Origin: Candidatus Polarisedimenticolaceae bacterium
GTDB lineage: Bacteria > Acidobacteriota > Polarisedimenticolia > Polarisedimenticolales > DASRJG01
DNA length: 64,000 bases
Direction of reading: 5' to 3'
Assembly (NCBI GenBank): GCA_036275915.1
Contig: DASUCV010000002.1
Location: forward strand, 1 to 64,000
A program made the translations under genes and the position numbers. Below, one piece after another: positions 1 to 64,000 of the stretch; within the stretch, counting starts at the first letter, position 1; every line of letters begins with the position of its first letter. The notes beneath the pieces were generated by a model. That model made no database searches and was not told where the DNA came from. It saw nothing but the letters and a program-made list of their open reading frames with translations.

Positions 1-131
1 GAGGAAACGTCGGGTGTTGCCACCCGTAGAGGCTGCGCTGTCGGAGCATTCTCCAGAAGCCACCTCACGACGGTCGCTTCCTCATCCGAAATCGGACGCT
101 GTTCTTTCTTCCTGTCTTCGTGCTTTTTCAT
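1..131 (-). CDS. Integron cassette protein, hypothetical, C-terminus off the left edge
   Basis: An ATG at 131 opens a frame with no stop before the left edge, giving about 43 residues beginning MKKHEDRKKEQRPISDEEA. The start lies 4 bases inside the R' core box of the attC site at 135-236, the usual position for a gene at the head of an integron cassette. The visible part is highly charged, has no signal peptide, and continues with a hydrophobic/acidic stretch (VVRWLLENAP). I do not recognise the family. It shows that the cassette array continues beyond the window. Confidence 0.55.
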   Translation of the reverse strand, partial: MKKHEDRKKEQRPISDEEATVVRWLLENAPTAQPLRVATPDVS

Positions 132-134
132 GCA

Positions 135-236
135 GCTTAACGCTAGCGGTAACGCGCGCGCCCGACGGCGAGGCGCGTACCGCAGTATGCACGCGCCGTG
201 ACGGCGGAGTGCGCCGCGTTCACCGCGTAGTTCGAC
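135..236 (-). repeat. attC recombination site 1 (102 bp)
   Basis: The ends are GCTTAAC (135-141) and GTTCGAC (230-236), matching the RYYYAAC / GTTRRRY core boxes of integron attC sites. Inside them the arms GCGGTAACGCGC and the complement of GCGCGTTCACCGC pair, with one extra base in the right-hand arm. Read on the minus strand that base is an extra C in L'', as in the classical aadA1 site, so the cassettes point left. The site is nearly identical to the one at 1290-1391, typical of chromosomal arrays with homogeneous attC families. Confidence 0.85.
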
Positions 237-745
237 TGCGAGCCACCGCGGCTCGACCGTTGGATCCTGCGGAGATCGTACAGGCGCTTGTTTCGAACGA
301 CGTAGAGCAAGTCGAAGCCCTGCTCCGTAGCCCGATGGCCTCGTGCGAATCCCAATGTCGACCCCGCAATGCGCGCTGCTGACGAATCGCTGGACCATGC
401 GACGTTGATCGAGGGGCCCGACCCAACATGAACTTCCCATAGCGAGAACAAGGGTCGCGATTCTCCAGTCGATCGATTGCGGACCTCTACCCCACAGAAG
501 CCCGTTTGCTCATGGAGGAACCAGGACCGCTCCTCGAACAGGTCGATCTCGTAGCTCCCATCTGGTGCGGCACTTTTGTGCGACCAGAGATCATCGGTGA
601 AAGGCGCTTGCAAGAGAGCAGCGATGGGTTCGTGCTGGAGGATTGCGCTTGGAGCCTGATCCGCGGGTGGAACAAGTTCGTGGACCCGAGATGGGCATCC
701 TATGCCAGCCACGAGGAGCAGTGTGATCGGCATTCCCCTTTTCAT
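143..745 (-). CDS. Integron cassette protein with signal peptide, putative lipoprotein
   Basis: A 200-residue protein that fills the cassette between attC 1 and attC 2. It starts 15 bases inside the upstream core box, and its stop (TAG at 143-145) lies inside the attC at 135-236, so the last 30 or so residues are translated attC, common in cassette genes. The N-terminus (MKRGMPITLLLVAGIGC) is a short signal peptide followed by Cys17. The lipobox is imperfect (Gly at -3), so lipidation is only likely. The mature part contains conserved-looking Trp/Asp-rich stretches (WEVHVGSG, WSSDSSAARIAG) suggestive of a small beta-rich domain, but no family is recognised. The ribosome site is weak. Confidence 0.6.
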   Translation of the reverse strand: MKRGMPITLLLVAGIGCPSRVHELVPPADQAPSAILQHEPIAALLQAPFTDDLWSHKSAAPDGSYEIDLFEERSWFLHEQTGFCGVEVRNRSTGESRPLFSLWEVHVGSGPSINVAWSSDSSAARIAGSTLGFARGHRATEQGFDLLYVVRNKRLYDLRRIQRSSRGGSQSNYAVNAAHSAVTARAYCGTRLAVGRARYR

Positions 746-759
746 GGTCTTATCGAGCA

Positions 760-867
760 GTCGAACGTAGCGCTAACCCGCGCGCGCGCCGAGCGGCACG
801 GGCGCTTGCCGCTCTTTGCAAGCGCCGTGACGCGAGAGTGCGCGGCGGGTTGAGCGCACTGTTGGAC
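760..867 (-). repeat. attC recombination site 2 (108 bp)
   Basis: Core boxes GTCGAAC (760-766) and GTTGGAC (861-867) flank arms GCGCTAACCCGC and GCGGGTTGAGCGC, which pair apart from a single extra G in the right-hand arm. That extra base gives the same leftward orientation as the other sites. The box at 760-766 is the exact complement of GTTCGAC at 230-236. These are the two ends of one cassette, as expected after site-specific insertion. Confidence 0.88.
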
Positions 868-1289
868 AGCAAGCCCCTCACGTTCACTTCCGAGCCGCGT
901 GCCCACCTGCGGTGACCGCGCGACGTGGTTGACTGCGGGAAAGTGTACGCCGCTTTCCGTGGCAACCAGCGGAGCAAAGGAGTTGGGCATTGCGACGGCA
1001 CCGCGCCGGGAGGTACGTGCACGAAGCCAGGCGATAGCTGGGCCACCTGCCCGCGACCCTTCAAGTGCGGCGATGCTGGCCCGGCTGCCGAGTGGCACCC
1101 TCTCCTGGGCGAGCGTGGTTCGGCCGCGGCAGCGACCAGAAGACCCGGCGCGTTGAAAGCTGGAGGCCGGCGCGAGACCTGCGATGCGGGGGCCAAGAAG
1201 ACCAGAGCTGAGCCAAACCGAAGGCGCAGTGTGAGCGATTCTTCCGGGAGCCTGTTGTGTGTAGTTAACCCTTCCAGTTCTGGTCGTCT
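868..1289 (-). repeat. Integron cassette body without a convincing gene, copy 1 of a duplicated cassette
   Basis: This 422-bp body, with its attC at 760-867, is about 92% identical to 1938-2359 with its attC at 1830-1937. I count about 33 substitutions and no net length difference. A minus-strand frame starting TTG at 1295 stays open here, but in the other copy it stops after LPRETA and many substitutions change residues. The body may therefore be non-coding, regulatory or a decayed gene. Open frames on the plus strand are not conserved between copies. Confidence 0.75.
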
Positions 1290-1391
1290 GTCCAACGTTC
1301 GCGGTAACGCGCGCGCCCGACGGCGCGGCGCGTGCCGCAGTATGCACGCGCCGTGACGACGGAGTGCGGCGCGTTGACCGCGTTGTTGGGC
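1290..1391 (-). repeat. attC recombination site 3 (102 bp)
   Basis: Core boxes GTCCAAC (1290-1296) and GTTGGGC (1385-1391) flank the same arms and loop sequence as attC 1, with few differences. GTCCAAC complements GTTGGAC at 861-867, and GTTGGGC complements GCCCAAC at 1830-1836. Both neighbouring cassettes therefore have matching ends. Confidence 0.88.
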
Positions 1392-1403
1392 CGCATGGCT
1401 AGT

Positions 1404-1814
1404 TCAGTCGGGCCATTGGGAGGCACACGCTTCGCCCTCTTTGGGACTCAGCATGGAGCGTACTTCGACGATACGAGCTTTCGTCAGCCTTGTGCGTTCA
1501 GTGAGGAAACACATTGGATAGACACTCCCGTACTCGCCTCGGTCGGGATGCGGCCATTCAGCCAGAAGTTGCGCGTCCCGGTACTTGACCCATGCGTCCT
1601 GAGCGGACCGCAGCTTCGTAAGTGAATCGGCCTTCCCCGACCCTTTCGCCTCAAGAGCTTTCAGGAGCGACGTGAGCTGGGCCTCCGCGGCCTTGAGATC
1701 TTTGTCAGCTGCCTCATGCAGGCCGACTTGCGTCAGTGAGTACGGTACGTCGCGCACGGATGCGGCGCCGAGAACTGCCGCCGTTACAACCAGACGTCCC
1801 AAGATTCTCTTCAT
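1404..1814 (-). CDS. LprI-like (DUF1311) exported protein in an integron cassette
   Basis: A 136-residue protein whose ATG at 1814 lies 16 bases inside the upstream core box. The stop is just before the next attC, so the gene fits its cassette exactly. Residues 1-20 (MKRILGRLVVTAAVLGAASV) resemble a signal peptide. The rest matches the DUF1311/LprI pattern: an Ala/Lys/Leu-rich helix (ADKDLKAAEAQLTSLLKAL), the LRSAQDAWVKYRDAQ motif, a Cys102 before a helix (CFLTERTRL), and a closing RIVEVRSML helix. Mycobacterial LprI inhibits lysozyme, but most family members are untested, so a periplasmic role in envelope defence is inference. Confidence 0.75.
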   Translation of the reverse strand: MKRILGRLVVTAAVLGAASVRDVPYSLTQVGLHEAADKDLKAAEAQLTSLLKALEAKGSGKADSLTKLRSAQDAWVKYRDAQLLAEWPHPDRGEYGSVYPMCFLTERTRLTKARIVEVRSMLSPKEGEACASQWPD

Positions 1815-1829
1815 GCAGTTCTCATGACG

Positions 1830-1937
1830 GCCCAACGTAGCGCTAACCCGCGCGCGCGCCGAGCGGCACGTGCGCTTGCCGCTTTTTGCAAGCGCCGTGA
1901 CGCGAGAGTGCGCGGCGGGTTGAGCGCACTGTTGGAC
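1830..1937 (-). repeat. attC recombination site 4 (108 bp)
   Basis: Core boxes GCCCAAC (1830-1836) and GTTGGAC (1931-1937). The internal sequence differs from attC 2 at only two positions, and both belong to the duplicated cassette. The same single extra base in the right arm gives the leftward orientation. Confidence 0.88.
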
Positions 1938-2359
1938 AGCAAGCCCTTCACGTTCACTTCCGAGCCGCGTGCCCACCTGCGGTGACCGCGCGACGTGGTT
2001 GACTGCCCGTAAGTTTACGCCGTCTCGCGTGGCAACCAGCGGAGCAAAGGAGTTGGGCATTGCGACGGCACCGCGCCGGGAGGTACGTGCACGAAGCCAG
2101 GCGATAGCTGGGCCACTTGCCGGCGACCCTTCAAGTGCGGCGATGCTGGCCCGGCTGCCGAGTGGCACCCTCTCCTGAGCGAGCGTGGTTCGGCCGCGGC
2201 AGCGACCGCCAAACCCGGTGCGTTGAGAGCCGGATGCCAGCGCGAGACCCGCGATGCGGGGGCCAGGAAGACCGAAGTTGGACTGAACCGAAGGCCCAGT
2301 GTGAGCGATTCGTCCGGGAGCCTGTTGTGTGTAGTTAACCCTTCAAGTTCTGGTCGTCT
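1938..2359 (-). repeat. Integron cassette body without a convincing gene, copy 2, first cassette next to intI
   Basis: This is the second copy of the body at 868-1289. It is bounded by GTTGGAC at 1931-1937 and GTCCAAC at 2360-2366, so its ends match. It lies closest to the integrase, the position normally taken by the most recently inserted cassette. The divergence of the two copies argues against a very recent duplication. Confidence 0.72.
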
Positions 2360-2533
2360 GTCCAACAAGAAATGGACAGGTCTCGGTATCTGTTCGCACC
2401 GCGATATCGCGCAGCGATATCGCGGTCGCAAATTCTTTGAGTCGTCTGCATCGTGCTCTCCTGTCGGCGCTTCGGAGCCGGCGCGATGGTCGATGTCTTT
2501 GTTATACCGCGAAATGCGGTCTCGGTAGCATGG
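2360..2533 (-). other. Presumed attI region between the first cassette and the intI stop
   Basis: The box GTCCAAC at 2360-2366 (GTTGGAC on the minus strand) is the last core site before the integrase. No attC-type arms follow it, so the remaining DNA up to the intI stop is the best candidate for attI and for the cassette promoter Pc. It contains the perfect inverted repeat at 2398-2426 and a short hairpin ACCGC/GCGGT at 2506-2520 just after the intI stop. A minus-strand TTGCGA (2432-2427), 17 bases before GATATC, could be a weak -35/-10 pair. Confidence 0.5.
2398..2426. repeat. Perfect 13-bp inverted repeat in the presumed attI region
   Basis: ACCGCGATATCGC (2398-2410) and its exact complement (2414-2426) are separated by only GCA. 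It is too symmetrical and too close to the recombination point to be an ordinary terminator, and no run of T follows on either strand. An integrase- or regulator-binding site is possible. Confidence 0.7.
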
Positions 2534-3526
2534 TTAGCGGTCAGCGATGCGGTCAAAGGGACTTCGGATGCCGAGCCCTCCGGGACGCTGGAGTACGTGC
2601 GTATAGATCATCGTCGTCGCGACCTCGCGGTGACCGAGCAGTTCTTGGACCGTTCGGATGTCGTGCCCGTCTTCCAGGAGATGCGTCGCGAAAGAGTGCC
2701 GGAGGGTGTGGGGCGTCGCGTGCTTGGCGATCCGGGCGAGGCGGCAGGCGTCGTGAAATGCCTTCTGGAGAACCGATTCGTGGAGGTGGTGCCGTCGCAC
2801 GTGACCCGTCTCGGCATCGGTGTAGTGACGCGTCGCGGGAAAGACCCATTGCCAGCTCCACTGGCGGCTAGCGTTCGGGTACTTGCGGACGAGAGCGGTC
2901 GGCAGCTCGACGTGGCCGGCACCGGAGTGAAGGTCGGCCTGGTGCTGCTCGAATGCCGCTGCGACTTGCTCCTTGAGCCGAGATTCGAGTCGCGCCGGAA
3001 GCATCGTGCGGCGGTCGCGGCCGCCTTTGCCTCGGCGGACCATGATCTCGTGACGCGCGAAGTCGACGTCCTGGATGCGGAGGCGGCAGCATTCGAGGAG
3101 ACGCATGCCGGAGCCGTAGAGCATGCCGGCCATGAGCGCGGTGGGGCCGGACATCTTCTCGAGGACCTCGCGAACTTCGTCGCGTGACAAGACGACGGGA
3201 AGATGGAGCGGGCGCTTCGCGCGCACGATGTCCGAGAGCCATGGGAGATCCATCTCGAGCACTTCGCGATAGAGGAAGAGGATCGCGGCGAGTGCTTGGT
3301 TCTGCGTCGACGGCGCGACGTGCCGGTCGACGGCGAGCGACGTCAAGAATTGAGTGACTTCGCCCGGGCCGAGCTCGATCGGGTGGCGCTTTCCGCTCGC
3401 GATGATGAAACGCTTGATCCATCCGACGTAGGCGCGCTCGGTGCGGCGGCTGAAGTGGCGTGCGCGCACGGCCTCCCGCACCTGTTCGAGCAGTCTGGGA
3501 CGGCGCGGCTCGACGAGTCCTGACAC
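2534..3526 (-). CDS. intI: Integron integrase IntI (tyrosine recombinase)
   Basis: A 330-residue tyrosine recombinase that would exchange cassettes between attI and attC. The GTG at 3526 is preceded by GGGAGGAG. The N-terminal SAM-like domain (about 10-100) begins [19 protein letters not shown]. Catalytic residues are Arg142 (GSGMRLLE), His273/Arg276 (HTLRHS), His299 (LLGHR) and Tyr308 (MIYTHV). The insert specific to IntI proteins is present at about 229-262 ([20 protein letters not shown]), which separates it from XerC/D. The C-terminus [10 protein letters not shown] also matches IntI. The length is normal and no frameshift is seen. The gene reads in the same direction as the cassettes, with its 3' end facing them. 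It begins 68 bases after the stop of the DUF92 gene, so it may be read through from that operon. Confidence 0.95.
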
Positions 3527-3594
3527 GGGCTCCTCCCTTGGGCGGCCGATGCTCGGCCGGATGTGCGGGGAGCCGCGACGTCGTGAGGCCCGAC

Positions 3595-4992
3595 CTACAT
3601 CAACGCCCAGATCCCCATCGCCGCGAGGCCGCCCGCCAACGTATTGGCGAAGTTGACGACCTCGTTGTCCACGGCTTTGACGCGTTCGAGGGTTGCGCCG
3701 AGGTAACTCTCCAGCGTGGTGCCGATGAAGGCGGCGGCGACGACGATCGCGGCGCCGGTCGGGGCGAGGAGGCCGGTGGCGAGGGCGGCGGCGGCGACGA
3801 CGGCCGAGGCCGCGATGCCGGCCAGGGTGCCTTCGAGCGAGACGGCCCCGTCGGTGCCGGGCGGCACGCGTTTGAAGCTGGTGATCAGGTAGGTCGTGCG
3901 GCCGAACGCCTGGCCGATCTCGCTCGAGACGGTGTCGGCGGCGGCGGTCGCGAAGGCGGCGCACAGGGCGACGGTGAAGAGCGCGGGCCACGGCGTCGCG
4001 ACGGCCAGGAAGGCGAAGACGACGCCGGCGGTCGTGTTGGCGAACGCGTTCTTGGCGCCGCGGCGGCCGCCGCGCTCCTGCGCGATACCGAGCGCCGCCT
4101 TCTTCGCGTAGCCGATCTTCGTGCAGGCGGTGCCGAGGACGAAGAAGACGAAGAGCAGGAGGAACGCCCGCCATCCGCCGAAGGCGTAGAGGGCCGTGCC
4201 GAGGCACCAGCCGGAGATCGCGCCGGACAGTCCGACGCCGCGCGCGGCGAAGGCGCCGACGGCGAGCGCGAGGTTGATCGCGCCGCCGATCAAGGCTTGC
4301 TGCGCGATCGACGGCCACGCGGCGAGGAGCAGCTCGGGATCGACGACGGTCGCCGTGTAGAGCGCCGCGCCGCCGACGAGCGGGACGAGGATGTTGTCGT
4401 CGATGCCGGTGGGGAGCGACTCGGCGAACGCCGCCAGCAGCGTCGCCGCGAAGCAGCCGCCGAGGAGGACGTTCGACGAGAAGAACGGGCCGTGCGCGCC
4501 GACCTCGAGGAACGACGGGCCGATCCACGTGACGGGCGCTTCGAGCGCGCCGATCTGCACCCAGCGGATCAGGAATGCCGCGGCGGCGGTGCCCCAGCCG
4601 ACGAAGGCGAGGAAGCCGGACCACGTCTTGCCCGGGTTCCACGGAAGCTTGGGGCCGCGCGCGGTGACGCCGACGACGCTCGCCATGCCGTCGCCGAAGG
4701 CGATGAGACCCCACGTCGCGGCGGCCAGCTCGAGGCGGTTCCGGAACACGACGAGGAGCGCGAGCACGGCCGCTGGATACAGGACGATGCCGAGCGAGAA
4801 GCCGGCGTCGCGCTCGCTCTCTCGGAGAAGACTCTTGCGCGTGAGCCGGTGGAGCACCGCGAGGTTGAAGAGCAGCGCGACGCCCGCGCAGATCATCGCC
4901 TGCCACGGCGCAAGCCAGCGCAGTGCGAGAGCGAAGCCGCCCATGCCGACGTGAACGCTCTTCCTGAGCAGCTCGCCGCGGACGCTGTTCAA
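3595..4992 (-). CDS. Membrane protein: phytol/dolichol kinase-like N-domain fused to DUF92
   Basis: A 465-residue polytopic membrane protein. The TTG start at 4992 overlaps the stop of the upstream epimerase (TTGA). The first 190 residues ([16 protein letters not shown], then [14 protein letters not shown] and [12 protein letters not shown]) resemble the CTP-dependent polyprenol/phytol kinase fold. The second half (from about 230: [70 protein letters not shown]) is a DUF92 domain. Both domains are integral membrane modules linked to isoprenoid-alcohol phosphorylation in other organisms. Being last in an lptD/sugar-nucleotide operon, a role in lipid-carrier metabolism is a reasonable inference. 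Confidence 0.75.
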
Positions 4993-6017
4993 GGAGCTGC
5001 CTGCGGCGCGCGCGTGCCGGTCGCGGCGGGGGGCAGCAGGCCGCGGCCGCGGAGCCACGCGACGGTCTTGGCGATCCCCTCCTCGAGCGGGGTGATCGTG
5101 TAGCCGAGGTCGCGGCGGGCGCGGTCGCTCGCGTACGCCCACTCCCTTGCATAGATGCGGACGATCTCGTCGGTCAGCTCGGGCGGTGTGCCGAGCAGCT
5201 CGGCGCGCCAGCGCTGGAGCTTGCCGATCATGCCGGCGACGGCGTACGGGATCTTCAGCTTCGGCGGGGCGATGCCGGTCTCCTTCTCGAACGCGGCGAA
5301 GAGATCGACGAGCGTGCGGTTGTCGCCGCCGAGGATGTAGGCGCTGCCATCCTTCGCGCGCTCGAGCGCGGCGAGGAAGCCGTTCGTGACGTCGTCGACG
5401 AAGGCGAGCGACATGCGGCGGTCCCCCGCCCCGAGCATGCCGGGGAGCTTCCCGCGTGCGTGGAGGAGCAGGTTCTCTACGACATGGTTGCCGGCAGTCA
5501 ACGTACCGGGGCCGTAGGTGACGCCTGGGTAGAGACGGACGAGGCGCGCGCCGTTCGCCGCCGCCTTGCGGGCGAGCGTGTCGGCGGCCCACTTCGTGCG
5601 CTCGTAGTCGTTGTGGGCGAAGTCGGTCGCGCGCGGCGTCTCCTCGTCGAATGTCGTGCCGTCGGTGGGGCCGAGCGCAATGAAGGAAGATGTATAGACG
5701 ACGCGTGCGGACGCCTCCTCGGCGATCGCGAGCACGTTCTCGAGGCCGCCGACGTTGACCCTGTCGAAGACCGACCGGTCCTTCGCCCACGGCTTCACCA
5801 TCGCGGCGCAGTGGACGATCGCGGCGCGATCCTCCATCGCGCGGCGCAGGGACGCCGGGTCGGTGACGTCGCCGGTGGCGACCGTCGCGGCCCGTGGCTT
5901 GTCGGCCCACGCGCTACCCTCGCGCACGAGGCCGCGCACGTCGTGCCCCGCGCTCGCGAGCCGCTGCGCGACGCATCCGCCGAGGAACCCGGTGACGCCG
6001 GTGATGAGGAGCTTCAA
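4989..6017 (-). CDS. NAD(P)-dependent epimerase/dehydratase family protein
   Basis: A 342-residue extended short-chain dehydrogenase. The Rossmann motif GVTGFLGG is at the N-terminus, the catalytic YxxxK is YERTK, and the TSS motif precedes it ([11 protein letters not shown]). The TTG start at 6017 overlaps the upstream stop (TTGA) and has GGGAG seven bases upstream. A longer in-frame ATG upstream would lie inside the preceding gene and is less likely. Family members act on nucleotide sugars, 3-beta-hydroxysteroids or dihydroflavonols. The [21 protein letters not shown] region is typical of hopanoid-associated or dihydroflavonol-reductase-like proteins, so the substrate cannot be fixed. Confidence 0.85.
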
Positions 6018-6877
6018 CGAAGACTCCCGAGGTATCTCACCAGTGCATCCTTCCACGGCGGGAGCCGGTGCCCAAGAAGAGAATGCAGCTTGTCCGTGCC
6101 GAGGACGGAGTACGCGGGGCGGCGGAGGTCACCGTCGCGCGGCGGGCGCGTGCGCAGCTCGACCTTCTCGCCGAGGCCGGCCACCTCGACCACCGCGCGC
6201 GCCAGGTCGAGGCGGCTCACGCCGCCGTCGTTCACGGCGTGCACGATGCCGGAGACACCCTTGTCCATGAGATCGAGCAGGACCGGCGCGAGGTCGACGG
6301 CGTACGTCGGCGACGACACGGGAAGCTCGACGACCTCGAGGGCGCCCTCGCCCTTCGCGCGCGCGGCGGCGAGGATCTTGTCGACGTACGCCGGGCGCTC
6401 GGGGAGGCCGTACAGCGTCGACACGCGGACGATGAGCGCCTTGGGGTTCGCCGCCGTGACGCCGCGCTCGCCGTCGAGCTTCGACACGCCGTAGAACTGG
6501 AGCGGGTTCACCGCGTCTTCCTCGCGGTACGGCGCGTCCTGCTCGCCGTCGAAGACGTAGTCGGTCGAGATGTGGACGAGCGGGATCTCGACCGCCGCGC
6601 AGTACTCGGCGATCGCGTGCGGTGTCTCGGCGTTCAGGCGCTGGGCTCGGACGCGGTGCTCGGGGCGCTCGGCGGCGTCGACGTCGGTGAACCCCGCGAC
6701 ATTGATCACGCCGGAGATCTTCATGGAGAAGCGCCACTGCCAGATCGAGTAGTGATCGAACAGGTCGAGCGCGACGTGCGACGGCGCGTCGTGGGCGATC
6801 CCGCGCCGGTCCAGCTCCGCGGTGACCGCGCGGCCGAGGCGTCCGGTCGCGCCGAGGACGAGGAGGGGGCGCTTCAC
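6014..6877 (-). CDS. rfbD: dTDP-4-dehydrorhamnose reductase-like (RmlD family) protein
   Basis: A 287-residue reductase of the RmlD/RfbD family. Visible are the Rossmann motif GATGRLG (about 8-14), the NVAGFTDVDAAE stretch, STDYVFDG, the catalytic YGVSK, and VRVSTLYG. RmlD makes dTDP-L-rhamnose for LPS and other glycans, though the family also includes MAT2B-like proteins. The GTG start at 6877 overlaps the lptD stop (GTGA), so translation is probably coupled. The other rml genes are not in the window. Confidence 0.8.
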   Translation of the reverse strand: MKRPLLVLGATGRLGRAVTAELDRRGIAHDAPSHVALDLFDHYSIWQWRFSMKISGVINVAGFTDVDAAERPEHRVRAQRLNAETPHAIAEYCAAVEIPLVHISTDYVFDGEQDAPYREEDAVNPLQFYGVSKLDGERGVTAANPKALIVRVSTLYGLPERPAYVDKILAAARAKGEGALEVVELPVSSPTYAVDLAPVLLDLMDKGVSGIVHAVNDGGVSRLDLARAVVEVAGLGEKVELRTRPPRDGDLRRPAYSVLGTDKLHSLLGHRLPPWKDALVRYLGSLR

Positions 6878-9471
6878 TGATTCGCCTGGTTGAAGTCGAA
6901 CAGCTTGCCGATCCCACGCAGGTCGACGGCGAAGCGGAACTCCTTGCGGGGCGCGGTCGTGTAGTTGTACTGGAGGTACTCGGCGAGGAAGCCGCAGCAC
7001 TGCGTGTAGTACTCCATGCGCCAGCGCTGATAAGGAAGCTTCTTCTCGCCCGGCTGCGGCGTGACGTTGTAGGTCGCGTCCATGCCGAGGCGGATCCGCT
7101 CGAGGAGCGGGCCGAAGTCGCCCTGGAAGCGGAGCTGAGTCGCGTCCTTCTTCGGGACGTAGATCGTCACATACGGGCACGTCGTCGGATCGATGTTCGT
7201 GCAGTTCGGGTCGCGAATCGATGTGGGCTGCAGCCCGAGCCCGGGGTGGTAGACCGCCGAGAAGAGGCCGCGCGCGAGCCGCTCGCGGAAGTTGCCGGAG
7301 ACGGCGATCTCGCTGACGTTCTCGAAGAGGACGTCGTAGCGCGTCGACAGGCTGAAGTTGGCGTAGGTCTTCGGGTTGTAGCGCCCGGTCAGCGTCACCG
7401 CCGAGAACTTCGACATGTCGTCGATCTTGCCGTCGCCGTTCCGGTCGATCGTCGAGCCGTTCGAGTTCAGCGAGTAGGTCTGCAGCAGGTCGAGGCTCGC
7501 GATCTCGACCGGCTCGAGCGGCGCGGGCGGCTGACCCTCGGCCGGGGTCGTCCCGGGCGCCACCGCCTCCGCCGGCTGCTCGGGCGGCGTCGCCTCGGCG
7601 ACCTCGCGGAGCTTTCCCGACTCCCCTTCCGGGGCGAGGATCTTCTCGCCGGTGAGGCCCGGCGCCTCGGGACCGGCGCGCGGCCGCTGTGCGATGAAGC
7701 GCGAGGTGAGGCCGTACGAGAGGGAGTTCGCGGTGATGCCGAATGCGTCGACGTCGTCGTAGACGATGACGTCGGAGGTCTTGTCGAACGATTGCTGGTA
7801 CGTGTAGAGCAGGCGCGGCTCGATCGTGTTCTTGAGCTTCTTCTTCGTCTTGTTCCCGTCCTTGTCGGGCTTCCCGTCCTTCTCGAAGATCTTGTAGAGC
7901 TTCGGGCCGCGGATGTCGAGCGACGCGCCGAACAGGTTCCGCCAGAGCCCTTGCGAGAGGATCGTCGGGTTGGGAAGGACCCCGGTGGTCGGATCGGCCG
8001 GCCCCTGGTCCTGCTGCTTCGTCCAGTAGGTCGAGCGGTAGGTGACCGCCGGCGTGACGTCGAGCCACGGGGTCGGCGACCACGGTAGCGAGATCGTCGG
8101 GCTGACGTCGCCGCGCATGTAGTCGGTCTCGAGGCGCGCCCCCTTCTGGCGGATGTTGTCGAACGAGCTGACGAAGCTCAGGAAGAACGGCGACTTGCCG
8201 AGACGCGTGCTGCGGCCGCGCCACTGGATCTCGGGGAGGGTCGACTGGGTGAGCGTCGACTGCTGGGTCACGAGGTTGCCCGACGCATCCACGAACGTCG
8301 TGGGGGGGAAGAGCTGCTCGCGGTACTGCTCCTGGATGAGGAGCGAGGTCCACTTGCCGCTCTTCGTGAAGCTGACGCGGCCGAGGATCGTCGGCGTCGA
8401 CGAGTAGGTCAGGTTGCGCACGAAGTCGGTGTAGTAGTTGAAGTCGCTGACGACGTCGATGTCGGAGACCATGCGGAAGCCGTTCAGGAACGTCTGGGTC
8501 TGCTTGAAGAGCGCCCGGTAGCGGCCGATGAAGGGTACCGGGTCGGGGACACCCGCGCTGTTCACGTTCTCCTCGCCGCTCACGCGGTCCCAGACGTAGT
8601 TGACCGTCGCCTCCATGTAGCCGTCGCGGTTCGGGACGACGCGCAGCTTCGCGCCCAGGCCCAGCCCGCCGATCGAGTACCACTGCGGGTCGAAGGTGAC
8701 GTCGGCGCTCGGACCCAAGGGAACGAACACCGGGATCGAGAGGAGACGGCCGCGGGTCGTCGCGGTGCCGAACTCGGGAAAGAGGAGGCCCGGGGCGCGG
8801 TCGCGCTTCACCGGCCACATCAGCCACGGCAGGTAGAAGAACGGCACCTTGCCGACCGCGGGGCGAAGGTTGAAGAGATGGGCGTAGCCGTTGATCTTGA
8901 TCTTCGCCTTCGTCACGTGGAACGACCAGTACGGGACCGGCTGGGTGCAGGTCGTCACCTGGGCGTGGTGGAGGACGACGTGGTCCTCGCCGATCGTGTC
9001 GACCTGGCGCGCCTCGAAGTAGAACTCGGGGTCGACCTGGCCGATGGCGTTCTCGATGACCCCCCTCGTGATGCGCTTCTGGGGATCGGGATCGTCCTTG
9101 ATCCCCATGTCGTAGACCATCCGCGTGCCCGAGATGCGGTTCCCGTCCCAGACGATGAGGACGTTCCCCTCCGCCTCGACGATGTGACGCTCGCGGAAGG
9201 TGACGCGGTCGGCCTGGATGCGTCCGCCGCCCGACTCGATCGTCACCTCCCCTTCCGCGACGATGGTCCCGTCCTTCGCGTCCTGGCGGATCGTCAGGGC
9301 GGAGAGGCTGACGCCGGACGGGAGGCCGACCGCCTGCGTCTTGTCGGCGGTCCCCTTCATCGAGTCGGCGGGCGCCGGGCGCGCGGGCTTCGGGGTCTTC
9401 GCCGCGAGCGCGGCTTCCGTCGCGCCGAGGAGAACGAAGAGCACGATGAGGGCGTGAAGGCGCGGCGGCAT
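6874..9471 (-). CDS. lptD: LPS-assembly outer-membrane protein LptD
   Basis: An 865-residue outer-membrane protein that, with LptE, inserts LPS into the outer leaflet. It has a signal peptide (1-23, LIVLFVLLGATEAALA), an OstA/LptA-like periplasmic domain (about 50-190: TIVAEGEVTIESGGG, IVEAEGNVLIVWDGN), and a beta-barrel domain with the LptD stretch FFYLPWLMWPVKRDRAPG. A Pro/Glu-rich insert at about 610-655 interrupts the barrel and is probably a long loop. It heads a four-gene operon with 4-base overlaps. Its presence implies an LPS-containing outer membrane. Confidence 0.9.
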   Translation of the reverse strand: MPPRLHALIVLFVLLGATEAALAAKTPKPARPAPADSMKGTADKTQAVGLPSGVSLSALTIRQDAKDGTIVAEGEVTIESGGGRIQADRVTFRERHIVEAEGNVLIVWDGNRISGTRMVYDMGIKDDPDPQKRITRGVIENAIGQVDPEFYFEARQVDTIGEDHVVLHHAQVTTCTQPVPYWSFHVTKAKIKINGYAHLFNLRPAVGKVPFFYLPWLMWPVKRDRAPGLLFPEFGTATTRGRLLSIPVFVPLGPSADVTFDPQWYSIGGLGLGAKLRVVPNRDGYMEATVNYVWDRVSGEENVNSAGVPDPVPFIGRYRALFKQTQTFLNGFRMVSDIDVVSDFNYYTDFVRNLTYSSTPTILGRVSFTKSGKWTSLLIQEQYREQLFPPTTFVDASGNLVTQQSTLTQSTLPEIQWRGRSTRLGKSPFFLSFVSSFDNIRQKGARLETDYMRGDVSPTISLPWSPTPWLDVTPAVTYRSTYWTKQQDQGPADPTTGVLPNPTILSQGLWRNLFGASLDIRGPKLYKIFEKDGKPDKDGNKTKKKLKNTIEPRLLYTYQQSFDKTSDVIVYDDVDAFGITANSLSYGLTSRFIAQRPRAGPEAPGLTGEKILAPEGESGKLREVAEATPPEQPAEAVAPGTTPAEGQPPAPLEPVEIASLDLLQTYSLNSNGSTIDRNGDGKIDDMSKFSAVTLTGRYNPKTYANFSLSTRYDVLFENVSEIAVSGNFRERLARGLFSAVYHPGLGLQPTSIRDPNCTNIDPTTCPYVTIYVPKKDATQLRFQGDFGPLLERIRLGMDATYNVTPQPGEKKLPYQRWRMEYYTQCCGFLAEYLQYNYTTAPRKEFRFAVDLRGIGKLFDFNQANQ

Positions 9472-9494
9472 AGGCGGGCCGCAGCGATCTTAGA

Positions 9495-10475
9495 TCAGAA
9501 CTGATCCAGGTACGAGATGAACGCACCCTCGGCGGTGTCGAGCGCGTCGGGCATCGTTAAGCTCTCGGGCGGGCGAATCATCGGGATCGCGCGCAGGCGC
9601 GGCTGCAGGCGCAGGCGCCAGCTCGGCACGAGCGGCCACCACGAGCGCGGGATCCACCCCCACACCGTCCGCGCCCCCGTGAGGTAGGCGTCTTCGGCAC
9701 CCGCGGCGAGGATCCGCGCGAGGGTCGCGTCGCTGCCGTCGAACGCGGCGGCCTCGCGCAGGTTCCACTCGCCGGGGCCCAGGACGGCGACGAGGTAGCC
9801 GGCCGGGGCGCCGCCCTCCTCCGCGATCATGAAGCGCCGCTCGAGCCCCGACCCGTCGACGCGGCGGAAGAACGCCTCCGCGCGGAGGAGCAGGAACTCC
9901 CAGTGCGCGCGATCGCGGATGATCGCGATCGGACGGCCGTCACAGAACCGCGCGTGGGCCTCGCCGACGCGGTCGAGATCGGCCTGCGTCATCGTGCGGA
10001 GGCGCACCCGATGCTTCGGCTGCGCCGGAGGCGCCGCCAGCGTGCCGACGGCGTCCTCGCACGGGAGCGCCGCGAAGCCGAAGCCGGCGTAGTAGCCGAC
10101 GCCGATGTCGGTGAAGAGGAACGCCGGCTCCGCGTCCGCGCCCGGCTCCTCGGCGAGAACGGCGCGGATGAGGTCCGCCGCGTAGCCGCGCCCGCGCAGC
10201 AGGCGCGGGGTGAAGACGGCCCCGATCGCGCGCGAGCGGAAGACCGACTCCCCGAGGCGGAGCTGCGGCCGGTACAGCTTGAGACTCGAGAGCACGCGGC
10301 CGTCGCCGTCGACCCACGCGCGCCACGCGTAGCACGAGCGCGCCCACGACGATTCGGCGAGCTCCTCCCACATGTCGACGTAGGCGGCGAGCGACAACCC
10401 CGCGCCCCACAGGGCGTGGGACTCTTTCAGGACCGCGCGCACCTGCTCGCGGCTCGGAATGACGGCGTGAGGCAC
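9495..10475 (-). CDS. GNAT-family N-acetyltransferase
   Basis: A 326-residue protein with an N-terminal GNAT domain: AIGAVFTPRLLRGRGYAADL is the acetyl-CoA pyrophosphate loop (RGRGYA), followed by FLFTDIGVGYYAGFGF. A second, more divergent half (about 150-326) also carries acetyltransferase-like elements (RFMIAEEGGAPAGYLVAV), so the protein may be a tandem or Eis-like acetyltransferase. The substrate is unknown. It lies 23 bases upstream of lptD on the same strand and could be cotranscribed with it. Confidence 0.75.
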   Translation of the reverse strand: MPHAVIPSREQVRAVLKESHALWGAGLSLAAYVDMWEELAESSWARSCYAWRAWVDGDGRVLSSLKLYRPQLRLGESVFRSRAIGAVFTPRLLRGRGYAADLIRAVLAEEPGADAEPAFLFTDIGVGYYAGFGFAALPCEDAVGTLAAPPAQPKHRVRLRTMTQADLDRVGEAHARFCDGRPIAIIRDRAHWEFLLLRAEAFFRRVDGSGLERRFMIAEEGGAPAGYLVAVLGPGEWNLREAAAFDGSDATLARILAAGAEDAYLTGARTVWGWIPRSWWPLVPSWRLRLQPRLRAIPMIRPPESLTMPDALDTAEGAFISYLDQF

Positions 10476-10484
10476 GGGCTCAGT

Positions 10485-10721
10485 CTAGAGGCTAGGAGCG
10501 TCCGGCGCGTCGTGCGGGCAGGCGCATCGCTCGAGGCGCTTGTTGCAAGCGAAGCAGTACCCGTTCTTCGTGAAGTACTCGACCATCTCCTGTTGCCACG
10601 CGTCGATGATGGACAGACGGTCGAGGACGGTGAGGCGCCCGGACACGGTCCCGTCGAGCAGCCAGCCTCGCATGTTCGACAGCGAATCGTGGTACGCCTG
10701 TCGAAGGGTGAAGATCGTCAT
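10485..10721 (-). CDS. Small Cys-containing hypothetical protein
   Basis: A 78-residue protein. The C-terminal third carries four cysteines (CFACNKRLERCAC), spaced like a small zinc-binding knuckle. The N-terminal part is helical (LRQAYHDSLSNMRGWLLDG). It ends nine bases before the GNAT gene on the same strand, which supports it as real. The ribosome site is weak, and no function is recognised. Confidence 0.5.
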   Translation of the reverse strand: MTIFTLRQAYHDSLSNMRGWLLDGTVSGRLTVLDRLSIIDAWQQEMVEYFTKNGYCFACNKRLERCACPHDAPDAPSL

Positions 10722-11026
10722 GGAAGAAATCTACCGAAGACCGGTGCCGATCTCCACAACTTTGCTAGGGGTATGCGGAGCGCCCGCAGCGGTCGGTGGC
10801 GCCTGTGGAAAAGTTGTGGAGCAACCCGCGGGACGCTCGCGCTGCGTGCTTTGACCCAAACCGGAGGGGAAAACTCCGCACCCGGCTCAAGTGAAGTGAA
10901 CGCATCACTTAGCGGCCAAACGGACCTCTTGTCAGCGGGTCAAGCCGCACGATGCCGCATCAAAAAGAGTTTTCCACAGGCATTTGGGTGCTGGCATCCG
11001 GTCCTCCCTCGCCGTACTCTCGAAAT
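10722..11026. other. 305-bp intergenic region with DnaA-box-like inverted repeats
   Basis: No gene is visible. Two 12-bp words each occur in opposite orientations: CTCCACAACTTT at 10752-10763 with its complement at 10810-10821, and GCCTGTGGAAAA at 10801-10812 with its complement at 10970-10981. The second contains TTTTCCACA, one base from the DnaA box TTATCCACA. The region lies between divergent genes, so it must also hold their promoters, and AT-rich sequence precedes the ATG at 11027. No dnaA, dnaN or rpmH is nearby, so calling it an origin is not justified. Confidence 0.45.
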
Positions 11027-11563
11027 ATGAGAAAAATAAGGCTCATCACGGTCGCCTTCACGGCTCTCGTGCTGGCCTTGCCCGCCCTCGCCGTCACGAT
11101 GAACGACGGCGTCCCGCTCTACACGAACGAGGACCTGAACAAGATGTTCGGTCCCCCTCCGAAAGGGCCGTCGGTCCCGGTGGACAAGAGCAAGCCCGAG
11201 GACTGGCTCGCGATCCAGCAATTCATCGACAACCAGTACACCCGCCTCGATGCGGAGCGTGAATACGAGATGCAGCGCCAGGCGATGGCCGGGACTTCGC
11301 CGCAAGAGCCGACCGGCGGTTCGACCTCCGGCTACTACGGCGCCTATTACCCCGGCTACTACCCGGGCTACTACAACAACTACTTCCACCCGTCCGGCCG
11401 CTACTACCGCCCGAACAATCCGCAGCTCCCGTTCGGGAATCGCCAGCTTCCGCGTGCGCTCCCGCCGGGTGGTCTCTACCCGACGCTGCAGTCGCACGCG
11501 ACGTACCACCCGAACCGGCCGATCGTGAACAACCGGCCGATGGTCGCGCCGCGGACGCGCTAG
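11027..11563 (+). CDS. Secreted Tyr/Pro/Asn-rich hypothetical protein
   Basis: A 178-residue protein with a clear signal peptide (residues 1-22, LITVAFTALVLALPALA). The middle has a short charged helical part (DWLAIQQFIDNQYTRLDAEREYEMQRQ). The second half is low complexity and rich in Tyr, Gly, Pro and Asn (YYGAYYPGYYPGYYNNYF), and probably disordered. No catalytic motif is present. It is probably periplasmic or cell-surface. The ATG at 11027 was chosen because it places the signal peptide at the start; a longer frame upstream lacks this. Confidence 0.65.
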   Translation: MRKIRLITVAFTALVLALPALAVTMNDGVPLYTNEDLNKMFGPPPKGPSVPVDKSKPEDWLAIQQFIDNQYTRLDAEREYEMQRQAMAGTSPQEPTGGSTSGYYGAYYPGYYPGYYNNYFHPSGRYYRPNNPQLPFGNRQLPRALPPGGLYPTLQSHATYHPNRPIVNNRPMVAPRTR

Positions 11564-11575
11564 CTCGAAAAGAAA

Positions 11576-11601
11576 ACGGGGACCGCTTTCGCGGTCCCCG
11601 T
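11576..11601. terminator. Bidirectional intrinsic-type terminator hairpin
   Basis: ACGGGGACCGC (11576-11586) and GCGGTCCCCGT (11591-11601) form a perfect 11-bp stem with a TTTC loop, preceded by an A-rich run (GAAAAGAAAA). It lies between the convergent ends of the secreted protein gene and the sigma factor gene. Leftward transcription meets a T-rich run after the stem. Confidence 0.8.
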
Positions 11602-11633
11602 CTGTCGACTGTCAACTGTCGACTGTTAACTTC

Positions 11634-12827
11634 TCACGCAAGGAACTCGCGAAGATCGCGGCACTCCTGCGCCGACTGGATCTTCTTGAGCGCCGTCGCC
11701 TCGATCTGACGGACGCGCTCGCGCGAGAGGCCCATGACGCGGCCGATCTCCTCGAGCGTGTACGGCATGTCGCGGCCGATCCCGAAGCGGAGGCGGATGA
11801 TCTCCTCCTCGCGGGAGTTGAGCACGCGGAGCGTGGACTCGATCTTCTCGCGGAGCTCACGGTCGACCGTGCGCTCGAGCGGCGAGATCGCGTTCGGATC
11901 GGCGACGAACCGGAGCAAGCCCGGCGCGTCGTCGTCCGCCGAGAGGTCCTCGAGAGCCTGAGGCTCCTGCACGACGCCGAGGATCTCCTCGACCTTGACG
12001 ACCGGCATCCGGAGCTTCTTCGCGATCTCTTGCGGCGTCGGCTTCCGGCCGAGCGTCTCGCCGAGCTCGCGGGCGACGCGGGCGATCTTCTTGATCTTCT
12101 CGTTGACGTGGACCGGGATGCGGATGATCCGCGCCTTGTCCGCGATCGCGCGCTCGATCGCCTGCTTGATCCACCAGTAGGCGTACGTCGAGAACTTGTT
12201 GCCGCGCTCGTACTCGAACTTCTCGACCGCCTTCATGAGACCGATGTTGCCTTCCTGGATCAGGTCCATGAAGGAGATCCCGTGGTTCAGGTACTTCTTC
12301 GCGATGTGGACCACGAGGCGAAGGTTCGCGAGGATCAACGCGTCGCGCGCATGATCGACGTGCTTCTTGTGGTCGCGCGCCGACTTGAAGGCGGCGGTCG
12401 CCTTGGCGTCGTGATGCTCCCGCGCGAAGGCAGCGAGCTTCCCGTAGAAGGTGAGCATGTCGTCGAGCGGCCACTCGCGGCCGCGCTTCGGCCCTTCGAA
12501 GTCGCCCTCGAGGACGTACTCCTTCGCGTAGGCCGGAAGCCTGAGCGCGATCTTGGCGAGGGACTCGCGCGCTTCCTGAAGCTCACGCGCCAGCTCGACC
12601 TCCTTCGTCTCGTCGATGAGGGGGGTCGCGCCCATCTCGCGGAGGTAGATCGGGAGGATCGCCGCCGTCGGCCGGTCGGTCGTGGTGACCGGCGCGTTCT
12701 TGTCCTTACCCTTCCGGCGGGCGGCCCTCTGCGCTTCCGCGATCTCGGCGCGCGCCTCGTCGGCCTCGGTGCGGACTGCGGGGTCGAATTCGAGCGTCTC
12801 GTCGATCATCGTCGCTTTGCGGGCCAT
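11634..12827 (-). CDS. RNA polymerase sigma factor, RpoD/SigA family
   Basis: A 397-residue sigma-70 factor. Region 1.2 is at about 60-95 (IYLREMGATPLIDETKEVELARELQ). Region 2 contains NLRLVVHIAKKYLNHGISF, DLIQEGNIGLMKAVEKFEY and FSTYAYWWIKQAIERAI. Region 3 follows, and region 4 at the C-terminus has the helix-turn-helix YTLEEIGRVMGLSRERVRQIE. There is no long region 1.1 acidic domain. The ATG at 12827 has AGGAGG upstream. It could be the primary sigma factor or a group 2 paralogue; the sequence alone does not decide this. Confidence 0.88.
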   Translation of the reverse strand: MARKATMIDETLEFDPAVRTEADEARAEIAEAQRAARRKGKDKNAPVTTTDRPTAAILPIYLREMGATPLIDETKEVELARELQEARESLAKIALRLPAYAKEYVLEGDFEGPKRGREWPLDDMLTFYGKLAAFAREHHDAKATAAFKSARDHKKHVDHARDALILANLRLVVHIAKKYLNHGISFMDLIQEGNIGLMKAVEKFEYERGNKFSTYAYWWIKQAIERAIADKARIIRIPVHVNEKIKKIARVARELGETLGRKPTPQEIAKKLRMPVVKVEEILGVVQEPQALEDLSADDDAPGLLRFVADPNAISPLERTVDRELREKIESTLRVLNSREEEIIRLRFGIGRDMPYTLEEIGRVMGLSRERVRQIEATALKKIQSAQECRDLREFLA

Positions 12828-13108
12828 GGGAGCCTCCTGAGTCGATACCCGGTTTCCCCTTATGAAAGAACCGCGCCAGTTTTGGGTCGCTGAGCCGGGA
12901 TGAACGGTCCTTCATTCAAACTCCGGGGCGACGCGCTTTTTATGGGATTTCGAAAGCGTTACGGCAAGTCGGCTTTCTCGCCGCCGCGCCGGTTTGCCCG
13001 GTCGATCTGGCCGAGTTGACGCTCGAGGCCGGCGTCTGCGCCGTTGTGGCGTGGTCAGCCGCTTCGTCCGTGTGCTACCGTCTCGGGTTCATCGAGGGGC
13101 CGGATCCG

Positions 13109-13993
13109 ATGCAGACCGTTCGTGTCGCGCTCGCCCAGATCGCCCCCAAACTCGGCCAGATCGCCCCCAACCTCGACACCCACGAGGAGACGATCGCCAA
13201 GGCGCGCCGCGAGAAGGCCGCCGTCGTCGTCTTCCCCGAGCTCTCCATGACCGGCTACCTCCTGCGCGACCAGGTGCAGGACGTCGCCCTCACGCTGAAG
13301 TCCCCCGCGTTTCGACGGCTCGTGCGCGCGTCGCGCGGGATCGACGTCATCGCCGGCTTCGTCGAGGAGGCCGCCGGCCACACCTTCCACAATGCCGCGG
13401 CCTATCTCTCCAAGGGCCGCGTCGTTCACGTGCACCGGAAGGTCTACCTCCCGACCTACGGGATGTTCGACGAGGGGCGCGACTTCGCCGCCGGCGAGGT
13501 CGTCCGTGCCTTCCCGACCTCCCATGGGACCTCCGGCATCCTCATCTGCGAGGACGCGTGGCACCCGACCTCGTCGTGGATCCTCGCGCAAGACGGCGCC
13601 GAGATCCTCTTCGTCCTCTCGAGCGGTCCGACACGCGGCACGAAGCCGAAGCGCGGGATCACGAGCGTCGAGGTCTGGCACGACCTCCTGCGGGCGACGG
13701 CCCAGTTCCAGACCTCGTACGTCGTCTACGTGAACCGTGTCGGGTTCGAGGACGGCCTCAACTTCGGCGGCGGCTCGGTCGCGATCGACCCGTTCGGCCG
13801 CGAGGTCGCCGGGCTTGCCGGGCTCACGCCGGGGCTCACCGTCGCCGAGCTCGACGCCGAGGCCCTGCGGCGCGCGCGCACCGTCTACCCGCTCCTCCGC
13901 GACGAGAAGATCGAGCTGGTCCATCGCGAGACGCTGCGCCTGAGGGAGAAGAAGTTCCTGCTGCCGCCGGCCCGGAAGACCGGGCGCCGGTGA
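13109..13993 (+). CDS. Nitrilase-superfamily amidase, glutaminase component of split NAD synthetase
   Basis: A 294-residue carbon-nitrogen hydrolase with the catalytic triad Glu44 (FPELSMTGY), Lys111 (HRKVYLPTYGMF) and Cys147 (ILICEDAW). The GMFDEGRDF sequence resembles the glutaminase domain of glutamine-dependent NAD synthetases. It ends in a 4-base GTGA overlap with nadE, so the two products probably form one enzyme in which this subunit supplies ammonia from glutamine. In most bacteria the two domains are fused. The ATG at 13109 starts the conserved MQTVRVALAQIAP strand; frames extending upstream add no recognisable sequence. Confidence 0.82.
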   Translation: MQTVRVALAQIAPKLGQIAPNLDTHEETIAKARREKAAVVVFPELSMTGYLLRDQVQDVALTLKSPAFRRLVRASRGIDVIAGFVEEAAGHTFHNAAAYLSKGRVVHVHRKVYLPTYGMFDEGRDFAAGEVVRAFPTSHGTSGILICEDAWHPTSSWILAQDGAEILFVLSSGPTRGTKPKRGITSVEVWHDLLRATAQFQTSYVVYVNRVGFEDGLNFGGGSVAIDPFGREVAGLAGLTPGLTVAELDAEALRRARTVYPLLRDEKIELVHRETLRLREKKFLLPPARKTGRR

Positions 13994-14832
13994 GCCGCCG
14001 GACGCCGGACGAGCCCGACCTCTCGCTCGACCCCGAGGCGACCGTCCGGATTCTCGAGGGGTTCATCCGGGCGGAGGTCGAGCGCACCGGCAAGCGGCGC
14101 GTCGTCCTCGGGCTCTCCGGCGGGATCGACTCCGCCCTCGCCGCGTATCTCGCGGCGGGCGCCCTGGGCCGCGGCGGCGTGTTCGCCGTCCTCCTCCCCC
14201 ATCGCGCGAGCAGCGCCGCGTCGATCGCCGACGCGGAGGCGGTCGTCGGAGCGCTCGGGATCCTCGCCGAGCGGTTCGACATCAGCCCGATGATCGACGG
14301 CTTCCTCGCATCGGCCGGGGACGTCGGCCGCCACCGGCTCGGCAACGTCATGGCGCGTGCGCGGATGACCGTGCTCTACGACCGCTCGGTCGAGCACGAC
14401 GCCCTCGTCCTGGGGACGAGCAACAAGACCGAGCTCATGCTCGGCTACGGCACCCTGCACGGCGATCTCGCCTCGGCGCTCAACCCGCTCGGCGATCTCT
14501 ACAAGACGCAGGTCCGCTCGCTCGCGCGGGCGGTCGGCGTGCCGAAGGCGATCGTGAGCAAGGCGCCGTCGGCCGACCTGTGGCCGAAGCAGACCGACGA
14601 GCGCGATCTCGGATTCAGCTACCGCGAGGCCGACGGGATCCTGGCGCTCCTCGTCGAGGCGCGGTTGTCGCCGGCGGCGATCGTCCGGCGCGGTTATCGC
14701 AAGGACACGGTCGAGCGCATCCAGCGGCTCCTCGTCGGCTCGCAGTACAAGCGCCGGATGCCGGTGATTGCTAAGGTCTCGGTGAGGTCTTTAGGGTGGG
14801 ATTTCCGGTATCCGCGGGATTGGCGCTCGTAG
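13990..14832 (+). CDS. nadE: NAD+ synthetase, synthetase component
   Basis: A 280-residue protein that adenylates nicotinate adenine dinucleotide and amidates it to NAD+. The PP-loop SGGIDS is at residues 43-48, followed by LPHRASSAASIADAE. The LVLGTSNKTELMLGYGTLHGDLASALNPLGDLYKTQV block is characteristic of NadE. The GTG start overlaps the stop of the glutaminase gene. The 3' end overlaps the cytochrome gene on the other strand by 62 bases. Confidence 0.92.
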   Translation: MSRRTPDEPDLSLDPEATVRILEGFIRAEVERTGKRRVVLGLSGGIDSALAAYLAAGALGRGGVFAVLLPHRASSAASIADAEAVVGALGILAERFDISPMIDGFLASAGDVGRHRLGNVMARARMTVLYDRSVEHDALVLGTSNKTELMLGYGTLHGDLASALNPLGDLYKTQVRSLARAVGVPKAIVSKAPSADLWPKQTDERDLGFSYREADGILALLVEARLSPAAIVRRGYRKDTVERIQRLLVGSQYKRRMPVIAKVSVRSLGWDFRYPRDWRS

Positions 14833-15196
14833 CCCTGAGGGCGTGGCAGTCCTTGCAGCAGCGCTCGATCCAGATGAGCGAGTTCGAGGCGTTCTCCCAG
14901 TCCTTGCGCGACGCGAACTCACGCGCGTGGCTGAGGGCCGCGTGCATCGCGACGTCCTCGTCGACCATCGCGTGCGGCCACGCGTTGGGCTCGTCGTAGC
15001 CGAGGTGCCGGCAGCCGGCCTCGACCTTGTCGAGCGCGGCGCGCGCGGCCGTGAAGTCGCCGAACATGAGCCCCTTCGTCGCGTCCAAGACCCCTCGCTC
15101 GAGCCCCTTGGCGTCCGAGTGGACCGGCGCCGGCGAGGGCGACGGCGCGGCGGCGGCTGCCGCCACGAGGAGGATGCTTCCGAAAAAGCGGCCCAT
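14771..15196 (-). CDS. Small exported c-type cytochrome-like protein
   Basis: A 141-residue protein with a signal peptide (MGRFFGSILLVAAAAAAPS) and a single C-terminal heme-binding CxxCH motif (CKDCH, about 114-118). Placing the motif at the end of a four-helix type sequence is characteristic of cytochrome c556/c' proteins. No axial Met can be assigned. The partner and role are unknown. It is antisense to the 3' end of nadE over 62 bases and divergent from the YceI gene. Confidence 0.7.
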   Translation of the reverse strand: MGRFFGSILLVAAAAAAPSPSPAPVHSDAKGLERGVLDATKGLMFGDFTAARAALDKVEAGCRHLGYDEPNAWPHAMVDEDVAMHAALSHAREFASRKDWENASNSLIWIERCCKDCHALRATSANPADTGNPTLKTSPRP

Positions 15197-15222
15197 GGGC
15201 GAAACAAGATACCCTAGGTCGC

Positions 15223-15780
15223 ATGATCGCGACGCTCGTCCTGGCCGCGCTCGTGGCGCAGGCGGCCGATTACCGCATCGATCCGCAGCAAGCGTCGGCC
15301 GGCTTCGACCTCAAGGCGACGCTGCACACGGTCCACGGGACGACGGCCAAGGTCAGCGGCCAGGTGAAGGCGATTCCCGAGGACGGCGGCGGCTTGGTCC
15401 TCTCCGGCCGCATCGAGATCGCGGCCGGATCCCTCGCGACCGGCAACACGAAGCGTGACGCGACGATGCACGGTGAGTCTCTCGACGTCGCGCACTTTCC
15501 CCTCATCGTCCTCGAGCCGGAACGATTCGCGCCATCGGCCCCGCCGGCGGACGGCGGCCGCGTCGCCGGCCGGATCCTTGGCCGGCTGACGATCCGCGGA
15601 ACGACGCAGCCGGTCACGATCGAAGCGACGCTCGCCCCCGCGGGCGGCGGGATCGCGGCCGACGGGACGTTCGACGTCCGCTGGGCCGACTTCGGGATCC
15701 CCGATCCCTCCTTCTTCGTCGTCCACATCGAGCCGGTCGCCCACGCGCACTTCCAGGCGACGTTCCTCCCCGCGCCGTGA
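15223..15780 (+). CDS. YceI-family periplasmic lipid-binding protein
   Basis: A 185-residue protein with a short signal peptide (MIATLVLAALVAQAA) and the YceI beta-barrel pattern: DYRIDPQQASAGFDLKATLHTVHG at the start, LATGNTKRDATMHGESLDVAHFP in the middle, and LTIRGTTQPVTIEATL. YceI proteins bind isoprenoids or fatty-acid amides in a lipocalin-like barrel. It shares a 4-base GTGA overlap with rsmI, so the two are probably cotranscribed. Confidence 0.85.
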   Translation: MIATLVLAALVAQAADYRIDPQQASAGFDLKATLHTVHGTTAKVSGQVKAIPEDGGGLVLSGRIEIAAGSLATGNTKRDATMHGESLDVAHFPLIVLEPERFAPSAPPADGGRVAGRILGRLTIRGTTQPVTIEATLAPAGGGIAADGTFDVRWADFGIPDPSFFVVHIEPVAHAHFQATFLPAP

Positions 15781-16637
15781 CGGAACGTCCGGGGGGCGTT
15801 CTCCACGTCGTCGCGACGCCGATCGGCAATCTGGACGACCTCTCGCCGCGCGCCCGCGAGGCGCTCGCCTCGGCCTCGCTCGTCGCGTGCGAGGACACGC
15901 GGCGGACGGCGAAGCTCCTCGCCCGCTTCGAGCTGACCGTCCCGATGCTTCCGGTGCACAAGTTCAGCGAGCGCGAGACGCTCGCCGAGGTCCTCGCCGT
16001 GCTCGCGGAAGGGAAAGCCGTCGCGCTCGTCTCGGACGGCGGCACGCCGGCGATCTCGGACCCGGGGGCGCTCCTCGTCGAGGCGGCCCTCGACGCCGGG
16101 TTCCGTATCAGCCCGGTTCCGGGGCCGTCGGCCGTGGTGACGCTCCTCTCCGCGAGCGGCCTCCCCGCGGACCGGTTCGTCTTCGACGGATTCCTGCCGG
16201 CCCGCGAAGGCGAGAGGCGGAAGCGCCTGCGCGCGCTCGCCACCGAAACGCGCACGGTCGTCGTCTACGAGGCCCCGCACCGGATCCGCGCGGCGCTCGA
16301 CGATCTCGCCTCGATCCTCGGCGCGCGCACCGTCGTCCTCGGGCGCGAGCTGACGAAGATCCACGAGACGATCGTCCGCGGGACCGCCGTGTCGATCGCA
16401 GCATCGCTCGGCGACGGCGAGGTCAGGGGCGAGATCGTGCTCGCGATCGCGGGAGCGGATGAAACCGGAAGCACCGCGCCGGAAGGCGACGAGACGCTGC
16501 GGCGGACCTGGGAAGAAGCGCTGGCGGCGGCGGACGGCGACGAGCGCGACGCCTTGAAGGCGGCGTCGAAGGCGCTCGGCCTCAAGAAACCGGAGGTGTG
16601 GCGTCGCCTGGCGGAGCTGGGGTTGGTCCGCGCTTGA
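15777..16637 (+). CDS. rsmI: 16S rRNA (cytidine-1402-2'-O)-methyltransferase RsmI
   Basis: A 286-residue SAM-dependent methyltransferase that modifies C1402 in the decoding centre of 16S rRNA. Family signatures are VATPIGNLDDLSPRA, CEDTRRTAKLL, VSDGGTPAISDPG and VPGPSAVVTLLSASGLP, followed by FDGFLPAR and YEAPHRI. The GTG start overlaps the YceI stop. The last 56 bases are antisense to the YaaT-like gene. Confidence 0.92.
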   Translation: MTERPGGVLHVVATPIGNLDDLSPRAREALASASLVACEDTRRTAKLLARFELTVPMLPVHKFSERETLAEVLAVLAEGKAVALVSDGGTPAISDPGALLVEAALDAGFRISPVPGPSAVVTLLSASGLPADRFVFDGFLPAREGERRKRLRALATETRTVVVYEAPHRIRAALDDLASILGARTVVLGRELTKIHETIVRGTAVSIAASLGDGEVRGEIVLAIAGADETGSTAPEGDETLRRTWEEALAAADGDERDALKAASKALGLKKPEVWRRLAELGLVRA

Positions 16638-17316
16638 CGGCGCAGCCGGCGCACCCGCCCTTCGCCTTCTTCGGCGCCTTCGTCTCCGGGTCGTACTCGT
16701 ACTTGAGGCAGCACATGAGGCGGCCGCACATCCCCGAGATCTTCGACGGGTTGAGCGAGAGCCCCTGCGCCTTCGCCATCTTGATCGAGATCGGCTCGAA
16801 CCCCTTGAGGAAGGTCGAGCAGCAGAGCTGCTTGCCGCATGGGCCGCAGCCGCCCTTCATCGCCGCGTCCTCGCGGTCGCCGATCTGACGCATCTCGATG
16901 CGGAGGTGGTACTGCCCCGAGAGATCGCGCACGAGATCGCGGAAGTCGATCCGTCCCTCGGCGGTGAAGTAGAAGGTCATCTTGCGGCCGTCGAGCTGCC
17001 GCTCGACGCGGCCGAGCTTGATCGGCATCCGTCGCTCGGCGATCCGCTCGAGGCAGAAGGCGCGCGCCTCATCCTCGTCCGCGACCTTCCGCGCGTACGC
17101 CTCCTCGTCGTCGCGGCTGGCGCGGCGGACGATCTTCGGCAGGCGCGAGCCGGGGTTGTAGAACGGGTTCTCGAGGATCGCGGCGACGACGGTGCCGAGC
17201 TGCGGTCCCGCCTCCGTATCGACGAGACACGTCTCCCCGACCTCGAGCGCGTGACCCTGCGGGTCGCAGTGTCGCGTGCGCGGTGTCGCGCCCAGCCTCA
17301 CCCCGATGACGTCCAT
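16582..17316 (-). CDS. PSP1-domain protein, YaaT/RicT-like
   Basis: A 244-residue PSP1 C-terminal domain protein. Cys-rich stretches CGPCGKQLCCSTFL (about 157-170) and MCGRLMCCLKYEY (about 196-208) match RicT/YaaT of Bacillus. There, RicT with RicA and RicF forms an Fe-S-containing complex that influences RNase Y and mRNA maturation. An extra CAGC near the C-terminus is present. Partners are not in the window, so the role here is inferred from family only. Confidence 0.85.
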   Translation of the reverse strand: MDVIGVRLGATPRTRHCDPQGHALEVGETCLVDTEAGPQLGTVVAAILENPFYNPGSRLPKIVRRASRDDEEAYARKVADEDEARAFCLERIAERRMPIKLGRVERQLDGRKMTFYFTAEGRIDFRDLVRDLSGQYHLRIEMRQIGDREDAAMKGGCGPCGKQLCCSTFLKGFEPISIKMAKAQGLSLNPSKISGMCGRLMCCLKYEYDPETKAPKKAKGGCAGCAVKRGPTPAPPGDATPPVS

Positions 17317-17354
17317 ACGGCATGTACTATACCGATTTCTCGAAGAAGGATGCG

Positions 17355-17831
17355 ATGGCCGGACAAAAGTCGGGAAAGGACGAGGAGCTTGTCTACGCGC
17401 GCAACCGCGCCGCGTCCCACGAGTTCCACCTCCTCGACCGCTTCGAGGCCGGGGTCGTCCTCGTCGGCACCGAGGTCAAATCGATCCGTGCGGGCCGGGC
17501 GAACCTCAAGGACGGCTACGCCAAGGTCCAGGACGGCGAGGTCTTCCTCTACAACGCCCACGTCTCGCCGTACGAGCCGGGCCACCGCGAAAACGAGGAC
17601 CCGGTGCGCACCCGCAAGCTCCTCCTGAACGCGCGCGAGATCCGCAAGCTCGCGAAGGAGACGAGCGTGCCCGGCGTGACGATCGTGCCGCTACGCTTCT
17701 ACGCGAAGGCCGGCCGCATCAAGTGCGAGATCGCGCTCGCCAAGGGCAAGAAGACGTTCGACAAGCGCGAAGCGATCGCGAAGAAGGACGTCGAGCGCGA
17801 GATGGCGCGCGCGCGCGGCGCCAGAAGGTAA
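17355..17831 (+). CDS. smpB: SsrA-binding protein SmpB
   Basis: A 158-residue tmRNA-binding protein for ribosome rescue. Recognisable blocks are NRAASHEFHLLDRFEAGVVL, GTEVKSIRAGRANLKDGYA, YNAHVSPYEPGH, KLLLNAREI and the basic C-terminal tail KTFDKREAIAKKDVEREMAR. The ATG at 17355 has AAGGA just upstream. An upstream in-frame ATG adds MYYTDFSKKDA, which lacks family similarity. No tmRNA gene is seen nearby. Confidence 0.93.
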   Translation: MAGQKSGKDEELVYARNRAASHEFHLLDRFEAGVVLVGTEVKSIRAGRANLKDGYAKVQDGEVFLYNAHVSPYEPGHRENEDPVRTRKLLLNAREIRKLAKETSVPGVTIVPLRFYAKAGRIKCEIALAKGKKTFDKREAIAKKDVEREMARARGARR

Positions 17832-17833
17832 GA

Positions 17834-18478
17834 CTACTTCTTCAGAACGAGCTGCTTGATCTCGGCGTTGTTCCCCGCCGCCTCCGCCTGAAACAGGATC
17901 GCGGCGTTCGCACCGGGAAGCTCGGGGATCTCGAAGCCGGCTTGGACGCGTCCATCTTGGCCGGTCATCCCCGCGAAGATCTCCTTCGGCTTCTCCTTCG
18001 TCGAGATCAGCTTCACCGACACCTTCGCGCCGGCGACGGGACGCTCGGACGCCTCCGCGATGACACGGAGCAGCATCTCGGGCTTCGTCCCCTCGATGAG
18101 CGTGAGCTGCTCGGCCATCTCGAGCCGGATCTGCTCGAGGCCGACCTCCGTCCCCAGGTACTCGAGCACGACCTCGTCCAGGCTCCGGTTCGTGATGATG
18201 TTGTAGCCGAACGGCTTGGGACCGTCGGGATCGAAACGCCCCGAGAGGATCTCGCGGATGATCGTCTGGTGCTGGGCCTCCATGCGGCGCGCCAGCTCGA
18301 AGTCGGAGAACTCGGGCGACTGCGCGAGGTCGGCGTAACCGGTCCGGCGCGAGGTGATGATCTCGCCCCCGGTGTAGACGAGGCTCTCGACGACCGGATT
18401 CGAGAGGCCGCGATCCTCCGTCTGGACGTGGAAGACCCGCCCGTCGTACTGGACATCGGTGTTGAATCCGGTGACCAT
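17834..18478 (-). CDS. Conserved hypothetical protein with a C-terminal Ig-like/regulatory domain
   Basis: A 214-residue cytosolic-looking protein without a signal peptide. The N-terminal part (MVTGFNTDVQYDGRVFHVQTEDRG, then SLVYTGGEIITSRRTGY) is a pattern I recall from conserved hypothetical proteins of several bacterial phyla. The last 90 residues (VIAEASERPVAGAKVSVKLIS, TGQDGRVQAGFEIP) resemble a carboxypeptidase-regulatory/Ig-like beta sandwich. An alternative ATG at 18508 would add ten residues. It ends two bases from the smpB stop on the other strand. Function unknown. Confidence 0.65.
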   Translation of the reverse strand: MVTGFNTDVQYDGRVFHVQTEDRGLSNPVVESLVYTGGEIITSRRTGYADLAQSPEFSDFELARRMEAQHQTIIREILSGRFDPDGPKPFGYNIITNRSLDEVVLEYLGTEVGLEQIRLEMAEQLTLIEGTKPEMLLRVIAEASERPVAGAKVSVKLISTKEKPKEIFAGMTGQDGRVQAGFEIPELPGANAAILFQAEAAGNNAEIKQLVLKK

Positions 18479-18584
18479 TTCGTCGCTAAAGCTATTCAGG
18501 CCCCCCATCCGGGTCAAGACACGGCCAAACTCGGGGGTCCAGGCCCCGTATACTCCTGGGCGGACTAGGGGAAAGGGGCAACAC

Positions 18585-19517
18585 ATGAATACGGCGATCG
18601 CGCTACGCGACGTGGTGAAAGCCTTCGGCGATTTCAAGGCGGTCGACGGGGTCTCGTTCGAGATCCCCTCCGGCGAGATCTTCGGCCTCCTGGGCCCGAA
18701 CGGCGCCGGGAAGTCGACGACGATCCGCATGATCATGGACATCATCCGTCCCGACTCGGGCTCGATCTCCGTGAACGGCAAGCCGTCGCCGGAGCATGTC
18801 AGGAACCAGGTCGGCTACCTCCCCGAGGAGCGCGGCCTCTATAAGAAGATGAAGGTGCTCGACGTCCTCGAGTTCCAGGGGAGCCTCAAGGGGTCGACCC
18901 CGCGGGACGCGCGCGCCGATGCGAAAACGTGGCTCGCCAAGCTCGAGATCTCAGACTGGGCCGACAAGAAGGTCGAGGAGCTGTCGAAGGGGATGCAGCA
19001 GAAGATCCAGTTCGCTGCCGCGGTGCTCGGCAAGCCACCGATCCTCATCCTCGACGAGCCGTTCTCGGGGATGGACCCGGTCAACCAGAACCTGTTCAAG
19101 GACCGGATCCTCGAGCTGAACCGCCAGGGCACGACGATCGTCTTCTCGACGCACCAGATGGAGACGGCCGAGCGCCTCTGCAAGGAGATCGCGCTCATCA
19201 ACAAGGGCCGTCTCGTCCTCTCCGGTCCGCTCCACAAGATCAAGGAAGGGTTCGGCAAGAACTCGGTCCTCATCGAGTACGACGGCGACGGCGCGTTCCT
19301 CGCGGCGCTGCCCGGCGTCGCGCGCATCGACGCGTTCGGCTCGTACTCCGAGATCCGGCTCGAGGCGGGCGCCGACCCGCAATCGATCCTGCGCGCGGTG
19401 GCGGGGCGCTTGCGCGTGACGAAGTTCGAGCTCGTCGCCCCGACGCTCCACAACATCTTCATCGAGAAGGTCGGCGGCGTTCAGGCGCCGGTCCTGGAGA
19501 GGGTCGGCGATGCATAA
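18585..19517 (+). CDS. ABC transporter ATPase, NatA-like
   Basis: A 310-residue ABC ATPase with Walker A GPNGAGKST (about 38-46), signature VEELSKGMQQKIQ (SKGMQ), Walker B ILILDEPFSGMD and switch His in FSTHQ. The C-terminal extension after 215 resembles the DUF4162 domain of NatA/drug-efflux ATPases. GGGGAAAGGGG precedes the ATG at 18585. It overlaps the permease gene by 8 bases and forms an exporter with it. In Bacillus, NatAB exports Na+, but these families are broad. Confidence 0.88.
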   Translation: MNTAIALRDVVKAFGDFKAVDGVSFEIPSGEIFGLLGPNGAGKSTTIRMIMDIIRPDSGSISVNGKPSPEHVRNQVGYLPEERGLYKKMKVLDVLEFQGSLKGSTPRDARADAKTWLAKLEISDWADKKVEELSKGMQQKIQFAAAVLGKPPILILDEPFSGMDPVNQNLFKDRILELNRQGTTIVFSTHQMETAERLCKEIALINKGRLVLSGPLHKIKEGFGKNSVLIEYDGDGAFLAALPGVARIDAFGSYSEIRLEAGADPQSILRAVAGRLRVTKFELVAPTLHNIFIEKVGGVQAPVLERVGDA

Positions 19518-20784
19518 CATTCTGATGATCATCCGGCGCGAGTACAGGGAACGGGTGACGAAGAAGTCGTTCTGGATCGGAACGGCCATCTTCCCGCTCC
19601 TCATGGTCGGGTTCAGCTTTCTCCCGATGCTCCTGATCGGCCTCGGCGGCAACGATCAGAAGACGATCGCGCTCGTCGACGGCACCGGGAAGCTCCGCGA
19701 CCGCCTGGTCCACGAGCTGGCCGACGAGAAGCTGAAGGACGGCAAGCTGCGCTACGTCGTCGAGGACGTGCCGGTGGGCGCGAACGCCGACGAGGCCCGG
19801 AAGCCCCTCGAGCAGCGCGTCCGGGACAAGCAGATCTACGGGATCCTCCAGGTGAGCCCCGATATCGAGAAGGACGGCGCCTTCCAGTTCTACGCTCGCA
19901 CCGTCGGCGACATCAAGTCGGTCGAGGAGTTCCACAGCGCGCTCCGGCGCGCCGTCGTGAGCCTCCGCTTCGAGAACGCCCAGATCGCCGTGGACAAGTC
20001 GGTCATCCAGAAGATCACCGCCCCCGTCGACATGCAGACGAACGAGGTCTCGAACGCGGGCGGCAGCACGAAGAAGGGGTTCACCGAGGCGTACTTCGGG
20101 ACGTTCATGTTCGTCCTGATCCTCTTCATGACGTTGCTGCTCTACGGCATCGCCATGATGCGCGGGATCCTCGAGGAGAAGTCGAGCCGCGTCATGGAGG
20201 TCCTGCTCGGCTCCGTCAGCCCGAACGAGCTGATGACCGGCAAGATCCTCGGGATCGGCCTCGTCGGGCTCACGCAGGTGGCGATCTACGCGCTGACGGC
20301 GGGGGCGGTGCGGATCTACTTCGCGTCGCAGGCCAACGCGGAGATGGCCGGCTTCCTGTCGAATTTCACCGGCGGCAAGATGGCGTTCTTCCTGATCTTC
20401 TTCCTGCTCGGCTACTTCATCTACACGGCGATGTTCGCGTGCATCGGGGCCGTCTGCAATTCGGAGCAGGAGGCGCAGAACCTCCAGCAACCCGTCCAGA
20501 TGTGCCTCATGCTGCCGATGATGGCGACGATCTTCTTCGTCGGCCAGCCCGACTCGACGATCTCGGTCATCGTCTCGCTCATCCCGATCTTCACGCCGAT
20601 GGTCATGTTCATGAGGATCTGCGTGCAGATGCCGCCGATGTGGCAAATCGTGCTGTCGATCGTCCTCACCACCGCCGCGACGTGGGTCCTCTTCCGCGGC
20701 GCCGCGAAGATCTTCCGGATCGGCATCCTGATGTACGGCAAGCGGCCGACGATCCCCGAGATCTTGAAGTGGGCCCGCACCTAA
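19510..20784 (+). CDS. ABC-2 type exporter permease, NatB-like
   Basis: A 424-residue membrane protein of the ABC-2/NatB family. One transmembrane helix (about 22-45) is followed by a large extracytoplasmic domain to about residue 190. A cluster of about five further helices follows (FVLILFMTLLLYGIAMM, MAFFLIFFLLGYFIYTAMFAC, VSLIPIFTPMVMF). The motif RGILEEKSSRVMEVLLGSVSPNELMTGKI is highly characteristic. It works with the ATPase encoded immediately upstream. Confidence 0.88.
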   Translation: MHNILMIIRREYRERVTKKSFWIGTAIFPLLMVGFSFLPMLLIGLGGNDQKTIALVDGTGKLRDRLVHELADEKLKDGKLRYVVEDVPVGANADEARKPLEQRVRDKQIYGILQVSPDIEKDGAFQFYARTVGDIKSVEEFHSALRRAVVSLRFENAQIAVDKSVIQKITAPVDMQTNEVSNAGGSTKKGFTEAYFGTFMFVLILFMTLLLYGIAMMRGILEEKSSRVMEVLLGSVSPNELMTGKILGIGLVGLTQVAIYALTAGAVRIYFASQANAEMAGFLSNFTGGKMAFFLIFFLLGYFIYTAMFACIGAVCNSEQEAQNLQQPVQMCLMLPMMATIFFVGQPDSTISVIVSLIPIFTPMVMFMRICVQMPPMWQIVLSIVLTTAATWVLFRGAAKIFRIGILMYGKRPTIPEILKWART

Positions 20785-20803
20785 GGGGACATTAGACCGG
20801 GAA
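20784..20803. repeat. AGGGGACA-type junction motif, diverged copy
   Basis: AGGGGACATTAGACCGGGAA sits exactly between the converging stop codons of the permease and agmatinase genes. It shares AGGGGACA and a CCG core with the motif at 23635-23692 and 26764-26785. No paired arm is present here. Confidence 0.35.
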
Positions 20804-21670
20804 CCTCATCCCGATCAGCTTGTAGGCAAGCCGCGCCGCGGTGAAGTCGGCGTGATGCAGCCCCGGTGAGGGCGCGAGCTCGACGAGGTCGCACGCGACC
20901 ACGTTCGAGTGGCGGATCAACCTTTCGAGAAAACGGAGCGTCGGCCACCAGGCGCCGCCGCCGGGCTCGGGCGTGCCGGTCGCGGGGATGATCGCGGGGT
21001 CGAAGTAGTCGAGATCGATCGTGAGGTAGACCGGCTTCTCCTCGAGATCCTCGATGACGCGCTCGATCCAGTGGTCCGGCTCGAGCTCCCAGCCGTGGAC
21101 GATGCGGTAGCCGGGGATCCCTGCCTTGATCCACTTCGCCTCGTCGACGCTGTAGTTCCTGATCCCGATCGCGACGAGCGGCACGCCGTAGTCGAGGCAG
21201 CGCGCCATCGCGCACGCGTGCGAGAAGCGGTCGCCCGCGTAGCTCTGCCGGAGATCGGCGTGGGCATCGAGCTGAACGACGACGAGGTCTTCGTTGCGCT
21301 TGGCCGCCGCAGCGACCGCCCCCGGCGTGATGGAGTGCTCCCCGCCGAGCATGACGACCCACTTGCCGGCGTCCATCAGCTCGCCCGTCTGCAGCTCGAT
21401 GCGGCGGAGGACGTCTTCGGCCGATCCCGACACGTCGAGCGCGGGCGCGGTCCAGAGGCCGGCGTGGAACGGCTCGAAGCCGAGCTGCTCGTCGTAGAGC
21501 TCGACCTGCGCGGAGGCTCGGAGGATCGCGTCGGGGCCGCCACGCGTGCCGCCGCCGTAGGAGACCGTCGCCTCGTAGGGAACCGGCAGCACCGCCACGC
21601 CGGCGTCGTTGAAGGAAGCGGCGGCCTCGTCGCCGCCGAACGGAGGGACGCGCGTGTCGTCGTGGGTCAT
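20792..21670 (-). CDS. speB: Agmatinase (ureohydrolase family)
   Basis: A 292-residue arginase-fold enzyme that would convert agmatine to putrescine and urea. Manganese-ligand motifs are GGEHS (about 107-111), QLDAHADLR (about 131-139) and TIDLDYFDPA (about 215-224). LPVPYEATVSYGGGTRGGPDAI near the N-terminus and DLVELAPSPG near the C-terminus fit bacterial SpeB. Other ureohydrolases such as guanidinobutyrase or formiminoglutamase cannot be excluded from motifs alone. No other polyamine genes are nearby. Confidence 0.87.
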   Translation of the reverse strand: MTHDDTRVPPFGGDEAAASFNDAGVAVLPVPYEATVSYGGGTRGGPDAILRASAQVELYDEQLGFEPFHAGLWTAPALDVSGSAEDVLRRIELQTGELMDAGKWVVMLGGEHSITPGAVAAAAKRNEDLVVVQLDAHADLRQSYAGDRFSHACAMARCLDYGVPLVAIGIRNYSVDEAKWIKAGIPGYRIVHGWELEPDHWIERVIEDLEEKPVYLTIDLDYFDPAIIPATGTPEPGGGAWWPTLRFLERLIRHSNVVACDLVELAPSPGLHHADFTAARLAYKLIGMRFPV

Positions 21671-21934
21671 GCGCGCATCATAGACAAGGAACGGACGCGG
21701 GCCGGGGCTGCCTCCTCGAAAGTGCCCCGACCCGCGTCCGGCGGCGTGAAGGTTCCACCGGCAGCGGGGGTCCCGGACCCACCACCGGCGGGCGGGAGCG
21801 AACGCTCCCTTCCGCGATCGGCGACAAGGGCAACGACGATGCCAGCCGTTGCGCCGCGCCGCGTCGCGATTTCATCGTCCATCGATCGTCCACACCGTCC
21901 GCCGCTGCGTCCGGTTGGTACAATGCGCGCCCGC

Positions 21935-23629
21935 ATGGCGAAGAAGGCGACGATTCAGGCGCGCTCCGCGCAGCTCGGTCTGTTCGAGGCGCCGATCGTC
22001 TCGGCGTCGCCGAAGAGCACGCCGAAGAGTGCGCCGGCGCCGGTCGCGGCGAAGAAGACGAAGGCCGAGCCCAAGGAGCGCCGCGAGGACGCGACCTCGA
22101 TGGCGGCGCGCCAGCGCGACATCTCGATCTCCGAGTTCTTCACGAAGAACCGGCACCTCCTCGGCTTCGACAACCCGCAGAAGGCGCTCCTCACCGCGAT
22201 CAAGGAGGCGGTCGACAACTCGCTCGACGCCTGCGAGGAGGCGGGTATCCTGCCGGAGCTGATCGTCGAGATCCAGGAGCTGGGGGAAGACCGGTTCCGG
22301 ATCGCGGTCGAGGACAACGGCCCGGGGATCGTCCAGCAGCAGATCCCCAAGATCTTCGGCAAGCTCCTCTACGGCTCGAAGTTCCACCGCCTCAAGCAGC
22401 AGCGCGGCCAGCAGGGCATCGGGATCTCCGCTGCCGGCATGTACGGGATGCTCACGACCGGCAAGCCGGTCCGCGCGATCTCCAAGATCGGGCCGCGCAA
22501 GCCGGCCCACCTCTTCGAGATCGCGATCGACACGCAGAAGAACGCACCGGTCGTCCACAAGGACGTCGAGACCGAGTGGGACAAGGACCACGGCACCCGC
22601 GTCGAGATCGAGCTCGAGGCGACGTACAAGAAGGGGCGCCGCTCCGTCGACGATTACGTCGAGCAGACGGCGCTCGCGAACCCGCACGTCACGATGCGCT
22701 ACGTGGCGCCAAAGGAAGACGTGAAGGTCTTCGAGCGGGTCACGCAAGAGCTTCCCGTCGCGTCGAAGGAGATCAAGCCGCACCCGTACGGGGTCGAGCT
22801 CGGCATCCTCCTCCGGATGGCGAAGGACAGCGCGTCGCGCTCGCTGCGCGGCATGCTCTCCGAGGACTTCTCGCGCGTCAGCTCCGGGGTCGCCGATCAG
22901 ATCTGCAAGGAGGCGGGCTTGCGCCCCGACGCCGACCCGCGCCGCCTCTCGACCGCGCAGGTCGAGGCGCTCTTCCGCGCGGTGCCGAAGGTCAAGATCA
23001 TGGCGCCGCCCACGGCGTGCCTCTCGCCGATCGGGCAGGAGCTCCTGGAGAAGGGTCTCCAGACTCGGGTCCCTTGCGACTTCGCGACCGCCGTGACGCG
23101 TCCGCCCTCGGTCTACCGCGGGAACCCGTTCCAGGTCGAGATCGGCCTCGCCTACGGCGGCCAGCTCCCGGCCGAGGAGCTGATGGAGCTCTACCGCTTC
23201 GCGAACCGCGTCCCCTTGCAGTACCAGCAGTCGGCGTGCGCGATCACGAAGGCGGCGACGTCGATCGACTGGCGGTCGTACGGGCTCCAGCAGTCGCGCG
23301 GCGCGCTCCCGGCCGGCCCGGCGGTCCTCTCCGTCCACATCGCGTCGGTGTGGGTGCCCTTCACCTCCGAGTCGAAGGAGGCGGTGGCGTCGTACCCCGA
23401 GATCGTGAAGGAGATCCGCCTCGGCCTGATGGAGGCCGGCCGCCGCCTCGGCGCCTTCGTCCGCCACCGCCGCCGCGTCGCCGACGAGGAGAAGAAGCGC
23501 TCCTACATCGAGAAGTACATCCCGCACATCGCGGACGGGCTCCAGCAGATCCTCGGCCTCTCGAACGCCCGCCGCAACAAGACGGTCGACGACCTCAAGG
23601 TCATCCTCGAGAAGACCCGCAAGATCTGA
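21935..23629 (+). CDS. top6B: DNA topoisomerase VI subunit B
   Basis: A 564-residue GHKL ATPase subunit of type IIB topoisomerase. After a basic linker (1-55), the ATP site shows Glu91/Asn95 in KEAVDNSLDACEEAG, DNGPG at 127-131 and GQQGIGISAAGMYG. The H2TH-like region and transducer domain follow, with the switch Lys in PFTSESKEAVASYPEI. The enzyme relaxes DNA together with a Spo11-like A subunit. In archaea the two genes are adjacent, but none is present in this window. MAKKATIQ at 21935 is preferred; an ATG 12 bases upstream is also possible. The 264-bp gap upstream holds no gene. Confidence 0.93.
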   Translation: MAKKATIQARSAQLGLFEAPIVSASPKSTPKSAPAPVAAKKTKAEPKERREDATSMAARQRDISISEFFTKNRHLLGFDNPQKALLTAIKEAVDNSLDACEEAGILPELIVEIQELGEDRFRIAVEDNGPGIVQQQIPKIFGKLLYGSKFHRLKQQRGQQGIGISAAGMYGMLTTGKPVRAISKIGPRKPAHLFEIAIDTQKNAPVVHKDVETEWDKDHGTRVEIELEATYKKGRRSVDDYVEQTALANPHVTMRYVAPKEDVKVFERVTQELPVASKEIKPHPYGVELGILLRMAKDSASRSLRGMLSEDFSRVSSGVADQICKEAGLRPDADPRRLSTAQVEALFRAVPKVKIMAPPTACLSPIGQELLEKGLQTRVPCDFATAVTRPPSVYRGNPFQVEIGLAYGGQLPAEELMELYRFANRVPLQYQQSACAITKAATSIDWRSYGLQQSRGALPAGPAVLSVHIASVWVPFTSESKEAVASYPEIVKEIRLGLMEAGRRLGAFVRHRRRVADEEKKRSYIEKYIPHIADGLQQILGLSNARRNKTVDDLKVILEKTRKI

Positions 23630-23634
23630 AGAAC

Positions 23635-23692
23635 GAAGAGGGGACAGCTTCCGAAACTCGCAGCTCAGAGTTTCGGCAGCTGTCCCCTCTTC
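23635..23692. repeat. Long near-perfect inverted repeat between convergent top6B and cydB
   Basis: Arms 23635-23659 and 23668-23692 match at 24 of 25 positions around an 8-base loop. They begin GAAGAGGGGACAGCT. The cydB stop and its last codons lie within the structure. It can act as a bidirectional terminator, although no T run follows the stem. The word AGGGGACAGCT with CCGAA recurs at 26764-26785. Confidence 0.75.
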
Positions 23693-24699
23693 GCGTGAAG
23701 CCGGAAGACGAGGACGAAGTACCCCACGGCGAGCGAGGCACCGACGCACCACCAGGTGAGCGCGATCGCGAGGCCGGGGCGATCGTTCGCGGCGGACATC
23801 ACCGTCAGCGACTGCGACGGGTCGATCGACGAGCGAAGGACGTCGGGGTAGAAGAGCGCCGCCGTCGCCGCCATGAGGCCGACGAGGAAGGCGCACGACC
23901 CGAGGAACGCACGCGTGTCGCGGGCACGACGGCTCGCGACGGCCGCGATCGTCAATCCCACCATCGCCAGCACGCCGCCGAGCCACGCGACGGGACGTGA
24001 CCGCAGCGGCGCGAAGAAGTCCGGAGAGGCGAGCCTCGTCGCCGCGGTGACGAGCACCCACGCGACGGCAACCACCGGGAAGCCGCGCGTGGCGACGCGG
24101 CGCGCGCGAGATTGCAGCTCGCCGTCGCACTTCCACGCGAGGAACGCGGCGCCGTGCGTCGTGAGCGCGACGAGCGCGAAGAGGCCGGTCGCGACCGTGT
24201 ACCAGTCGAGGATGCCGACGGGGTTCCTCGCGGTCCAATCGGTGAAGAGTGCGAGCGAGAACCAGCCGCGCTCGTCGATCGGCACGCCGCGCACGAGGTT
24301 CCCGAGCGCCGCGCCGAGGAGGACGGCGAGGGCGGCGCTGGCGGCCGAGAAGACGACGTCCCAGAACGAGCGCCACAGCGGCGCCGCGACGTGGTTGCGG
24401 AACTCGATCGAGATCCCGCGCAGGATCAGCGTCCACAGCACGAGGAAGATCGCGAAGTAGAAGCCGGAGAGCCCGGCGGCGAGCGCCTTCGGGAAGGCGA
24501 CGAGGAGCGTGCCCCCGGCGACCAGGAGGCAGACCTCGTTCCCGTCCCAGTACGGCCCGATCGCGGCGAGGATCCTCCCCCGCTCTTCGCCGTCCCGTCC
24601 CGCGACGAAGTGCAGCGCGCCCGCCCCGAGGTCGAACCCGTCGAGCACGACGTACGCCGTGAGCATGAGCGCCACGATCGCGAACCAGATCTCAATCAT
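23665..24699 (-). CDS. cydB: Cytochrome bd ubiquinol oxidase subunit II
   Basis: A 344-residue polytopic membrane protein with the CydB N-terminus MIEIWFAIVALMLTAYVVLDGFDLG, then IGPYWDGNEVCLLVAGG, LRGISIEFRNH and a C-terminal SSIDPSQSLTVMSAA. It forms the quinol oxidase with CydA and overlaps the cydA stop by 8 bases. The last residues RGQLPKL are encoded by the inverted repeat, suggesting that the repeat was acquired at the gene end. Confidence 0.92.
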   Translation of the reverse strand: MIEIWFAIVALMLTAYVVLDGFDLGAGALHFVAGRDGEERGRILAAIGPYWDGNEVCLLVAGGTLLVAFPKALAAGLSGFYFAIFLVLWTLILRGISIEFRNHVAAPLWRSFWDVVFSAASAALAVLLGAALGNLVRGVPIDERGWFSLALFTDWTARNPVGILDWYTVATGLFALVALTTHGAAFLAWKCDGELQSRARRVATRGFPVVAVAWVLVTAATRLASPDFFAPLRSRPVAWLGGVLAMVGLTIAAVASRRARDTRAFLGSCAFLVGLMAATAALFYPDVLRSSIDPSQSLTVMSAANDRPGLAIALTWWCVGASLAVGYFVLVFRLHAKRGQLPKL

Positions 24700-26017
24700 G
24701 CGGGCCGTGCGCGATCTCGCGTCCCACGAGCGCGACGAAGAGGAGGCCGAGGGCGAGGTAGAGGCCGCAGAACCCGATGAGGGTGAAGAGCGCGGTGCCG
24801 GAGGTCACCTCCGGGCTCGAGGCGTCGGCGGTCCTGAGGAGCTCGTAGACGACCCACGGCTGCCGGCCCAGCTCGGCGGTCATCCAGCCCGCGGTGTTCG
24901 CGATGTAGGGGAACGGGAACGCGAGCATGAGCGCCCAGAGGAGCGGACGCGTGGTGACGAGGCGCCCGCGCCAGGCGAAGAGGGTGGCCGCGCCCATGAG
25001 AGCGATGAAGATCGTGCCGAGGCCGACCATGACGTGGAAGGCGTAGTAGAGCAGCTCGATGTTGTCGGGCCAGCTCGACTCCGGGAACGCGTCGAGCCCC
25101 TGGACCTCGCTCTCGAAGGTGCCGTACGCGAGGAAGCTCAGCGCCCACGGGATGTGGATCGCGTTGTCGAGGCGGCGCGCGGGCACGTTCGGCTGACCGA
25201 TCACGGCGATGCCAGCGCGGGGGCCGCTCTCGAAACGACCCTCCATCGCGGCGAGCGCGACCGGCTGATAACGCGCGACGAGCTTCGCCTGGCGGTCGCC
25301 GGTCGGGAAGGCGACGAGGAGGCTCGCGACGAGACCGGAGACGACACCCACACGCAGGAAGCGCGCGGCCGCGCCCTGGTGGCGCCCGGCGAGCGTGTAG
25401 TACGCGCCGACCGCGGCGACGACGAACGAGCCGGTGACGACCGCCGCGATCATGTTGTGCGCGTACGCCGCGATCGCCCAAGGGTTCAGCAGGAACTCAC
25501 CGAAGCGCGCGAGGTGGAGCGCGCCGTCGGAGCCGACCTCGTGGCCGGCGGGGTGCTGCATGAAGCTGTTCGTCGCGATGATGAAGTAACCCGAGAGCCA
25601 GCTCCCGATCCACAGCGCGATCGCGACCGCGTAGTGGCCCTTCCGACCGAGCCGCTCCTCGCCGAAGAGGAGCAGGCTCAGGAACGACGACTCGAGGAAG
25701 AAGGCGAAGAGCCCCTCCATCGCCAGCGTGTGGCCGACGACCGGCCCGGCGTAGGACGCGAACCGGGCCCAGTTCGTCCCGAACTGGAACTCCATCGGGA
25801 TGCCGGTGACGACCCCCATCGCGAAGTTGAGGCCGAAGATCCGGATCCAGAACCGCGCCGCGTCGTTCCAGGCGTCGCCCCCGGGCCGGAGGCCCATCGT
25901 CTTCATGACGGCGATGAGGAGCGCGAGGCCCATCGTGAGCTGCGGGAAGAGGTAGTGGTAGACGAGGGTGAATGCGAATTGGAGGCGGTGCCAGAAGAGC
26001 GCGTCGCCGCCGCTCAT
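24692..26017 (-). CDS. cydA: Cytochrome bd ubiquinol oxidase subunit I
   Basis: A 441-residue membrane protein carrying the hemes of cytochrome bd. The N-terminus [28 protein letters not shown] includes the heme ligand His21. [22 protein letters not shown]-type sequence (here [10 protein letters not shown]) and [13 protein letters not shown] follow, and [13 protein letters not shown] marks the conserved GRQPW. The protein is much shorter than E. coli CydA, consistent with the short Q-loop, cyanide-insensitive-like subgroup. The ATG at 26017 starts the conserved region. No cydX-like gene is evident. Confidence 0.92.
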   Translation of the reverse strand: [441 protein letters not shown]

Positions 26018-26068
26018 GAGCCGGAGTATACACTTGGGAGGACGGCATTTTTCGAGGGATGGACGACG

Positions 26069-26764
26069 GTGGCAAGGACGAGGCATCACGGCGAAGACGG
26101 CGACGGGACCGCGGCCGGAACGCGATCGCCCTCGGCGCCGCGTTTGGCGGACGGGATTCGCGAGGCGATCCTGCGCGGAGTCTACCCGTCGGGCGTGAAG
26201 CTCCGGCAGGAAGAGCTGGCCGCGCGGCTCGGCTGCAGCGTCATCCCGCTCCGGGAAGCGCTCCACACGCTCGCCTCCGAGGGCCTCGTGGAGTTCCTTC
26301 CCAATCGCGGCGCGCGCGTCAAGCCGATCTCGTCGCGCGAGCTCCGGGAGATGGCCGAGGTGCGCTCGACGCTCGCCGCCGCCGCCATGAAGCGCGCGTC
26401 GTCGAAGATCACGCCGGCGGTCGTCGCGCAGGCGCGCGCCATCGTCGAGAAGATGGACCGCGCCCGCGATCCCCTCGCCCAGGTCCGCCTCTACGCGGAT
26501 TTCCACGAGGTGATCCTCGCGCCGGCCGACCGGCCCTACCTCGTGGCGACGATCCGCGGGATCATCCTCTCGGGGCTTCGTTACATGCCGGTGTGGATGC
26601 AGGCGTGGGAGGCGTCTGGCATCCAAGAGGCGCCAGGCTTCGGCCCCGTCATCGACGCGCTCGAGAGGAAGGACCTGAAGAGCGCGATCCGCCTCCTCGC
26701 GAAAACGTGGGAAGCGCAGGAAGAGCTGCTGGCCTCGTTCCTCGAAAAGCGCGAACGGAAATAA
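26069..26764 (+). CDS. GntR-family transcriptional regulator (FCD type)
   Basis: A 231-residue regulator. The winged helix-turn-helix is at about 25-85 (LADGIREAILRGVYPSGVKL, RQEELAARLGCSVIPLREAL, TLASEGLVEFLPNRGARV). The effector domain is helical (ELREMAEVRSTLAAAAMKRA, DFHEVILAPADRPYL), as in FCD proteins. GTG at 26069 was chosen, with GAGGG upstream. It is divergent from cydA across about 50 bases, so regulation of cydAB or itself is plausible but unproven. Confidence 0.82.
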   Translation: MARTRHHGEDGDGTAAGTRSPSAPRLADGIREAILRGVYPSGVKLRQEELAARLGCSVIPLREALHTLASEGLVEFLPNRGARVKPISSRELREMAEVRSTLAAAAMKRASSKITPAVVAQARAIVEKMDRARDPLAQVRLYADFHEVILAPADRPYLVATIRGIILSGLRYMPVWMQAWEASGIQEAPGFGPVIDALERKDLKSAIRLLAKTWEAQEELLASFLEKRERK

Positions 26765-26785
26765 GGGGACAGCTACCGAATTTCC
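26764..26785. repeat. AGGGGACAGCT-type junction motif
   Basis: AAGGGGACAGCTACCGAATT sits between the stop codons of the convergent GntR and ABC-F genes. It matches the left arm of the inverted repeat at 23635-23692 in GGGGACAGCT and CCGAA. No second arm is visible, so this is a half-element. Confidence 0.5.
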
Positions 26786-28687
26786 TCACGGCTCTTCGGC
26801 GGCGAGACGCTCCCAGGTCGCGTAGAGCTCCGTGAGACGATCCGCGATCTCGACCTTCTCGCGGCCGATCTCGCGCGCACGCTCCGGATCGCGGTAGAGA
26901 TCGGGGTCGGCCTGGAGCGTGTCGATCGCGCGGGTGCGCGTCTCCAGGCGATCGATCTCGCTCTCGACCGGGCCGATCTTCTCCTCGTGTGACTTGCGAA
27001 GCCGGTAGCGGCGGTTGCGCTCCTCGGCCTCTTGGCGCTTCGCGTCCTTCTTGGGATCGGCCTTCTTCGCTTCCTCGACCATCGCGGTTTCGGCCGGCAC
27101 ATGACGCTCGAGGAAGGTGTCGTAGTCGCCCGGGAAGACGACGGCGGCGCCGCCGCCGACCTCCGCGATCGTCGTCGCGACGCGGTTGATGAAGTACCGG
27201 TCGTGCGAGATGACGACGAGGGCGCCTTCGTACTCGTCGAGGGCGTCTTCCAGGACCTCGCGGCTCGCGAGGTCGAGGTGGTTCGTCGGCTCGTCGAGGA
27301 GGAGGAGGTTCGACGGGCGGATGAGGAGGCGCGCGAGCGCGAGACGCGCCTTCTCACCTCCCGAGAGCACGCCGACCTTCTTGTCCACGTCGTCGCCGGA
27401 GAACAGGAAGCTGCCGAGGAGGGTGCGCAGGCGCTGGCGCTGACCTGCCTCGGCGACCTGCTCCAGCGTCTCGATGAGGGTGAGCGACGGATCGAGCGCC
27501 TCGAGCTGATGCTGCGCGTAGTACTGGAGCGTGACGTTGTGGCCGATCTCGAGGAGGCCGCCGTCGGGCGCGACGCGGCCCGCCGCCATCTTGAGGAGCG
27601 TCGACTTCCCCGCCCCATTCGGCCCGACGAGAGCGACCCGCTCCGCGCGGCGGAGGAGGAGGTCGAGCGAGGTGAAGACGGCGTTGTCGCCGTACGCCTT
27701 CGTCACGCTCTCGGCGCGCAGCACGATGTCGCCCGAGCGCGGCGCCGGCGGAAAGCCGAAGCGCACCTTCTTCGTGCGGCTCGGCGCATCGATGCGCTCG
27801 ATCTTCTCGAGCGCCTTGACGCGCGACTGGACCTGCTTCGCCTTCGTGTTCTTGTAGCGGAAACGCTCGATGAAGCGCTCGACCTTCGCGATCTCGCGCG
27901 CCTGATGCTTTGCGGCCTGCTCTTGCGCGGCGAGCCTCGCCTCGCGCTCGAGGAGATAGTCGTCGTAGCCGCCCGGGAACTCCGTGAGGCGCCCGCGGTC
28001 CAGCTCGACGATCTCCTTGACCATGCGGTTCAGGAAGTAGCGGTCGTGGGAGACGACGAGGAACGCGCCGCGCCAGCCGTCGAGGAACCGCTCGAGCCAA
28101 TCGATCGCCTCGAGGTCGAGGTGGTTCGTCGGCTCGTCCAGGAGAAGGAGATCGGGCTCGGCGAGGAGGAGCCGCGCGAGCGCGACACGCATCCTCCACC
28201 CGCCCGACAGGAGCGCGAGCGGCTCGTCGAACCGCTCCACCGGCACGCGAAGCCCGCTCAGGATAGCGCGGGCGCGCGTCTCGACCTCGTCGCCGCCGAT
28301 CGCCTCGAAGCGATGCCGGAGATCGCCGTAGGCCGTCGCGAGGCGCTCGCTTTCGCTCCCCGCCTCCGCCATCCGCCGCTCGAGGTCGGCGAGCGCGGCC
28401 TCCATCCGGCGGAGCTCGGCGAAGCCGCCCTGCACCGTCTCGAGGACGGTCCCGTCGCCGACCGTCTCGACTTCCTGGGGGAGGTAGCCGATGCGGACCG
28501 TGCCCGCCCGGTGGATCGCGCCGGCGTCGGGGAGGTCCTCCTCGGCGATGAGACGGAGGAGCGTCGTCTTCCCCGCGCCGTTCGGCCCGACGAGTCCGTA
28601 GCGCGCCTCCTTCGGGATCAGCCAGGACAGGCCGTCGAAGACGATACGCGCCCCGAACCGCCTTTGAATGCGGTCGAGATGGATCAT
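26786..28687 (-). CDS. ABC-F family ATPase (Uup/YheS-like)
   Basis: A 633-residue soluble protein with two ABC domains: Walker A GPNGAGKTT and GPNGAGKST, signatures LSGGWRMRVALARL and LSGGEKARLALARL, and two LLLLDEPTNHLDL Walker B motifs. The interdomain linker (EREARLAAQEQAAKHQAREI) matches ABC-F. A C-terminal coiled-coil tail (about 545-633) resembles Uup. ABC-F proteins act on ribosomes rather than membranes. The ATG at 28687 overlaps the upstream DUF72 stop, and AGAAGGG serves as ribosome site. Confidence 0.9.
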   Translation of the reverse strand: MIHLDRIQRRFGARIVFDGLSWLIPKEARYGLVGPNGAGKTTLLRLIAEEDLPDAGAIHRAGTVRIGYLPQEVETVGDGTVLETVQGGFAELRRMEAALADLERRMAEAGSESERLATAYGDLRHRFEAIGGDEVETRARAILSGLRVPVERFDEPLALLSGGWRMRVALARLLLAEPDLLLLDEPTNHLDLEAIDWLERFLDGWRGAFLVVSHDRYFLNRMVKEIVELDRGRLTEFPGGYDDYLLEREARLAAQEQAAKHQAREIAKVERFIERFRYKNTKAKQVQSRVKALEKIERIDAPSRTKKVRFGFPPAPRSGDIVLRAESVTKAYGDNAVFTSLDLLLRRAERVALVGPNGAGKSTLLKMAAGRVAPDGGLLEIGHNVTLQYYAQHQLEALDPSLTLIETLEQVAEAGQRQRLRTLLGSFLFSGDDVDKKVGVLSGGEKARLALARLLIRPSNLLLLDEPTNHLDLASREVLEDALDEYEGALVVISHDRYFINRVATTIAEVGGGAAVVFPGDYDTFLERHVPAETAMVEEAKKADPKKDAKRQEAEERNRRYRLRKSHEEKIGPVESEIDRLETRTRAIDTLQADPDLYRDPERAREIGREKVEIADRLTELYATWERLAAEEP

Positions 28688-29523
28688 CCCTTCTGCCAGA
28701 GATCGCGGAAGAGTCGCGCGGAGTCCGGCGCGAATCCCGCGTAGTGATTGTTGAAATACGCGAGCACCGTTCCGCGTCCGTGCACGCGGAGCTGGCGCGC
28801 CCAGCGCGCCATCTCGGACGACTTGTCGGCGGCGAGGGCGCTCCACGCGCCGGCGCGTCCCGCGCTCTCCTGGAGCGACGCGACGTGGGCGTCCATCTTC
28901 TTGTGGTCGCCGATGAAGCGGACGTACGCCGTCTCGGTCGTGAGCAGGCCGTCCTGCGCGAAGAGGCGCTCCGGCTGCGGCATCGTGTAGTAGGCCGAGA
29001 GCGCGAGCGTGACCCCGTGCGCGCGCAAGAGGTCGAGGAGCGCAGGCCCGACCCACGTCGCGTTGCGCACCTCGACGGCGAGCGCCCGCTCGCGCGGCCA
29101 CAGCTCGAGGAACGCGCCGAGCCGCGCGCGGAACGACGCCCCGGTCGCGTACTCGTCGGGGTCCTTTCCCTTGGCGACGTAGGCGAACTGCGCGAGGACC
29201 GGCCCCAGGCGGTCGCCGAGATGTCCCATCACGTCGACGAATTCCTGGACCTGGGCTCCGCAATCGACGAGCCCGCGCTCGTGGGTGATCTCCTGGGGCA
29301 TCTTCGCCGCGAAGACGAACCCCGGAGGCAGCCGATCGCGCCAGCCGTCGACCGTCTTCGCCGAGGGGCACCGGTAGAACGTCGCGTCGCACTCCACCGT
29401 GTCGAATTCGTTTGCGTAATGCGCGAGAAACGAGGCCGGCACCGAGCCCTCGGGGTAGAACGGCCCGACCCAGTCGGCGGACGACCAGGACGACGTGCCG
29501 ATGCGAAGCGACGCTTGGGACAT
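28684..29523 (-). CDS. DUF72 family protein (YecE-like)
   Basis: A 279-residue TIM-barrel protein of unknown function. Typical blocks are RIGTSSWSSADWVGPFYPEG, NEFDTVECDATFYRCPSAKTVDGWRDRLPPGFVFAAKMPQEITHE split over about 30-80, and TAYVRFIGDHKK and VLAYFNNHYAG near the end. The ATG at 29523 has AGGAG five bases upstream; an earlier in-frame ATG has no such site. It is coupled to the ABC-F gene by overlap. Confidence 0.85.
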   Translation of the reverse strand: MSQASLRIGTSSWSSADWVGPFYPEGSVPASFLAHYANEFDTVECDATFYRCPSAKTVDGWRDRLPPGFVFAAKMPQEITHERGLVDCGAQVQEFVDVMGHLGDRLGPVLAQFAYVAKGKDPDEYATGASFRARLGAFLELWPRERALAVEVRNATWVGPALLDLLRAHGVTLALSAYYTMPQPERLFAQDGLLTTETAYVRFIGDHKKMDAHVASLQESAGRAGAWSALAADKSSEMARWARQLRVHGRGTVLAYFNNHYAGFAPDSARLFRDLWQKG

Positions 29524-29567
29524 GGCGCTCCTGGCCCCCGGGAAACCGGGAATTATATTCCGCGGGG

Positions 29568-30632
29568 ATGCGTGCCTCACGGTCCCTCCTCGTCCTCGGC
29601 CTCGGCCTCGGCCTGCTCGGCACAGGCGGCGTCCGCGCGGAGACCCTCGAATACGCGATCGAGGTCAAGGACGGGCAGCCGGCGACCTTCGAGGTTCCGT
29701 TCGCGGTCCCTTACGTCGGCACCGTCGTTCTCGACGCGCAGTGGACCGGGCCGCGCCTCCTGTTTTTCGGCGTGGACCTTCCCGGTCATCCCGGTTTCGG
29801 CCGGCGCTCGGGACCGTCGCCGCAGCGCGTCCAGTTCCAGGCGACCGACCCCGATGTCGTGAACCACACCGGGTTCCGTCTGACGATCAAGGCGCTTCCC
29901 GCGCGCGGGGAAGCGACGGGCCGTCTCAAGATCACCGTGCCTGATTCGCCCGAGGTCGTCGCCGCGCGCGAGGCGATCCTCCATCCGCCTCCGCCCCCTC
30001 CCCCGCCGCCGCCGGCGTGGACGCTCGCGAAGGCGGCGCCCGCGAACGCGTCGGCCGACATGGCGGCGCTCTTCCGTGCCGTGGAGACCTACCGCGCGGG
30101 CGTTCTGGCCAACGGTGAGCACCCCGTCGACGACTGCCGGTGGCAGATCGATTTCCTGATCGACGCGACGGCGATGCGCGACCGGCTCGCGGCCGGCGGC
30201 GCGCCTCCCGACGTGCCCGCGCTCCGCTACTTCGGACGCATCACCGATGTCATCGGCTCGGTCGAGTCGCTGCGCTCGTCCAAGGACCCCATCCTCGCCG
30301 GCCCCGTGCCGGGCGACGTGAACGACCGGCGCGCGTGGCTCGTCGCCCGCTACGAGCTGACGCGCCCGATCGAGCGCTCCCTCGATCAGCTCGGCGAGCT
30401 CTTGAAGGGCGGGCACGCGCCGAGCCTGGAGAAGACCGTCTGGGTGCCGCGCCTCACCGCGTGCGTGATGGCCTCCGAGCGCTACTTCGACGAGCGTGTG
30501 AAGCTCGGGTCGGACGAGGACGCGTCGAACCGCGAGCTCACCCGCGCCCAGTGGCCGCATATCCAGTCGGCATCGGCGGTCCTGCGCGCGCTCGCCCCCT
30601 GGCTCCGCGAGCCCGAGGCCTCCCCGCGCTGA
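29568..30632 (+). CDS. Secreted hypothetical protein with a polyproline linker
   Basis: A 354-residue protein with a signal peptide (about 1-24, LLVLGLGLGLLGTGGVRA). An N-terminal beta-type domain (about 25-135, TLEYAIEVKDGQPATFEVPF) is followed by a run of ten prolines (about 142-151). A helical C-terminal domain holds the rest (MAALFRAVETYRAGVLANGEHPVDDCRW, LRYFGRITDVIGSVESL). No family or catalytic motif is recognised. Export to the periplasm is likely. It lies 49 bases before the DUF362 gene on the same strand. Confidence 0.7.
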   Translation: MRASRSLLVLGLGLGLLGTGGVRAETLEYAIEVKDGQPATFEVPFAVPYVGTVVLDAQWTGPRLLFFGVDLPGHPGFGRRSGPSPQRVQFQATDPDVVNHTGFRLTIKALPARGEATGRLKITVPDSPEVVAAREAILHPPPPPPPPPPAWTLAKAAPANASADMAALFRAVETYRAGVLANGEHPVDDCRWQIDFLIDATAMRDRLAAGGAPPDVPALRYFGRITDVIGSVESLRSSKDPILAGPVPGDVNDRRAWLVARYELTRPIERSLDQLGELLKGGHAPSLEKTVWVPRLTACVMASERYFDERVKLGSDEDASNRELTRAQWPHIQSASAVLRALAPWLREPEASPR

Positions 30633-30681
30633 ATTCCTCCGCGATTTGACGGTCCTCGCGTGGTCTCCTAAGGTGCGTGGG

Positions 30682-31791
<1,110 letters not shown>

Positions 31792-31854
31792 TTACTTCCC
31801 GTCTCCTCTTACATTCCCGTAATCGCCGCGCTCGAAGAAGTGCCTAGGCAAAAC

Positions 31855-31882
31855 TTGCACTTCTAATATCCATTCCTAGATT
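31855..31882 (+). promoter_or_regulatory. Candidate sigma-70 promoter for the DUF11 cluster
   Basis: TTGCAC (31855-31860) and TAGATT (31877-31882), 16 bases apart, stand in an AT-rich patch unlike the surrounding GC-rich DNA. They lie just before the first DUF11 gene and after the DUF362 stop. Small inverted repeats flank them (AGAAGTGC with GCACTTCT). Confidence 0.4.
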
Positions 31883-31892
31883 TTTTGACAAT

Positions 31893-33332
31893 GTGGAATG
31901 GGCCGACAAGGACGACCTGGTTCGTCGCGGCGTGCGCTTCGCGCTCGTCGTGGCGATCGTCGTGGCGAGCGCGCGCGTGACGCGCGCTCAGGTCCTCACG
32001 ACGATCACGCTCGACGGGAACATGGCGGACTGGGCGCCGATCCTCTCGGACCCGAATCAGAAATCGATCGACGGTCCCGCGCCGGGCGCCGGTGTGGATC
32101 GCGACGCACCGGTCGGCTCGACGGGGCGTGACCTCACAGGGTTCGCGTGGACGTGGGATTCGACCTATCTCTACTTCTACGTCTCCCGCGCCGCCTCGGA
32201 CAGCAACCGGCAGCGCTTCTGGTACTACCTCGACACGAACGAAGACAACCGGATGGCGACCGGCGAGTACGTCGTCGGCGTGAGCTGGCAGGGCAGCAAC
32301 CGCAGCACCGACATCGAGCTCTACCGCTACAACGCGGTCGCCGCAGGCGCGGGCGACTCGCTCGGCGACGCGAACGGATTCGCCGACGGCTACGACATGC
32401 CCGGCTCCGTCACGTCGCTCGGCATCGTCGAGTCCGGAACGTTCGGCGCCGCCAACGGCGTCGAGATGGAATCGCGCATCGCGTGGTCGCGTCTCGGCGT
32501 CGCCGCGGGAACGCCGGTGCGCTTCCACGTCGCGGCCTCGAACGGCACCAACATTCCCATGAGCGTCCAGGACAACATGGGCGGTCCGGGCGGGCTCGTC
32601 GGCACGACCCGCATCGTCGGCGTACGGCTCGACCCCGATCGCGCGATCACCACGATCTCGCCCGGCCAGGCGATCGCGGCGCACGTCGCGACCAACCTCG
32701 GATCGAACACCGACACGATCAATTTCTCGTGGACGGTCTCCGGCGCGCTCGTGCCGACGTCGGTCGTGCTGCGCGCCGACACGAACGGGAACGGCGTCCT
32801 CGACGCCGGCGAGCCGCTGCTCACCGACACCGACGGCGACGGGCGCGTCGACACCGGCGCGCTCGCGAAGAACGCCAATTTCTCGATCCTCGCGGTCGCG
32901 ACCATCCCCGGGGCCCAGCCCGACGGGCGCTCGTGCACGCTGACGATCACCGCGTCGTCGAGCAAGAAGCCCTCGATCACCGATCCCGCGACCGACACGA
33001 TCACGATCGCGACGCCGTCCGTCACGCTCGTCAAGTCGGTCGATCGCGCCACCGCGAAGCCGGGCGACGTGCTCACGTACTCGATCACCTACACCGGAGG
33101 CGGGAGCGCGAGCGCGCTCGCCGTCACCGTCACCGATCCGGTTCCCGCGCAGGTCGCGTACGTCGCCGGCTCGGCGTCGGGCGCGGGCACCACGATCACC
33201 TACAGCCACGACGGCGGCACGACGTACGACGCCTCCGACGCGGCACCGGTCACGAACATCAAGTGGGTCAGGACATCGCCGCTTGCGCCCGGGGGGTCGG
33301 GCACGGCGTCGTTTCGAGCGGCGGTCCGCTAG
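31893..33332 (+). CDS. Exported protein with an N-terminal DOMON/CBM9-like domain and DUF11 domain
   Basis: A 479-residue protein. The signal segment FALVVAIVVASARVTRA is followed by a beta domain (TITLDGNMADWAPILSDPNQ, then FAWTWDSTYLYFYVSRAA) resembling CBM9/DOMON carbohydrate-binding folds. Acidic DTNGNGVLDAGEPLLTDTDGDGR is a calcium-binding type III dockerin-like loop. The C-terminal 110 residues (PSVTLVKSVDRATAKPGDVLTYSITYTGGG) are a DUF11 repeat. Start is uncertain: GTG 31893 or GTG 31932, as neither has a good ribosome site. It opens a rightward cluster of related exported proteins. Confidence 0.75.
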   Translation: MEWADKDDLVRRGVRFALVVAIVVASARVTRAQVLTTITLDGNMADWAPILSDPNQKSIDGPAPGAGVDRDAPVGSTGRDLTGFAWTWDSTYLYFYVSRAASDSNRQRFWYYLDTNEDNRMATGEYVVGVSWQGSNRSTDIELYRYNAVAAGAGDSLGDANGFADGYDMPGSVTSLGIVESGTFGAANGVEMESRIAWSRLGVAAGTPVRFHVAASNGTNIPMSVQDNMGGPGGLVGTTRIVGVRLDPDRAITTISPGQAIAAHVATNLGSNTDTINFSWTVSGALVPTSVVLRADTNGNGVLDAGEPLLTDTDGDGRVDTGALAKNANFSILAVATIPGAQPDGRSCTLTITASSSKKPSITDPATDTITIATPSVTLVKSVDRATAKPGDVLTYSITYTGGGSASALAVTVTDPVPAQVAYVAGSASGAGTTITYSHDGGTTYDASDAAPVTNIKWVRTSPLAPGGSGTASFRAAVR

Positions 33333-33365
33333 CCGCTCCGTCATTTCCAAGAGGGAGAACGAACG

Positions 33366-33863
33366 ATGAGGAGCAAGGGAAGAACCATGACGGCGCTCGC
33401 CGCTCTGGGGCTCGCCGTCGCGGCCTACGCGTCGGTGCCCAAGGTCGAGGTGACCGTCCAGGCGCAGAAGGAAGTCGTCAGGACCGACGCGTCCGGCAAG
33501 AAAGCGGTCGAGCTGAAGCCGGCCGAAGAGGCGGCGGCGGGCGACACGATTCTCTACACGCTGCGGGCGAGCAACACCGGCACCGGCCCCGCGATGAGCC
33601 CGAAGATCGAGGACCCGATCCCCGTCGGAACGGTCCTCGTGCTCGATTCGGTCGCCAAGGACGGCTACGCCATCGAGGCGAGCCTCGACGGCGGGAAGAC
33701 CTGGCAGACGTTCCCCGCCACGGTCACCCGCACGAACACTAAGGGCATGTCCGAGACCGTCCCGGCTCCCGCGGAGACCTACACCACGTTGCGTTGGGTC
33801 CTGAACGGCCCGCTCCAGCCGGGTGACGGCAAGGACGTGTCGTTCAAGGTCCGCATTCGATAA
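33366..33863 (+). CDS. Exported DUF11-type protein, small
   Basis: A 165-residue protein with a signal peptide (MTALAALGLAVAAYA, about 8-22) and one DUF11-like domain: ELKPAEEAAAGDTILYTLRASNTGTGPAMSPKIEDPIPVGT and FKVRIR at the end. GGGAGAAC lies ahead of the ATG, 33 bases after the previous stop. Such domains form Ig-like sandwiches in surface proteins. Confidence 0.78.
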   Translation: MRSKGRTMTALAALGLAVAAYASVPKVEVTVQAQKEVVRTDASGKKAVELKPAEEAAAGDTILYTLRASNTGTGPAMSPKIEDPIPVGTVLVLDSVAKDGYAIEASLDGGKTWQTFPATVTRTNTKGMSETVPAPAETYTTLRWVLNGPLQPGDGKDVSFKVRIR

Positions 33864-33878
33864 CCGGAGGAGAAGACC

Positions 33879-34793
33879 ATGACTGTCCGCTCGAGCATTG
33901 TCCTTCGCCTGACCGTCCTGGCCTTCGCCGGTGCGGTCCTGGCCACTCCGTCGTGGGCGATCGGGACGCGCGCCACCACGGCGATCACCAACCAGGCCCA
34001 CGTGACCTTCCAGGACACGAACGGCAACCCGCTGTCCCAGAACTCGAACACCGTGACGACGATCGTCAGCCAGGTCGGCGGCGTCGACGTCGCGCCGAAC
34101 AACGGCCCGATCACCCTGGCCCCGGGCACGACGCACTACTTCCCGCACACCGTGACGAACACCGGTAACTACGACGACTACGCGAACCTCACCGCGGTCT
34201 CGGCAGGCGCGTGGCCGGTCGCCATCTATCGCGACGTCAACAACAACGGGACCTACGAGGCCGGCACCGACGTCCTCCTCACGGACAGCCCCGGCGACCC
34301 GGACAGCATCCCCGATTCGGGGCTCCTCGCGAACGACGGGCTCATGCACATCCTCATCGCGGTCACGGTACCGGCGGGCACTCCCGACGGCACCGGCGAC
34401 GTCACGACGACGACGGGCGTCTCCGTCTTCGACGGGACGAAGAACGACACGGCGACCGACACGATCAACGTGACCTCGCCGAACGTCTCGGTCGTGAAGT
34501 CGGTCGCGCCGGTCGGCAACCAGCCGCCCGGAACGGTCCTGACCTACACGGTCGTCGTGACGAACAACGGCACGAGCGCGGCGTCGAACGTGATCCTGAC
34601 CGATCCGATCCCGGCGAACACGACGTACAACGCCGGCACGATCACGTACAACGCGGCGGCGCGGACGGACGGCGCCGACGCGGACAACGCGGACTACAAC
34701 GTGACGAACGCCGGGCAGATCACGGTGAACGTCGGCACGCTCGCCGCGAGCGGCGGGACGGCGACCGTGACCTTCCGGGTCCACATCAACTGA
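33879..34793 (+). CDS. Exported DUF11-domain surface protein
   Basis: A 304-residue protein with a signal peptide (1-27, ending LATPSWA), then a beta domain beginning TTAITNQAHVTFQDTNGNPLSQNSNTV. A calcium-type loop DVNNNGTYEAGTD and a DUF11 domain follow (SPNVSVVKSVAPVGNQPPGTVLTYTVVVTNNG, NVILTDPIPANTTYNAG). CCGGAGGAGAAGACC precedes the ATG, a very strong ribosome site. The short 15-base gap from the previous gene indicates one operon. The following 133 bp before the giant gene hold GC-rich inverted repeats but no gene. Confidence 0.82.
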   Translation: MTVRSSIVLRLTVLAFAGAVLATPSWAIGTRATTAITNQAHVTFQDTNGNPLSQNSNTVTTIVSQVGGVDVAPNNGPITLAPGTTHYFPHTVTNTGNYDDYANLTAVSAGAWPVAIYRDVNNNGTYEAGTDVLLTDSPGDPDSIPDSGLLANDGLMHILIAVTVPAGTPDGTGDVTTTTGVSVFDGTKNDTATDTINVTSPNVSVVKSVAPVGNQPPGTVLTYTVVVTNNGTSAASNVILTDPIPANTTYNAGTITYNAAARTDGADADNADYNVTNAGQITVNVGTLAASGGTATVTFRVHIN

Positions 34794-34926
34794 TCGATCG
34801 ATAGCCAGCTCTCGTCGCGGGGCGGGGTGCGCTCGTGCGCCCCCGCCCCGCGGCGTCCGTTTCACACATCGTCGCGGACGGGGTCCGTCGGGGGGACCGT
34901 CCGCACTCCTCGGAGTCGCCGAAGCC

Positions 34927-37900
34927 GTGACTGCAGGACCCGTTCGCCCTCCCGATGCCGCCGGCTCCCTTCATTGGGACGCGCGCGCGGGCGTCTGCGC
35001 GCGGACTCTGTTCCGCGCGTGCGCGACGGCTCTCGTCCTGCTGCTCGCCTTCCCCGCCCTCGCCGCGACGGCGCCGGGGACCTCGATCGTCAACACGGCG
35101 CATGTGCGCGCCGACTCGACCGACGTGACCTCGAACACCGTCGCGACGACGGTGGCGACCCTGACGGCATTCGACCCTCTGCGCCTCTCCGTGTCGCCCG
35201 CCGGCGCCGTCGCCCCGGGCACGCTGCTCACCTACACCGTGACCGCGGTGAACAACAGCGGCGTCGACCTGCCCGACGCGACGATCCGCCTGCCGTTCGA
35301 CACCGACCTCGTCGATCCCTCGTTCCCCGCGGGAGGTGGCGCCGCGGGAAGTCCTCCGGCGACGGGGAGCTGGGACCCGGCCTCGCGCACCGCCATCTGG
35401 ACGGCCGGAGCGGTCCTTCGAGGCGCCACCGTGACCGTGAAGATCACCGCGCGCGTCCGGCCCGACGCGACGACCGACGACGCCGTCGACGAGACCGCCG
35501 AGGCGACGTCGTCCCTCGCCGCCGGTCCGCTCGCGAGCAACGCGGTCCACACGCCGATCGTCTCGCCGCTCCTGCGCGTCACGAAGATCGCCGACCGCTC
35601 CACGGTCGCGCCCGGGGACGGCGTCGGCTTCGAGCTGACGGTGACGCACACCGGCACCGCGACGCCGCTCGCGTCGGTCGTGGCGATCGACCGCCTGCCG
35701 GCCGCGCTGCGCTACGTCGCCGGGACCGCCCGCCTCGACGGCAACGCCGCGCCCGATCCGTCGATCGGCGGCGACGGGGTCACGCTGCGGTTCGCGCTCC
35801 CCGACATGGCGCCGGGCGATACGCACGTGCTCCGCCTCGGCGCGCGCGTCGGGCCGACCGCGGCCGAGGGCGAGATCGTGAACCAGGCGCACGGCGAGGC
35901 GGTGACCCAGGGCGGGAACGCCCTCGTTAGCGCCACCGCCTCGGCGGCGGTGCGCGTCATCCCGGGACCGTTCCAGCAAGAGGCCGCGGTGGTGGGCCGC
36001 GTCTTCGTCGACGACGACGGCGACGGCCGGCCGGGAGACGGCGAGCCCGGCGTCCCCGGCGTTCTCGTCGTCTTCGAAGATGGCCGCGGCGCGGTCACGG
36101 ACGTCTCGGGGCGCTGGCACCTCGAGGGCGTGAGGCCGGGCCTGCACGTCGTGCGAATCGATCCGGGGTCGCTGCCACCGCCGCTCGCCCCGGCGTGCGG
36201 CGGCGGCGATTGGGCCGGCGGCTGCGACAGCCGCTACCTCGAGACCCGCGCCGCCGGGCTCGTGATCGCCGACTTCCCGGTGAAGCCGGGACACGTGCCG
36301 CGCTGCACCGTCGCGAGCGGCCACGGACGTCTCGTCGTGCCGCTCGTCTCCCTCGATCCGGCGGGGCCCGCGGGATCGGCGCGCGCGCACGCCGTTCTCG
36401 AGGCGGCCGCCGCGTACGTCGTCGACCAGGGCGAGACCTTCCCGGGCTCGGTCACCCTCGTGTGCGAGGGCGATCACCCCGAGATCACTTCGTGGCAGGA
36501 GACACTCCGCGGACTCGTCGCCCAGCGCGCGAACGCGGCTCCCGATCCCGCCGTCCACGGCCTGCAGAGGCTCGAGCCTCAGCCGACGGCTGCGGCGACG
36601 TCACCGCCGGAAGCGCCGAAGGATCCGCTGGAAGACTTGGTGCGCAAGGCGCCCGCGGCCGCGGCGATCGCGTTCCCGCCGGACGGCGCGCGCGCGCCGC
36701 GCGAGTTCACGAACGTCGAGGTCGTCTACCCGCTGGGGTCGCGGCTCGATCTCACCGTGAACGGCAGCCTCGTCCCGATGGATCTCGTCGGCGCGACGTC
36801 CACGCTGCCCGCGCGACAGATCTCCGCCTCGCGCTTCGTCGGCGTGCGCTTGAGGCCGGGCGTGAACGTCCTCGAGCTCCGCGCGTCGCCGCCGGGCGCC
36901 GATCCCGCCTCGATCGAGCCGGTGCGCACGACCGTTTACCTGCCGGGCGCGACCGTCGCGCTCGAGGTCGCGGCCGCGGAATCCCGCTGCGTCGCCGACG
37001 GCGTGACGCCGTGCACCGTCCGCATCCAGGGTCTCGACGACGGCGGCATGCGCTCGGGGGACGAGCCGCTCGTCACCGTCGTCGTCGAGGGCGCGCACGC
37101 GCTCGACGCCGACGCCGACCCGCGCGCCGAGGGGCTCCAGGTGCGGATGACGCAGGGGCTCGCCGTCGTGCGCCTGGCGCCGCCCTCGACGCCGGGGCGG
37201 ATCCGCGTCTTCGCGCAGATCGAGCGAACGACGGCCGAAGCGTTCGTCGACGCGGTTCCGGCCGGCGGCGGCTGGCGCGTCGCCGGGCTCGCCGAAGGCC
37301 ATCTCGCCGGCGACGCCGGTGTCGAAGGCGACGGCGGACTCCCGCCGGGCGTCCAGGACAACATCTCGGACTCCGGCGGACGGCTCGCCCTCTTTGCGCA
37401 GGGACCCGTCCTCGATCAATCGCACCTCACGGTCGCGATCGACACCGCGCGGAAGCACGACGACTACCGCCTCTTCGACCGCTTCCGCCCGGACGCCTTC
37501 TTCCCCGTCTACGGCGACACCGGCCCCACGCTCGACGCGGCGGCGCGGCAGGGCCCGCTCTTCGTCCGCTTCGACGGCCCCGCCGGCTTCGTCGCGGCGG
37601 GCGACTTCGAGACCGGGTTCACGCACACGGAGCTGGCGCGCTACGACCGCCGCCTCACCGGCGCCTGGGGACGCGCGGGGAACGACCGCGTTTCCGTCGA
37701 AGCGTTCGCGGCCGACACCGGCCAGCAGGCGATCCGCGACACCTTCTCGCCCGACGGCACCTCGGGTCCGTACCTGCTGAGCCGGCGGCCGGTCGTCGCG
37801 TACTCGCAGACCGTCATCTTCGAGGTCCGCGATCGCTGGCGGCCGGACCAAGTCCTCCGGCGGATCGTGAAGCAACCCGACCTCGACTACGCGCTCGACC

Positions 37901-39765
37901 CCGAGGCGGGAACGATCCTCTTCCGTGGCCCGGTGAGCCCGTTCGATCCCGACCTGAACCCGATCGACGTCGTCGTCCTCTACGAGGCGCGGACGGGAAG
38001 CTCCGACCAGATCGCGGCCGGCGCACGGCTCGTCGCGCATCCCACCCCCGACATCGACGCCGGCGCCACCGCCGTCCACGAGGGCCACGCCGGCTCCGAT
38101 CTCGACATGGTCGGCGTCGACGTCGTCTGGCGCGCGCGGCCCGGAACCACGATCGCCGCGGAGTCGGCGGCGACCCGTCAGGCCGACGACACCGCCGTCG
38201 CCTATCGCTTCGACGCGACCTCGCAACCGAACGACGCCTTCCGCTGGGAGGCGCACTACCACGACATCCCCGCCGGCTTCGCGAACCCGTCGTTCCTCTC
38301 CGCCGCGGACACGGGCGGACAGCGGGCGTCGATCCTCGCCGGCTGGCAATCGAAGGGACCGTGGCGCGTCAAGGGCGAGGCGCTCTGGCAGGACGATCAG
38401 GTCAACCATCTCGAGCGCACGTCGGGCGCCGTCGGCTTCGAGCGGCACACCGACGTCCTCACCTTCAGCGGAGCCGTCCGCGGCGTCTCCTTCGACAACG
38501 CGGGCGTTTCCGACAGCTCGCTCCTCCTCGAAGCCGGCGTGAAGGGCAAGCTCGCGCCGCGCTGGACCGGCGAGCTGTTCCGCGCCCAGAACATCGCGGG
38601 CACGATCACCCCCGGATATCCGGATCGCACGGCCATCGGCGTGTCGTGGGAGATCAAGGACGGCCGGCGCTTCGTCCTCCGTCACGAGATCGAATCGGGC
38701 GGCGACTTCCCCACGCACAACCGCACCGTCGCCGGCCTCGAGAGCCGCATCGGCGCGAACACGCGCGCGCTCGTGAACTACACGCTCGAGGGAGGCGCCG
38801 CGGGCACCGCGCTCCGCGCGTCGAGCGGCGTCGAGACCGTGCTCCCGCTGACGCCGGTCAGCTCGCTCACCGCATCGGCCGCCGTCGTCGACACGTCGCG
38901 CGGCGACGGCACCGCCGACTTCGTCGCCCTCGCGGGGGGCTACGAGTACCGCGCCGGCACGTCGCTCGTCTCGACGCGGTATGAGGTCAACTTCAACCAC
39001 GTCGACGTCCGACATCTGCTCACCGCCGGCGGCGCCTTCCGTCTCTCGGACCCGTGGACGCTCTTCGTCCGCGAGCAGGTCTTCCTGAGCGATCCCAGCA
39101 CGGGTTCGGCCTCCGCGCGCGCCGAAGGGCTCTTCGGCACCGCCTATCGCCCGCTCACGGGCCCGTTCCAGTTCCTGTTCCGCCTCGACAACACGATCGC
39201 CGGCGGCAGTCCGATCACCGCGGGCGGCGTAACGCCGGGCGGCGTCGCCTCACAGCCCGCGGCGTCGCTGGCGACACCGCCGCGCGACCCCGGCGAGCCC
39301 GGCCTCGGCACCGATTACGCTCGTTACGGCGCCTTCGCGACGCGCGACAGCGTCGCCTTCAACTTCGCCGCCGGCTTCCGCATCGACGCGCGCAACCGTC
39401 TCGCCTCGACCCTCGTCTTCAAGCACGCGGGCCCGGAGGCCGACACCGGCATTCCCGGCTCGACGACGTGGCTCCTCTCGCTCCACTACACCGCGTGGGT
39501 GAAGGAGCGCTGGACCGTCGGCGCGAGCGCGCGGCAGTTCACCGTGCACGAGACCGGCCTGACCTCGTACGGCGAGGGCGTCGAGCTCGGCTACCTCGCG
39601 ATCAAGAACCTGTGGGTGACCGGCGGCTACAACTTCGCCGGCTTCAAGGACACCAACTTCTCGTCCGCCGAGCGCACCGAGAGCGGGCCGTTCCTCTCGC
39701 TCCGCTTCAAGTTCGACGAGAAGAGCCTGGCGTCGATCAAGGACTTGAGGCTCGACAAGCCGTGA
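34927..39765 (+). CDS. Giant exported protein: DUF11 repeats, SdrD-like domain and C-terminal outer-membrane barrel
   Basis: A 1612-residue protein. After an N-terminal hydrophobic signal (about 25-47), DUF11-type domains occur at about 75-215 and 215-345. A Cna-B/SdrD-like domain with VFVDDDGDGRPGDGEPGVPG and VSGRWHLEGVRPGLHVVRID lies at about 357-410. An Ig-like region follows (about 560-810). From about 815 to the end, alternating amphipathic strands (GRLALFAQGPVLDQSHLTVAID, then YNFAGFKDTNFSSAERTESGPFLSLRFKF) look like a beta-barrel. The start is GTG, and a shorter form beginning near the signal is possible. It is likely an outer-membrane anchor or receptor acting with the three smaller DUF11 proteins encoded upstream; this is inference. 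Confidence 0.8.
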   Translation: MTAGPVRPPDAAGSLHWDARAGVCARTLFRACATALVLLLAFPALAATAPGTSIVNTAHVRADSTDVTSNTVATTVATLTAFDPLRLSVSPAGAVAPGTLLTYTVTAVNNSGVDLPDATIRLPFDTDLVDPSFPAGGGAAGSPPATGSWDPASRTAIWTAGAVLRGATVTVKITARVRPDATTDDAVDETAEATSSLAAGPLASNAVHTPIVSPLLRVTKIADRSTVAPGDGVGFELTVTHTGTATPLASVVAIDRLPAALRYVAGTARLDGNAAPDPSIGGDGVTLRFALPDMAPGDTHVLRLGARVGPTAAEGEIVNQAHGEAVTQGGNALVSATASAAVRVIPGPFQQEAAVVGRVFVDDDGDGRPGDGEPGVPGVLVVFEDGRGAVTDVSGRWHLEGVRPGLHVVRIDPGSLPPPLAPACGGGDWAGGCDSRYLETRAAGLVIADFPVKPGHVPRCTVASGHGRLVVPLVSLDPAGPAGSARAHAVLEAAAAYVVDQGETFPGSVTLVCEGDHPEITSWQETLRGLVAQRANAAPDPAVHGLQRLEPQPTAAATSPPEAPKDPLEDLVRKAPAAAAIAFPPDGARAPREFTNVEVVYPLGSRLDLTVNGSLVPMDLVGATSTLPARQISASRFVGVRLRPGVNVLELRASPPGADPASIEPVRTTVYLPGATVALEVAAAESRCVADGVTPCTVRIQGLDDGGMRSGDEPLVTVVVEGAHALDADADPRAEGLQVRMTQGLAVVRLAPPSTPGRIRVFAQIERTTAEAFVDAVPAGGGWRVAGLAEGHLAGDAGVEGDGGLPPGVQDNISDSGGRLALFAQGPVLDQSHLTVAIDTARKHDDYRLFDRFRPDAFFPVYGDTGPTLDAAARQGPLFVRFDGPAGFVAAGDFETGFTHTELARYDRRLTGAWGRAGNDRVSVEAFAADTGQQAIRDTFSPDGTSGPYLLSRRPVVAYSQTVIFEVRDRWRPDQVLRRIVKQPDLDYALDPEAGTILFRGPVSPFDPDLNPIDVVVLYEARTGSSDQIAAGARLVAHPTPDIDAGATAVHEGHAGSDLDMVGVDVVWRARPGTTIAAESAATRQADDTAVAYRFDATSQPNDAFRWEAHYHDIPAGFANPSFLSAADTGGQRASILAGWQSKGPWRVKGEALWQDDQVNHLERTSGAVGFERHTDVLTFSGAVRGVSFDNAGVSDSSLLLEAGVKGKLAPRWTGELFRAQNIAGTITPGYPDRTAIGVSWEIKDGRRFVLRHEIESGGDFPTHNRTVAGLESRIGANTRALVNYTLEGGAAGTALRASSGVETVLPLTPVSSLTASAAVVDTSRGDGTADFVALAGGYEYRAGTSLVSTRYEVNFNHVDVRHLLTAGGAFRLSDPWTLFVREQVFLSDPSTGSASARAEGLFGTAYRPLTGPFQFLFRLDNTIAGGSPITAGGVTPGGVASQPAASLATPPRDPGEPGLGTDYARYGAFATRDSVAFNFAAGFRIDARNRLASTLVFKHAGPEADTGIPGSTTWLLSLHYTAWVKERWTVGASARQFTVHETGLTSYGEGVELGYLAIKNLWVTGGYNFAGFKDTNFSSAERTESGPFLSLRFKFDEKSLASIKDLRLDKP

Positions 39766-39767
39766 TC

Positions 39768-41810
39768 TCACTCCGGCATCGAAGTGCCCCAGTAGTTCGC
39801 GTCGAAGAACGGGGCGTAGTCCTTGCCGGAGAGGACGCGGAGAAGGTCCGCGACCAGCTTGGTCGAGCCCGCCTTGCCGTGCAGCGTCTTCTGGTACGAC
39901 TTCAGGAACGTCAGGAACTTCTCGTCGCCCAGCTCCTCGTGCAGTCGTGTCAGCAGCCACGGACCCTTCGCGTAGAGCAGGCCGAATCGGTCCTCGAAGC
40001 CCGTCGTGGGATCCTTCCACGAGATCCGGTTCGCGAGCGCGATCGGGGCGACTCGCGTGGCGTTCTTCGCCCGCAGCTTCCAGGTCGCCTTCAAGTTGTC
40101 GAATACCCCCTTGCCTTGCGCGCGCTTGATCATGAGTCCAGCGGAGTACTCCGCGAACGACTCGGACAGCCACGTCTCCTCCGGACCGGGCCATCGCAGG
40201 GCGTGTCCCCACCACTGGTGCGCGATCTCGTGCGCGAACCGCTCGTTGACGCCCTGCGTGTAGAAATGTGCGATGTCCGGCGGTAGCGCTCGCTCGAACG
40301 CTTCGTTCGTGATGAGCATCATCCCGAGCGGCGCCTGTCCCCAGCCGAGGTCGTTCACCTGCACGATGTTGAGCTCCGGGACCGGGAACGGACCCAGGAA
40401 GCGCTGCATGTGATCGATCATCGCGAACGCAAGCTCGGAGAGCTGCTCCTGCGAGCGGGCGTTTTTCCCGGCATACGTGGCGACGCGCACGGTCAGCCCG
40501 TCGCGGCTCGTCTCGTTCACTTGGTAGTTCCCGGCGATGACCGCGACGAGACCGCTCGCAAGCTCCGAGCGAACCTCGAGGACGTTGTCGTCGCCGTCCT
40601 CGCTGCGCTTCACCGTCGAGCCGGAGGCCAGCGCACGGAACGGCTTCTTGACCCGGATGACGCCGTGGGTCGTGTACTGCCGCCCCGCGAACGGCGGCTG
40701 AGGAAACAGCTCTTCTCCTTCCAGGATCCAGTAGTTGTCGCCGCCGGGTCGAACGAGATAGTCGCCTTCGATGCGGAACACGACCGTCACCGGCCGGTCC
40801 TTCGCGGCTGCGCGGCCGAGATCGACGAGGAGCCTCGAGTTCTCCTGCGCGAAGGCAAGCGGCGCTCCTTGCGCATCCGCCACGGACGCCACGTGGTAGT
40901 GCCGCTCGGTCGAGTTTCCGGGTCCCGACCGGACGAGGATCGGCCCTGGGATCTCGAACTTCAGGACGCGAAGCCGTTCCCTGGCCGGCACGATCGTCGT
41001 GCGCGCGACGATCGACACGAAATCTCCGGAGGTCGCCGTCAGCTCGTAGTCGGCTGCGGTCATGAGGAACGCCGGGGCGGCCGGTGCACGACGATCTCTT
41101 CCGATCGGCTGCTCCGAGAGCGTCGTCGAGCGCGGCCACTTGCGCCGCGCATCGTCGTCGGTTTGTGGCGCGCCGAGGATCTCCAGGGACTCCGACCGCT
41201 CGTCGACGGCGTCGTAGGTGTAGACGAGCGGCCCGTCGCCACCGCCGATTTCGACGCGCACCGTCGGCGGCGTCACGCCGTCGAGCATCGCAGCACCCAC
41301 CAGACGAGCCGTCGATCCGCCGTCGTACTTCTCGAATGCGCCGCTGTGATCCCGGAAGCGATTCCGGATGGCCTCGACCGGCGGAGAGGCTCCGTCCCCC
41401 GCGAGAGGCGGAGCCTCACCCGATGTCGCCCACAGAATCGTCGCCGCGGTGCCGTCGATCGCGACGCCGCCCTCGACGTCCGCGACGTCGACGCGCCCCT
41501 CGGTCTTCGCATTGAATCGGAGAACCGGGTACTCGACGGGATCGTGGGAGACGTATCGAAATTTCGCGTTGCCCGCATAGAACCAGCCGGCCTTCGCTGA
41601 CCCCAGGATGAGAGGACACACGGTGCCACCGGCGAGCTGGATCTCGAAGTTGCCTTGGGCAAGGCGACCCGTGGGCACCACGACGCACGACTCACCGAGG
41701 CTCGCCTCGGAGAGGGACGACGGCGATGACGCTGGCGGCGCGTCCGCGAGCGCGGCCGAAGCGCACGAGCAGACGATGAGATGGACCACGGCACGGTTCG
41801 CGACACGCAT
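39768..41810 (-). CDS. M1-family zinc metallopeptidase
   Basis: A 680-residue exported peptidase. It has an N-terminal signal (about 1-22, VHLIVCSCASAALA). The zinc site HEIAHQWW is near residue 525, with the third ligand Glu in WLSESFAEY about 20 residues later, the standard M1 arrangement. The GLGWGQAPLGMMLITNEA stretch resembles the GAMEN-type substrate loop, though the motif itself is diverged. The N-terminal 250 residues are unlike classical aminopeptidase N. A tripeptidyl- or leukotriene-hydrolase-like specificity cannot be read from sequence. It converges on the giant DUF11 gene with two bases between the stops. Confidence 0.85.
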   Translation of the reverse strand: MRVANRAVVHLIVCSCASAALADAPPASSPSSLSEASLGESCVVVPTGRLAQGNFEIQLAGGTVCPLILGSAKAGWFYAGNAKFRYVSHDPVEYPVLRFNAKTEGRVDVADVEGGVAIDGTAATILWATSGEAPPLAGDGASPPVEAIRNRFRDHSGAFEKYDGGSTARLVGAAMLDGVTPPTVRVEIGGGDGPLVYTYDAVDERSESLEILGAPQTDDDARRKWPRSTTLSEQPIGRDRRAPAAPAFLMTAADYELTATSGDFVSIVARTTIVPARERLRVLKFEIPGPILVRSGPGNSTERHYHVASVADAQGAPLAFAQENSRLLVDLGRAAAKDRPVTVVFRIEGDYLVRPGGDNYWILEGEELFPQPPFAGRQYTTHGVIRVKKPFRALASGSTVKRSEDGDDNVLEVRSELASGLVAVIAGNYQVNETSRDGLTVRVATYAGKNARSQEQLSELAFAMIDHMQRFLGPFPVPELNIVQVNDLGWGQAPLGMMLITNEAFERALPPDIAHFYTQGVNERFAHEIAHQWWGHALRWPGPEETWLSESFAEYSAGLMIKRAQGKGVFDNLKATWKLRAKNATRVAPIALANRISWKDPTTGFEDRFGLLYAKGPWLLTRLHEELGDEKFLTFLKSYQKTLHGKAGSTKLVADLLRVLSGKDYAPFFDANYWGTSMPE

Positions 41811-41880
41811 GAACGCCCCCTGAAAGACGGTTGGCGTTATTGTGCGCTGACCGGGGCCCCGAGTAGCGGGCTATCTGGAC

Positions 41881-43035
41881 TCAGACCGAGAAAACGCGCC
41901 CCTCCGGCCTCAGCGTGCGCGACTCGTTCTCGTAGAGGTAGGCCTCGATCGCGTGGCGGTCCTGAGGGCCGAACTTCTCGAACTCGAGGCCCATGCCGCT
42001 CGAGGGGACGGTGCGGACGACGCGACCGATGACGTGGACGTTCCCCTGGGACGTGGGGAGCGGGAACGAGAGCGCGCAGCGCATGCCGATGTCGATGGGA
42101 GCCGGCGTGCTCACGAAGAGGCCCGAAGGCGAGAGGTCCTGCGAGTAGCCCAGGAGAAGCGGCGACGAACCGTCGAGATAGACGGGCGTGCGCAGCGGCA
42201 CGCGCGGGCGGCGCGTGTAGCACCACACGCGGTTGCGGCCGAGGGCGCGCGCCTCTTTCAACGCCTCGTGCGCGCGGCTCAGGAGGTCGGTCTCATTGTC
42301 GGCGTCGGTCGGGTAGGACGCGGCGCCGAGCGAGAGCGTCACGCCGAAGGTGACGTCCGGGTCCCACAGCGCGGTGAAGCGGGTGCGCTCGACGTTCGAG
42401 CGGAGGCGCGCGGCGATCTGGCGCGCGCTGCCGCGGCCGAGGCCGGGGAGGATCACGGCGAAGTCGTCGTCCTCGACGCGGGCGACGAGGTCGCCGTCGC
42501 GCACGATCGCGCGGAGGACGCCGGCCAGCTTGCGGAGCACGTTGGTCGCAGCCTCGCGCCCGTGCGCGTCGACGACCTTGCGGAGATGATCGACGTCGGC
42601 GACGACGACGGCGAGCGGACGGCCGGTCGACGACGCTTCGCGCATCTCGACGCCGAGGCGCTCGAGGAACGTCTCGCGCGCGGCGAGGCCGGTCAGCGGG
42701 TCGCGGCCCGCCGAGCTGGGGCGCTCGGATTCGGCGCGTGAGACGACACGCAACACCGACACGGTGTAGCGGTTCGGGGCGGCGGCGCTCTGGGTGACCG
42801 TCGCTTCCACGTCGATGACGTGGCCGTCGCGACCGAGGAGGGCCATCTCGACCGAGTCTCGGGCCGCGGCCGGATCGAAGGCGCCGTCGGCGAGGAGGCG
42901 CGCGCCCGCGAGGCGGCCCACGACGTCGGCCGCCGTCCAGCCGGTCAGACGCTCCATGTCGCCGTCGAACCCGACGATCGTGCCCTTGACGTCGATGAGG
43001 AAGGAACCGCCGGCCTGAGCTCGCTCGTGACGCAT
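41881..43035 (-). CDS. PAS/degenerate GGDEF/PilZ signalling protein
   Basis: A 384-residue protein with a PAS domain (about 10-100, FLIDVKGTIVGFDGDMERLTGW), a GGDEF-type domain (about 111-275, RDPLTGLAARETFLERL and VVVADVDHLRKVVDAHG), and a C-terminal PilZ domain (about 275-365). The GGDEF active-site loop reads EDDDF at 188-192, so diguanylate cyclase activity is unlikely. The PilZ domain has R278xxxR282 and D300LSPSG305, the c-di-GMP-binding signature, suggesting a receptor rather than an enzyme. It lies 70 bases from the M1 peptidase gene and diverges from cstA. Confidence 0.85.
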   Translation of the reverse strand: MRHERAQAGGSFLIDVKGTIVGFDGDMERLTGWTAADVVGRLAGARLLADGAFDPAAARDSVEMALLGRDGHVIDVEATVTQSAAAPNRYTVSVLRVVSRAESERPSSAGRDPLTGLAARETFLERLGVEMREASSTGRPLAVVVADVDHLRKVVDAHGREAATNVLRKLAGVLRAIVRDGDLVARVEDDDFAVILPGLGRGSARQIAARLRSNVERTRFTALWDPDVTFGVTLSLGAASYPTDADNETDLLSRAHEALKEARALGRNRVWCYTRRPRVPLRTPVYLDGSSPLLLGYSQDLSPSGLFVSTPAPIDIGMRCALSFPLPTSQGNVHVIGRVVRTVPSSGMGLEFEKFGPQDRHAIEAYLYENESRTLRPEGRVFSV

Positions 43036-43109
43036 CGCACCCCCCGAAAACGTAATCGCGGCGGAACATAGGTCCCGGCCGCGGTGCGGGCAACTTAGAA
43101 TCCGGGCCC

Positions 43110-45134
43110 ATGACCTGGCTCCGCCGGACGCTTTGGGCCGCCGTCGCCGTCCTCGGGGCGTTCTCGTTCGGAATGATCGCGATCGTGCGGCACGAGCCGG
43201 TCTCGGCGGGGCATCTGCTCGTGGCCGCGGTGTGCTGCTACCTGATCGGGTACCGGTTCTATTCGAAGTTCATCGCGGCGAAGGTGCTGGCCCTGAACGA
43301 CCGCCGCACGACGCCCGCGGTGCGCCTCGCCGACGGAAGGGACTTCGTGCCGACGCACCGGTGGGTGGTGTTCGGGCACCACTTCGCGGCGATCGCGGGT
43401 CCCGGTCCGCTCCTGGGGCCGACTCTGGCCGCGCAGTTCGGCTACCTGCCGGGGACGATCTGGATCCTGGCCGGCGTGCTCCTCGGCGGCGCGGTCCAAG
43501 ACTTCGTCATCCTCGCGGCGTCGCTCCGGCGCGACGGGCGCTCGCTCGCACGCATGACGCGCGACGTTCTGGGCCCGTGGGGGGCGGCGGCGGGGACGCT
43601 CGGGATCGTGCTCATCATGATCATCCTCATCGCGGTGCTGGCGCTCGTCGTCGTGAACCTCCTCGCCGAGTCGCCGTGGGGGCTCTTCACCTGCGCGGCG
43701 ACGATCCCGATCGCGATGCTCATGGGCGGGGTCATGCGGGGGCATGGCCAGTCGACCCCGCGCGTGGCGATCGCGACGGCGATCGGCGTCGGCCTCCTCG
43801 CGGTCGCGCTCCTCGCGGGGCACGGCGTCGCGGCGCACGCGACGTGGGGCCCGGCGTTCACGCTCGGGCGCGTTCCGCTCGCCTGGGCGGTCATCGCGTA
43901 TGGCCTCGCGGCGTCGATCCTCCCGATCTGGCTGCTCCTGGCACCACGCGACTACCTCTCGACGTTCGTCAAGCTCGGGACGATCGGCCTGCTTGCGGTC
44001 GGGATCGCTTGGGTGCGTCCCGAGCTGAAGCTCCCGGCCGTCACCGTGTTCGCCTCGGGGACCGGGCCGCTCTTCGGGGGACGGGTCTTCCCGTTCTGCT
44101 TCATCACGATCGCGTGCGGGGCCGTCTCCGGCTTCCACGCGCTCGTCGCATCGGGAACGACGCCCAAGCTCCTGACACGCGAGACCGACGCGCGCATGGT
44201 CGGCTACGGCAGCATGCTCCTCGAGAGCTTCGTCGCGATCATGGCCATGATCGCGGCGGCGTCGCTGCCGCCCGGGCAGTACTTCGCGATCAACTCGCGG
44301 ATGACGCCCGAGTGGATCACCTCGCAGGGCTTCCCCGTGACCGCGGCTGAGATGCAGGCGCTCGCCGCCCACGTCGGCGAGGCGACGCTCACCGCGCGCA
44401 CCGGCGGGTCGGCCTCGCTCGCCGTGGGGATGGCGTCGATCTTCCATGGGGTCTTCGGCGGCGATCGTGCGGCGGCGCTCTGGTACCACTTCGCGGTCAT
44501 GTTCGAGGTGCTGTTCATCCTGACGACGCTCGATGCCGGGACGCGGGCGGGCCGCTACCTGCTCCAGGACGCGCTGGCCCGAGCGAGCCCGCGCCTCGCG
44601 GGGTCGAGCTGGGCGGCGAACGTCGCGACGAGCGCCGCGTTCGTCGCGGCGTGGGGCTACTTCCTGCGCGCGGGGGTCGACGACCCGAAGGGCGGCATCC
44701 GCGCGCTGTGGCCGCTCTTCGGGCTCTCGAACCAGCTCCTCGCTGCGACCGCGCTCGCCGTCGCGACGACGATCCTCGTGCGGACCGGCCGCGCCCGATA
44801 CGCCTGGGTCACCGCCGTCCCGCTGGCGTTTCTCCTCATCGTCACGATGACCGCCGGGGTGGAGCTCATCGGGAGCTCCGACCCGGCGCTGGGATTCCTC
44901 GCCAAGGCGGCGCATCCCGGGACCGACGCGCGCGACGCGTGGAACGCCCGGCTCGACGCCGTGGTCGCCGCGGTCTTCCTCGTGCTCGTGGCGACCGTCG
45001 TGCTCTCGGCCGCGCGGCAATGGCGCCGGGTCGCCCTCGGGCTCGTGCCGGTCGAGCCCGACGCGGCTCCCGAGGGCGGCGGCGCGGCGTTCGGCGAGAT
45101 TCCTCCGGTTGGCGGGCGGACCCGCTGTTGCTAG
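43110..45134 (+). CDS. cstA: Carbon starvation protein CstA, peptide transporter
   Basis: A 674-residue membrane protein with the CstA signature blocks YRFYSKFIAAKVLALNDRR, VFGHHFAAIAGPGPLLGPTLAAQ, LAPRDYLSTFVKLGTIGLL, CGAVSGFHALVASGTTPK and LDAGTRAGRYLLQDAL. CstA imports peptides and, in some bacteria, pyruvate. The gene is 22 bases upstream of an M24 peptidase gene and then a hydrolase, fitting peptide uptake followed by breakdown. About 16 to 18 transmembrane segments are suggested. Confidence 0.92.
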   Translation: MTWLRRTLWAAVAVLGAFSFGMIAIVRHEPVSAGHLLVAAVCCYLIGYRFYSKFIAAKVLALNDRRTTPAVRLADGRDFVPTHRWVVFGHHFAAIAGPGPLLGPTLAAQFGYLPGTIWILAGVLLGGAVQDFVILAASLRRDGRSLARMTRDVLGPWGAAAGTLGIVLIMIILIAVLALVVVNLLAESPWGLFTCAATIPIAMLMGGVMRGHGQSTPRVAIATAIGVGLLAVALLAGHGVAAHATWGPAFTLGRVPLAWAVIAYGLAASILPIWLLLAPRDYLSTFVKLGTIGLLAVGIAWVRPELKLPAVTVFASGTGPLFGGRVFPFCFITIACGAVSGFHALVASGTTPKLLTRETDARMVGYGSMLLESFVAIMAMIAAASLPPGQYFAINSRMTPEWITSQGFPVTAAEMQALAAHVGEATLTARTGGSASLAVGMASIFHGVFGGDRAAALWYHFAVMFEVLFILTTLDAGTRAGRYLLQDALARASPRLAGSSWAANVATSAAFVAAWGYFLRAGVDDPKGGIRALWPLFGLSNQLLAATALAVATTILVRTGRARYAWVTAVPLAFLLIVTMTAGVELIGSSDPALGFLAKAAHPGTDARDAWNARLDAVVAAVFLVLVATVVLSAARQWRRVALGLVPVEPDAAPEGGGAAFGEIPPVGGRTRCC

Positions 45135-45156
45135 CATCGTCGGCCGGGAGGGGGCG

Positions 45157-46356
45157 ATGGCTGGAAATCCTCTGGTCCGCGAAAAGATCGATCAGGTTCC
45201 CGCGATCCTCACCGAGCTCGGGCTCGATTGCTGGATGCTCTTCACGCGCGAGAGCGCGGAGATGCACGATCCGTCGCTCGATCTCGTCGTCGGCACGAAC
45301 GTCACGTGGCACTCGGCGTTCCTCCTGACGCGCCGCGGCGACCGCGTCGCGATCGTCGGCAGCCTCGACAAGGCGAACGTCGCGATGCACGGGCACTACG
45401 CCGAGATCGTCCCGTACACGCAGGGGATCACCGAGGATTTGAGGCGCCTCCTCGCCCGTCTCGACCCGAAGACGATCGCGATCAACTACTCGGTCAACGA
45501 TCACGCCGCCGACGGGATCACGCACGGCCAGTGGCTGTCGCTCCAGGCCAGCCTCGAGGGAACGCCCTATCCGCCGCGGCTCGTCAGCTCCGAGCGGCTC
45601 ATCGCCGCGCTCCGCGGCCGCAAGACCGCCGGCGAGCGGCAACGCATCCGCGCCGCGTGCGAGGTCACCGTCGAAATCTTCGAGGCGGTGACGCCGAAGC
45701 TCAAGGCCGGCGTCACCGAGAAGCAGTTCGCCTCGATGGTCACGGACGAGATGCGCCGCCGCGCGCTGGCACCCGCGTGGGACGAGGAGCACTGCCCCGC
45801 CGTGTTCACCGGTCCCGACTCGGCCGGCGCGCACGCCGGCCCGACCGACCGGCCGATCGAGCCCGGCCACATCGTCAACATCGACTTCGGCGTCCGGAAG
45901 GACGGCTACTGCTCCGACCTGCAACGCACCTGGTACGTGCTCAAGCCCGGCGAGACGCGCGCCCCCGACGCCGTCCAGAAGGGGTTCGACACGATCCTGC
46001 GCTCGATCAAGGACGCGGCCCGCGCGATCCGCCCGGGGAAGACCGGCGCCGAGATCGACGACGTCGCCCGCGGCGTCGTGACGACCGCCGGCTACGACGA
46101 GTACCCGCACGGGACGGGACACCAGATCGGCCGCGTCGCGCACGACGGCGGCGGAGGCCTCCTGCCCCGCTGGGAGCGCTACGGGAACACGCCGATGCTG
46201 CCGATCGAGCCCGGGCAGTGCTACACGATCGAGCCGCGGCTCACGGTGCCCGGCCACGGCATCGCCACGTGCGAGGACATCGTCGCCGTGACCGACAGCG
46301 GCGCCGAGTTCCTCTCGAAGTCGCAGGATCGCCTGTGGCTCGTGGGGCCGGCCTAG
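45157..46356 (+). CDS. M24 family metallopeptidase (Xaa-Pro dipeptidase-like)
   Basis: A 399-residue enzyme with an N-terminal creatinase-like domain (about 1-160) and a pita-bread catalytic domain. The metal ligands are Asp in NIDFGVRKDG, Asp in YCSDLQRT, His in GTGHQIGRVAH, Glu in TIEPRL and Glu in ATCEDIV. The protein probably cleaves proline peptides in the cytoplasm. GGGAGGGGGCG precedes the ATG. It belongs to the cstA operon. Confidence 0.88.
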   Translation: MAGNPLVREKIDQVPAILTELGLDCWMLFTRESAEMHDPSLDLVVGTNVTWHSAFLLTRRGDRVAIVGSLDKANVAMHGHYAEIVPYTQGITEDLRRLLARLDPKTIAINYSVNDHAADGITHGQWLSLQASLEGTPYPPRLVSSERLIAALRGRKTAGERQRIRAACEVTVEIFEAVTPKLKAGVTEKQFASMVTDEMRRRALAPAWDEEHCPAVFTGPDSAGAHAGPTDRPIEPGHIVNIDFGVRKDGYCSDLQRTWYVLKPGETRAPDAVQKGFDTILRSIKDAARAIRPGKTGAEIDDVARGVVTTAGYDEYPHGTGHQIGRVAHDGGGGLLPRWERYGNTPMLPIEPGQCYTIEPRLTVPGHGIATCEDIVAVTDSGAEFLSKSQDRLWLVGPA

Positions 46357-46360
46357 TCCC

Positions 46361-47386
46361 GTGCGTCCCGCGGTCATCCACGGTGTCGAGCACTCGCTCC
46401 GCCTGAAGAACCGATTGCTCGGCCTCGGCTGGCACAAGGATCCCCTCCGCCACTTCGGCCCCGGGGGGATCGACGAGGCCGAGGCCGCGTGCGTCGCCGC
46501 GGGGGGCGACCTGCTCGCGTTCGTGAGACCTCCCGGTCCCGTCGCCCCCTCGGGCCTCTCGGTGCGGCCGCTCAAGAACGGCACGCGCGAGATCGTCTTC
46601 GACTCGCCGCTGCCCTCCGGGCACGGCGCCAACGACCGCGTGGTGGCGCGGATCTTCCCGGCGCGGCGCGCGCGCAAAGACAAGAAGGCTCTCGTCTTCC
46701 ATCATCCGCTGCTGCAACGCCACTGGGCGTTGTGGGAGTGGTTCCTGGCGCCGCTGCGCGAGCGCTTTCCCGTCGTCATGATGGCGGCGCCGTATCACTT
46801 CGAGCGTGCGCCGTCCGGATGGTTCTCCGGAGAGGGAACGGTCAACCCGAACCCGTGGCGCCTTTACGCGGCGCTCCGGCAGTGGGCGTGGGACCAGAAG
46901 GCGCTCCACGCGGCGCTCGTCGAAGCGGCGGGCCTGACGCCCGCCGCCGTCGTGGGGTTCAGCCTCGGCGCGTTCCAGACGCTCCTCGCGGCGGCGGCCG
47001 GCGAGCTCGACGGTTTGCTCCTCGTGTCGATCGCGTCGACGAATCGGTACGCCCACGGCCTCCGCCACGGCGTCCTCGGTCGCGGCACGCTCGAGGGACT
47101 ACGCCGCGCGGGGATCGACGAGGAGCGGCTCGACCGGATGGTCGACGCGATCCAGCTCGAGCGCTACGTCCCCCGCCTCAACGGGCGCCCGGTCCTGTAC
47201 ATCGCCGGGCGTCACGACCTCGTCGACCCGCCGCCGTCCGCCGAGCGTCTGGAGGCCGCGCTCCGGCCCGCCCGCTCGGTCTGGCTCGAGTCCGGTCACG
47301 GCACCGTCCTGCTCGAGCGCGCGCGGGTCGCCCGCGAGGTCTTCGCGTTCCTCGACGGGACGACGAGGGCCGCGACGCCGGAGTGA
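46361..47386 (+). CDS. Alpha/beta hydrolase family protein
   Basis: A 341-residue protein with an alpha/beta hydrolase core. The nucleophile elbow is GFSLGA (about 206-211), the acid loop is IAGRHDLVDPP and the His loop is ESGHGTVLL. The N-terminal 90 residues are not assigned to a known domain. The GTG start lies four bases after the M24 stop, so it is the third gene of the cstA run. The last 91 bases overlap the convergent thiamine pyrophosphokinase gene. Substrate unknown. Confidence 0.75.
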   Translation: MRPAVIHGVEHSLRLKNRLLGLGWHKDPLRHFGPGGIDEAEAACVAAGGDLLAFVRPPGPVAPSGLSVRPLKNGTREIVFDSPLPSGHGANDRVVARIFPARRARKDKKALVFHHPLLQRHWALWEWFLAPLRERFPVVMMAAPYHFERAPSGWFSGEGTVNPNPWRLYAALRQWAWDQKALHAALVEAAGLTPAAVVGFSLGAFQTLLAAAAGELDGLLLVSIASTNRYAHGLRHGVLGRGTLEGLRRAGIDEERLDRMVDAIQLERYVPRLNGRPVLYIAGRHDLVDPPPSAERLEAALRPARSVWLESGHGTVLLERARVAREVFAFLDGTTRAATPE

Positions 47387-48015
47387 ACGGTCAGCGCGAC
47401 CGTTCGCGCGGCGGCCAGGTTCGAGAGGCCGAGCGACCCCGGGAGCAGACGCTTTCTCGAAAGCTTCCAGCGTGTCCCGCGCAAGGAGACCTGCGCCGGA
47501 CCGTTGAGCGCGAAGACCGAGACGAGCCTTCGACGCGGCACGCGCAGCGTGACGTCGCGGGCCGTGACGACGACGAGGGCTCGCCGGTCGATCGCGACGA
47601 CCGCGGCGAGGCGCTTCGCGGCACGCCCCGCTTCGAAGAGGTTCGCCCACTCGTGATCGATGCGGCCGCCGAGCAGGCCGGCGACGACGACCAGGCGCAC
47701 GCGACGGGGGATCGCCTCGGCGAGCGCGCCGGCAAAATCGCTGAAGTCCTTCTCCCGGGGAAAGCGGATCCGCTTCAGTCCGTGAACGCTCGAGCGCACG
47801 GAATCGAAGTCGCCGGCGATCACCGCCGGTCGCCGTCGGAGCGCGACGAACGCGGCCAGTCCGCCGTCGACGGCGATGGAGAGCGGGGCGTCGTCGTAAC
47901 GGCGCGCGAGCGCGAGCGCGAGGACGAGATCACGCGAGCTCGCGCCCTCGAGGGCGAGCACCGCCGTCCGCGCGGACGGGGCATCGAGCTCGATGAAGGG
48001 CAGCGTGCGGGTCAT
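47296..48015 (-). CDS. Thiamine pyrophosphokinase-like protein
   Basis: A 239-residue protein with the order of motifs seen in thiamine diphosphokinase: IAVDGG (about 48-53), PAVIAGDFDSV (about 63-73), FPREKDFSDFAGAL (about 83-96) and LLGGRIDHEWANL (about 115-127). This enzyme makes thiamine diphosphate from thiamine and ATP. The DxxxTD region is DFSD here, a small deviation. The ATG at 48015 was chosen; a TTG nine bases upstream is possible. The C-terminal 30 residues lie in the overlap with the hydrolase gene. Other thi genes are absent nearby. Confidence 0.75.
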   Translation of the reverse strand: MTRTLPFIELDAPSARTAVLALEGASSRDLVLALALARRYDDAPLSIAVDGGLAAFVALRRRPAVIAGDFDSVRSSVHGLKRIRFPREKDFSDFAGALAEAIPRRVRLVVVAGLLGGRIDHEWANLFEAGRAAKRLAAVVAIDRRALVVVTARDVTLRVPRRRLVSVFALNGPAQVSLRGTRWKLSRKRLLPGSLGLSNLAAARTVALTVHSGVAALVVPSRNAKTSRATRARSSRTVP

Positions 48016-48025
48016 GGGCCTCAAT

Positions 48026-48053
48026 GAAAAAGCCCCGGGGCGAACCCCGGGGC
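48026..48053 (-). terminator. Intrinsic terminator of the cold-shock gene
   Basis: GCCCCGGGG (48032-48040) and CCCCGGGGC (48045-48053) form a 9-bp GC stem with a four-base loop. On the minus strand it is followed by TTTTTCA, the expected T run, 27 bases after the csp stop. Confidence 0.88.
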
Positions 48054-48079
48054 CTTTGGATTTCCGGCTTCAGTTGAGA

Positions 48080-48283
48080 TCAGCCGACGCGAGTGACGTT
48101 CTCGGCCTGAGGACCCTTGGGCCCTTCCTTGATCTCGAACTCGACCTCCATCCCTTCGTCGAGCGTCTTGTACCCCTCGGCGTGGATGGCCGAGTAGTGC
48201 ACGAAAACGTCGGGACCATCCTCACGCGCGATGAACCCGTACCCCTTGCTGTTGTTGAACCACTTCACTTTGCCCTTAGCCAC
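48080..48283 (-). CDS. csp: Cold-shock domain protein
   Basis: A 67-residue single-domain nucleic-acid-binding protein with RNP1 KGYGFI and RNP2 VFVHYS motifs and the N-terminus [16 protein letters not shown]. The start is GTG with GGAGG ten bases upstream. A longer frame upstream has no such site. It probably acts as an RNA chaperone. A 217-base stretch separates its start from the lon stop and contains the lon terminator and presumably its promoter. Confidence 0.93.
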
Positions 48284-48375
48284 TTCTGAACCTCCAATTC
48301 CTAATCGCGAGCCGATCACTTGTTCGGGACGCGGGCCTTCCGGCATCCCGGGGCGACGCCGCGTAACCCCCTGAT

Positions 48376-48418
48376 ACAAAAAGACCACCTGGTCGCCATG
48401 TCTCCCGCGCCAGGTGGT
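48376..48418 (-). terminator. Intrinsic terminator downstream of lon
   Basis: On the minus strand GACCACCTGG (48418-48409) pairs with CCAGGTGGTC (48391-48382), followed directly by TTTTTGTAT. It lies 83 bases after the lon stop and insulates lon from csp. Confidence 0.82.
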
Positions 48419-48500
48419 CCGATGGAACCGGGCGAAACGCTGCGACGCACCGGGGGCAGTGTAAAGCCAACCCCGGGGGCGTGCAAGGGACGGGCGGTTC

Positions 48501-50957
48501 TTACGCCTCGGTCGGAGCCGGGATCGTCGTGGTCGGCTCGTCCTCGGCTTCCTCGTCGGTGGTCCGGCGCTCGGGGCGATCCCCGACCGGCACCTCCGCC
48601 GCCTTCCGCGCCCTCTCGTGGAGGGCGGGGCCGAAGGCGATGTCGAGCACCTGCTCGATCTCCGAGACGAACTTGAACGTGAGGACCGCCCGCACCGCAG
48701 TGGAGACGTCCTCGAGATCCTTTTCGTTCTTGTCCGGGAGGATCACGACGCGGATCCCCGCCGACTTCGCGGCGATCACCTTCTCCTTGATGCCGCCGAC
48801 CGGGAGAACCTTCCCGCGGAGGGTGATCTCGCCGGTCATCGCCAGCTCGTCCGGCACCGGCAGGCCGGTGAGGAGCGAGACGAGCGAGACGGTGAGCGTC
48901 ACGCCGGCGGACGGGCCGTCCTTCGGCGTGGCGCCGGCAGGCACGTGGATGTGGAAATCGCTGCGGTCGAAGAGACCGTCGTCGATCCCGAGCGCCCTCG
49001 CGTTCGAGCGGATCCACGAGAGCGCGGCGAGCGCCGACTCCCGCATGACGTCGCCCAGGCGGCCGGTGATCGTGATCTTCCCGCGCCCCTTCATCATGGT
49101 CGACTCGACGAAGAGGATCTCGCCGCCGACCGACGTCCAGGCGAGGCCGACGGCGACGCCGCTCCGGTCGGTGCGCTCCGCGATCTCGCGGAAGAACCGC
49201 ACGGGGCCGAGGAACTCGGAGACGTTCTCCTGGGTGACGACGACCTTCGCCGCTTCCCCTTCGACGACCTTCCTCGCCACCTTGCGGCAGACGTTCGCGA
49301 TCTCGCGCTCGAGGTTACGGACGCCCGCCTCGCGCGTGTAGTCGTTGACGATGGCGCGGAGTCCGCTCTCGGTGAACTCGATGCGCTCTTCGTTGAGGCC
49401 GTGCTCCTCGATCTGGCGGCGCACGATGTGCGTCCGCGCGATCTCGAGCTTCTCCTCTTCCGTGTATCCGGGGAGGCGCAGCACCTCCATGCGGTCTCGG
49501 AGCGCCGGCGGGATCGTGTCGAGCACGTTCGCGGTCGTGATGAAGAAGACCTTGCTCAGGTCGAACGGCACCTCGAGGTAGTGGTCGGAGAAGGCGTGGT
49601 TCTGCTCGGGGTCGAGCACCTCAAGGAGCGCCGACGACGGGTCGCCGCGGAAATCGGTCCCCACCTTGTCGATCTCGTCGAGGATGATGACGGGGTTCCG
49701 CGTCCCGGCGCGCTTCAGGCCCTGGATGACGCGGCCCGGAAGCGAGCCGATGTAGGTCCGGCGGTGGCCGCGGATCTCCGCCTCGTCGCGGATGCCGCCG
49801 AGCGAGATGCGGCCGAACTTCCGGCCCATCGCCCGCGCGATCGACTTGCCGAGCGACGTCTTGCCGACGCCGGGAGGCCCCGCGAGGCAGAGGATCGGGC
49901 CCTTGAGGTCTTTCTTGAGCGCACGCACGGAGAGGAACTCGAGGATGCGGTCCTTGACCTTCTCGAGGTCGTAGTGATCCTCGTCGAGGATCTGCCGCGC
50001 CTCCTTGACGTCGACCTTGTCCTCGGTCTCGGCCGACCAGGGGAGCGACACGAGCCAGTCGAGGTACGTGCGCGAGACCGTGTACTCGGCCGCCTGCGGC
50101 GGCATCTTGCTCAGCCGGTCGAGCTCCTTCTCGGCGACCTTCTTCGCTTCCTCGGGCATGCCGGCAGCTTCGATCTTCTTCTTGAACTCCTCGATCTCCT
50201 GCCCGCGGTCGTCGTCCTCGCCGAGCTCCTTCTGGATCGCCTTCATCTGCTCGCGGAGGTAGTACTGACGCTGCGTCTTGCCCACCTCGTCGGCGACCTG
50301 CGACTGGATGCGGCTCGAGATCTCCTGGAGCTCGACCTCGCGGGTCGTGATCTCGACGAGCTTCTGGATCCGGTCCTTCACGTTGTTGCGCTCGAGGAGA
50401 CCGATCTTCTCCTCGACGGGGATGTTGAGCACCGACGCGGCGAGGTCGGACAGGCGCGCAGGATCGCCGGCGCCGGCCGAGAGGACCATCTCGCCGAGAT
50501 CGTTCGAGATGTTCTGCGAGTTCTGCACGAGGCGCTGGAACTGGTTGATGAGGCTCCGCACGAGCGCGTCGAGGTCGACGGTCGCGTCGAGATGCTCCTC
50601 GAGCGCGGTCACCGCCACCTTCATGAACGGTTCCGTCGCGACGAACCGGTCGACGCGGATCCGCCTCAGGCCCTGGATGATCAAGTTGACGTTGTTGCCA
50701 TTCAGCTTGACGACCTTGAGGATCTTCGCCGCGGTCCCGATGCGGTACATCCCCGCGGGATCCGGATCGTCCTCCGACGGGTTCCGCTGGGAGACGACGG
50801 CGATGAGCTTGCTCTCCCCCACGACGTCGTCGAGGAGGTTGAGCGTCTTCCTGCGGCCGACCGAGATCGGCATGATCGCGTGCGGGAACAGCACGCTGTT
50901 CCGTAGCGGAAGAACGCCGAGCTCGGGGGGAACGCTGATGTTCTCTAAGGATGCCAT
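48501..50957 (-). CDS. lon: ATP-dependent protease Lon
   Basis: An 818-residue protease that degrades damaged and regulatory proteins. The N-domain opens [23 protein letters not shown]. Walker A is GPPGVGKTS (about 354-362), with [22 protein letters not shown] and [10 protein letters not shown] following. The Ser-Lys protease site is PKDGPSAGV and [14 protein letters not shown]. The acidic C-terminal extension after about residue 790 is variable. The neighbouring Hsp20 gene reads in the same direction, indicating a proteostasis cluster. Confidence 0.95.
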
Positions 50958-51056
50958 GGGGCCTCTCGCGGCACGGCTCGTCGCCGGCCGGTTAGATAGT
51001 AAGCGCCCCGGGGGCGTAAGACCACCACCGGGGCGCGACCGACGTCGAGGCTTGAC

Positions 51057-51422
51057 TCAGGCTGCTTGGATCGCCACCTTCTTCGGCTTTGCGGCTTCCG
51101 CCTTGGGCACCGTCACCTCGAGGATCCCATCCTTGTAGGTGGCCGTGACCTTCGCCCCGTCCACGTTCTTCGGCAGCGTGAAGCTGCGGGTGAACGTCCC
51201 GTGGACGCGCTCGCGGCGGTACATGTCGGTCTCGTCCTGCTTGCGCTCGCCGCTGATCGTCAGGACGCCGTCCTCGACGTGAACGTCGAGGTTCTCGCGA
51301 TCGATGCCGGGCAGCTCGGCCTTGAACGTGAGCTGATCTCCCTTCTCGAAAACGTCCACGGGCGGTGCCCAGGTGCGGCTCTGAACCAGGTCCTGGAACG
51401 GATCCCAACGCACGAGTCTCAT
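51057..51422 (-). CDS. Small heat-shock protein Hsp20/alpha-crystallin
   Basis: A 121-residue chaperone with the alpha-crystallin domain (about 20-110): PPVDVFEKGDQLTFKAELPGI, VEDGVLTISGERK, GTFTRSFTLPKNVD and ATYKDGILEVTVPKAE. It holds unfolded proteins as oligomers. It begins with MRLVRWDPFQDLV. GGGAGAGC precedes the ATG at a distance of about nine bases. A minus-strand TTGACA (51505-51500) is a candidate -35 element with a weak -10 TAACCC 17 bases on. Confidence 0.92.
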   Translation of the reverse strand: MRLVRWDPFQDLVQSRTWAPPVDVFEKGDQLTFKAELPGIDRENLDVHVEDGVLTISGERKQDETDMYRRERVHGTFTRSFTLPKNVDGAKVTATYKDGILEVTVPKAEAAKPKKVAIQAA

Positions 51423-51470
51423 GGTTTTTTGCTCTCCCTTGTCACCCTTGACTTACTTTTTGTTGGTGAC

Positions 51471-51533
51471 GCCTCCGGGTTAAGACGGAGGCGCGGAAGT
51501 GTCAAGGAGAGTCGACGGTCGATCACCGTCGAC
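51471..51533. repeat. Two inverted repeats between the EF-G paralogue and Hsp20 genes
   Basis: GTCGACGGT (51511-51519) pairs with ACCGTCGAC (51525-51533), and GCCTCCG (51471-51477) pairs with CGGAGGC (51486-51492). The first follows the EF-G stop and could be a terminator without a T run. The second lies within the candidate Hsp20 promoter and might be a regulator site. No classical CIRCE element is present. Confidence 0.5.
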
Positions 51534-51539
51534 TGGTGA

Positions 51540-53615
51540 CTATCCGATCAGCTTCTCGTGATGGAGCGCCGTCAAATTCGCCGGAAGCGGGCGGTAATCG
51601 AGAGGCTCGAGCGCGAAGGCGCCGCGGCCCTGGGTGTGGGAGCGGAGCGCGGTCAGGTAGCCGAACATGTCGGCGATGGGGGCGACGCCGCGGACGATCG
51701 TCACGCCGGTGCCCCCCGCCGTGTCCATGACGACGGCGCGGCGCTGCTGGAGCGTCTTCATGACGGCGCCCAGGTACTCGTCCGGGATACGGATCTCCAG
51801 GCGCCCGTACGGCTCGAGGACGATCGCTCCCGCCTGCTTGAGCGCCTCGCGGAAGGCGTGGCTCGCCGCGGAGTTGATCGCGATCTCCGGCTGGCCCGCG
51901 TCCGAGAAGGCGGCGTCTTCGATCGTGGCCTTGAGGCCGGTGACCGGGTAGCCGTAGAGGCCGCCGCCGTCAGCCGCATTCGCGACGCTGTCGACGAGCG
52001 CCGGCACGAACGACTGAGGAATCGCGCCCGGGGCGAGGCCGGAGACGACGTCGGGCCGGGCGCCGGGATCGGCGAGCGGCTCGATCCTGAGCTTGACCTT
52101 CGCGTAGAGCTGCTCCCCGGCGACCTGGCGCTGGTAGGTCGCGACGCCTTGGGCCGGCGCGCGAATCGTCTCGCGGAACGACACGCGCGGCTTCCCCCAC
52201 CCCAGCTTGACGCCGAAGTCCCGCTCGATCCGCTTGAGCGTGACGTCGAGGTGCAACTCGCCCATCCCCGACAGGATCTGCTGGCCTGTGTCCGGGTCGA
52301 TCGCGGTGCGCAGCGTCGGGTCCTCCCGCTGCAGCCTCGGGATCAGATCGGCGAGCTTGTCGCGGTCGGCGCTCGTCTTCGGCTCGATCGCCACCGAGAC
52401 GACCGTCGTCGGGAAGCGGATCGGCTCGAGGAGGACGGGGCGCCCTTCCTCGCAGAGCGTGTCGCCGGTCACCGAGCGGTGGAGGCCGGCGACCGCGACG
52501 ATGTCGCCCGCCTCGAGCGTCTCCACCGGCTCGCCGCGATCGGCATGCATGCGCAGCACGCGACGCAACCGCTCGCGGTCGCGCGTGCGCGGGTTCCACG
52601 CGCGCTCACCGGCTTCGAGGGTCCCGGAATAGACGCGAAGGAAGAAGAGGTCGGCCGACGCGTCGGCCTGGATCTTGAAGACGAGCGCCGAGAACGGCGC
52701 CTTGTCCTCGGGCGGCCTCTCGACGGCGCTCCCGTCCTTCGGGTCGGTCCCTTGAGCGGGGCCGACGTCGAGCGGCGACGGGAGATAGGCGCACACCGCG
52801 TCGAGGAGCGGCTGGATCCCCGCGTTCCGGAGCGCCGCACCGCAGAGGACGGGGACCGCCTTGTGCCCGACGGTGACGGCGCGGAGCGCGGCGTGGAGGT
52901 CGTCTTGGCCGATGGGAGTTTCCGCGAGGTACAGCTCGGCGAGCGGCTCGTGGAGATCGGCCAGCTTCTCGATCATCGAGGCGCGCGCCGCGGCGACGTC
53001 GGCGGTCATGTGCGCCGGAACCGGAGCGGCGACGACCTCACGCCCCAACGACCCCTGGTCGAAGGTGAGATGCCGCTCGGCGATGAGATCGACGACGCCG
53101 GCGAAAGTCTCGGCGGCGCCGTCGGGGATCTGGATCGGGATCGCCTTGGCGCCGAGACGCTCCTCGATCCCCCGCACCGCGGCGGCGAAGTCGGCGCCGA
53201 TGCGGTCCATCTTGTTGACGAAGGCGAGCCGCGGGACGTGGTAGCGGTCGGCCTGGAGCCAGACGGTCTCGGACTGCGGCTCGACCCCCTCGACCCCGTC
53301 GAAGATGACGACGGCGCCGTCGAGCACGCGGAGCGCGCGCTCGACCTCCGCGGTGAAGTCGACGTGACCGGGGGTGTCGATCAGATTGATGCGGTGACCG
53401 GCCCACGAGAGCGTCGTTGCCGCGGCCGAGATCGTGATGCCGCGATCGCGCTCGTCTTCCCGGAAGTCCATGATCGCTTGGCCGTCATGGACCTCGCCCA
53501 TCTTGTGGCTGCGGCCGGAGTAGAAGAGGAAGCGCTCGCTCGTCGTCGTCTTGCCCGCATCGATGTGGGCAACGATTCCGATGTTGCGAATGCATTCCTT
53601 CGGGAACGGGGGCAC
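51540..53615 (-). CDS. Elongation factor G-like GTPase, paralogue
   Basis: A 691-residue translational GTPase. G motifs: AHIDAGKTT (about 16-24), [24 protein letters not shown] and CGAALRNAG. The domain IV/V region contains SFRETIRAP, then [14 protein letters not shown] and a C-terminal HTQGRGAF-type sequence. The context with Hsp20 and Lon, away from rpsL/rpsG, suggests an EF-G2-type paralogue rather than the str-operon EF-G, which is not in the window. It could act in translocation or ribosome recycling. Confidence 0.88.
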
Positions 53616-53633
53616 GGCCGACCTCGCACTCCG

Positions 53634-55340
53634 TCAGTTCAGGTAGCTGCCCCCGTCGCGATCCGACCCGCCCCCGGCCCCGTCGGCCTCGGGCTCGGCC
53701 TCGATCCGCTGGCGCTCGTCCTCGATCGCACGAAGGATCTCTTCTTCCTCGGGGATCCTGATGTTGTGGATCGATCCGAGGAGAAGCACCGCCTGCCCGA
53801 CCAGCGCCGGGTCCTCGTCGAGCCATTCGCGGAGCGGGTCGATGAGCTCCTTCGTTCCGAAGAGGCTGATCCACTCGGCGGTCGACCCCGGGCCCACCTC
53901 GTCCATGAACCACTCGAGGTGCGTCGTCACGACCTCGTAGCTGCCCCGCGACCCGAGATCGCAGAGGAGGACGAGGAGGCTGTGGGCCGCGTCGGGGTCG
54001 AGCGAGCGCGCGTCGAGCTTCGCCTTGGCGGGCGCGACGATCGCGTCCCCCATCGCGGAGAGCGCACGCTCGGCCGCCCCGTAGACGTAGGAGTTCTCGT
54101 CGGAGAGGTACTCCATGACCTCGGGGATGAAATGCACCGCCTTCAGCTCGCCGAGCATCTCGAGGGCCACGACCTTGGGGAAGAACGGGCCCTGCGCCTC
54201 GAGCATCCTGAGGCACCAGTCCTGCGCCTTCGCCGAGCGCGGCTCGTCCTCGCGGCAGAGCACGGCGACGGCGGAGGGGAGGTCCGGCACGAGGAACGCG
54301 GTCTCGACCTCCGCGAGCTTGAGAAGCTTGTCCAGGTCGCCGCGCGCGCGCTTCAAGGCGAGCGCCGGATTCATGTAGCGCGCGATCGCGAACGCGGCGG
54401 AGAGCTGGAAGCCGACGACCCACTGCTGGAACTGGTGGCCGAGCTTCTCGGACTCCTCGAGCATCGAAGGCGACGCGAACGCGCCGACCGCCGCGGAGAG
54501 GCGCTGCGGAACATCGTCTTCGGGATCCGCAGGAAGCTTCGACGCGGCCGCGCGCGACCAGTCGCCGATCGCGCGGATGATCTCGGCGTGATCGCCGACA
54601 CGGAAGCGTTGGGCGATCTGCTTGATCGTCGTCTCGCCCATCGCGGCCAGGACGTCGCAGTCGTAGCCGGACTCGACCGCCTTGATCGTCTTCCGAAGCT
54701 CGATGCGTCCGGACGGCCCGGTGCGGAAGCACCAGGCACAGTCGTCCACCATGAGCGCGTCCATCAGGGTGCGGAATCCCTCGCCGGCGCGATGCGCGCC
54801 GCGCCACTGGAGCGCGGTCACGAAACGCGCGAGGATCTCCGGGATCTCCTGCGCCTCGACGATCTTGAGCACGCCGCGGAATGCTTGAGGCTCGGCGAGC
54901 AACTCGCCCTTCTTCTGGACGAACTCGCGGACGAGATCGCGCGCATGCAGCGTGCCGAGATCGGCGAGCGCCTCGACGATGATCGCGACCGCGGCATCGT
55001 TGAGGTCGCCGCGATGGAGCACGGTCGCGGCGAGGTCGACCGTTCCCGGATAACCGAGGCGCGCGAGCGCCTGGAGGCAGTGGCCGGGGACCGTTCCGCG
55101 CAGGAGCTTGAACCCCCGCAGGAGGATCGCGTGATGGTTCGCCGAGCCGTGCTCGCCGAGATGGCGGGCGACGCGCTCGGGAGTGGCGTCGTGATCGTCG
55201 AGGACGAAGCCGGAGATCGCGTCACAGCAGGATTCGGGGTAGTGCCGGATGAGGCGGTCGATCGCCCAATAGCGGACCTCGGCGTCGTCCCATTTGATGA
55301 AACGGGTCAGCTCGTCGAAGCCCCAGATGAGATCGGACAC
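53634..55340 (-). CDS. HEAT-repeat protein of unknown function
   Basis: A 568-residue all-helical protein built from repeated 30- to 40-residue helical pairs: EVRYWAIDRLIRHYPESC at the start, and ALEMLGELKAVHFIPEVMEYL and AAERALSAMGDAIVAPAKAKL near the end. It looks like a HEAT-type scaffold. No enzymatic motif is visible. The GTG at 55340 has GGGAGGTG upstream. Acidic low-complexity sequence ends the protein. It lies 18 bases before the EF-G paralogue gene on the same strand, so cotranscription is likely; a partnership with that factor is speculation. Confidence 0.75.
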   Translation of the reverse strand: MSDLIWGFDELTRFIKWDDAEVRYWAIDRLIRHYPESCCDAISGFVLDDHDATPERVARHLGEHGSANHHAILLRGFKLLRGTVPGHCLQALARLGYPGTVDLAATVLHRGDLNDAAVAIIVEALADLGTLHARDLVREFVQKKGELLAEPQAFRGVLKIVEAQEIPEILARFVTALQWRGAHRAGEGFRTLMDALMVDDCAWCFRTGPSGRIELRKTIKAVESGYDCDVLAAMGETTIKQIAQRFRVGDHAEIIRAIGDWSRAAASKLPADPEDDVPQRLSAAVGAFASPSMLEESEKLGHQFQQWVVGFQLSAAFAIARYMNPALALKRARGDLDKLLKLAEVETAFLVPDLPSAVAVLCREDEPRSAKAQDWCLRMLEAQGPFFPKVVALEMLGELKAVHFIPEVMEYLSDENSYVYGAAERALSAMGDAIVAPAKAKLDARSLDPDAAHSLLVLLCDLGSRGSYEVVTTHLEWFMDEVGPGSTAEWISLFGTKELIDPLREWLDEDPALVGQAVLLLGSIHNIRIPEEEEILRAIEDERQRIEAEPEADGAGGGSDRDGGSYLN

Positions 55341-55409
55341 AGGGCCAGCACCTCCCGGAGCGGATTCTACCAGGCGCGACCTCAGGGGGGCGTCGTACGA
55401 TGGACCGCG

Positions 55410-56132
55410 ATGCGCTGGATCGTCGGGGATGTCCACGGGTGCGCCCGCGAGCTCGAGGACCTCCTCAATCACATCGGTTTCTCGGCCGGGCGCGACCAGC
55501 TGTGGAGCGCCGGCGATCTGGTCAACACCGGACCGGACTCGCTCGCGGCGCTCCGGCTCTGGCGCGACGCGGGAGGACGAACCGTCCTCGGCAACCACGA
55601 CGTCTACGCGCTCCTCGCTCGCTCCGGCAGCGCGCCGCGGCGGAGGGACCGTCTCGACGAGCTCTTCGCGGCGGCGGATGCGGACGATCTCCTGGAGCGC
55701 CTGCGCGCGTCGCCCGCGATGCACGACTTCGGCGGCGTCTTGCTCGTCCACGCCGGCCTCCACCCGCGGTGGCTCGACCTCGACGCCGTCGCCGCGCGCG
55801 TCGCCGCGCAGCCGCACGACGACGGCTGGCTCCGGAGCGACGACGTGACGTTCCTCACCCGCGTCCGGTGCTGCGACGCGTTCGGCGAGCGCGCGCGTTT
55901 CACGGGCCGGCCGGAGGACGCGCCTCCCCCGTTCAAGCCGTGGGACGCCTTCTACACCGGCGAGGATCTCGTCGTGCACGGCCACTGGGCGATGCGCGGC
56001 TTCTACCGCTCCGAGCGCACGCTCGGCCTCGACTCCGCGTGCGTGTACGGCGGACGCCTCACGGCCTGGTGCCCCGAGGAGGACCGCATCGCGTCCGTCC
56101 CCTGCCGGAGCCCGCGCGGCTATCTCGTCTAG
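55410..56132 (+). CDS. Metallophosphoesterase, ApaH/PrpE-like
   Basis: A 240-residue calcineurin-like phosphoesterase. The metal motifs are GDVHGC (about 6-11), GDLVNTGP (about 35-42), GNHD (about 61-64), VHAGLH and VVHGHW. The ordering matches symmetrical bis(5'-nucleosyl)-tetraphosphatase and protein phosphatase PrpE families, so diadenosine tetraphosphate or phosphoprotein are possible substrates. It is divergent from the HEAT gene and converges on boxB, with two bases between the stops. Confidence 0.83.
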   Translation: MRWIVGDVHGCARELEDLLNHIGFSAGRDQLWSAGDLVNTGPDSLAALRLWRDAGGRTVLGNHDVYALLARSGSAPRRRDRLDELFAAADADDLLERLRASPAMHDFGGVLLVHAGLHPRWLDLDAVAARVAAQPHDDGWLRSDDVTFLTRVRCCDAFGERARFTGRPEDAPPPFKPWDAFYTGEDLVVHGHWAMRGFYRSERTLGLDSACVYGGRLTAWCPEEDRIASVPCRSPRGYLV

Positions 56133-56134
56133 AG

Positions 56135-57540
<1,406 letters not shown>

Positions 57541-57541
<1 letters not shown>

Positions 57542-59193
57542 CACGTTCTCCGGAAGTCGAAGGCGGGCCGCTCGGGCTTGCCGTAGAGGGTGAGCGCGCC
57601 GCGCTCGCCGACGGCGTTGGGACGCTGGAAGACCCAGTTCTGCCACGCCGAGAGGCGCGCGAAGATCTTGCTGTCCGCGTTCTCGGCCCCGGGGAAGCGG
57701 AGGCTCGCCTCGAGCCCGGTGAGCGCGTCGGGAGAGAGGCTCACGCGCTCCTCGATCGCGACGCGCACCTCGTCGTCGTAGTCGATCTCGTCGGCCACGA
57801 CGGTCACGAGGCCGGCCTCCTCCGCGTCCGTCGGATCGTACGCGCGGGGCGCTGCGAGGAGATCCTCGGCGGCTCCCGGCTTTCCCTGGAAACGGACGGC
57901 GAGCCGCGAGAGGCCGTGGGACATCGGGTAGGCGCCGCCGTTCATCGGCGTCACGGCGATCGCGACCGGCCGGTCGTTGTCGGCGAGCATGTAGGAGCGG
58001 TCGGCGGCGAGGGCCAGCTCGAAGAGCGTCCCCGCGAAGCACGAGCCGGGCTCGACGAGCGCGAAGAAGCTCCGCGCGGTCAGGTCGAGCCGGCGGAGGA
58101 CGCGCGCAACGAAGAACCTCACCTCGTCGACGAACCAGTCGCCGGCGCCCTCCGCGAGGGCGCGGTCGACCGCGAGGCAAGTCACGAGGTCGCCCTGCGT
58201 TCGCAGCAGCACGAGCCCGATCTCGTCCTCGTTGTGCCTGAGGTGGAGGAGCGCTTCGTCGATTTCGCGGAACGCCTGGAGCGGCCACCACGACGCCCCG
58301 GCGGCACGCGCGGCCGCGGCATCGAGGGGAACGCCGGAGGCGGGTCCGGCGACCGTGAGGGTCGCGACCCGCTTGTCGCGCTCGATCGCGAGCGCGACGT
58401 GCTCCCACCGGATCGTGTCGCCGTCGCGGCTGGAGGCGAGCGGCGTGAGCGCGATGCCGCGCTTCGACCGTGCCGGCGATGCGGCGGCGAGGGCGGCGGC
58501 ACGGCGGCTCACCGCGTCGGCGAACCGGCTGCGCGTCGCGATCTCGTCGACCAGTCCCCAGGAGATGGCGCGCTTCCCCTTGACCCCTTCCGCGATCGTG
58601 CAGAAGACGTCGGCGAGATCGCGGCGCACCTTGCGCTTGTCGACGAGGCGCGTCAGACCACCGGTCCCGGGAAGGACGCCGAGGAGCGGCACCTCGGGAA
58701 GGCTCACCGCGGAGTTGCCGTCGTCGACGAGGATGATCTCGTCGCACGCGAGCGCCAGTTCGTAGCCGCCGCCGGCGCAGATCCCGTTCAACGCCGCGAG
58801 GTACTTCTGCCCCGAATGCGCCGACGCATCTTCGATGGCGAGGCGCGTCTCGTTCGTGAACTTGCAGAAGTTGACCTTGAAGGCGTGGGACGAGGTCGCG
58901 AGCATGTTGATGTTGGCGCCGGCGCAGAAGACCCGGTCGTTCGCGCCGCCGATCACGACGCACCGCACTCCGGGGTGCTCGAAGCGGAGACGCTGGACGG
59001 CGTCGTACAACTCGATGTCGACGCCGAGGTCGTAGGAGTTCAGCTTGAGCCGATAGCCGGGCCGGAGGGGCTTGTCCTCCTGAACGGCCATCGTCAGGCG
59101 CGCGATCTCACCGTCGATCGCGAGCTTCCAGTGCTGGTAGGTGTCCGGCGTGCGCGCGAAGGTGACCGGATCGGGGTTCGTGGTCGTCTCCAA
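57541..59193 (-). CDS. boxC: Benzoyl-CoA-dihydrodiol lyase (BoxC)
   Basis: A 550-residue enoyl-CoA hydratase-superfamily enzyme that opens the ring of the epoxidised benzoyl-CoA. Typical blocks are VVIGGANDRVFCAGANINML, KYLAALNGICAGGGYELALACDEI, SLPEVPLLGVLPGTGGLTRL and ISWGLVDEIA. The C-terminal half repeats the fold (GSCFAGTLFELALAADRSYML). The TTG at 59193 is preceded by GGAGGAAG and is the likely start, since the upstream extension reads through the operator region. It is coupled to boxB. Confidence 0.93.
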
Positions 59194-59222
59194 GGGGGCT
59201 TCCTCCGAGAATGTGGAGGCCA

Positions 59223-59279
59223 GCACTATACTGCATGAACTCGGCCCTGGAAACGGCGCGATCACTGCACTATAGTGCA
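59223..59279. promoter_or_regulatory. Probable BoxR operator: palindrome plus half-palindrome
   Basis: TGCACTATAGTGCA at 59266-59279 is a perfect 14-bp palindrome only three bases from the boxR ATG. A second, imperfect copy GCACTATACTGCA is at 59223-59235, thirty bases from the boxC start. TGCA-containing sequences are the known operators of BzdR/BoxR regulators in Azoarcus. The two sites flank the divergent boxC and boxR starts, fitting repression of both. Confidence 0.78.
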
Positions 59280-59282
59280 TGC

Positions 59283-60029
59283 ATGCCTCGCGGTGACTAC
59301 CTGCCGCTCATGGCGGCGCGCATCCGGCGGCTCCGCGAGGGCCGCGGCTGGAGCCGTCCCGATCTCGCGTCGCGCTCCGGCCTCTCCGTCCGTTACCTCG
59401 CGCGCATCGAAGCCGGGGACGGCAACGTCTCCCTCCTCCGCCTCGCGGATCTCGCCGAGGCGCTCGGCACAACCCCCGAGGTCCTCTTGCGCGCGCCGCG
59501 GCCGCGGAGCCCGCTCGTCGTCCTGGTCGGCATGCGCGGGGCCGGCAAGAGCACGGTCGGTCCGCTGCTCGCCGCCGCCCTCGGCCGCCCGTTCGTCGAG
59601 ATGGACGAGCGCGTCCAGGACGCCGCCGGGCTTCCTCTGGATCAGATCTTCGAACTGCACGGCGAGCGTCACTACCGCCGCCTCGAGAGGGAAACGCTCC
59701 AGGCGATCCTCGACGAGGCGCGGCCGGCCGTCGTCGCCGCGGCGGGAGGCGTCGTCAACGAGCCCGCCTCCTGGAAGGCTCTCCTCGACCGCACGACGGT
59801 CGTCTGGCTCCGCGCGACACCCGAGGACCACTGGCGCCGCGTGATCGCGCAGGGCGACCGCCGGCCGATGGCCGACCATCCCGACGCGATGGCCGAGCTT
59901 CGCGCGGTGCTCGCCGCCCGCGAGACCCGCTACGCGCAGGCGCACGTCGTCGTCGACACCTCGGGACGCCGGCCCGCTTCGATCGTGAAGGCGATCGTCG
60001 ACGAGGTCGGCGAGGCGGGCGCCGCGTGA
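59283..60029 (+). CDS. boxR: BoxR-like regulator: XRE helix-turn-helix fused to shikimate-kinase-like domain
   Basis: A 248-residue two-domain regulator. The N-terminal XRE helix-turn-helix spans about 10-65 (RIRRLREGRGWSRPDLASRSGL, SVRYLARIEAGDGN). The shikimate-kinase-like domain (about 75-245) has the Walker A GMRGAGKST and VVAAAGGVVNEPASW. In BoxR/BzdR this domain senses benzoyl-CoA rather than phosphorylating shikimate. The ATG at 59283 lies inside a TGCATGCATG run. It is divergent from boxC, and its stop overlaps the next gene (GTGA). Confidence 0.92.
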   Translation: MPRGDYLPLMAARIRRLREGRGWSRPDLASRSGLSVRYLARIEAGDGNVSLLRLADLAEALGTTPEVLLRAPRPRSPLVVLVGMRGAGKSTVGPLLAAALGRPFVEMDERVQDAAGLPLDQIFELHGERHYRRLERETLQAILDEARPAVVAAAGGVVNEPASWKALLDRTTVVWLRATPEDHWRRVIAQGDRRPMADHPDAMAELRAVLAARETRYAQAHVVVDTSGRRPASIVKAIVDEVGEAGAA

Positions 60030-60868
60030 GCGCCGACGTTCTCGGTCCGGCCGTCGCGGGGTCGTGGTACCCGTCCGATCGCGACGCGCTCGCCGGGCTC
60101 GTCGATCGCCTGCTCGAGAAGGCGGAGGGCGGCGCCGCCCGCGCCGTCATCGCCCCGCACGCGGGCTATGCGTACTCGGGGCCGCTCGCGGCGGCGGCTC
60201 TGCGCGCGCTCGAGACGAGCGGCCTCCGTCGCGTGATCCTCCTCGGCCCCAGCCACCACCACGGGTTCGCCGGCGCGGCCGTTCCGAGGGCGGCGCGCGC
60301 GTGCCGCACGCCGCTCGGCGATCTCCCGATCGACCGCGAGGCGGTCCTCTCCCTCGCCGAGCAGCCGGGGTTCCGGGCGGACGATCGCGTCTTCGTCCGC
60401 GAGCACGCGCTCGAGAGCGAGCTGCCGTTCCTGCAGCGGCTTCTCGCGGAGACGCCCGCGATCGTCCCGATCCTCCTCGGAGGCGGTGCCACGATCGACG
60501 ACGCGGCGGCCGTCGCCCGGGCCGTCGCACCGTTCGTCGACGCGGCGACACGCGTCGTCGTCTCCTCCGACTTCACGCACTACGGCACGCGCTTCGACTA
60601 CGTCCCGTTCGCGGACGCCGTGCCGGAGCGGATCGCAGCGCTCGACCGCGGCGCACTCCAGGCGATCGAGGCCGGTGACGCCACCGGGTTCGCGCGCTAC
60701 GTCGACGCGACGGGGGCGACGATCTGCGGCCGGCGGGCGATCGACGTCCTGCTCCGGCTTCCCGCCGGCGCGCGCGGCGGCCGCACGGTCGCGTACGACA
60801 CCTCGGGGCGCCAGACGGGGACCTGGGACCACTCGGTCTCCTACGCCGCGGTCGAGCTCTTTCCGTGA
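60026..60868 (+). CDS. amrB: AmmeMemoRadiSam system protein B (Memo family)
   Basis: A 280-residue protein of the Memo/AmrB family, structurally like extradiol dioxygenases. Blocks: GPAVAGSWYPSDRDAL, VIAPHAGYAYSGPLAAAAL, LGPSHHHGFAGAAVP, HALESELPFLQ, VVSSDFTHYGTRFDY and ISYAAVE-type ending. The His/Asp/Cys site is recognisable in the HAGY, SHHH and SSDFTHYG motifs. The system also uses AmrA and a radical SAM protein, and only AmrA is adjacent. Its exact reaction is not established. Confidence 0.87.
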   Translation: MSADVLGPAVAGSWYPSDRDALAGLVDRLLEKAEGGAARAVIAPHAGYAYSGPLAAAALRALETSGLRRVILLGPSHHHGFAGAAVPRAARACRTPLGDLPIDREAVLSLAEQPGFRADDRVFVREHALESELPFLQRLLAETPAIVPILLGGGATIDDAAAVARAVAPFVDAATRVVVSSDFTHYGTRFDYVPFADAVPERIAALDRGALQAIEAGDATGFARYVDATGATICGRRAIDVLLRLPAGARGGRTVAYDTSGRQTGTWDHSVSYAAVELFP

Positions 60869-61467
60869 TGCCGCCGCTCGTCGCCGCGGAGGGCGCCTGG
60901 CTCCTGCGCCTGGCGCGCGCCGCGATCGCGGAGACGTTTCAGGGCGAAGGCCCGCTCGAGGCCGCGCTCGCCTCGCGCCCCGAGAGCGCCTCGCTCGCGG
61001 CCGTGCGCGCGTGCTTCGTGACCCTCGAGATCCGGGACCGTGAAGGACGGCTCGGCCTGCGCGGGTGCATCGGCTCGACCGAGCCGCGCCGGATCCTCCC
61101 CGAAGCGGTCGCCCTCGCGGCGCGGCAGGCGGCGTTCGAGGACCCCCGATTCGCGCCGCTCTCCGCCGAGGAGCTTCCGGCGGTCGTCCTCAGCGTCTCC
61201 GCGCTGACCCCGCTCGTACCCGCATCGAGTCCCACCGGCATCGTTCCGGGTCGCGACGGGGTCGTTCTCGTCGCCCAGGGACGCCAAGCCGTTTTCCTTC
61301 CGGAGGTCGCGGAGCGCCACGGGTGGGACGCCCCGGAGCTCCTCGCGCAGCTCGCCAGGAAGGCCGGCCTCCCCCGGGGGGCGTGGCAGCGCGCCCGGCT
61401 CTTCGTCTTCACGAGCGAGCGTTTCGCCGAGGGACCCCTGGGCGCTGGTAGAATCCACGGGCCTTGA
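60868..61467 (+). CDS. amrA: AmmeMemoRadiSam system protein A (AMMECR1 family)
   Basis: A 199-residue AMMECR1-domain protein. The signature LRGCIGSTEPRRILPEAVALAARQAAFEDPRF is split at about 57-95, and ELPAVVLSVSALTPL and FLPEVAERHGWDAPELLAQL follow. The ATG overlaps the previous stop by one base; the GTG three bases upstream is an alternative start. The protein acts with AmrB in an undefined process. Its gene is also overlapped by ctaB. Confidence 0.87.
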   Translation: MPPLVAAEGAWLLRLARAAIAETFQGEGPLEAALASRPESASLAAVRACFVTLEIRDREGRLGLRGCIGSTEPRRILPEAVALAARQAAFEDPRFAPLSAEELPAVVLSVSALTPLVPASSPTGIVPGRDGVVLVAQGRQAVFLPEVAERHGWDAPELLAQLARKAGLPRGAWQRARLFVFTSERFAEGPLGAGRIHGP

Positions 61468-62402
61468 GCGAATACGAGCCCCAGCCCCTTTCCGAAGCGC
61501 CCTCGGTCGCCGAGGCGTGGGCGAACGTCTTCCCGCGAGGCGTGGGCCTCGGCGCCGTCCTCCGCGACGCCGCCGCGCTCACCAAGCCGCGCATCACGTC
61601 GATGGTCGTCTTCACGACGGCGATGGGCCTCTTCCTCGCCCATGGAGGCATCGGTCCCGCGCGGACCGCGGCGCTCCTCGTCGGCCAGGCGCTCCTCGTC
61701 GGCTCGGCGAACATCTTCAACAGCTGGGCGGAGCGCGAGCAGGACGGGCGGATGCTGCGGACGCGGCAACGGCCGCTCCCGGCGGGCCGGCTCGACCCGT
61801 GGTTCGCCTTCGCGCTGGCGATCGGATGCGGCGTGTTCGCGGTGCCGATCCTCGCCCTCGCGATCAACCCGCTCACGGCGCTGCTGGGCGCGATCGCGCA
61901 CGCGACGTACGTCCTCGTCTACACGCCGCTCAAACGCGTCTCTCCGCTCGCGCTCGAGGTCGGCGCGATCCCCGGCGCCATCCCGCCGCTCATGGGCTGG
62001 ACCGCCGCCACCGGCTCGCTCGCCCTTCCCGGCTTCTTCCTCTTCGGCATCCTCTTCTTCTGGCAGGTGCCGCACTTCCTCGCGATCGCGATCTACCTCG
62101 AAGAGGACTACCGCCGCGGCGGGTTCAAGGTCCTGACCGTCGAGCGAGGCGCCGCCACGGCGGGCCATCGCCTCGCCGCCTACACGCTGGTGCTCGTCGC
62201 GATCAGCCTCTTGGCGCAGCCGCTCGGTCTCGCGGGCCCGCTCTACACGGCGGCCGCAGCGGTCCTCGGCGCGGGCTTCGTCGCGATGGCGTGGCCGGGC
62301 TTCTCCGGGAGCGCCGGCGGTGCGTGGGCGCGCCGCGCCATGCTGTACTCGATCGCTTGGCTCACGGCGCTCATGGTGGCCCTGGTCGCGTTCGCACGTT
62401 GA
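61464..62402 (+). CDS. ctaB: Heme O synthase (protoheme IX farnesyltransferase)
   Basis: A 312-residue UbiA-family membrane enzyme adding a farnesyl group to heme B for heme-copper oxidases. Blocks: LTKPRITSMVVFTTAMG, NIFNSWAEREQDGRMLRTRQRPLP (the polar prenyl-binding motif, with Glu for one Asp), YTPLKRVSPLALEVGAIPGAIPPLMGW and FFWQVPHFLAIA. About nine transmembrane segments. The TTG start overlaps the AmrA stop. The cox genes it serves are not in the window. Confidence 0.9.
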   Translation: MSEYEPQPLSEAPSVAEAWANVFPRGVGLGAVLRDAAALTKPRITSMVVFTTAMGLFLAHGGIGPARTAALLVGQALLVGSANIFNSWAEREQDGRMLRTRQRPLPAGRLDPWFAFALAIGCGVFAVPILALAINPLTALLGAIAHATYVLVYTPLKRVSPLALEVGAIPGAIPPLMGWTAATGSLALPGFFLFGILFFWQVPHFLAIAIYLEEDYRRGGFKVLTVERGAATAGHRLAAYTLVLVAISLLAQPLGLAGPLYTAAAAVLGAGFVAMAWPGFSGSAGGAWARRAMLYSIAWLTALMVALVAFAR

Positions 62403-64000
62403 CGAGGACCGAGGAGATCGTCGCTGCGCACGCCGTCGGCTGGCGCGGCGGCGCGCCCCCGGCCTCCGGCGACGTCGTCTGGATCAGGCCCGACCGCCTC
62501 ATGACCCACGACAATACGTCGGCGGTGATCGCGCGCTTCCGTGCGTCCGGCCGGGCCGCCGTCGCCGATCCCCGGCGCCTCGTCGTCGCGCTCGACCACG
62601 ACGTCCAGAACCGCTCGCCGGAGCATCGCGCGAAGTACGCCGCCATCGAGGCGTTCGCGCGGTCCCAGGGGATCGAGTTCCACGCCGCAGGCTCGGGGAT
62701 CGGGCACCAGCTCATGATCGAGCGCGGGCACGTGAGGCCGGGCGGCCTCGTCGCCGCGGCGGATTCGCACGCGAACATGTACGGCGCCGAAGGGGCGCTG
62801 GGCGTCCCCGTGACGCGATCGGACGCGGCGGCGATCTGGGCGTCGGGGCTCTTCTGGTGGGAGATCCCGCCGGTCGTCCGCGTCAGGCTCGAGGGACGGC
62901 TCCCCGCGGGCAGCACCGGCAAGGATGCCGCGCTGGTCTTGTGCGCGCTCTACCCCGACGATGCGAACGGGTCCTCGGTGGAATTCTCCGGCCCCGGCCT
63001 TGCGACGCTTGCCGCCGACGACCGCCTCACGCTCGCGAACCTGACGACCGAGTGGGGAGCGGCGGCCTGCGTCGTCGACGACGGCGCCGCCGGCCCGCGC
63101 GAAGGCTACACGGCGACGATCACGCTCGACCTGGCGGAGGTGGGCCCGCACGTCGCCGGCCCCGACACGCTCACGTCGGTTTCGCCGCTCGCCGCGATCG
63201 CTCCGCGCAAGATCGCGATCCGGAAGGCGTACCTCGTGTCGTGCGCCGGCGCGCGCGCCTCGGACCTCGCGGCGGCGGCCGCGGCGCTCGAGGGCGGCCG
63301 CGTCGCGCCCGGAGTGCGCCTCTACCTCTCGGCCGCGAGCGCCGCGGTCGAGCGCGAGGCGCGCGCGGAAGGAAGCTGGGACGCGCTCGTCGCCGCCGGG
63401 GCCACGGTCCTGCCCTCCGGCTGCGGACCGTGCATCGGGCTCGGGGAAGGACTGCTCGCCGACGGCGAGACGGGGATCAGTGCGTCGAACCGGAACTTCA
63501 AGGGCCGCATGGGCTCGCCGAAGGCCGCCTGCTGGCTCGCGAGCCCGGCCGTCGTCGCCGCGTCGGCGCGCGCCGGCTTCATCACGGGCCCGGGCGGGAT
63601 GCCGGCGCGAACGCCGCCGCGTGCGATCGTCCGCCATGCGTCTCGCGCCGCCGCGGTCGCCGGTCCACGTTCCCCGCGGCGGGTCGAGGGGCGGCTCGTC
63701 ACCTTCCTGCGCGACGGCGTCGACACCGACGCGCTGTGCCCCGCGCGCTTCGTCTACGCCGACGCCACGCCACCCGAACAGTTGGCGTCCGCGGTGCTCG
63801 AGGCGCTCGATCCCTCTTTCGCCCCCTCGGTCCGTCCGGGTGACATCCTCGTCGCCGGGGCGCGGTTCGGAATCGGATCGAGCCGCGAGCAGGCGGTCCT
63901 CGCTCTGCGGGCGCTCGGCATCGCGGCGGTCGTCGCCGCGTCGCTCGCACCGGCGTTCCGCCGGAACGCGTGGAACAACGGCCTCCTCGCCGTCGAGGCC
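62399..64000 (+). CDS. Aconitase-family dehydratase, fused large and swivel domains, C-terminus off the right edge
   Basis: At least 534 residues, continuing past the window. The TTG start overlaps the ctaB stop. The N-terminus reads LMTHDNTSAVIARF, and VAAADSHANMYGAEGALG follows. The [4Fe-4S] cysteines appear as SCAGAR and CGPCIGLGEG. A swivel domain with GDILVAGARFGIGSSREQAVLALRALG follows in the same chain, so both LeuC- and LeuD-type parts are fused, as in homoaconitases and aconitases. Which hydroxy-acid it acts on (isopropylmalate, homocitrate or citrate) cannot be told. SCAGAR replaces the usual SCTNGR. Confidence 0.78.
   Translation, partial: MTRTEEIVAAHAVGWRGGAPPASGDVVWIRPDRLMTHDNTSAVIARFRASGRAAVADPRRLVVALDHDVQNRSPEHRAKYAAIEAFARSQGIEFHAAGSGIGHQLMIERGHVRPGGLVAAADSHANMYGAEGALGVPVTRSDAAAIWASGLFWWEIPPVVRVRLEGRLPAGSTGKDAALVLCALYPDDANGSSVEFSGPGLATLAADDRLTLANLTTEWGAAACVVDDGAAGPREGYTATITLDLAEVGPHVAGPDTLTSVSPLAAIAPRKIAIRKAYLVSCAGARASDLAAAAAALEGGRVAPGVRLYLSAASAAVEREARAEGSWDALVAAGATVLPSGCGPCIGLGEGLLADGETGISASNRNFKGRMGSPKAACWLASPAVVAASARAGFITGPGGMPARTPPRAIVRHASRAAAVAGPRSPRRVEGRLVTFLRDGVDTDALCPARFVYADATPPEQLASAVLEALDPSFAPSVRPGDILVAGARFGIGSSREQAVLALRALGIAAVVAASLAPAFRRNAWNNGLLAVEA

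Follow-up and report, generated by a model that had tools for sequence, protein, structure and literature searches.

Introduction

Among surface proteins, DUF11 domains are very widespread, mostly with no function assigned to them. Several described systems come close to the locus that we present here. DUF11/CLIPPER fibrillar adhesins form stalks on the surface, in some cases with an OmpA-like anchor, and the CLIPPER crystal structure 9IFR carries a Lys-Asp-Asn triad (PMC12617251); in these adhesins a single complete domain holds the whole triad, and a single long chain makes up the stalk. Extracellular DUF11 filaments are also formed by the grappling hooks GhpA of Aureispira and GhlA of Litorilinea, the latter with 49 DUF11 domains (PMC13319060), each of them a giant polypeptide with tens of repeats. 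Fibres held together by donor-strand complementation include the archaeal threads, which may carry inter-subunit isopeptide bonds (PMC9715654), and the TasA fibres (PMC9674648). In chaperone-usher pili, Ig-like subunits short of one strand are filled by a strand from the N-terminus of the subunit that follows, an acceptor-only tip bears an N-terminal binding domain, and an outer-membrane barrel forms the base.

The window analysed here, 64,000 nucleotides from Candidatus Polarisedimenticolaceae bacterium (contig DASUCV010000002.1), a host that named close relatives place in the Acidobacteriota, contains four genes, A to D, whose products probably assemble into a fibre by donor-strand complementation of a DUF11/CLIPPER domain cut one strand short. 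The domain and its isopeptide residues are those of the CLIPPER adhesins, but here the domain is split between proteins. Whereas a grappling hook is one polypeptide, this cluster comprises four proteins with few domains (two DUF11 at most in each, DUF11 giants appearing only as relatives) and a barrel base. With archaeal threads and TasA fibres it would share strand complementation, as we infer it, yet those fibres have unrelated subunit sequences, no outer-membrane barrel and other isopeptide residues. The closest parallel in architecture and polarity is with chaperone-usher pili, a likeness drawn here from sequence; the locus differs from them in its DUF11/CLIPPER subunits, its unrelated barrel of ~32 strands and a base donor fused to that barrel. 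No gene for a PapD-type periplasmic chaperone was found by Pfam among the four genes or the scanned neighbours.

Organization of the locus

The open reading frames A, B, C and D (479, 165, 304 and 1612 aa) span positions 31893-39765, all on the + strand, as are all the features given below, with intergenic gaps of 33 (A-B), 15 (B-C) and 133 bases (C-D) and a GC3 of 0.91-0.96. A signal-peptide-like start is obvious in each, which bears out the sequence-only reading of four exported genes lying close together in one direction. That reading had placed three small proteins before D; the order A-B-C-D is right, but A, with its 479 aa, is not small. DUF11 domains, also predicted, were found in every product: the DUF11/TIGR01451 matches have E values of 3.5e-8 in A, 2.4e-8 in C and 2.6e-18 in D, and B, which scores under the Pfam DUF11 cut-off, matches TIGR01451 at 8.3e-11. 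The calcium-type loops, DxNxNGxxDxGE, are likewise present in A, C and D, those of A being weak EF-hand matches.

Gene A (31893..33332) encodes a signal peptide, an N-terminal passenger region, a C-like middle with two calcium-type loops and a C-terminal DUF11 (residues 374-479, 33012..33329) that ends one strand early and, of the CLIPPER triad, holds Lys381 and Asp415 but not the Asn; it appears to be an acceptor only. A CBM9/DOMON assignment for the N-terminus, suggested by eye, found no support in Pfam or the PDB. Gene B (33366..33863) consists of a signal peptide and one incomplete C-terminal DUF11, with Arg39 at the expected Lys and Asp83 retained, and would also be acceptor only. Gene C (33879..34793) combines both roles: a putative donor strand immediately after the signal peptide (residues 28-46, IGTRATTAITNQAHVTFQD, 33960..34016; Asn38 and Ala40 invariant), an Ig-like domain, and a C-terminal DUF11 without its last strand (residues 200-304, 34476..34790), in which Lys207 and Asp242 are present. 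The length of C varies between lineages, from 295 to about 1000 aa, and the protein is homologous over its length to the N-terminus of D (hhalign 98.3%, E 1.9e-14). Its AF2 model is poor (pLDDT 61), and Foldseek searches with this weak model returned generic Ig-like matches only.

Gene D (34927..39765) would provide the base. It opens with a candidate donor strand (residues 47-62, ATAPGTSIVNTAHVRA, 35065..35112), whose Asn56 and Ala58 are invariant in 7 orthologues, followed by two DUF11 domains. The second of them (residues 213-330, 35563..35916) is complete; it contains the whole triad (Lys220, Asp255 and Asn319) and has a weak match to the isopeptide-domain model TIGR04226. The SdrD-like domain previously read in D (residues 358-411, 35998..36159) is a weak match, 19.6 bits against a cut-off of 29.7, yet it is highly conserved across orthologues. 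After a linker come Ig-like domains (residues 565-790, 36619..37296) that resemble those of GH2 beta-galactosidases, and then the barrel (residues 1012-1594, 37960..39708), closed by a conserved FxSxRFKFDE motif.

A predicted giant outer-membrane barrel

The last ~580 residues of D are modelled by AF2 (pLDDT 70) as ~32 consecutive strands of 8-17 residues, and the best PDB matches in Foldseek include Deinococcus SlpA, LptD and TonB receptors. The model thus supports the predicted outer-membrane barrel, in place of a soluble domain. SlpA (SDBC), among the top matches, also has a large outer-membrane barrel; it differs in that the structural match is weak (TM ~0.2), no DUF11 stalk has been reported for it and its role is that of a trimeric S-layer protein. 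D has no usher match in Pfam or NCBIfam and no usher among its top Foldseek matches, nor does it match an autotransporter in Pfam, its ~32 modelled strands comparing with 12 in the type V autotransporter domain. A DYxLDxxxGTILF motif had suggested SprA, a 36-strand barrel; the idea was dropped, as SprA is absent from the 50 Foldseek matches listed for a model of moderate confidence; D also has no SprA match in Pfam.

Between stalk and barrel, D proteins of gammaproteobacteria and paralogues carry OmpA-like domains, which suggests that this intervening part is periplasmic. A periplasmic position would count against the fibre, whose stalk has to reach the surface. An OmpA-like anchor was also considered for the D of this window and rejected: what lies there is a linker with poor conservation, and OmpA occurs only in other versions.

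The missing strand

In every Acidobacteriota copy, A, B and C stop exactly at the penultimate DUF11 strand, an ending not shared by the DUF11 proteins that were checked from the rest of the genome. After the signal peptide, C and D open with a copy of the strand that is missing, GTxIxNxAxV. With a donor-strand motif trained on the last strands of DUF11 domains outside the module, 33 of 35 C proteins have their best match at the mature N-terminus, and 34 of the 35 score higher than any of 13,086 control windows. The acceptor-only proteins lack the motif (A 0/3, B 0/12). D is above the control maximum in 19/31 proteins; in this window its donor scores 10.2, weaker than that of C and equalled or exceeded by 2 of the 13,086 controls.

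A completion test joined the N-terminus of C or D to each acceptor and scored the product on a DUF11 HMM of 114 positions built from unrelated proteins. Alone, the acceptors of A, B and C cover 92, 74 and 93 positions. The N-terminus of C raises coverage to 112 and adds 14.1, 11.5 and 13.6 bits, respectively; that of D adds 14.7, 11.8 and 14.1 bits, and control joins add 4.4 bits at most. Over 22 genomes, joins with C gain a median of 12.6-13.7 bits, joins with D 8.5-9.2 and joins with A or B 3.2-6.0. Gains of 10-20 bits are not overwhelming taken singly. Together, and at the level of sequence, these patterns speak strongly for subunits whose Ig fold would be filled by a strand from the N-terminus of a neighbour. 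C might also complement itself within a single chain.

This distribution of donors and acceptors points to donor-strand assembly with A or B as tip, C as linker and D as base. The incomplete domains of A, B and C would accept the strands freed by signal peptide removal in C and D, and D, with its barrel and DUF11/SdrD_B stalk, would supply the first donor. Having both ends, C would link or polymerise; A and B, which carry an acceptor and no donor, would have to be distal, A displaying its passenger domain. The Lys and Asp of the triad are retained in A and C, and the Asn in C and D, so that their joints could possibly lock through an inter-subunit Lys-Asn isopeptide bond. By its residues, the second DUF11 of D holds the complete triad within itself; the terminal DUF11 domains of A, B and C are without the Asn strand. 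Such bonding between subunits cannot be general, since the Lys is missing in B and in many Burkholderiales C proteins.

Conservation of the module

B and full-length D co-occur in the same 11/41 genomes of the class, and B, C and D are adjacent in the Acidobacteriota orthologues. In 17 Burkholderiales loci, B and C adjoin in all 17, and D lies beside them in 15/15 where the contig is uncut. The module is found in Cyanobacteriota as well, and in Deinococcota without a detected B. B-C-D is thus a conserved module. A single-sequence genome scan and a viral scan found no relatives. A link to T11SS was discarded, as it came from a DUF11 text match that turned out to be DUF1194.

A behaves differently. 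Its full-length family occurs in 6 genomes of the class, each D-positive, but in four relatives the orthologue is on a separate contig, which rules out a constant linkage to D; unlinked A-type proteins are confined to D-positive genomes, bar one embedded partial match. A is therefore a variable, sometimes unlinked partner outside the conserved core, and across phyla the linkage holds for B-C-D. With these three genes linked and the C-terminus of D modelling as a barrel, neither linkage nor barrel went against the sequence-only reading. It had proposed a fibre or adhesion system on the surface, undescribed so far, with one domain common to all subunits. This is supported in part: the shared domain stands, and we infer the fibre, its surface location and its adhesion. 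The assembly logic of split domains that the sequence provides goes beyond that reading.

Alternative explanations

The same strand exchange could build a fixed-size or self-complementing outer-membrane complex of B, C and D, one copy each, such as a porin cap or an envelope spacer. The donor/acceptor pattern suits a plain A-C-D or B-C-D chain equally well, and the variable length of C is spacer-like; on the other hand, the N-terminus of C completes its own C-terminal domain as well as that of A or B, so the sequence sets no bar to polymerisation, and we regard a fixed complex as somewhat unlikely. D could instead be a secretion channel whose DUF11 stalk reads the C-terminal DUF11 of A, B and C as a sorting signal, the clients being released or displayed singly, with no fibre. 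The large barrel would fit, as would the restriction of unlinked A-type proteins to D-positive genomes and the occurrence of DUF11 exactly at the C-terminus of varied passengers (unassigned in A, a beta-helix in L034, CBM96 in L042, and others). This leaves unexplained why exactly one strand is missing, why the same strand opens C and D, and why C bears both ends, and a sorting role seems to us unlikely.

GTxIxNxAxV may also simply belong to a conserved Ig or hairpin module at the N-terminus, its likeness to a DUF11 strand being a functionless inheritance from cut tandem arrays. The N-terminus of C resembles the junctions between DUF11 repeats in the single-chain giants L048 and L049, so that fission of a tandem array would explain the sequence, and AF2 draws C residues 35-45 as a local hairpin. 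Yet neither the Asn nor the Ala varies in C and D, the donor-less A and B still keep a truncated acceptor, and ends without a use are unlikely to stay under selection over such a range of phyla, which makes mere ancestry quite improbable.

Implications

A bolder version of the fibre proposal is tentative and, on balance, doubtful: a widespread, undescribed class of Gram-negative fibres with split CLIPPER subunits, spontaneous inter-subunit Lys-Asn bonds and a ~32-strand barrel acting as both exporter and covalent base, in which the split CLIPPER pair would be nature's counterpart to the engineered SpyTag/SpyCatcher. The fibre prediction itself reaches down to single residues. If true, a recognisable subset of DUF11 proteins would constitute a multi-gene fibre system with a predictable order of tip, linker and base, present at least in Acidobacteriota, Pseudomonadota and Cyanobacteriota; a solution like that of the chaperone-usher pili would then have been reached from an unrelated domain, and the system would be a possible source of natural split isopeptide pairs.

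The proposed split DUF11 module and its conservation

The four-gene cluster that the sequence-only reading had placed at 31893-39765 is present, on one strand, and each of its genes combines a signal-peptide-like start with a DUF11/TIGR01451 match. Gene A (31893-33332, forward strand like the others) encodes 479 aa, B (33366-33863) 165 aa, C (33879-34793) 304 aa and D (34927-39765) 1612 aa, the last one with an additional SdrD_B-like domain whose match is weak, yet conserved. The gaps between the four genes are short, and their third-position GC is of coding type. The genome itself, of 4.5 Mb, belongs to the Acidobacteriota, with Acidobacteria bacterium Mor1 among its near relatives. DUF362, M1-peptidase-like and GGDEF-PilZ genes flank the cluster (30646-31791 and 39768-43035); DUF362 and GGDEF-PilZ also adjoin it in a relative of the same family and are absent beside more distant copies, so that these flanking genes look like neighbours and not parts.

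Conservation of the gene order holds for three of the four genes: B, C and D keep their order in Acidobacteriota relatives and are linked in the order around a Comamonadaceae locus, whereas full-length A, found in six genomes of the class (all D-positive), lies on another contig in four of them. D orthologues align at 32-50% identity, and full-type D and B occur in the same 11 of the 41 class genomes, both being absent from the remainder. Within the Comamonadaceae-centred order, B is found in 18 of 300 genomes; it adjoins C in all 17 fetched loci, and D stands beside B-C in 15/15 loci free of a contig-end cut. In other lineages a different passenger adjoins the module, such as a beta-helix protein (L034) or a CBM96 protein (L042). 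Minor-pilin-like genes, of PilX/PilV/PilW type judged by N-terminal sequence, occur downstream of D in Mor1 (L057 16114-21646) and in genome G002 (L034 1-1426).

A missing strand and its proposed donor

Throughout the Acidobacteriota copies, A, B, C and their counterparts stop precisely where the DUF11 match ends, with no tail, a count that leaves out a few long C proteins whose profile match is too weak for scoring. Tails are present in the remaining DUF11 proteins checked in the genome that carries the cluster described here; in genome G003, the sole further tail-less DUF11 protein is the orthologue of A. Complete DUF11 domains have one extra strand, GTxIxNxAxV, which bears the isopeptide-triad Asn; likewise, in the crystal structure of CLIPPER, a DUF11 domain with such a triad (9IFR; Lys715, Asp748 and Asn806), the Asn sits in the last strand (PMC12617251). 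By this comparison, A, B and C lack the last strand. The same motif appears directly after the signal peptide in C (IGTRATTAITNQAHVTF) and D (APGTSIVNTAHVR), with invariant Asn and Ala. The N-terminus of D is homologous to C over C's length, and the terminal domain of C is homologous to B.

A last-strand motif trained on non-module proteins found its best match at the mature N-terminus in 33/35 C proteins, and 34/35 scored higher than any of 13,086 control windows. Among D proteins, 19/31 likewise outscored all controls at an N-terminal motif of the GTxIxNxAxV type, with none for A (0/3) or B (0/12); the D described here scores 10.2, a value attained by 2 of the 13,086 controls. Against a DUF11 HMM of 114 positions, built from 27 complete non-module domains, the three proteins by themselves reach only positions 92 (A), 74 (B) and 93 (C). 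When the N-terminus of C is joined on, the match runs to 112 and the score rises by 14.1, 11.5 and 13.6 bits, respectively; the N-terminus of D (best start) yields 14.7, 11.8 and 14.1 bits. Controls, comprising the N-termini of A/B and of six further exported proteins and 41 internal pieces of D, gave at most 4.4 bits. Across 22 genomes, with equal freedom in start choice, median gains were 12.6-13.7 bits for C, 8.5-9.2 for D and 3.2-6.0 for A or B.

The barrel of D

The outer-membrane barrel previously proposed at the C-terminus of D gains support from an AF2 model of residues 565-1612 (input alignment of 13 sequences; mean pLDDT 70, pTM 0.60), which predicts about 32 consecutive strands of 8-17 residues each at 1012-1594, after Ig-like domains. 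Outer-membrane barrels are among its best PDB matches, namely Deinococcus SlpA, LptD and TonB-dependent receptors, with E down to 1.8e-7 and TM-scores near 0.2, and a Pfam search of D matched no known barrel family. The protein ends in a conserved strand, VSLRFKFDE, and the Ig-like part preceding the barrel resembles Ig domains of GH2 beta-galactosidases. OmpA-like domains in other versions of D imply that the region directly before the barrel is periplasmic, and hence that the stalk would have to traverse the barrel or that assembly would start in the periplasm.

Proposed assembly

The distribution of donor and acceptor ends is the basis for our reading of the order, in which A or B (acceptor only) would be distal, C (donor and acceptor) would lie in the middle and D (donor only) at the membrane. 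Surface location, polymer formation and length, and adhesion are inferred. The single-chain model of C is weak. Chaperone-usher pili follow the same donor/acceptor ordering logic; here, however, both the domain and the barrel are unrelated to theirs. The literature searched, which leaves out most subscription-journal papers, describes neither the module nor a split DUF11 assembly. Parts of the idea have precedents in filaments built of DUF11 (PMC13319060), in the donor-strand fibres of TasA (PMC9674648) and in those of archaeal threads (PMC9715654).

Isopeptide locking between subunits would be possible in this lineage, where acceptor residues (Lys381 and Asp415 in A, Lys207 and Asp242 in C) and donor Asn (Asn38 in C, Asn56 in D) are kept. 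It would not be general, since B and many C proteins of Burkholderiales have not kept the residues needed. The second DUF11 of D has a full triad; in one D orthologue (L041 4671-9569) its Lys, Asp and Asn have apparently been lost together, as read from the alignment, which is expected if they work as one isopeptide triad.

Paralogous, single-chain and plasmid-borne versions

The same genome carries, at another place, a two-gene paralogous system (L004, C20:94000-112000): the first gene encodes a DUF11/SdrD_B protein of 1685 aa, the second a protein of 1713 aa that has three OmpA domains and a barrel. D looks as if these two had been fused. In relatives (L046, L053) this system sits after ExbB/ExbD-type genes, which suggests an energised version. 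One family of the class encodes the entire chain in one protein, which has as many as 18 DUF11 domains, the same barrel and, where detected, an OmpA domain. In the giants of L048, L049, L051 and L052, of 2500 to more than 3800 aa, the DUF11 domains come first, followed by OmpA (where detected) and finally the barrel; these proteins are a one-chain version of the split module.

Further versions are plasmid-borne: in Acinetobacter, D is followed by a separate gene for OmpA, and in Picosynechococcus D is divided into a stalk gene and a barrel gene. On plasmid p4 of Acinetobacter haemolyticus (L137 2274-5108), the C-type gene seems disrupted, being annotated as several short ORFs, while the genes for B, D, OmpA and the last DUF11 protein are intact. 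Deinococcus has a version without a detected B: the related DUF11 and barrel clusters of Deinococcus radiodurans MP1 (L138) and D. aquaticus (L139), annotated merely as DUF11 or hypothetical, place the system in a genetically tractable organism.
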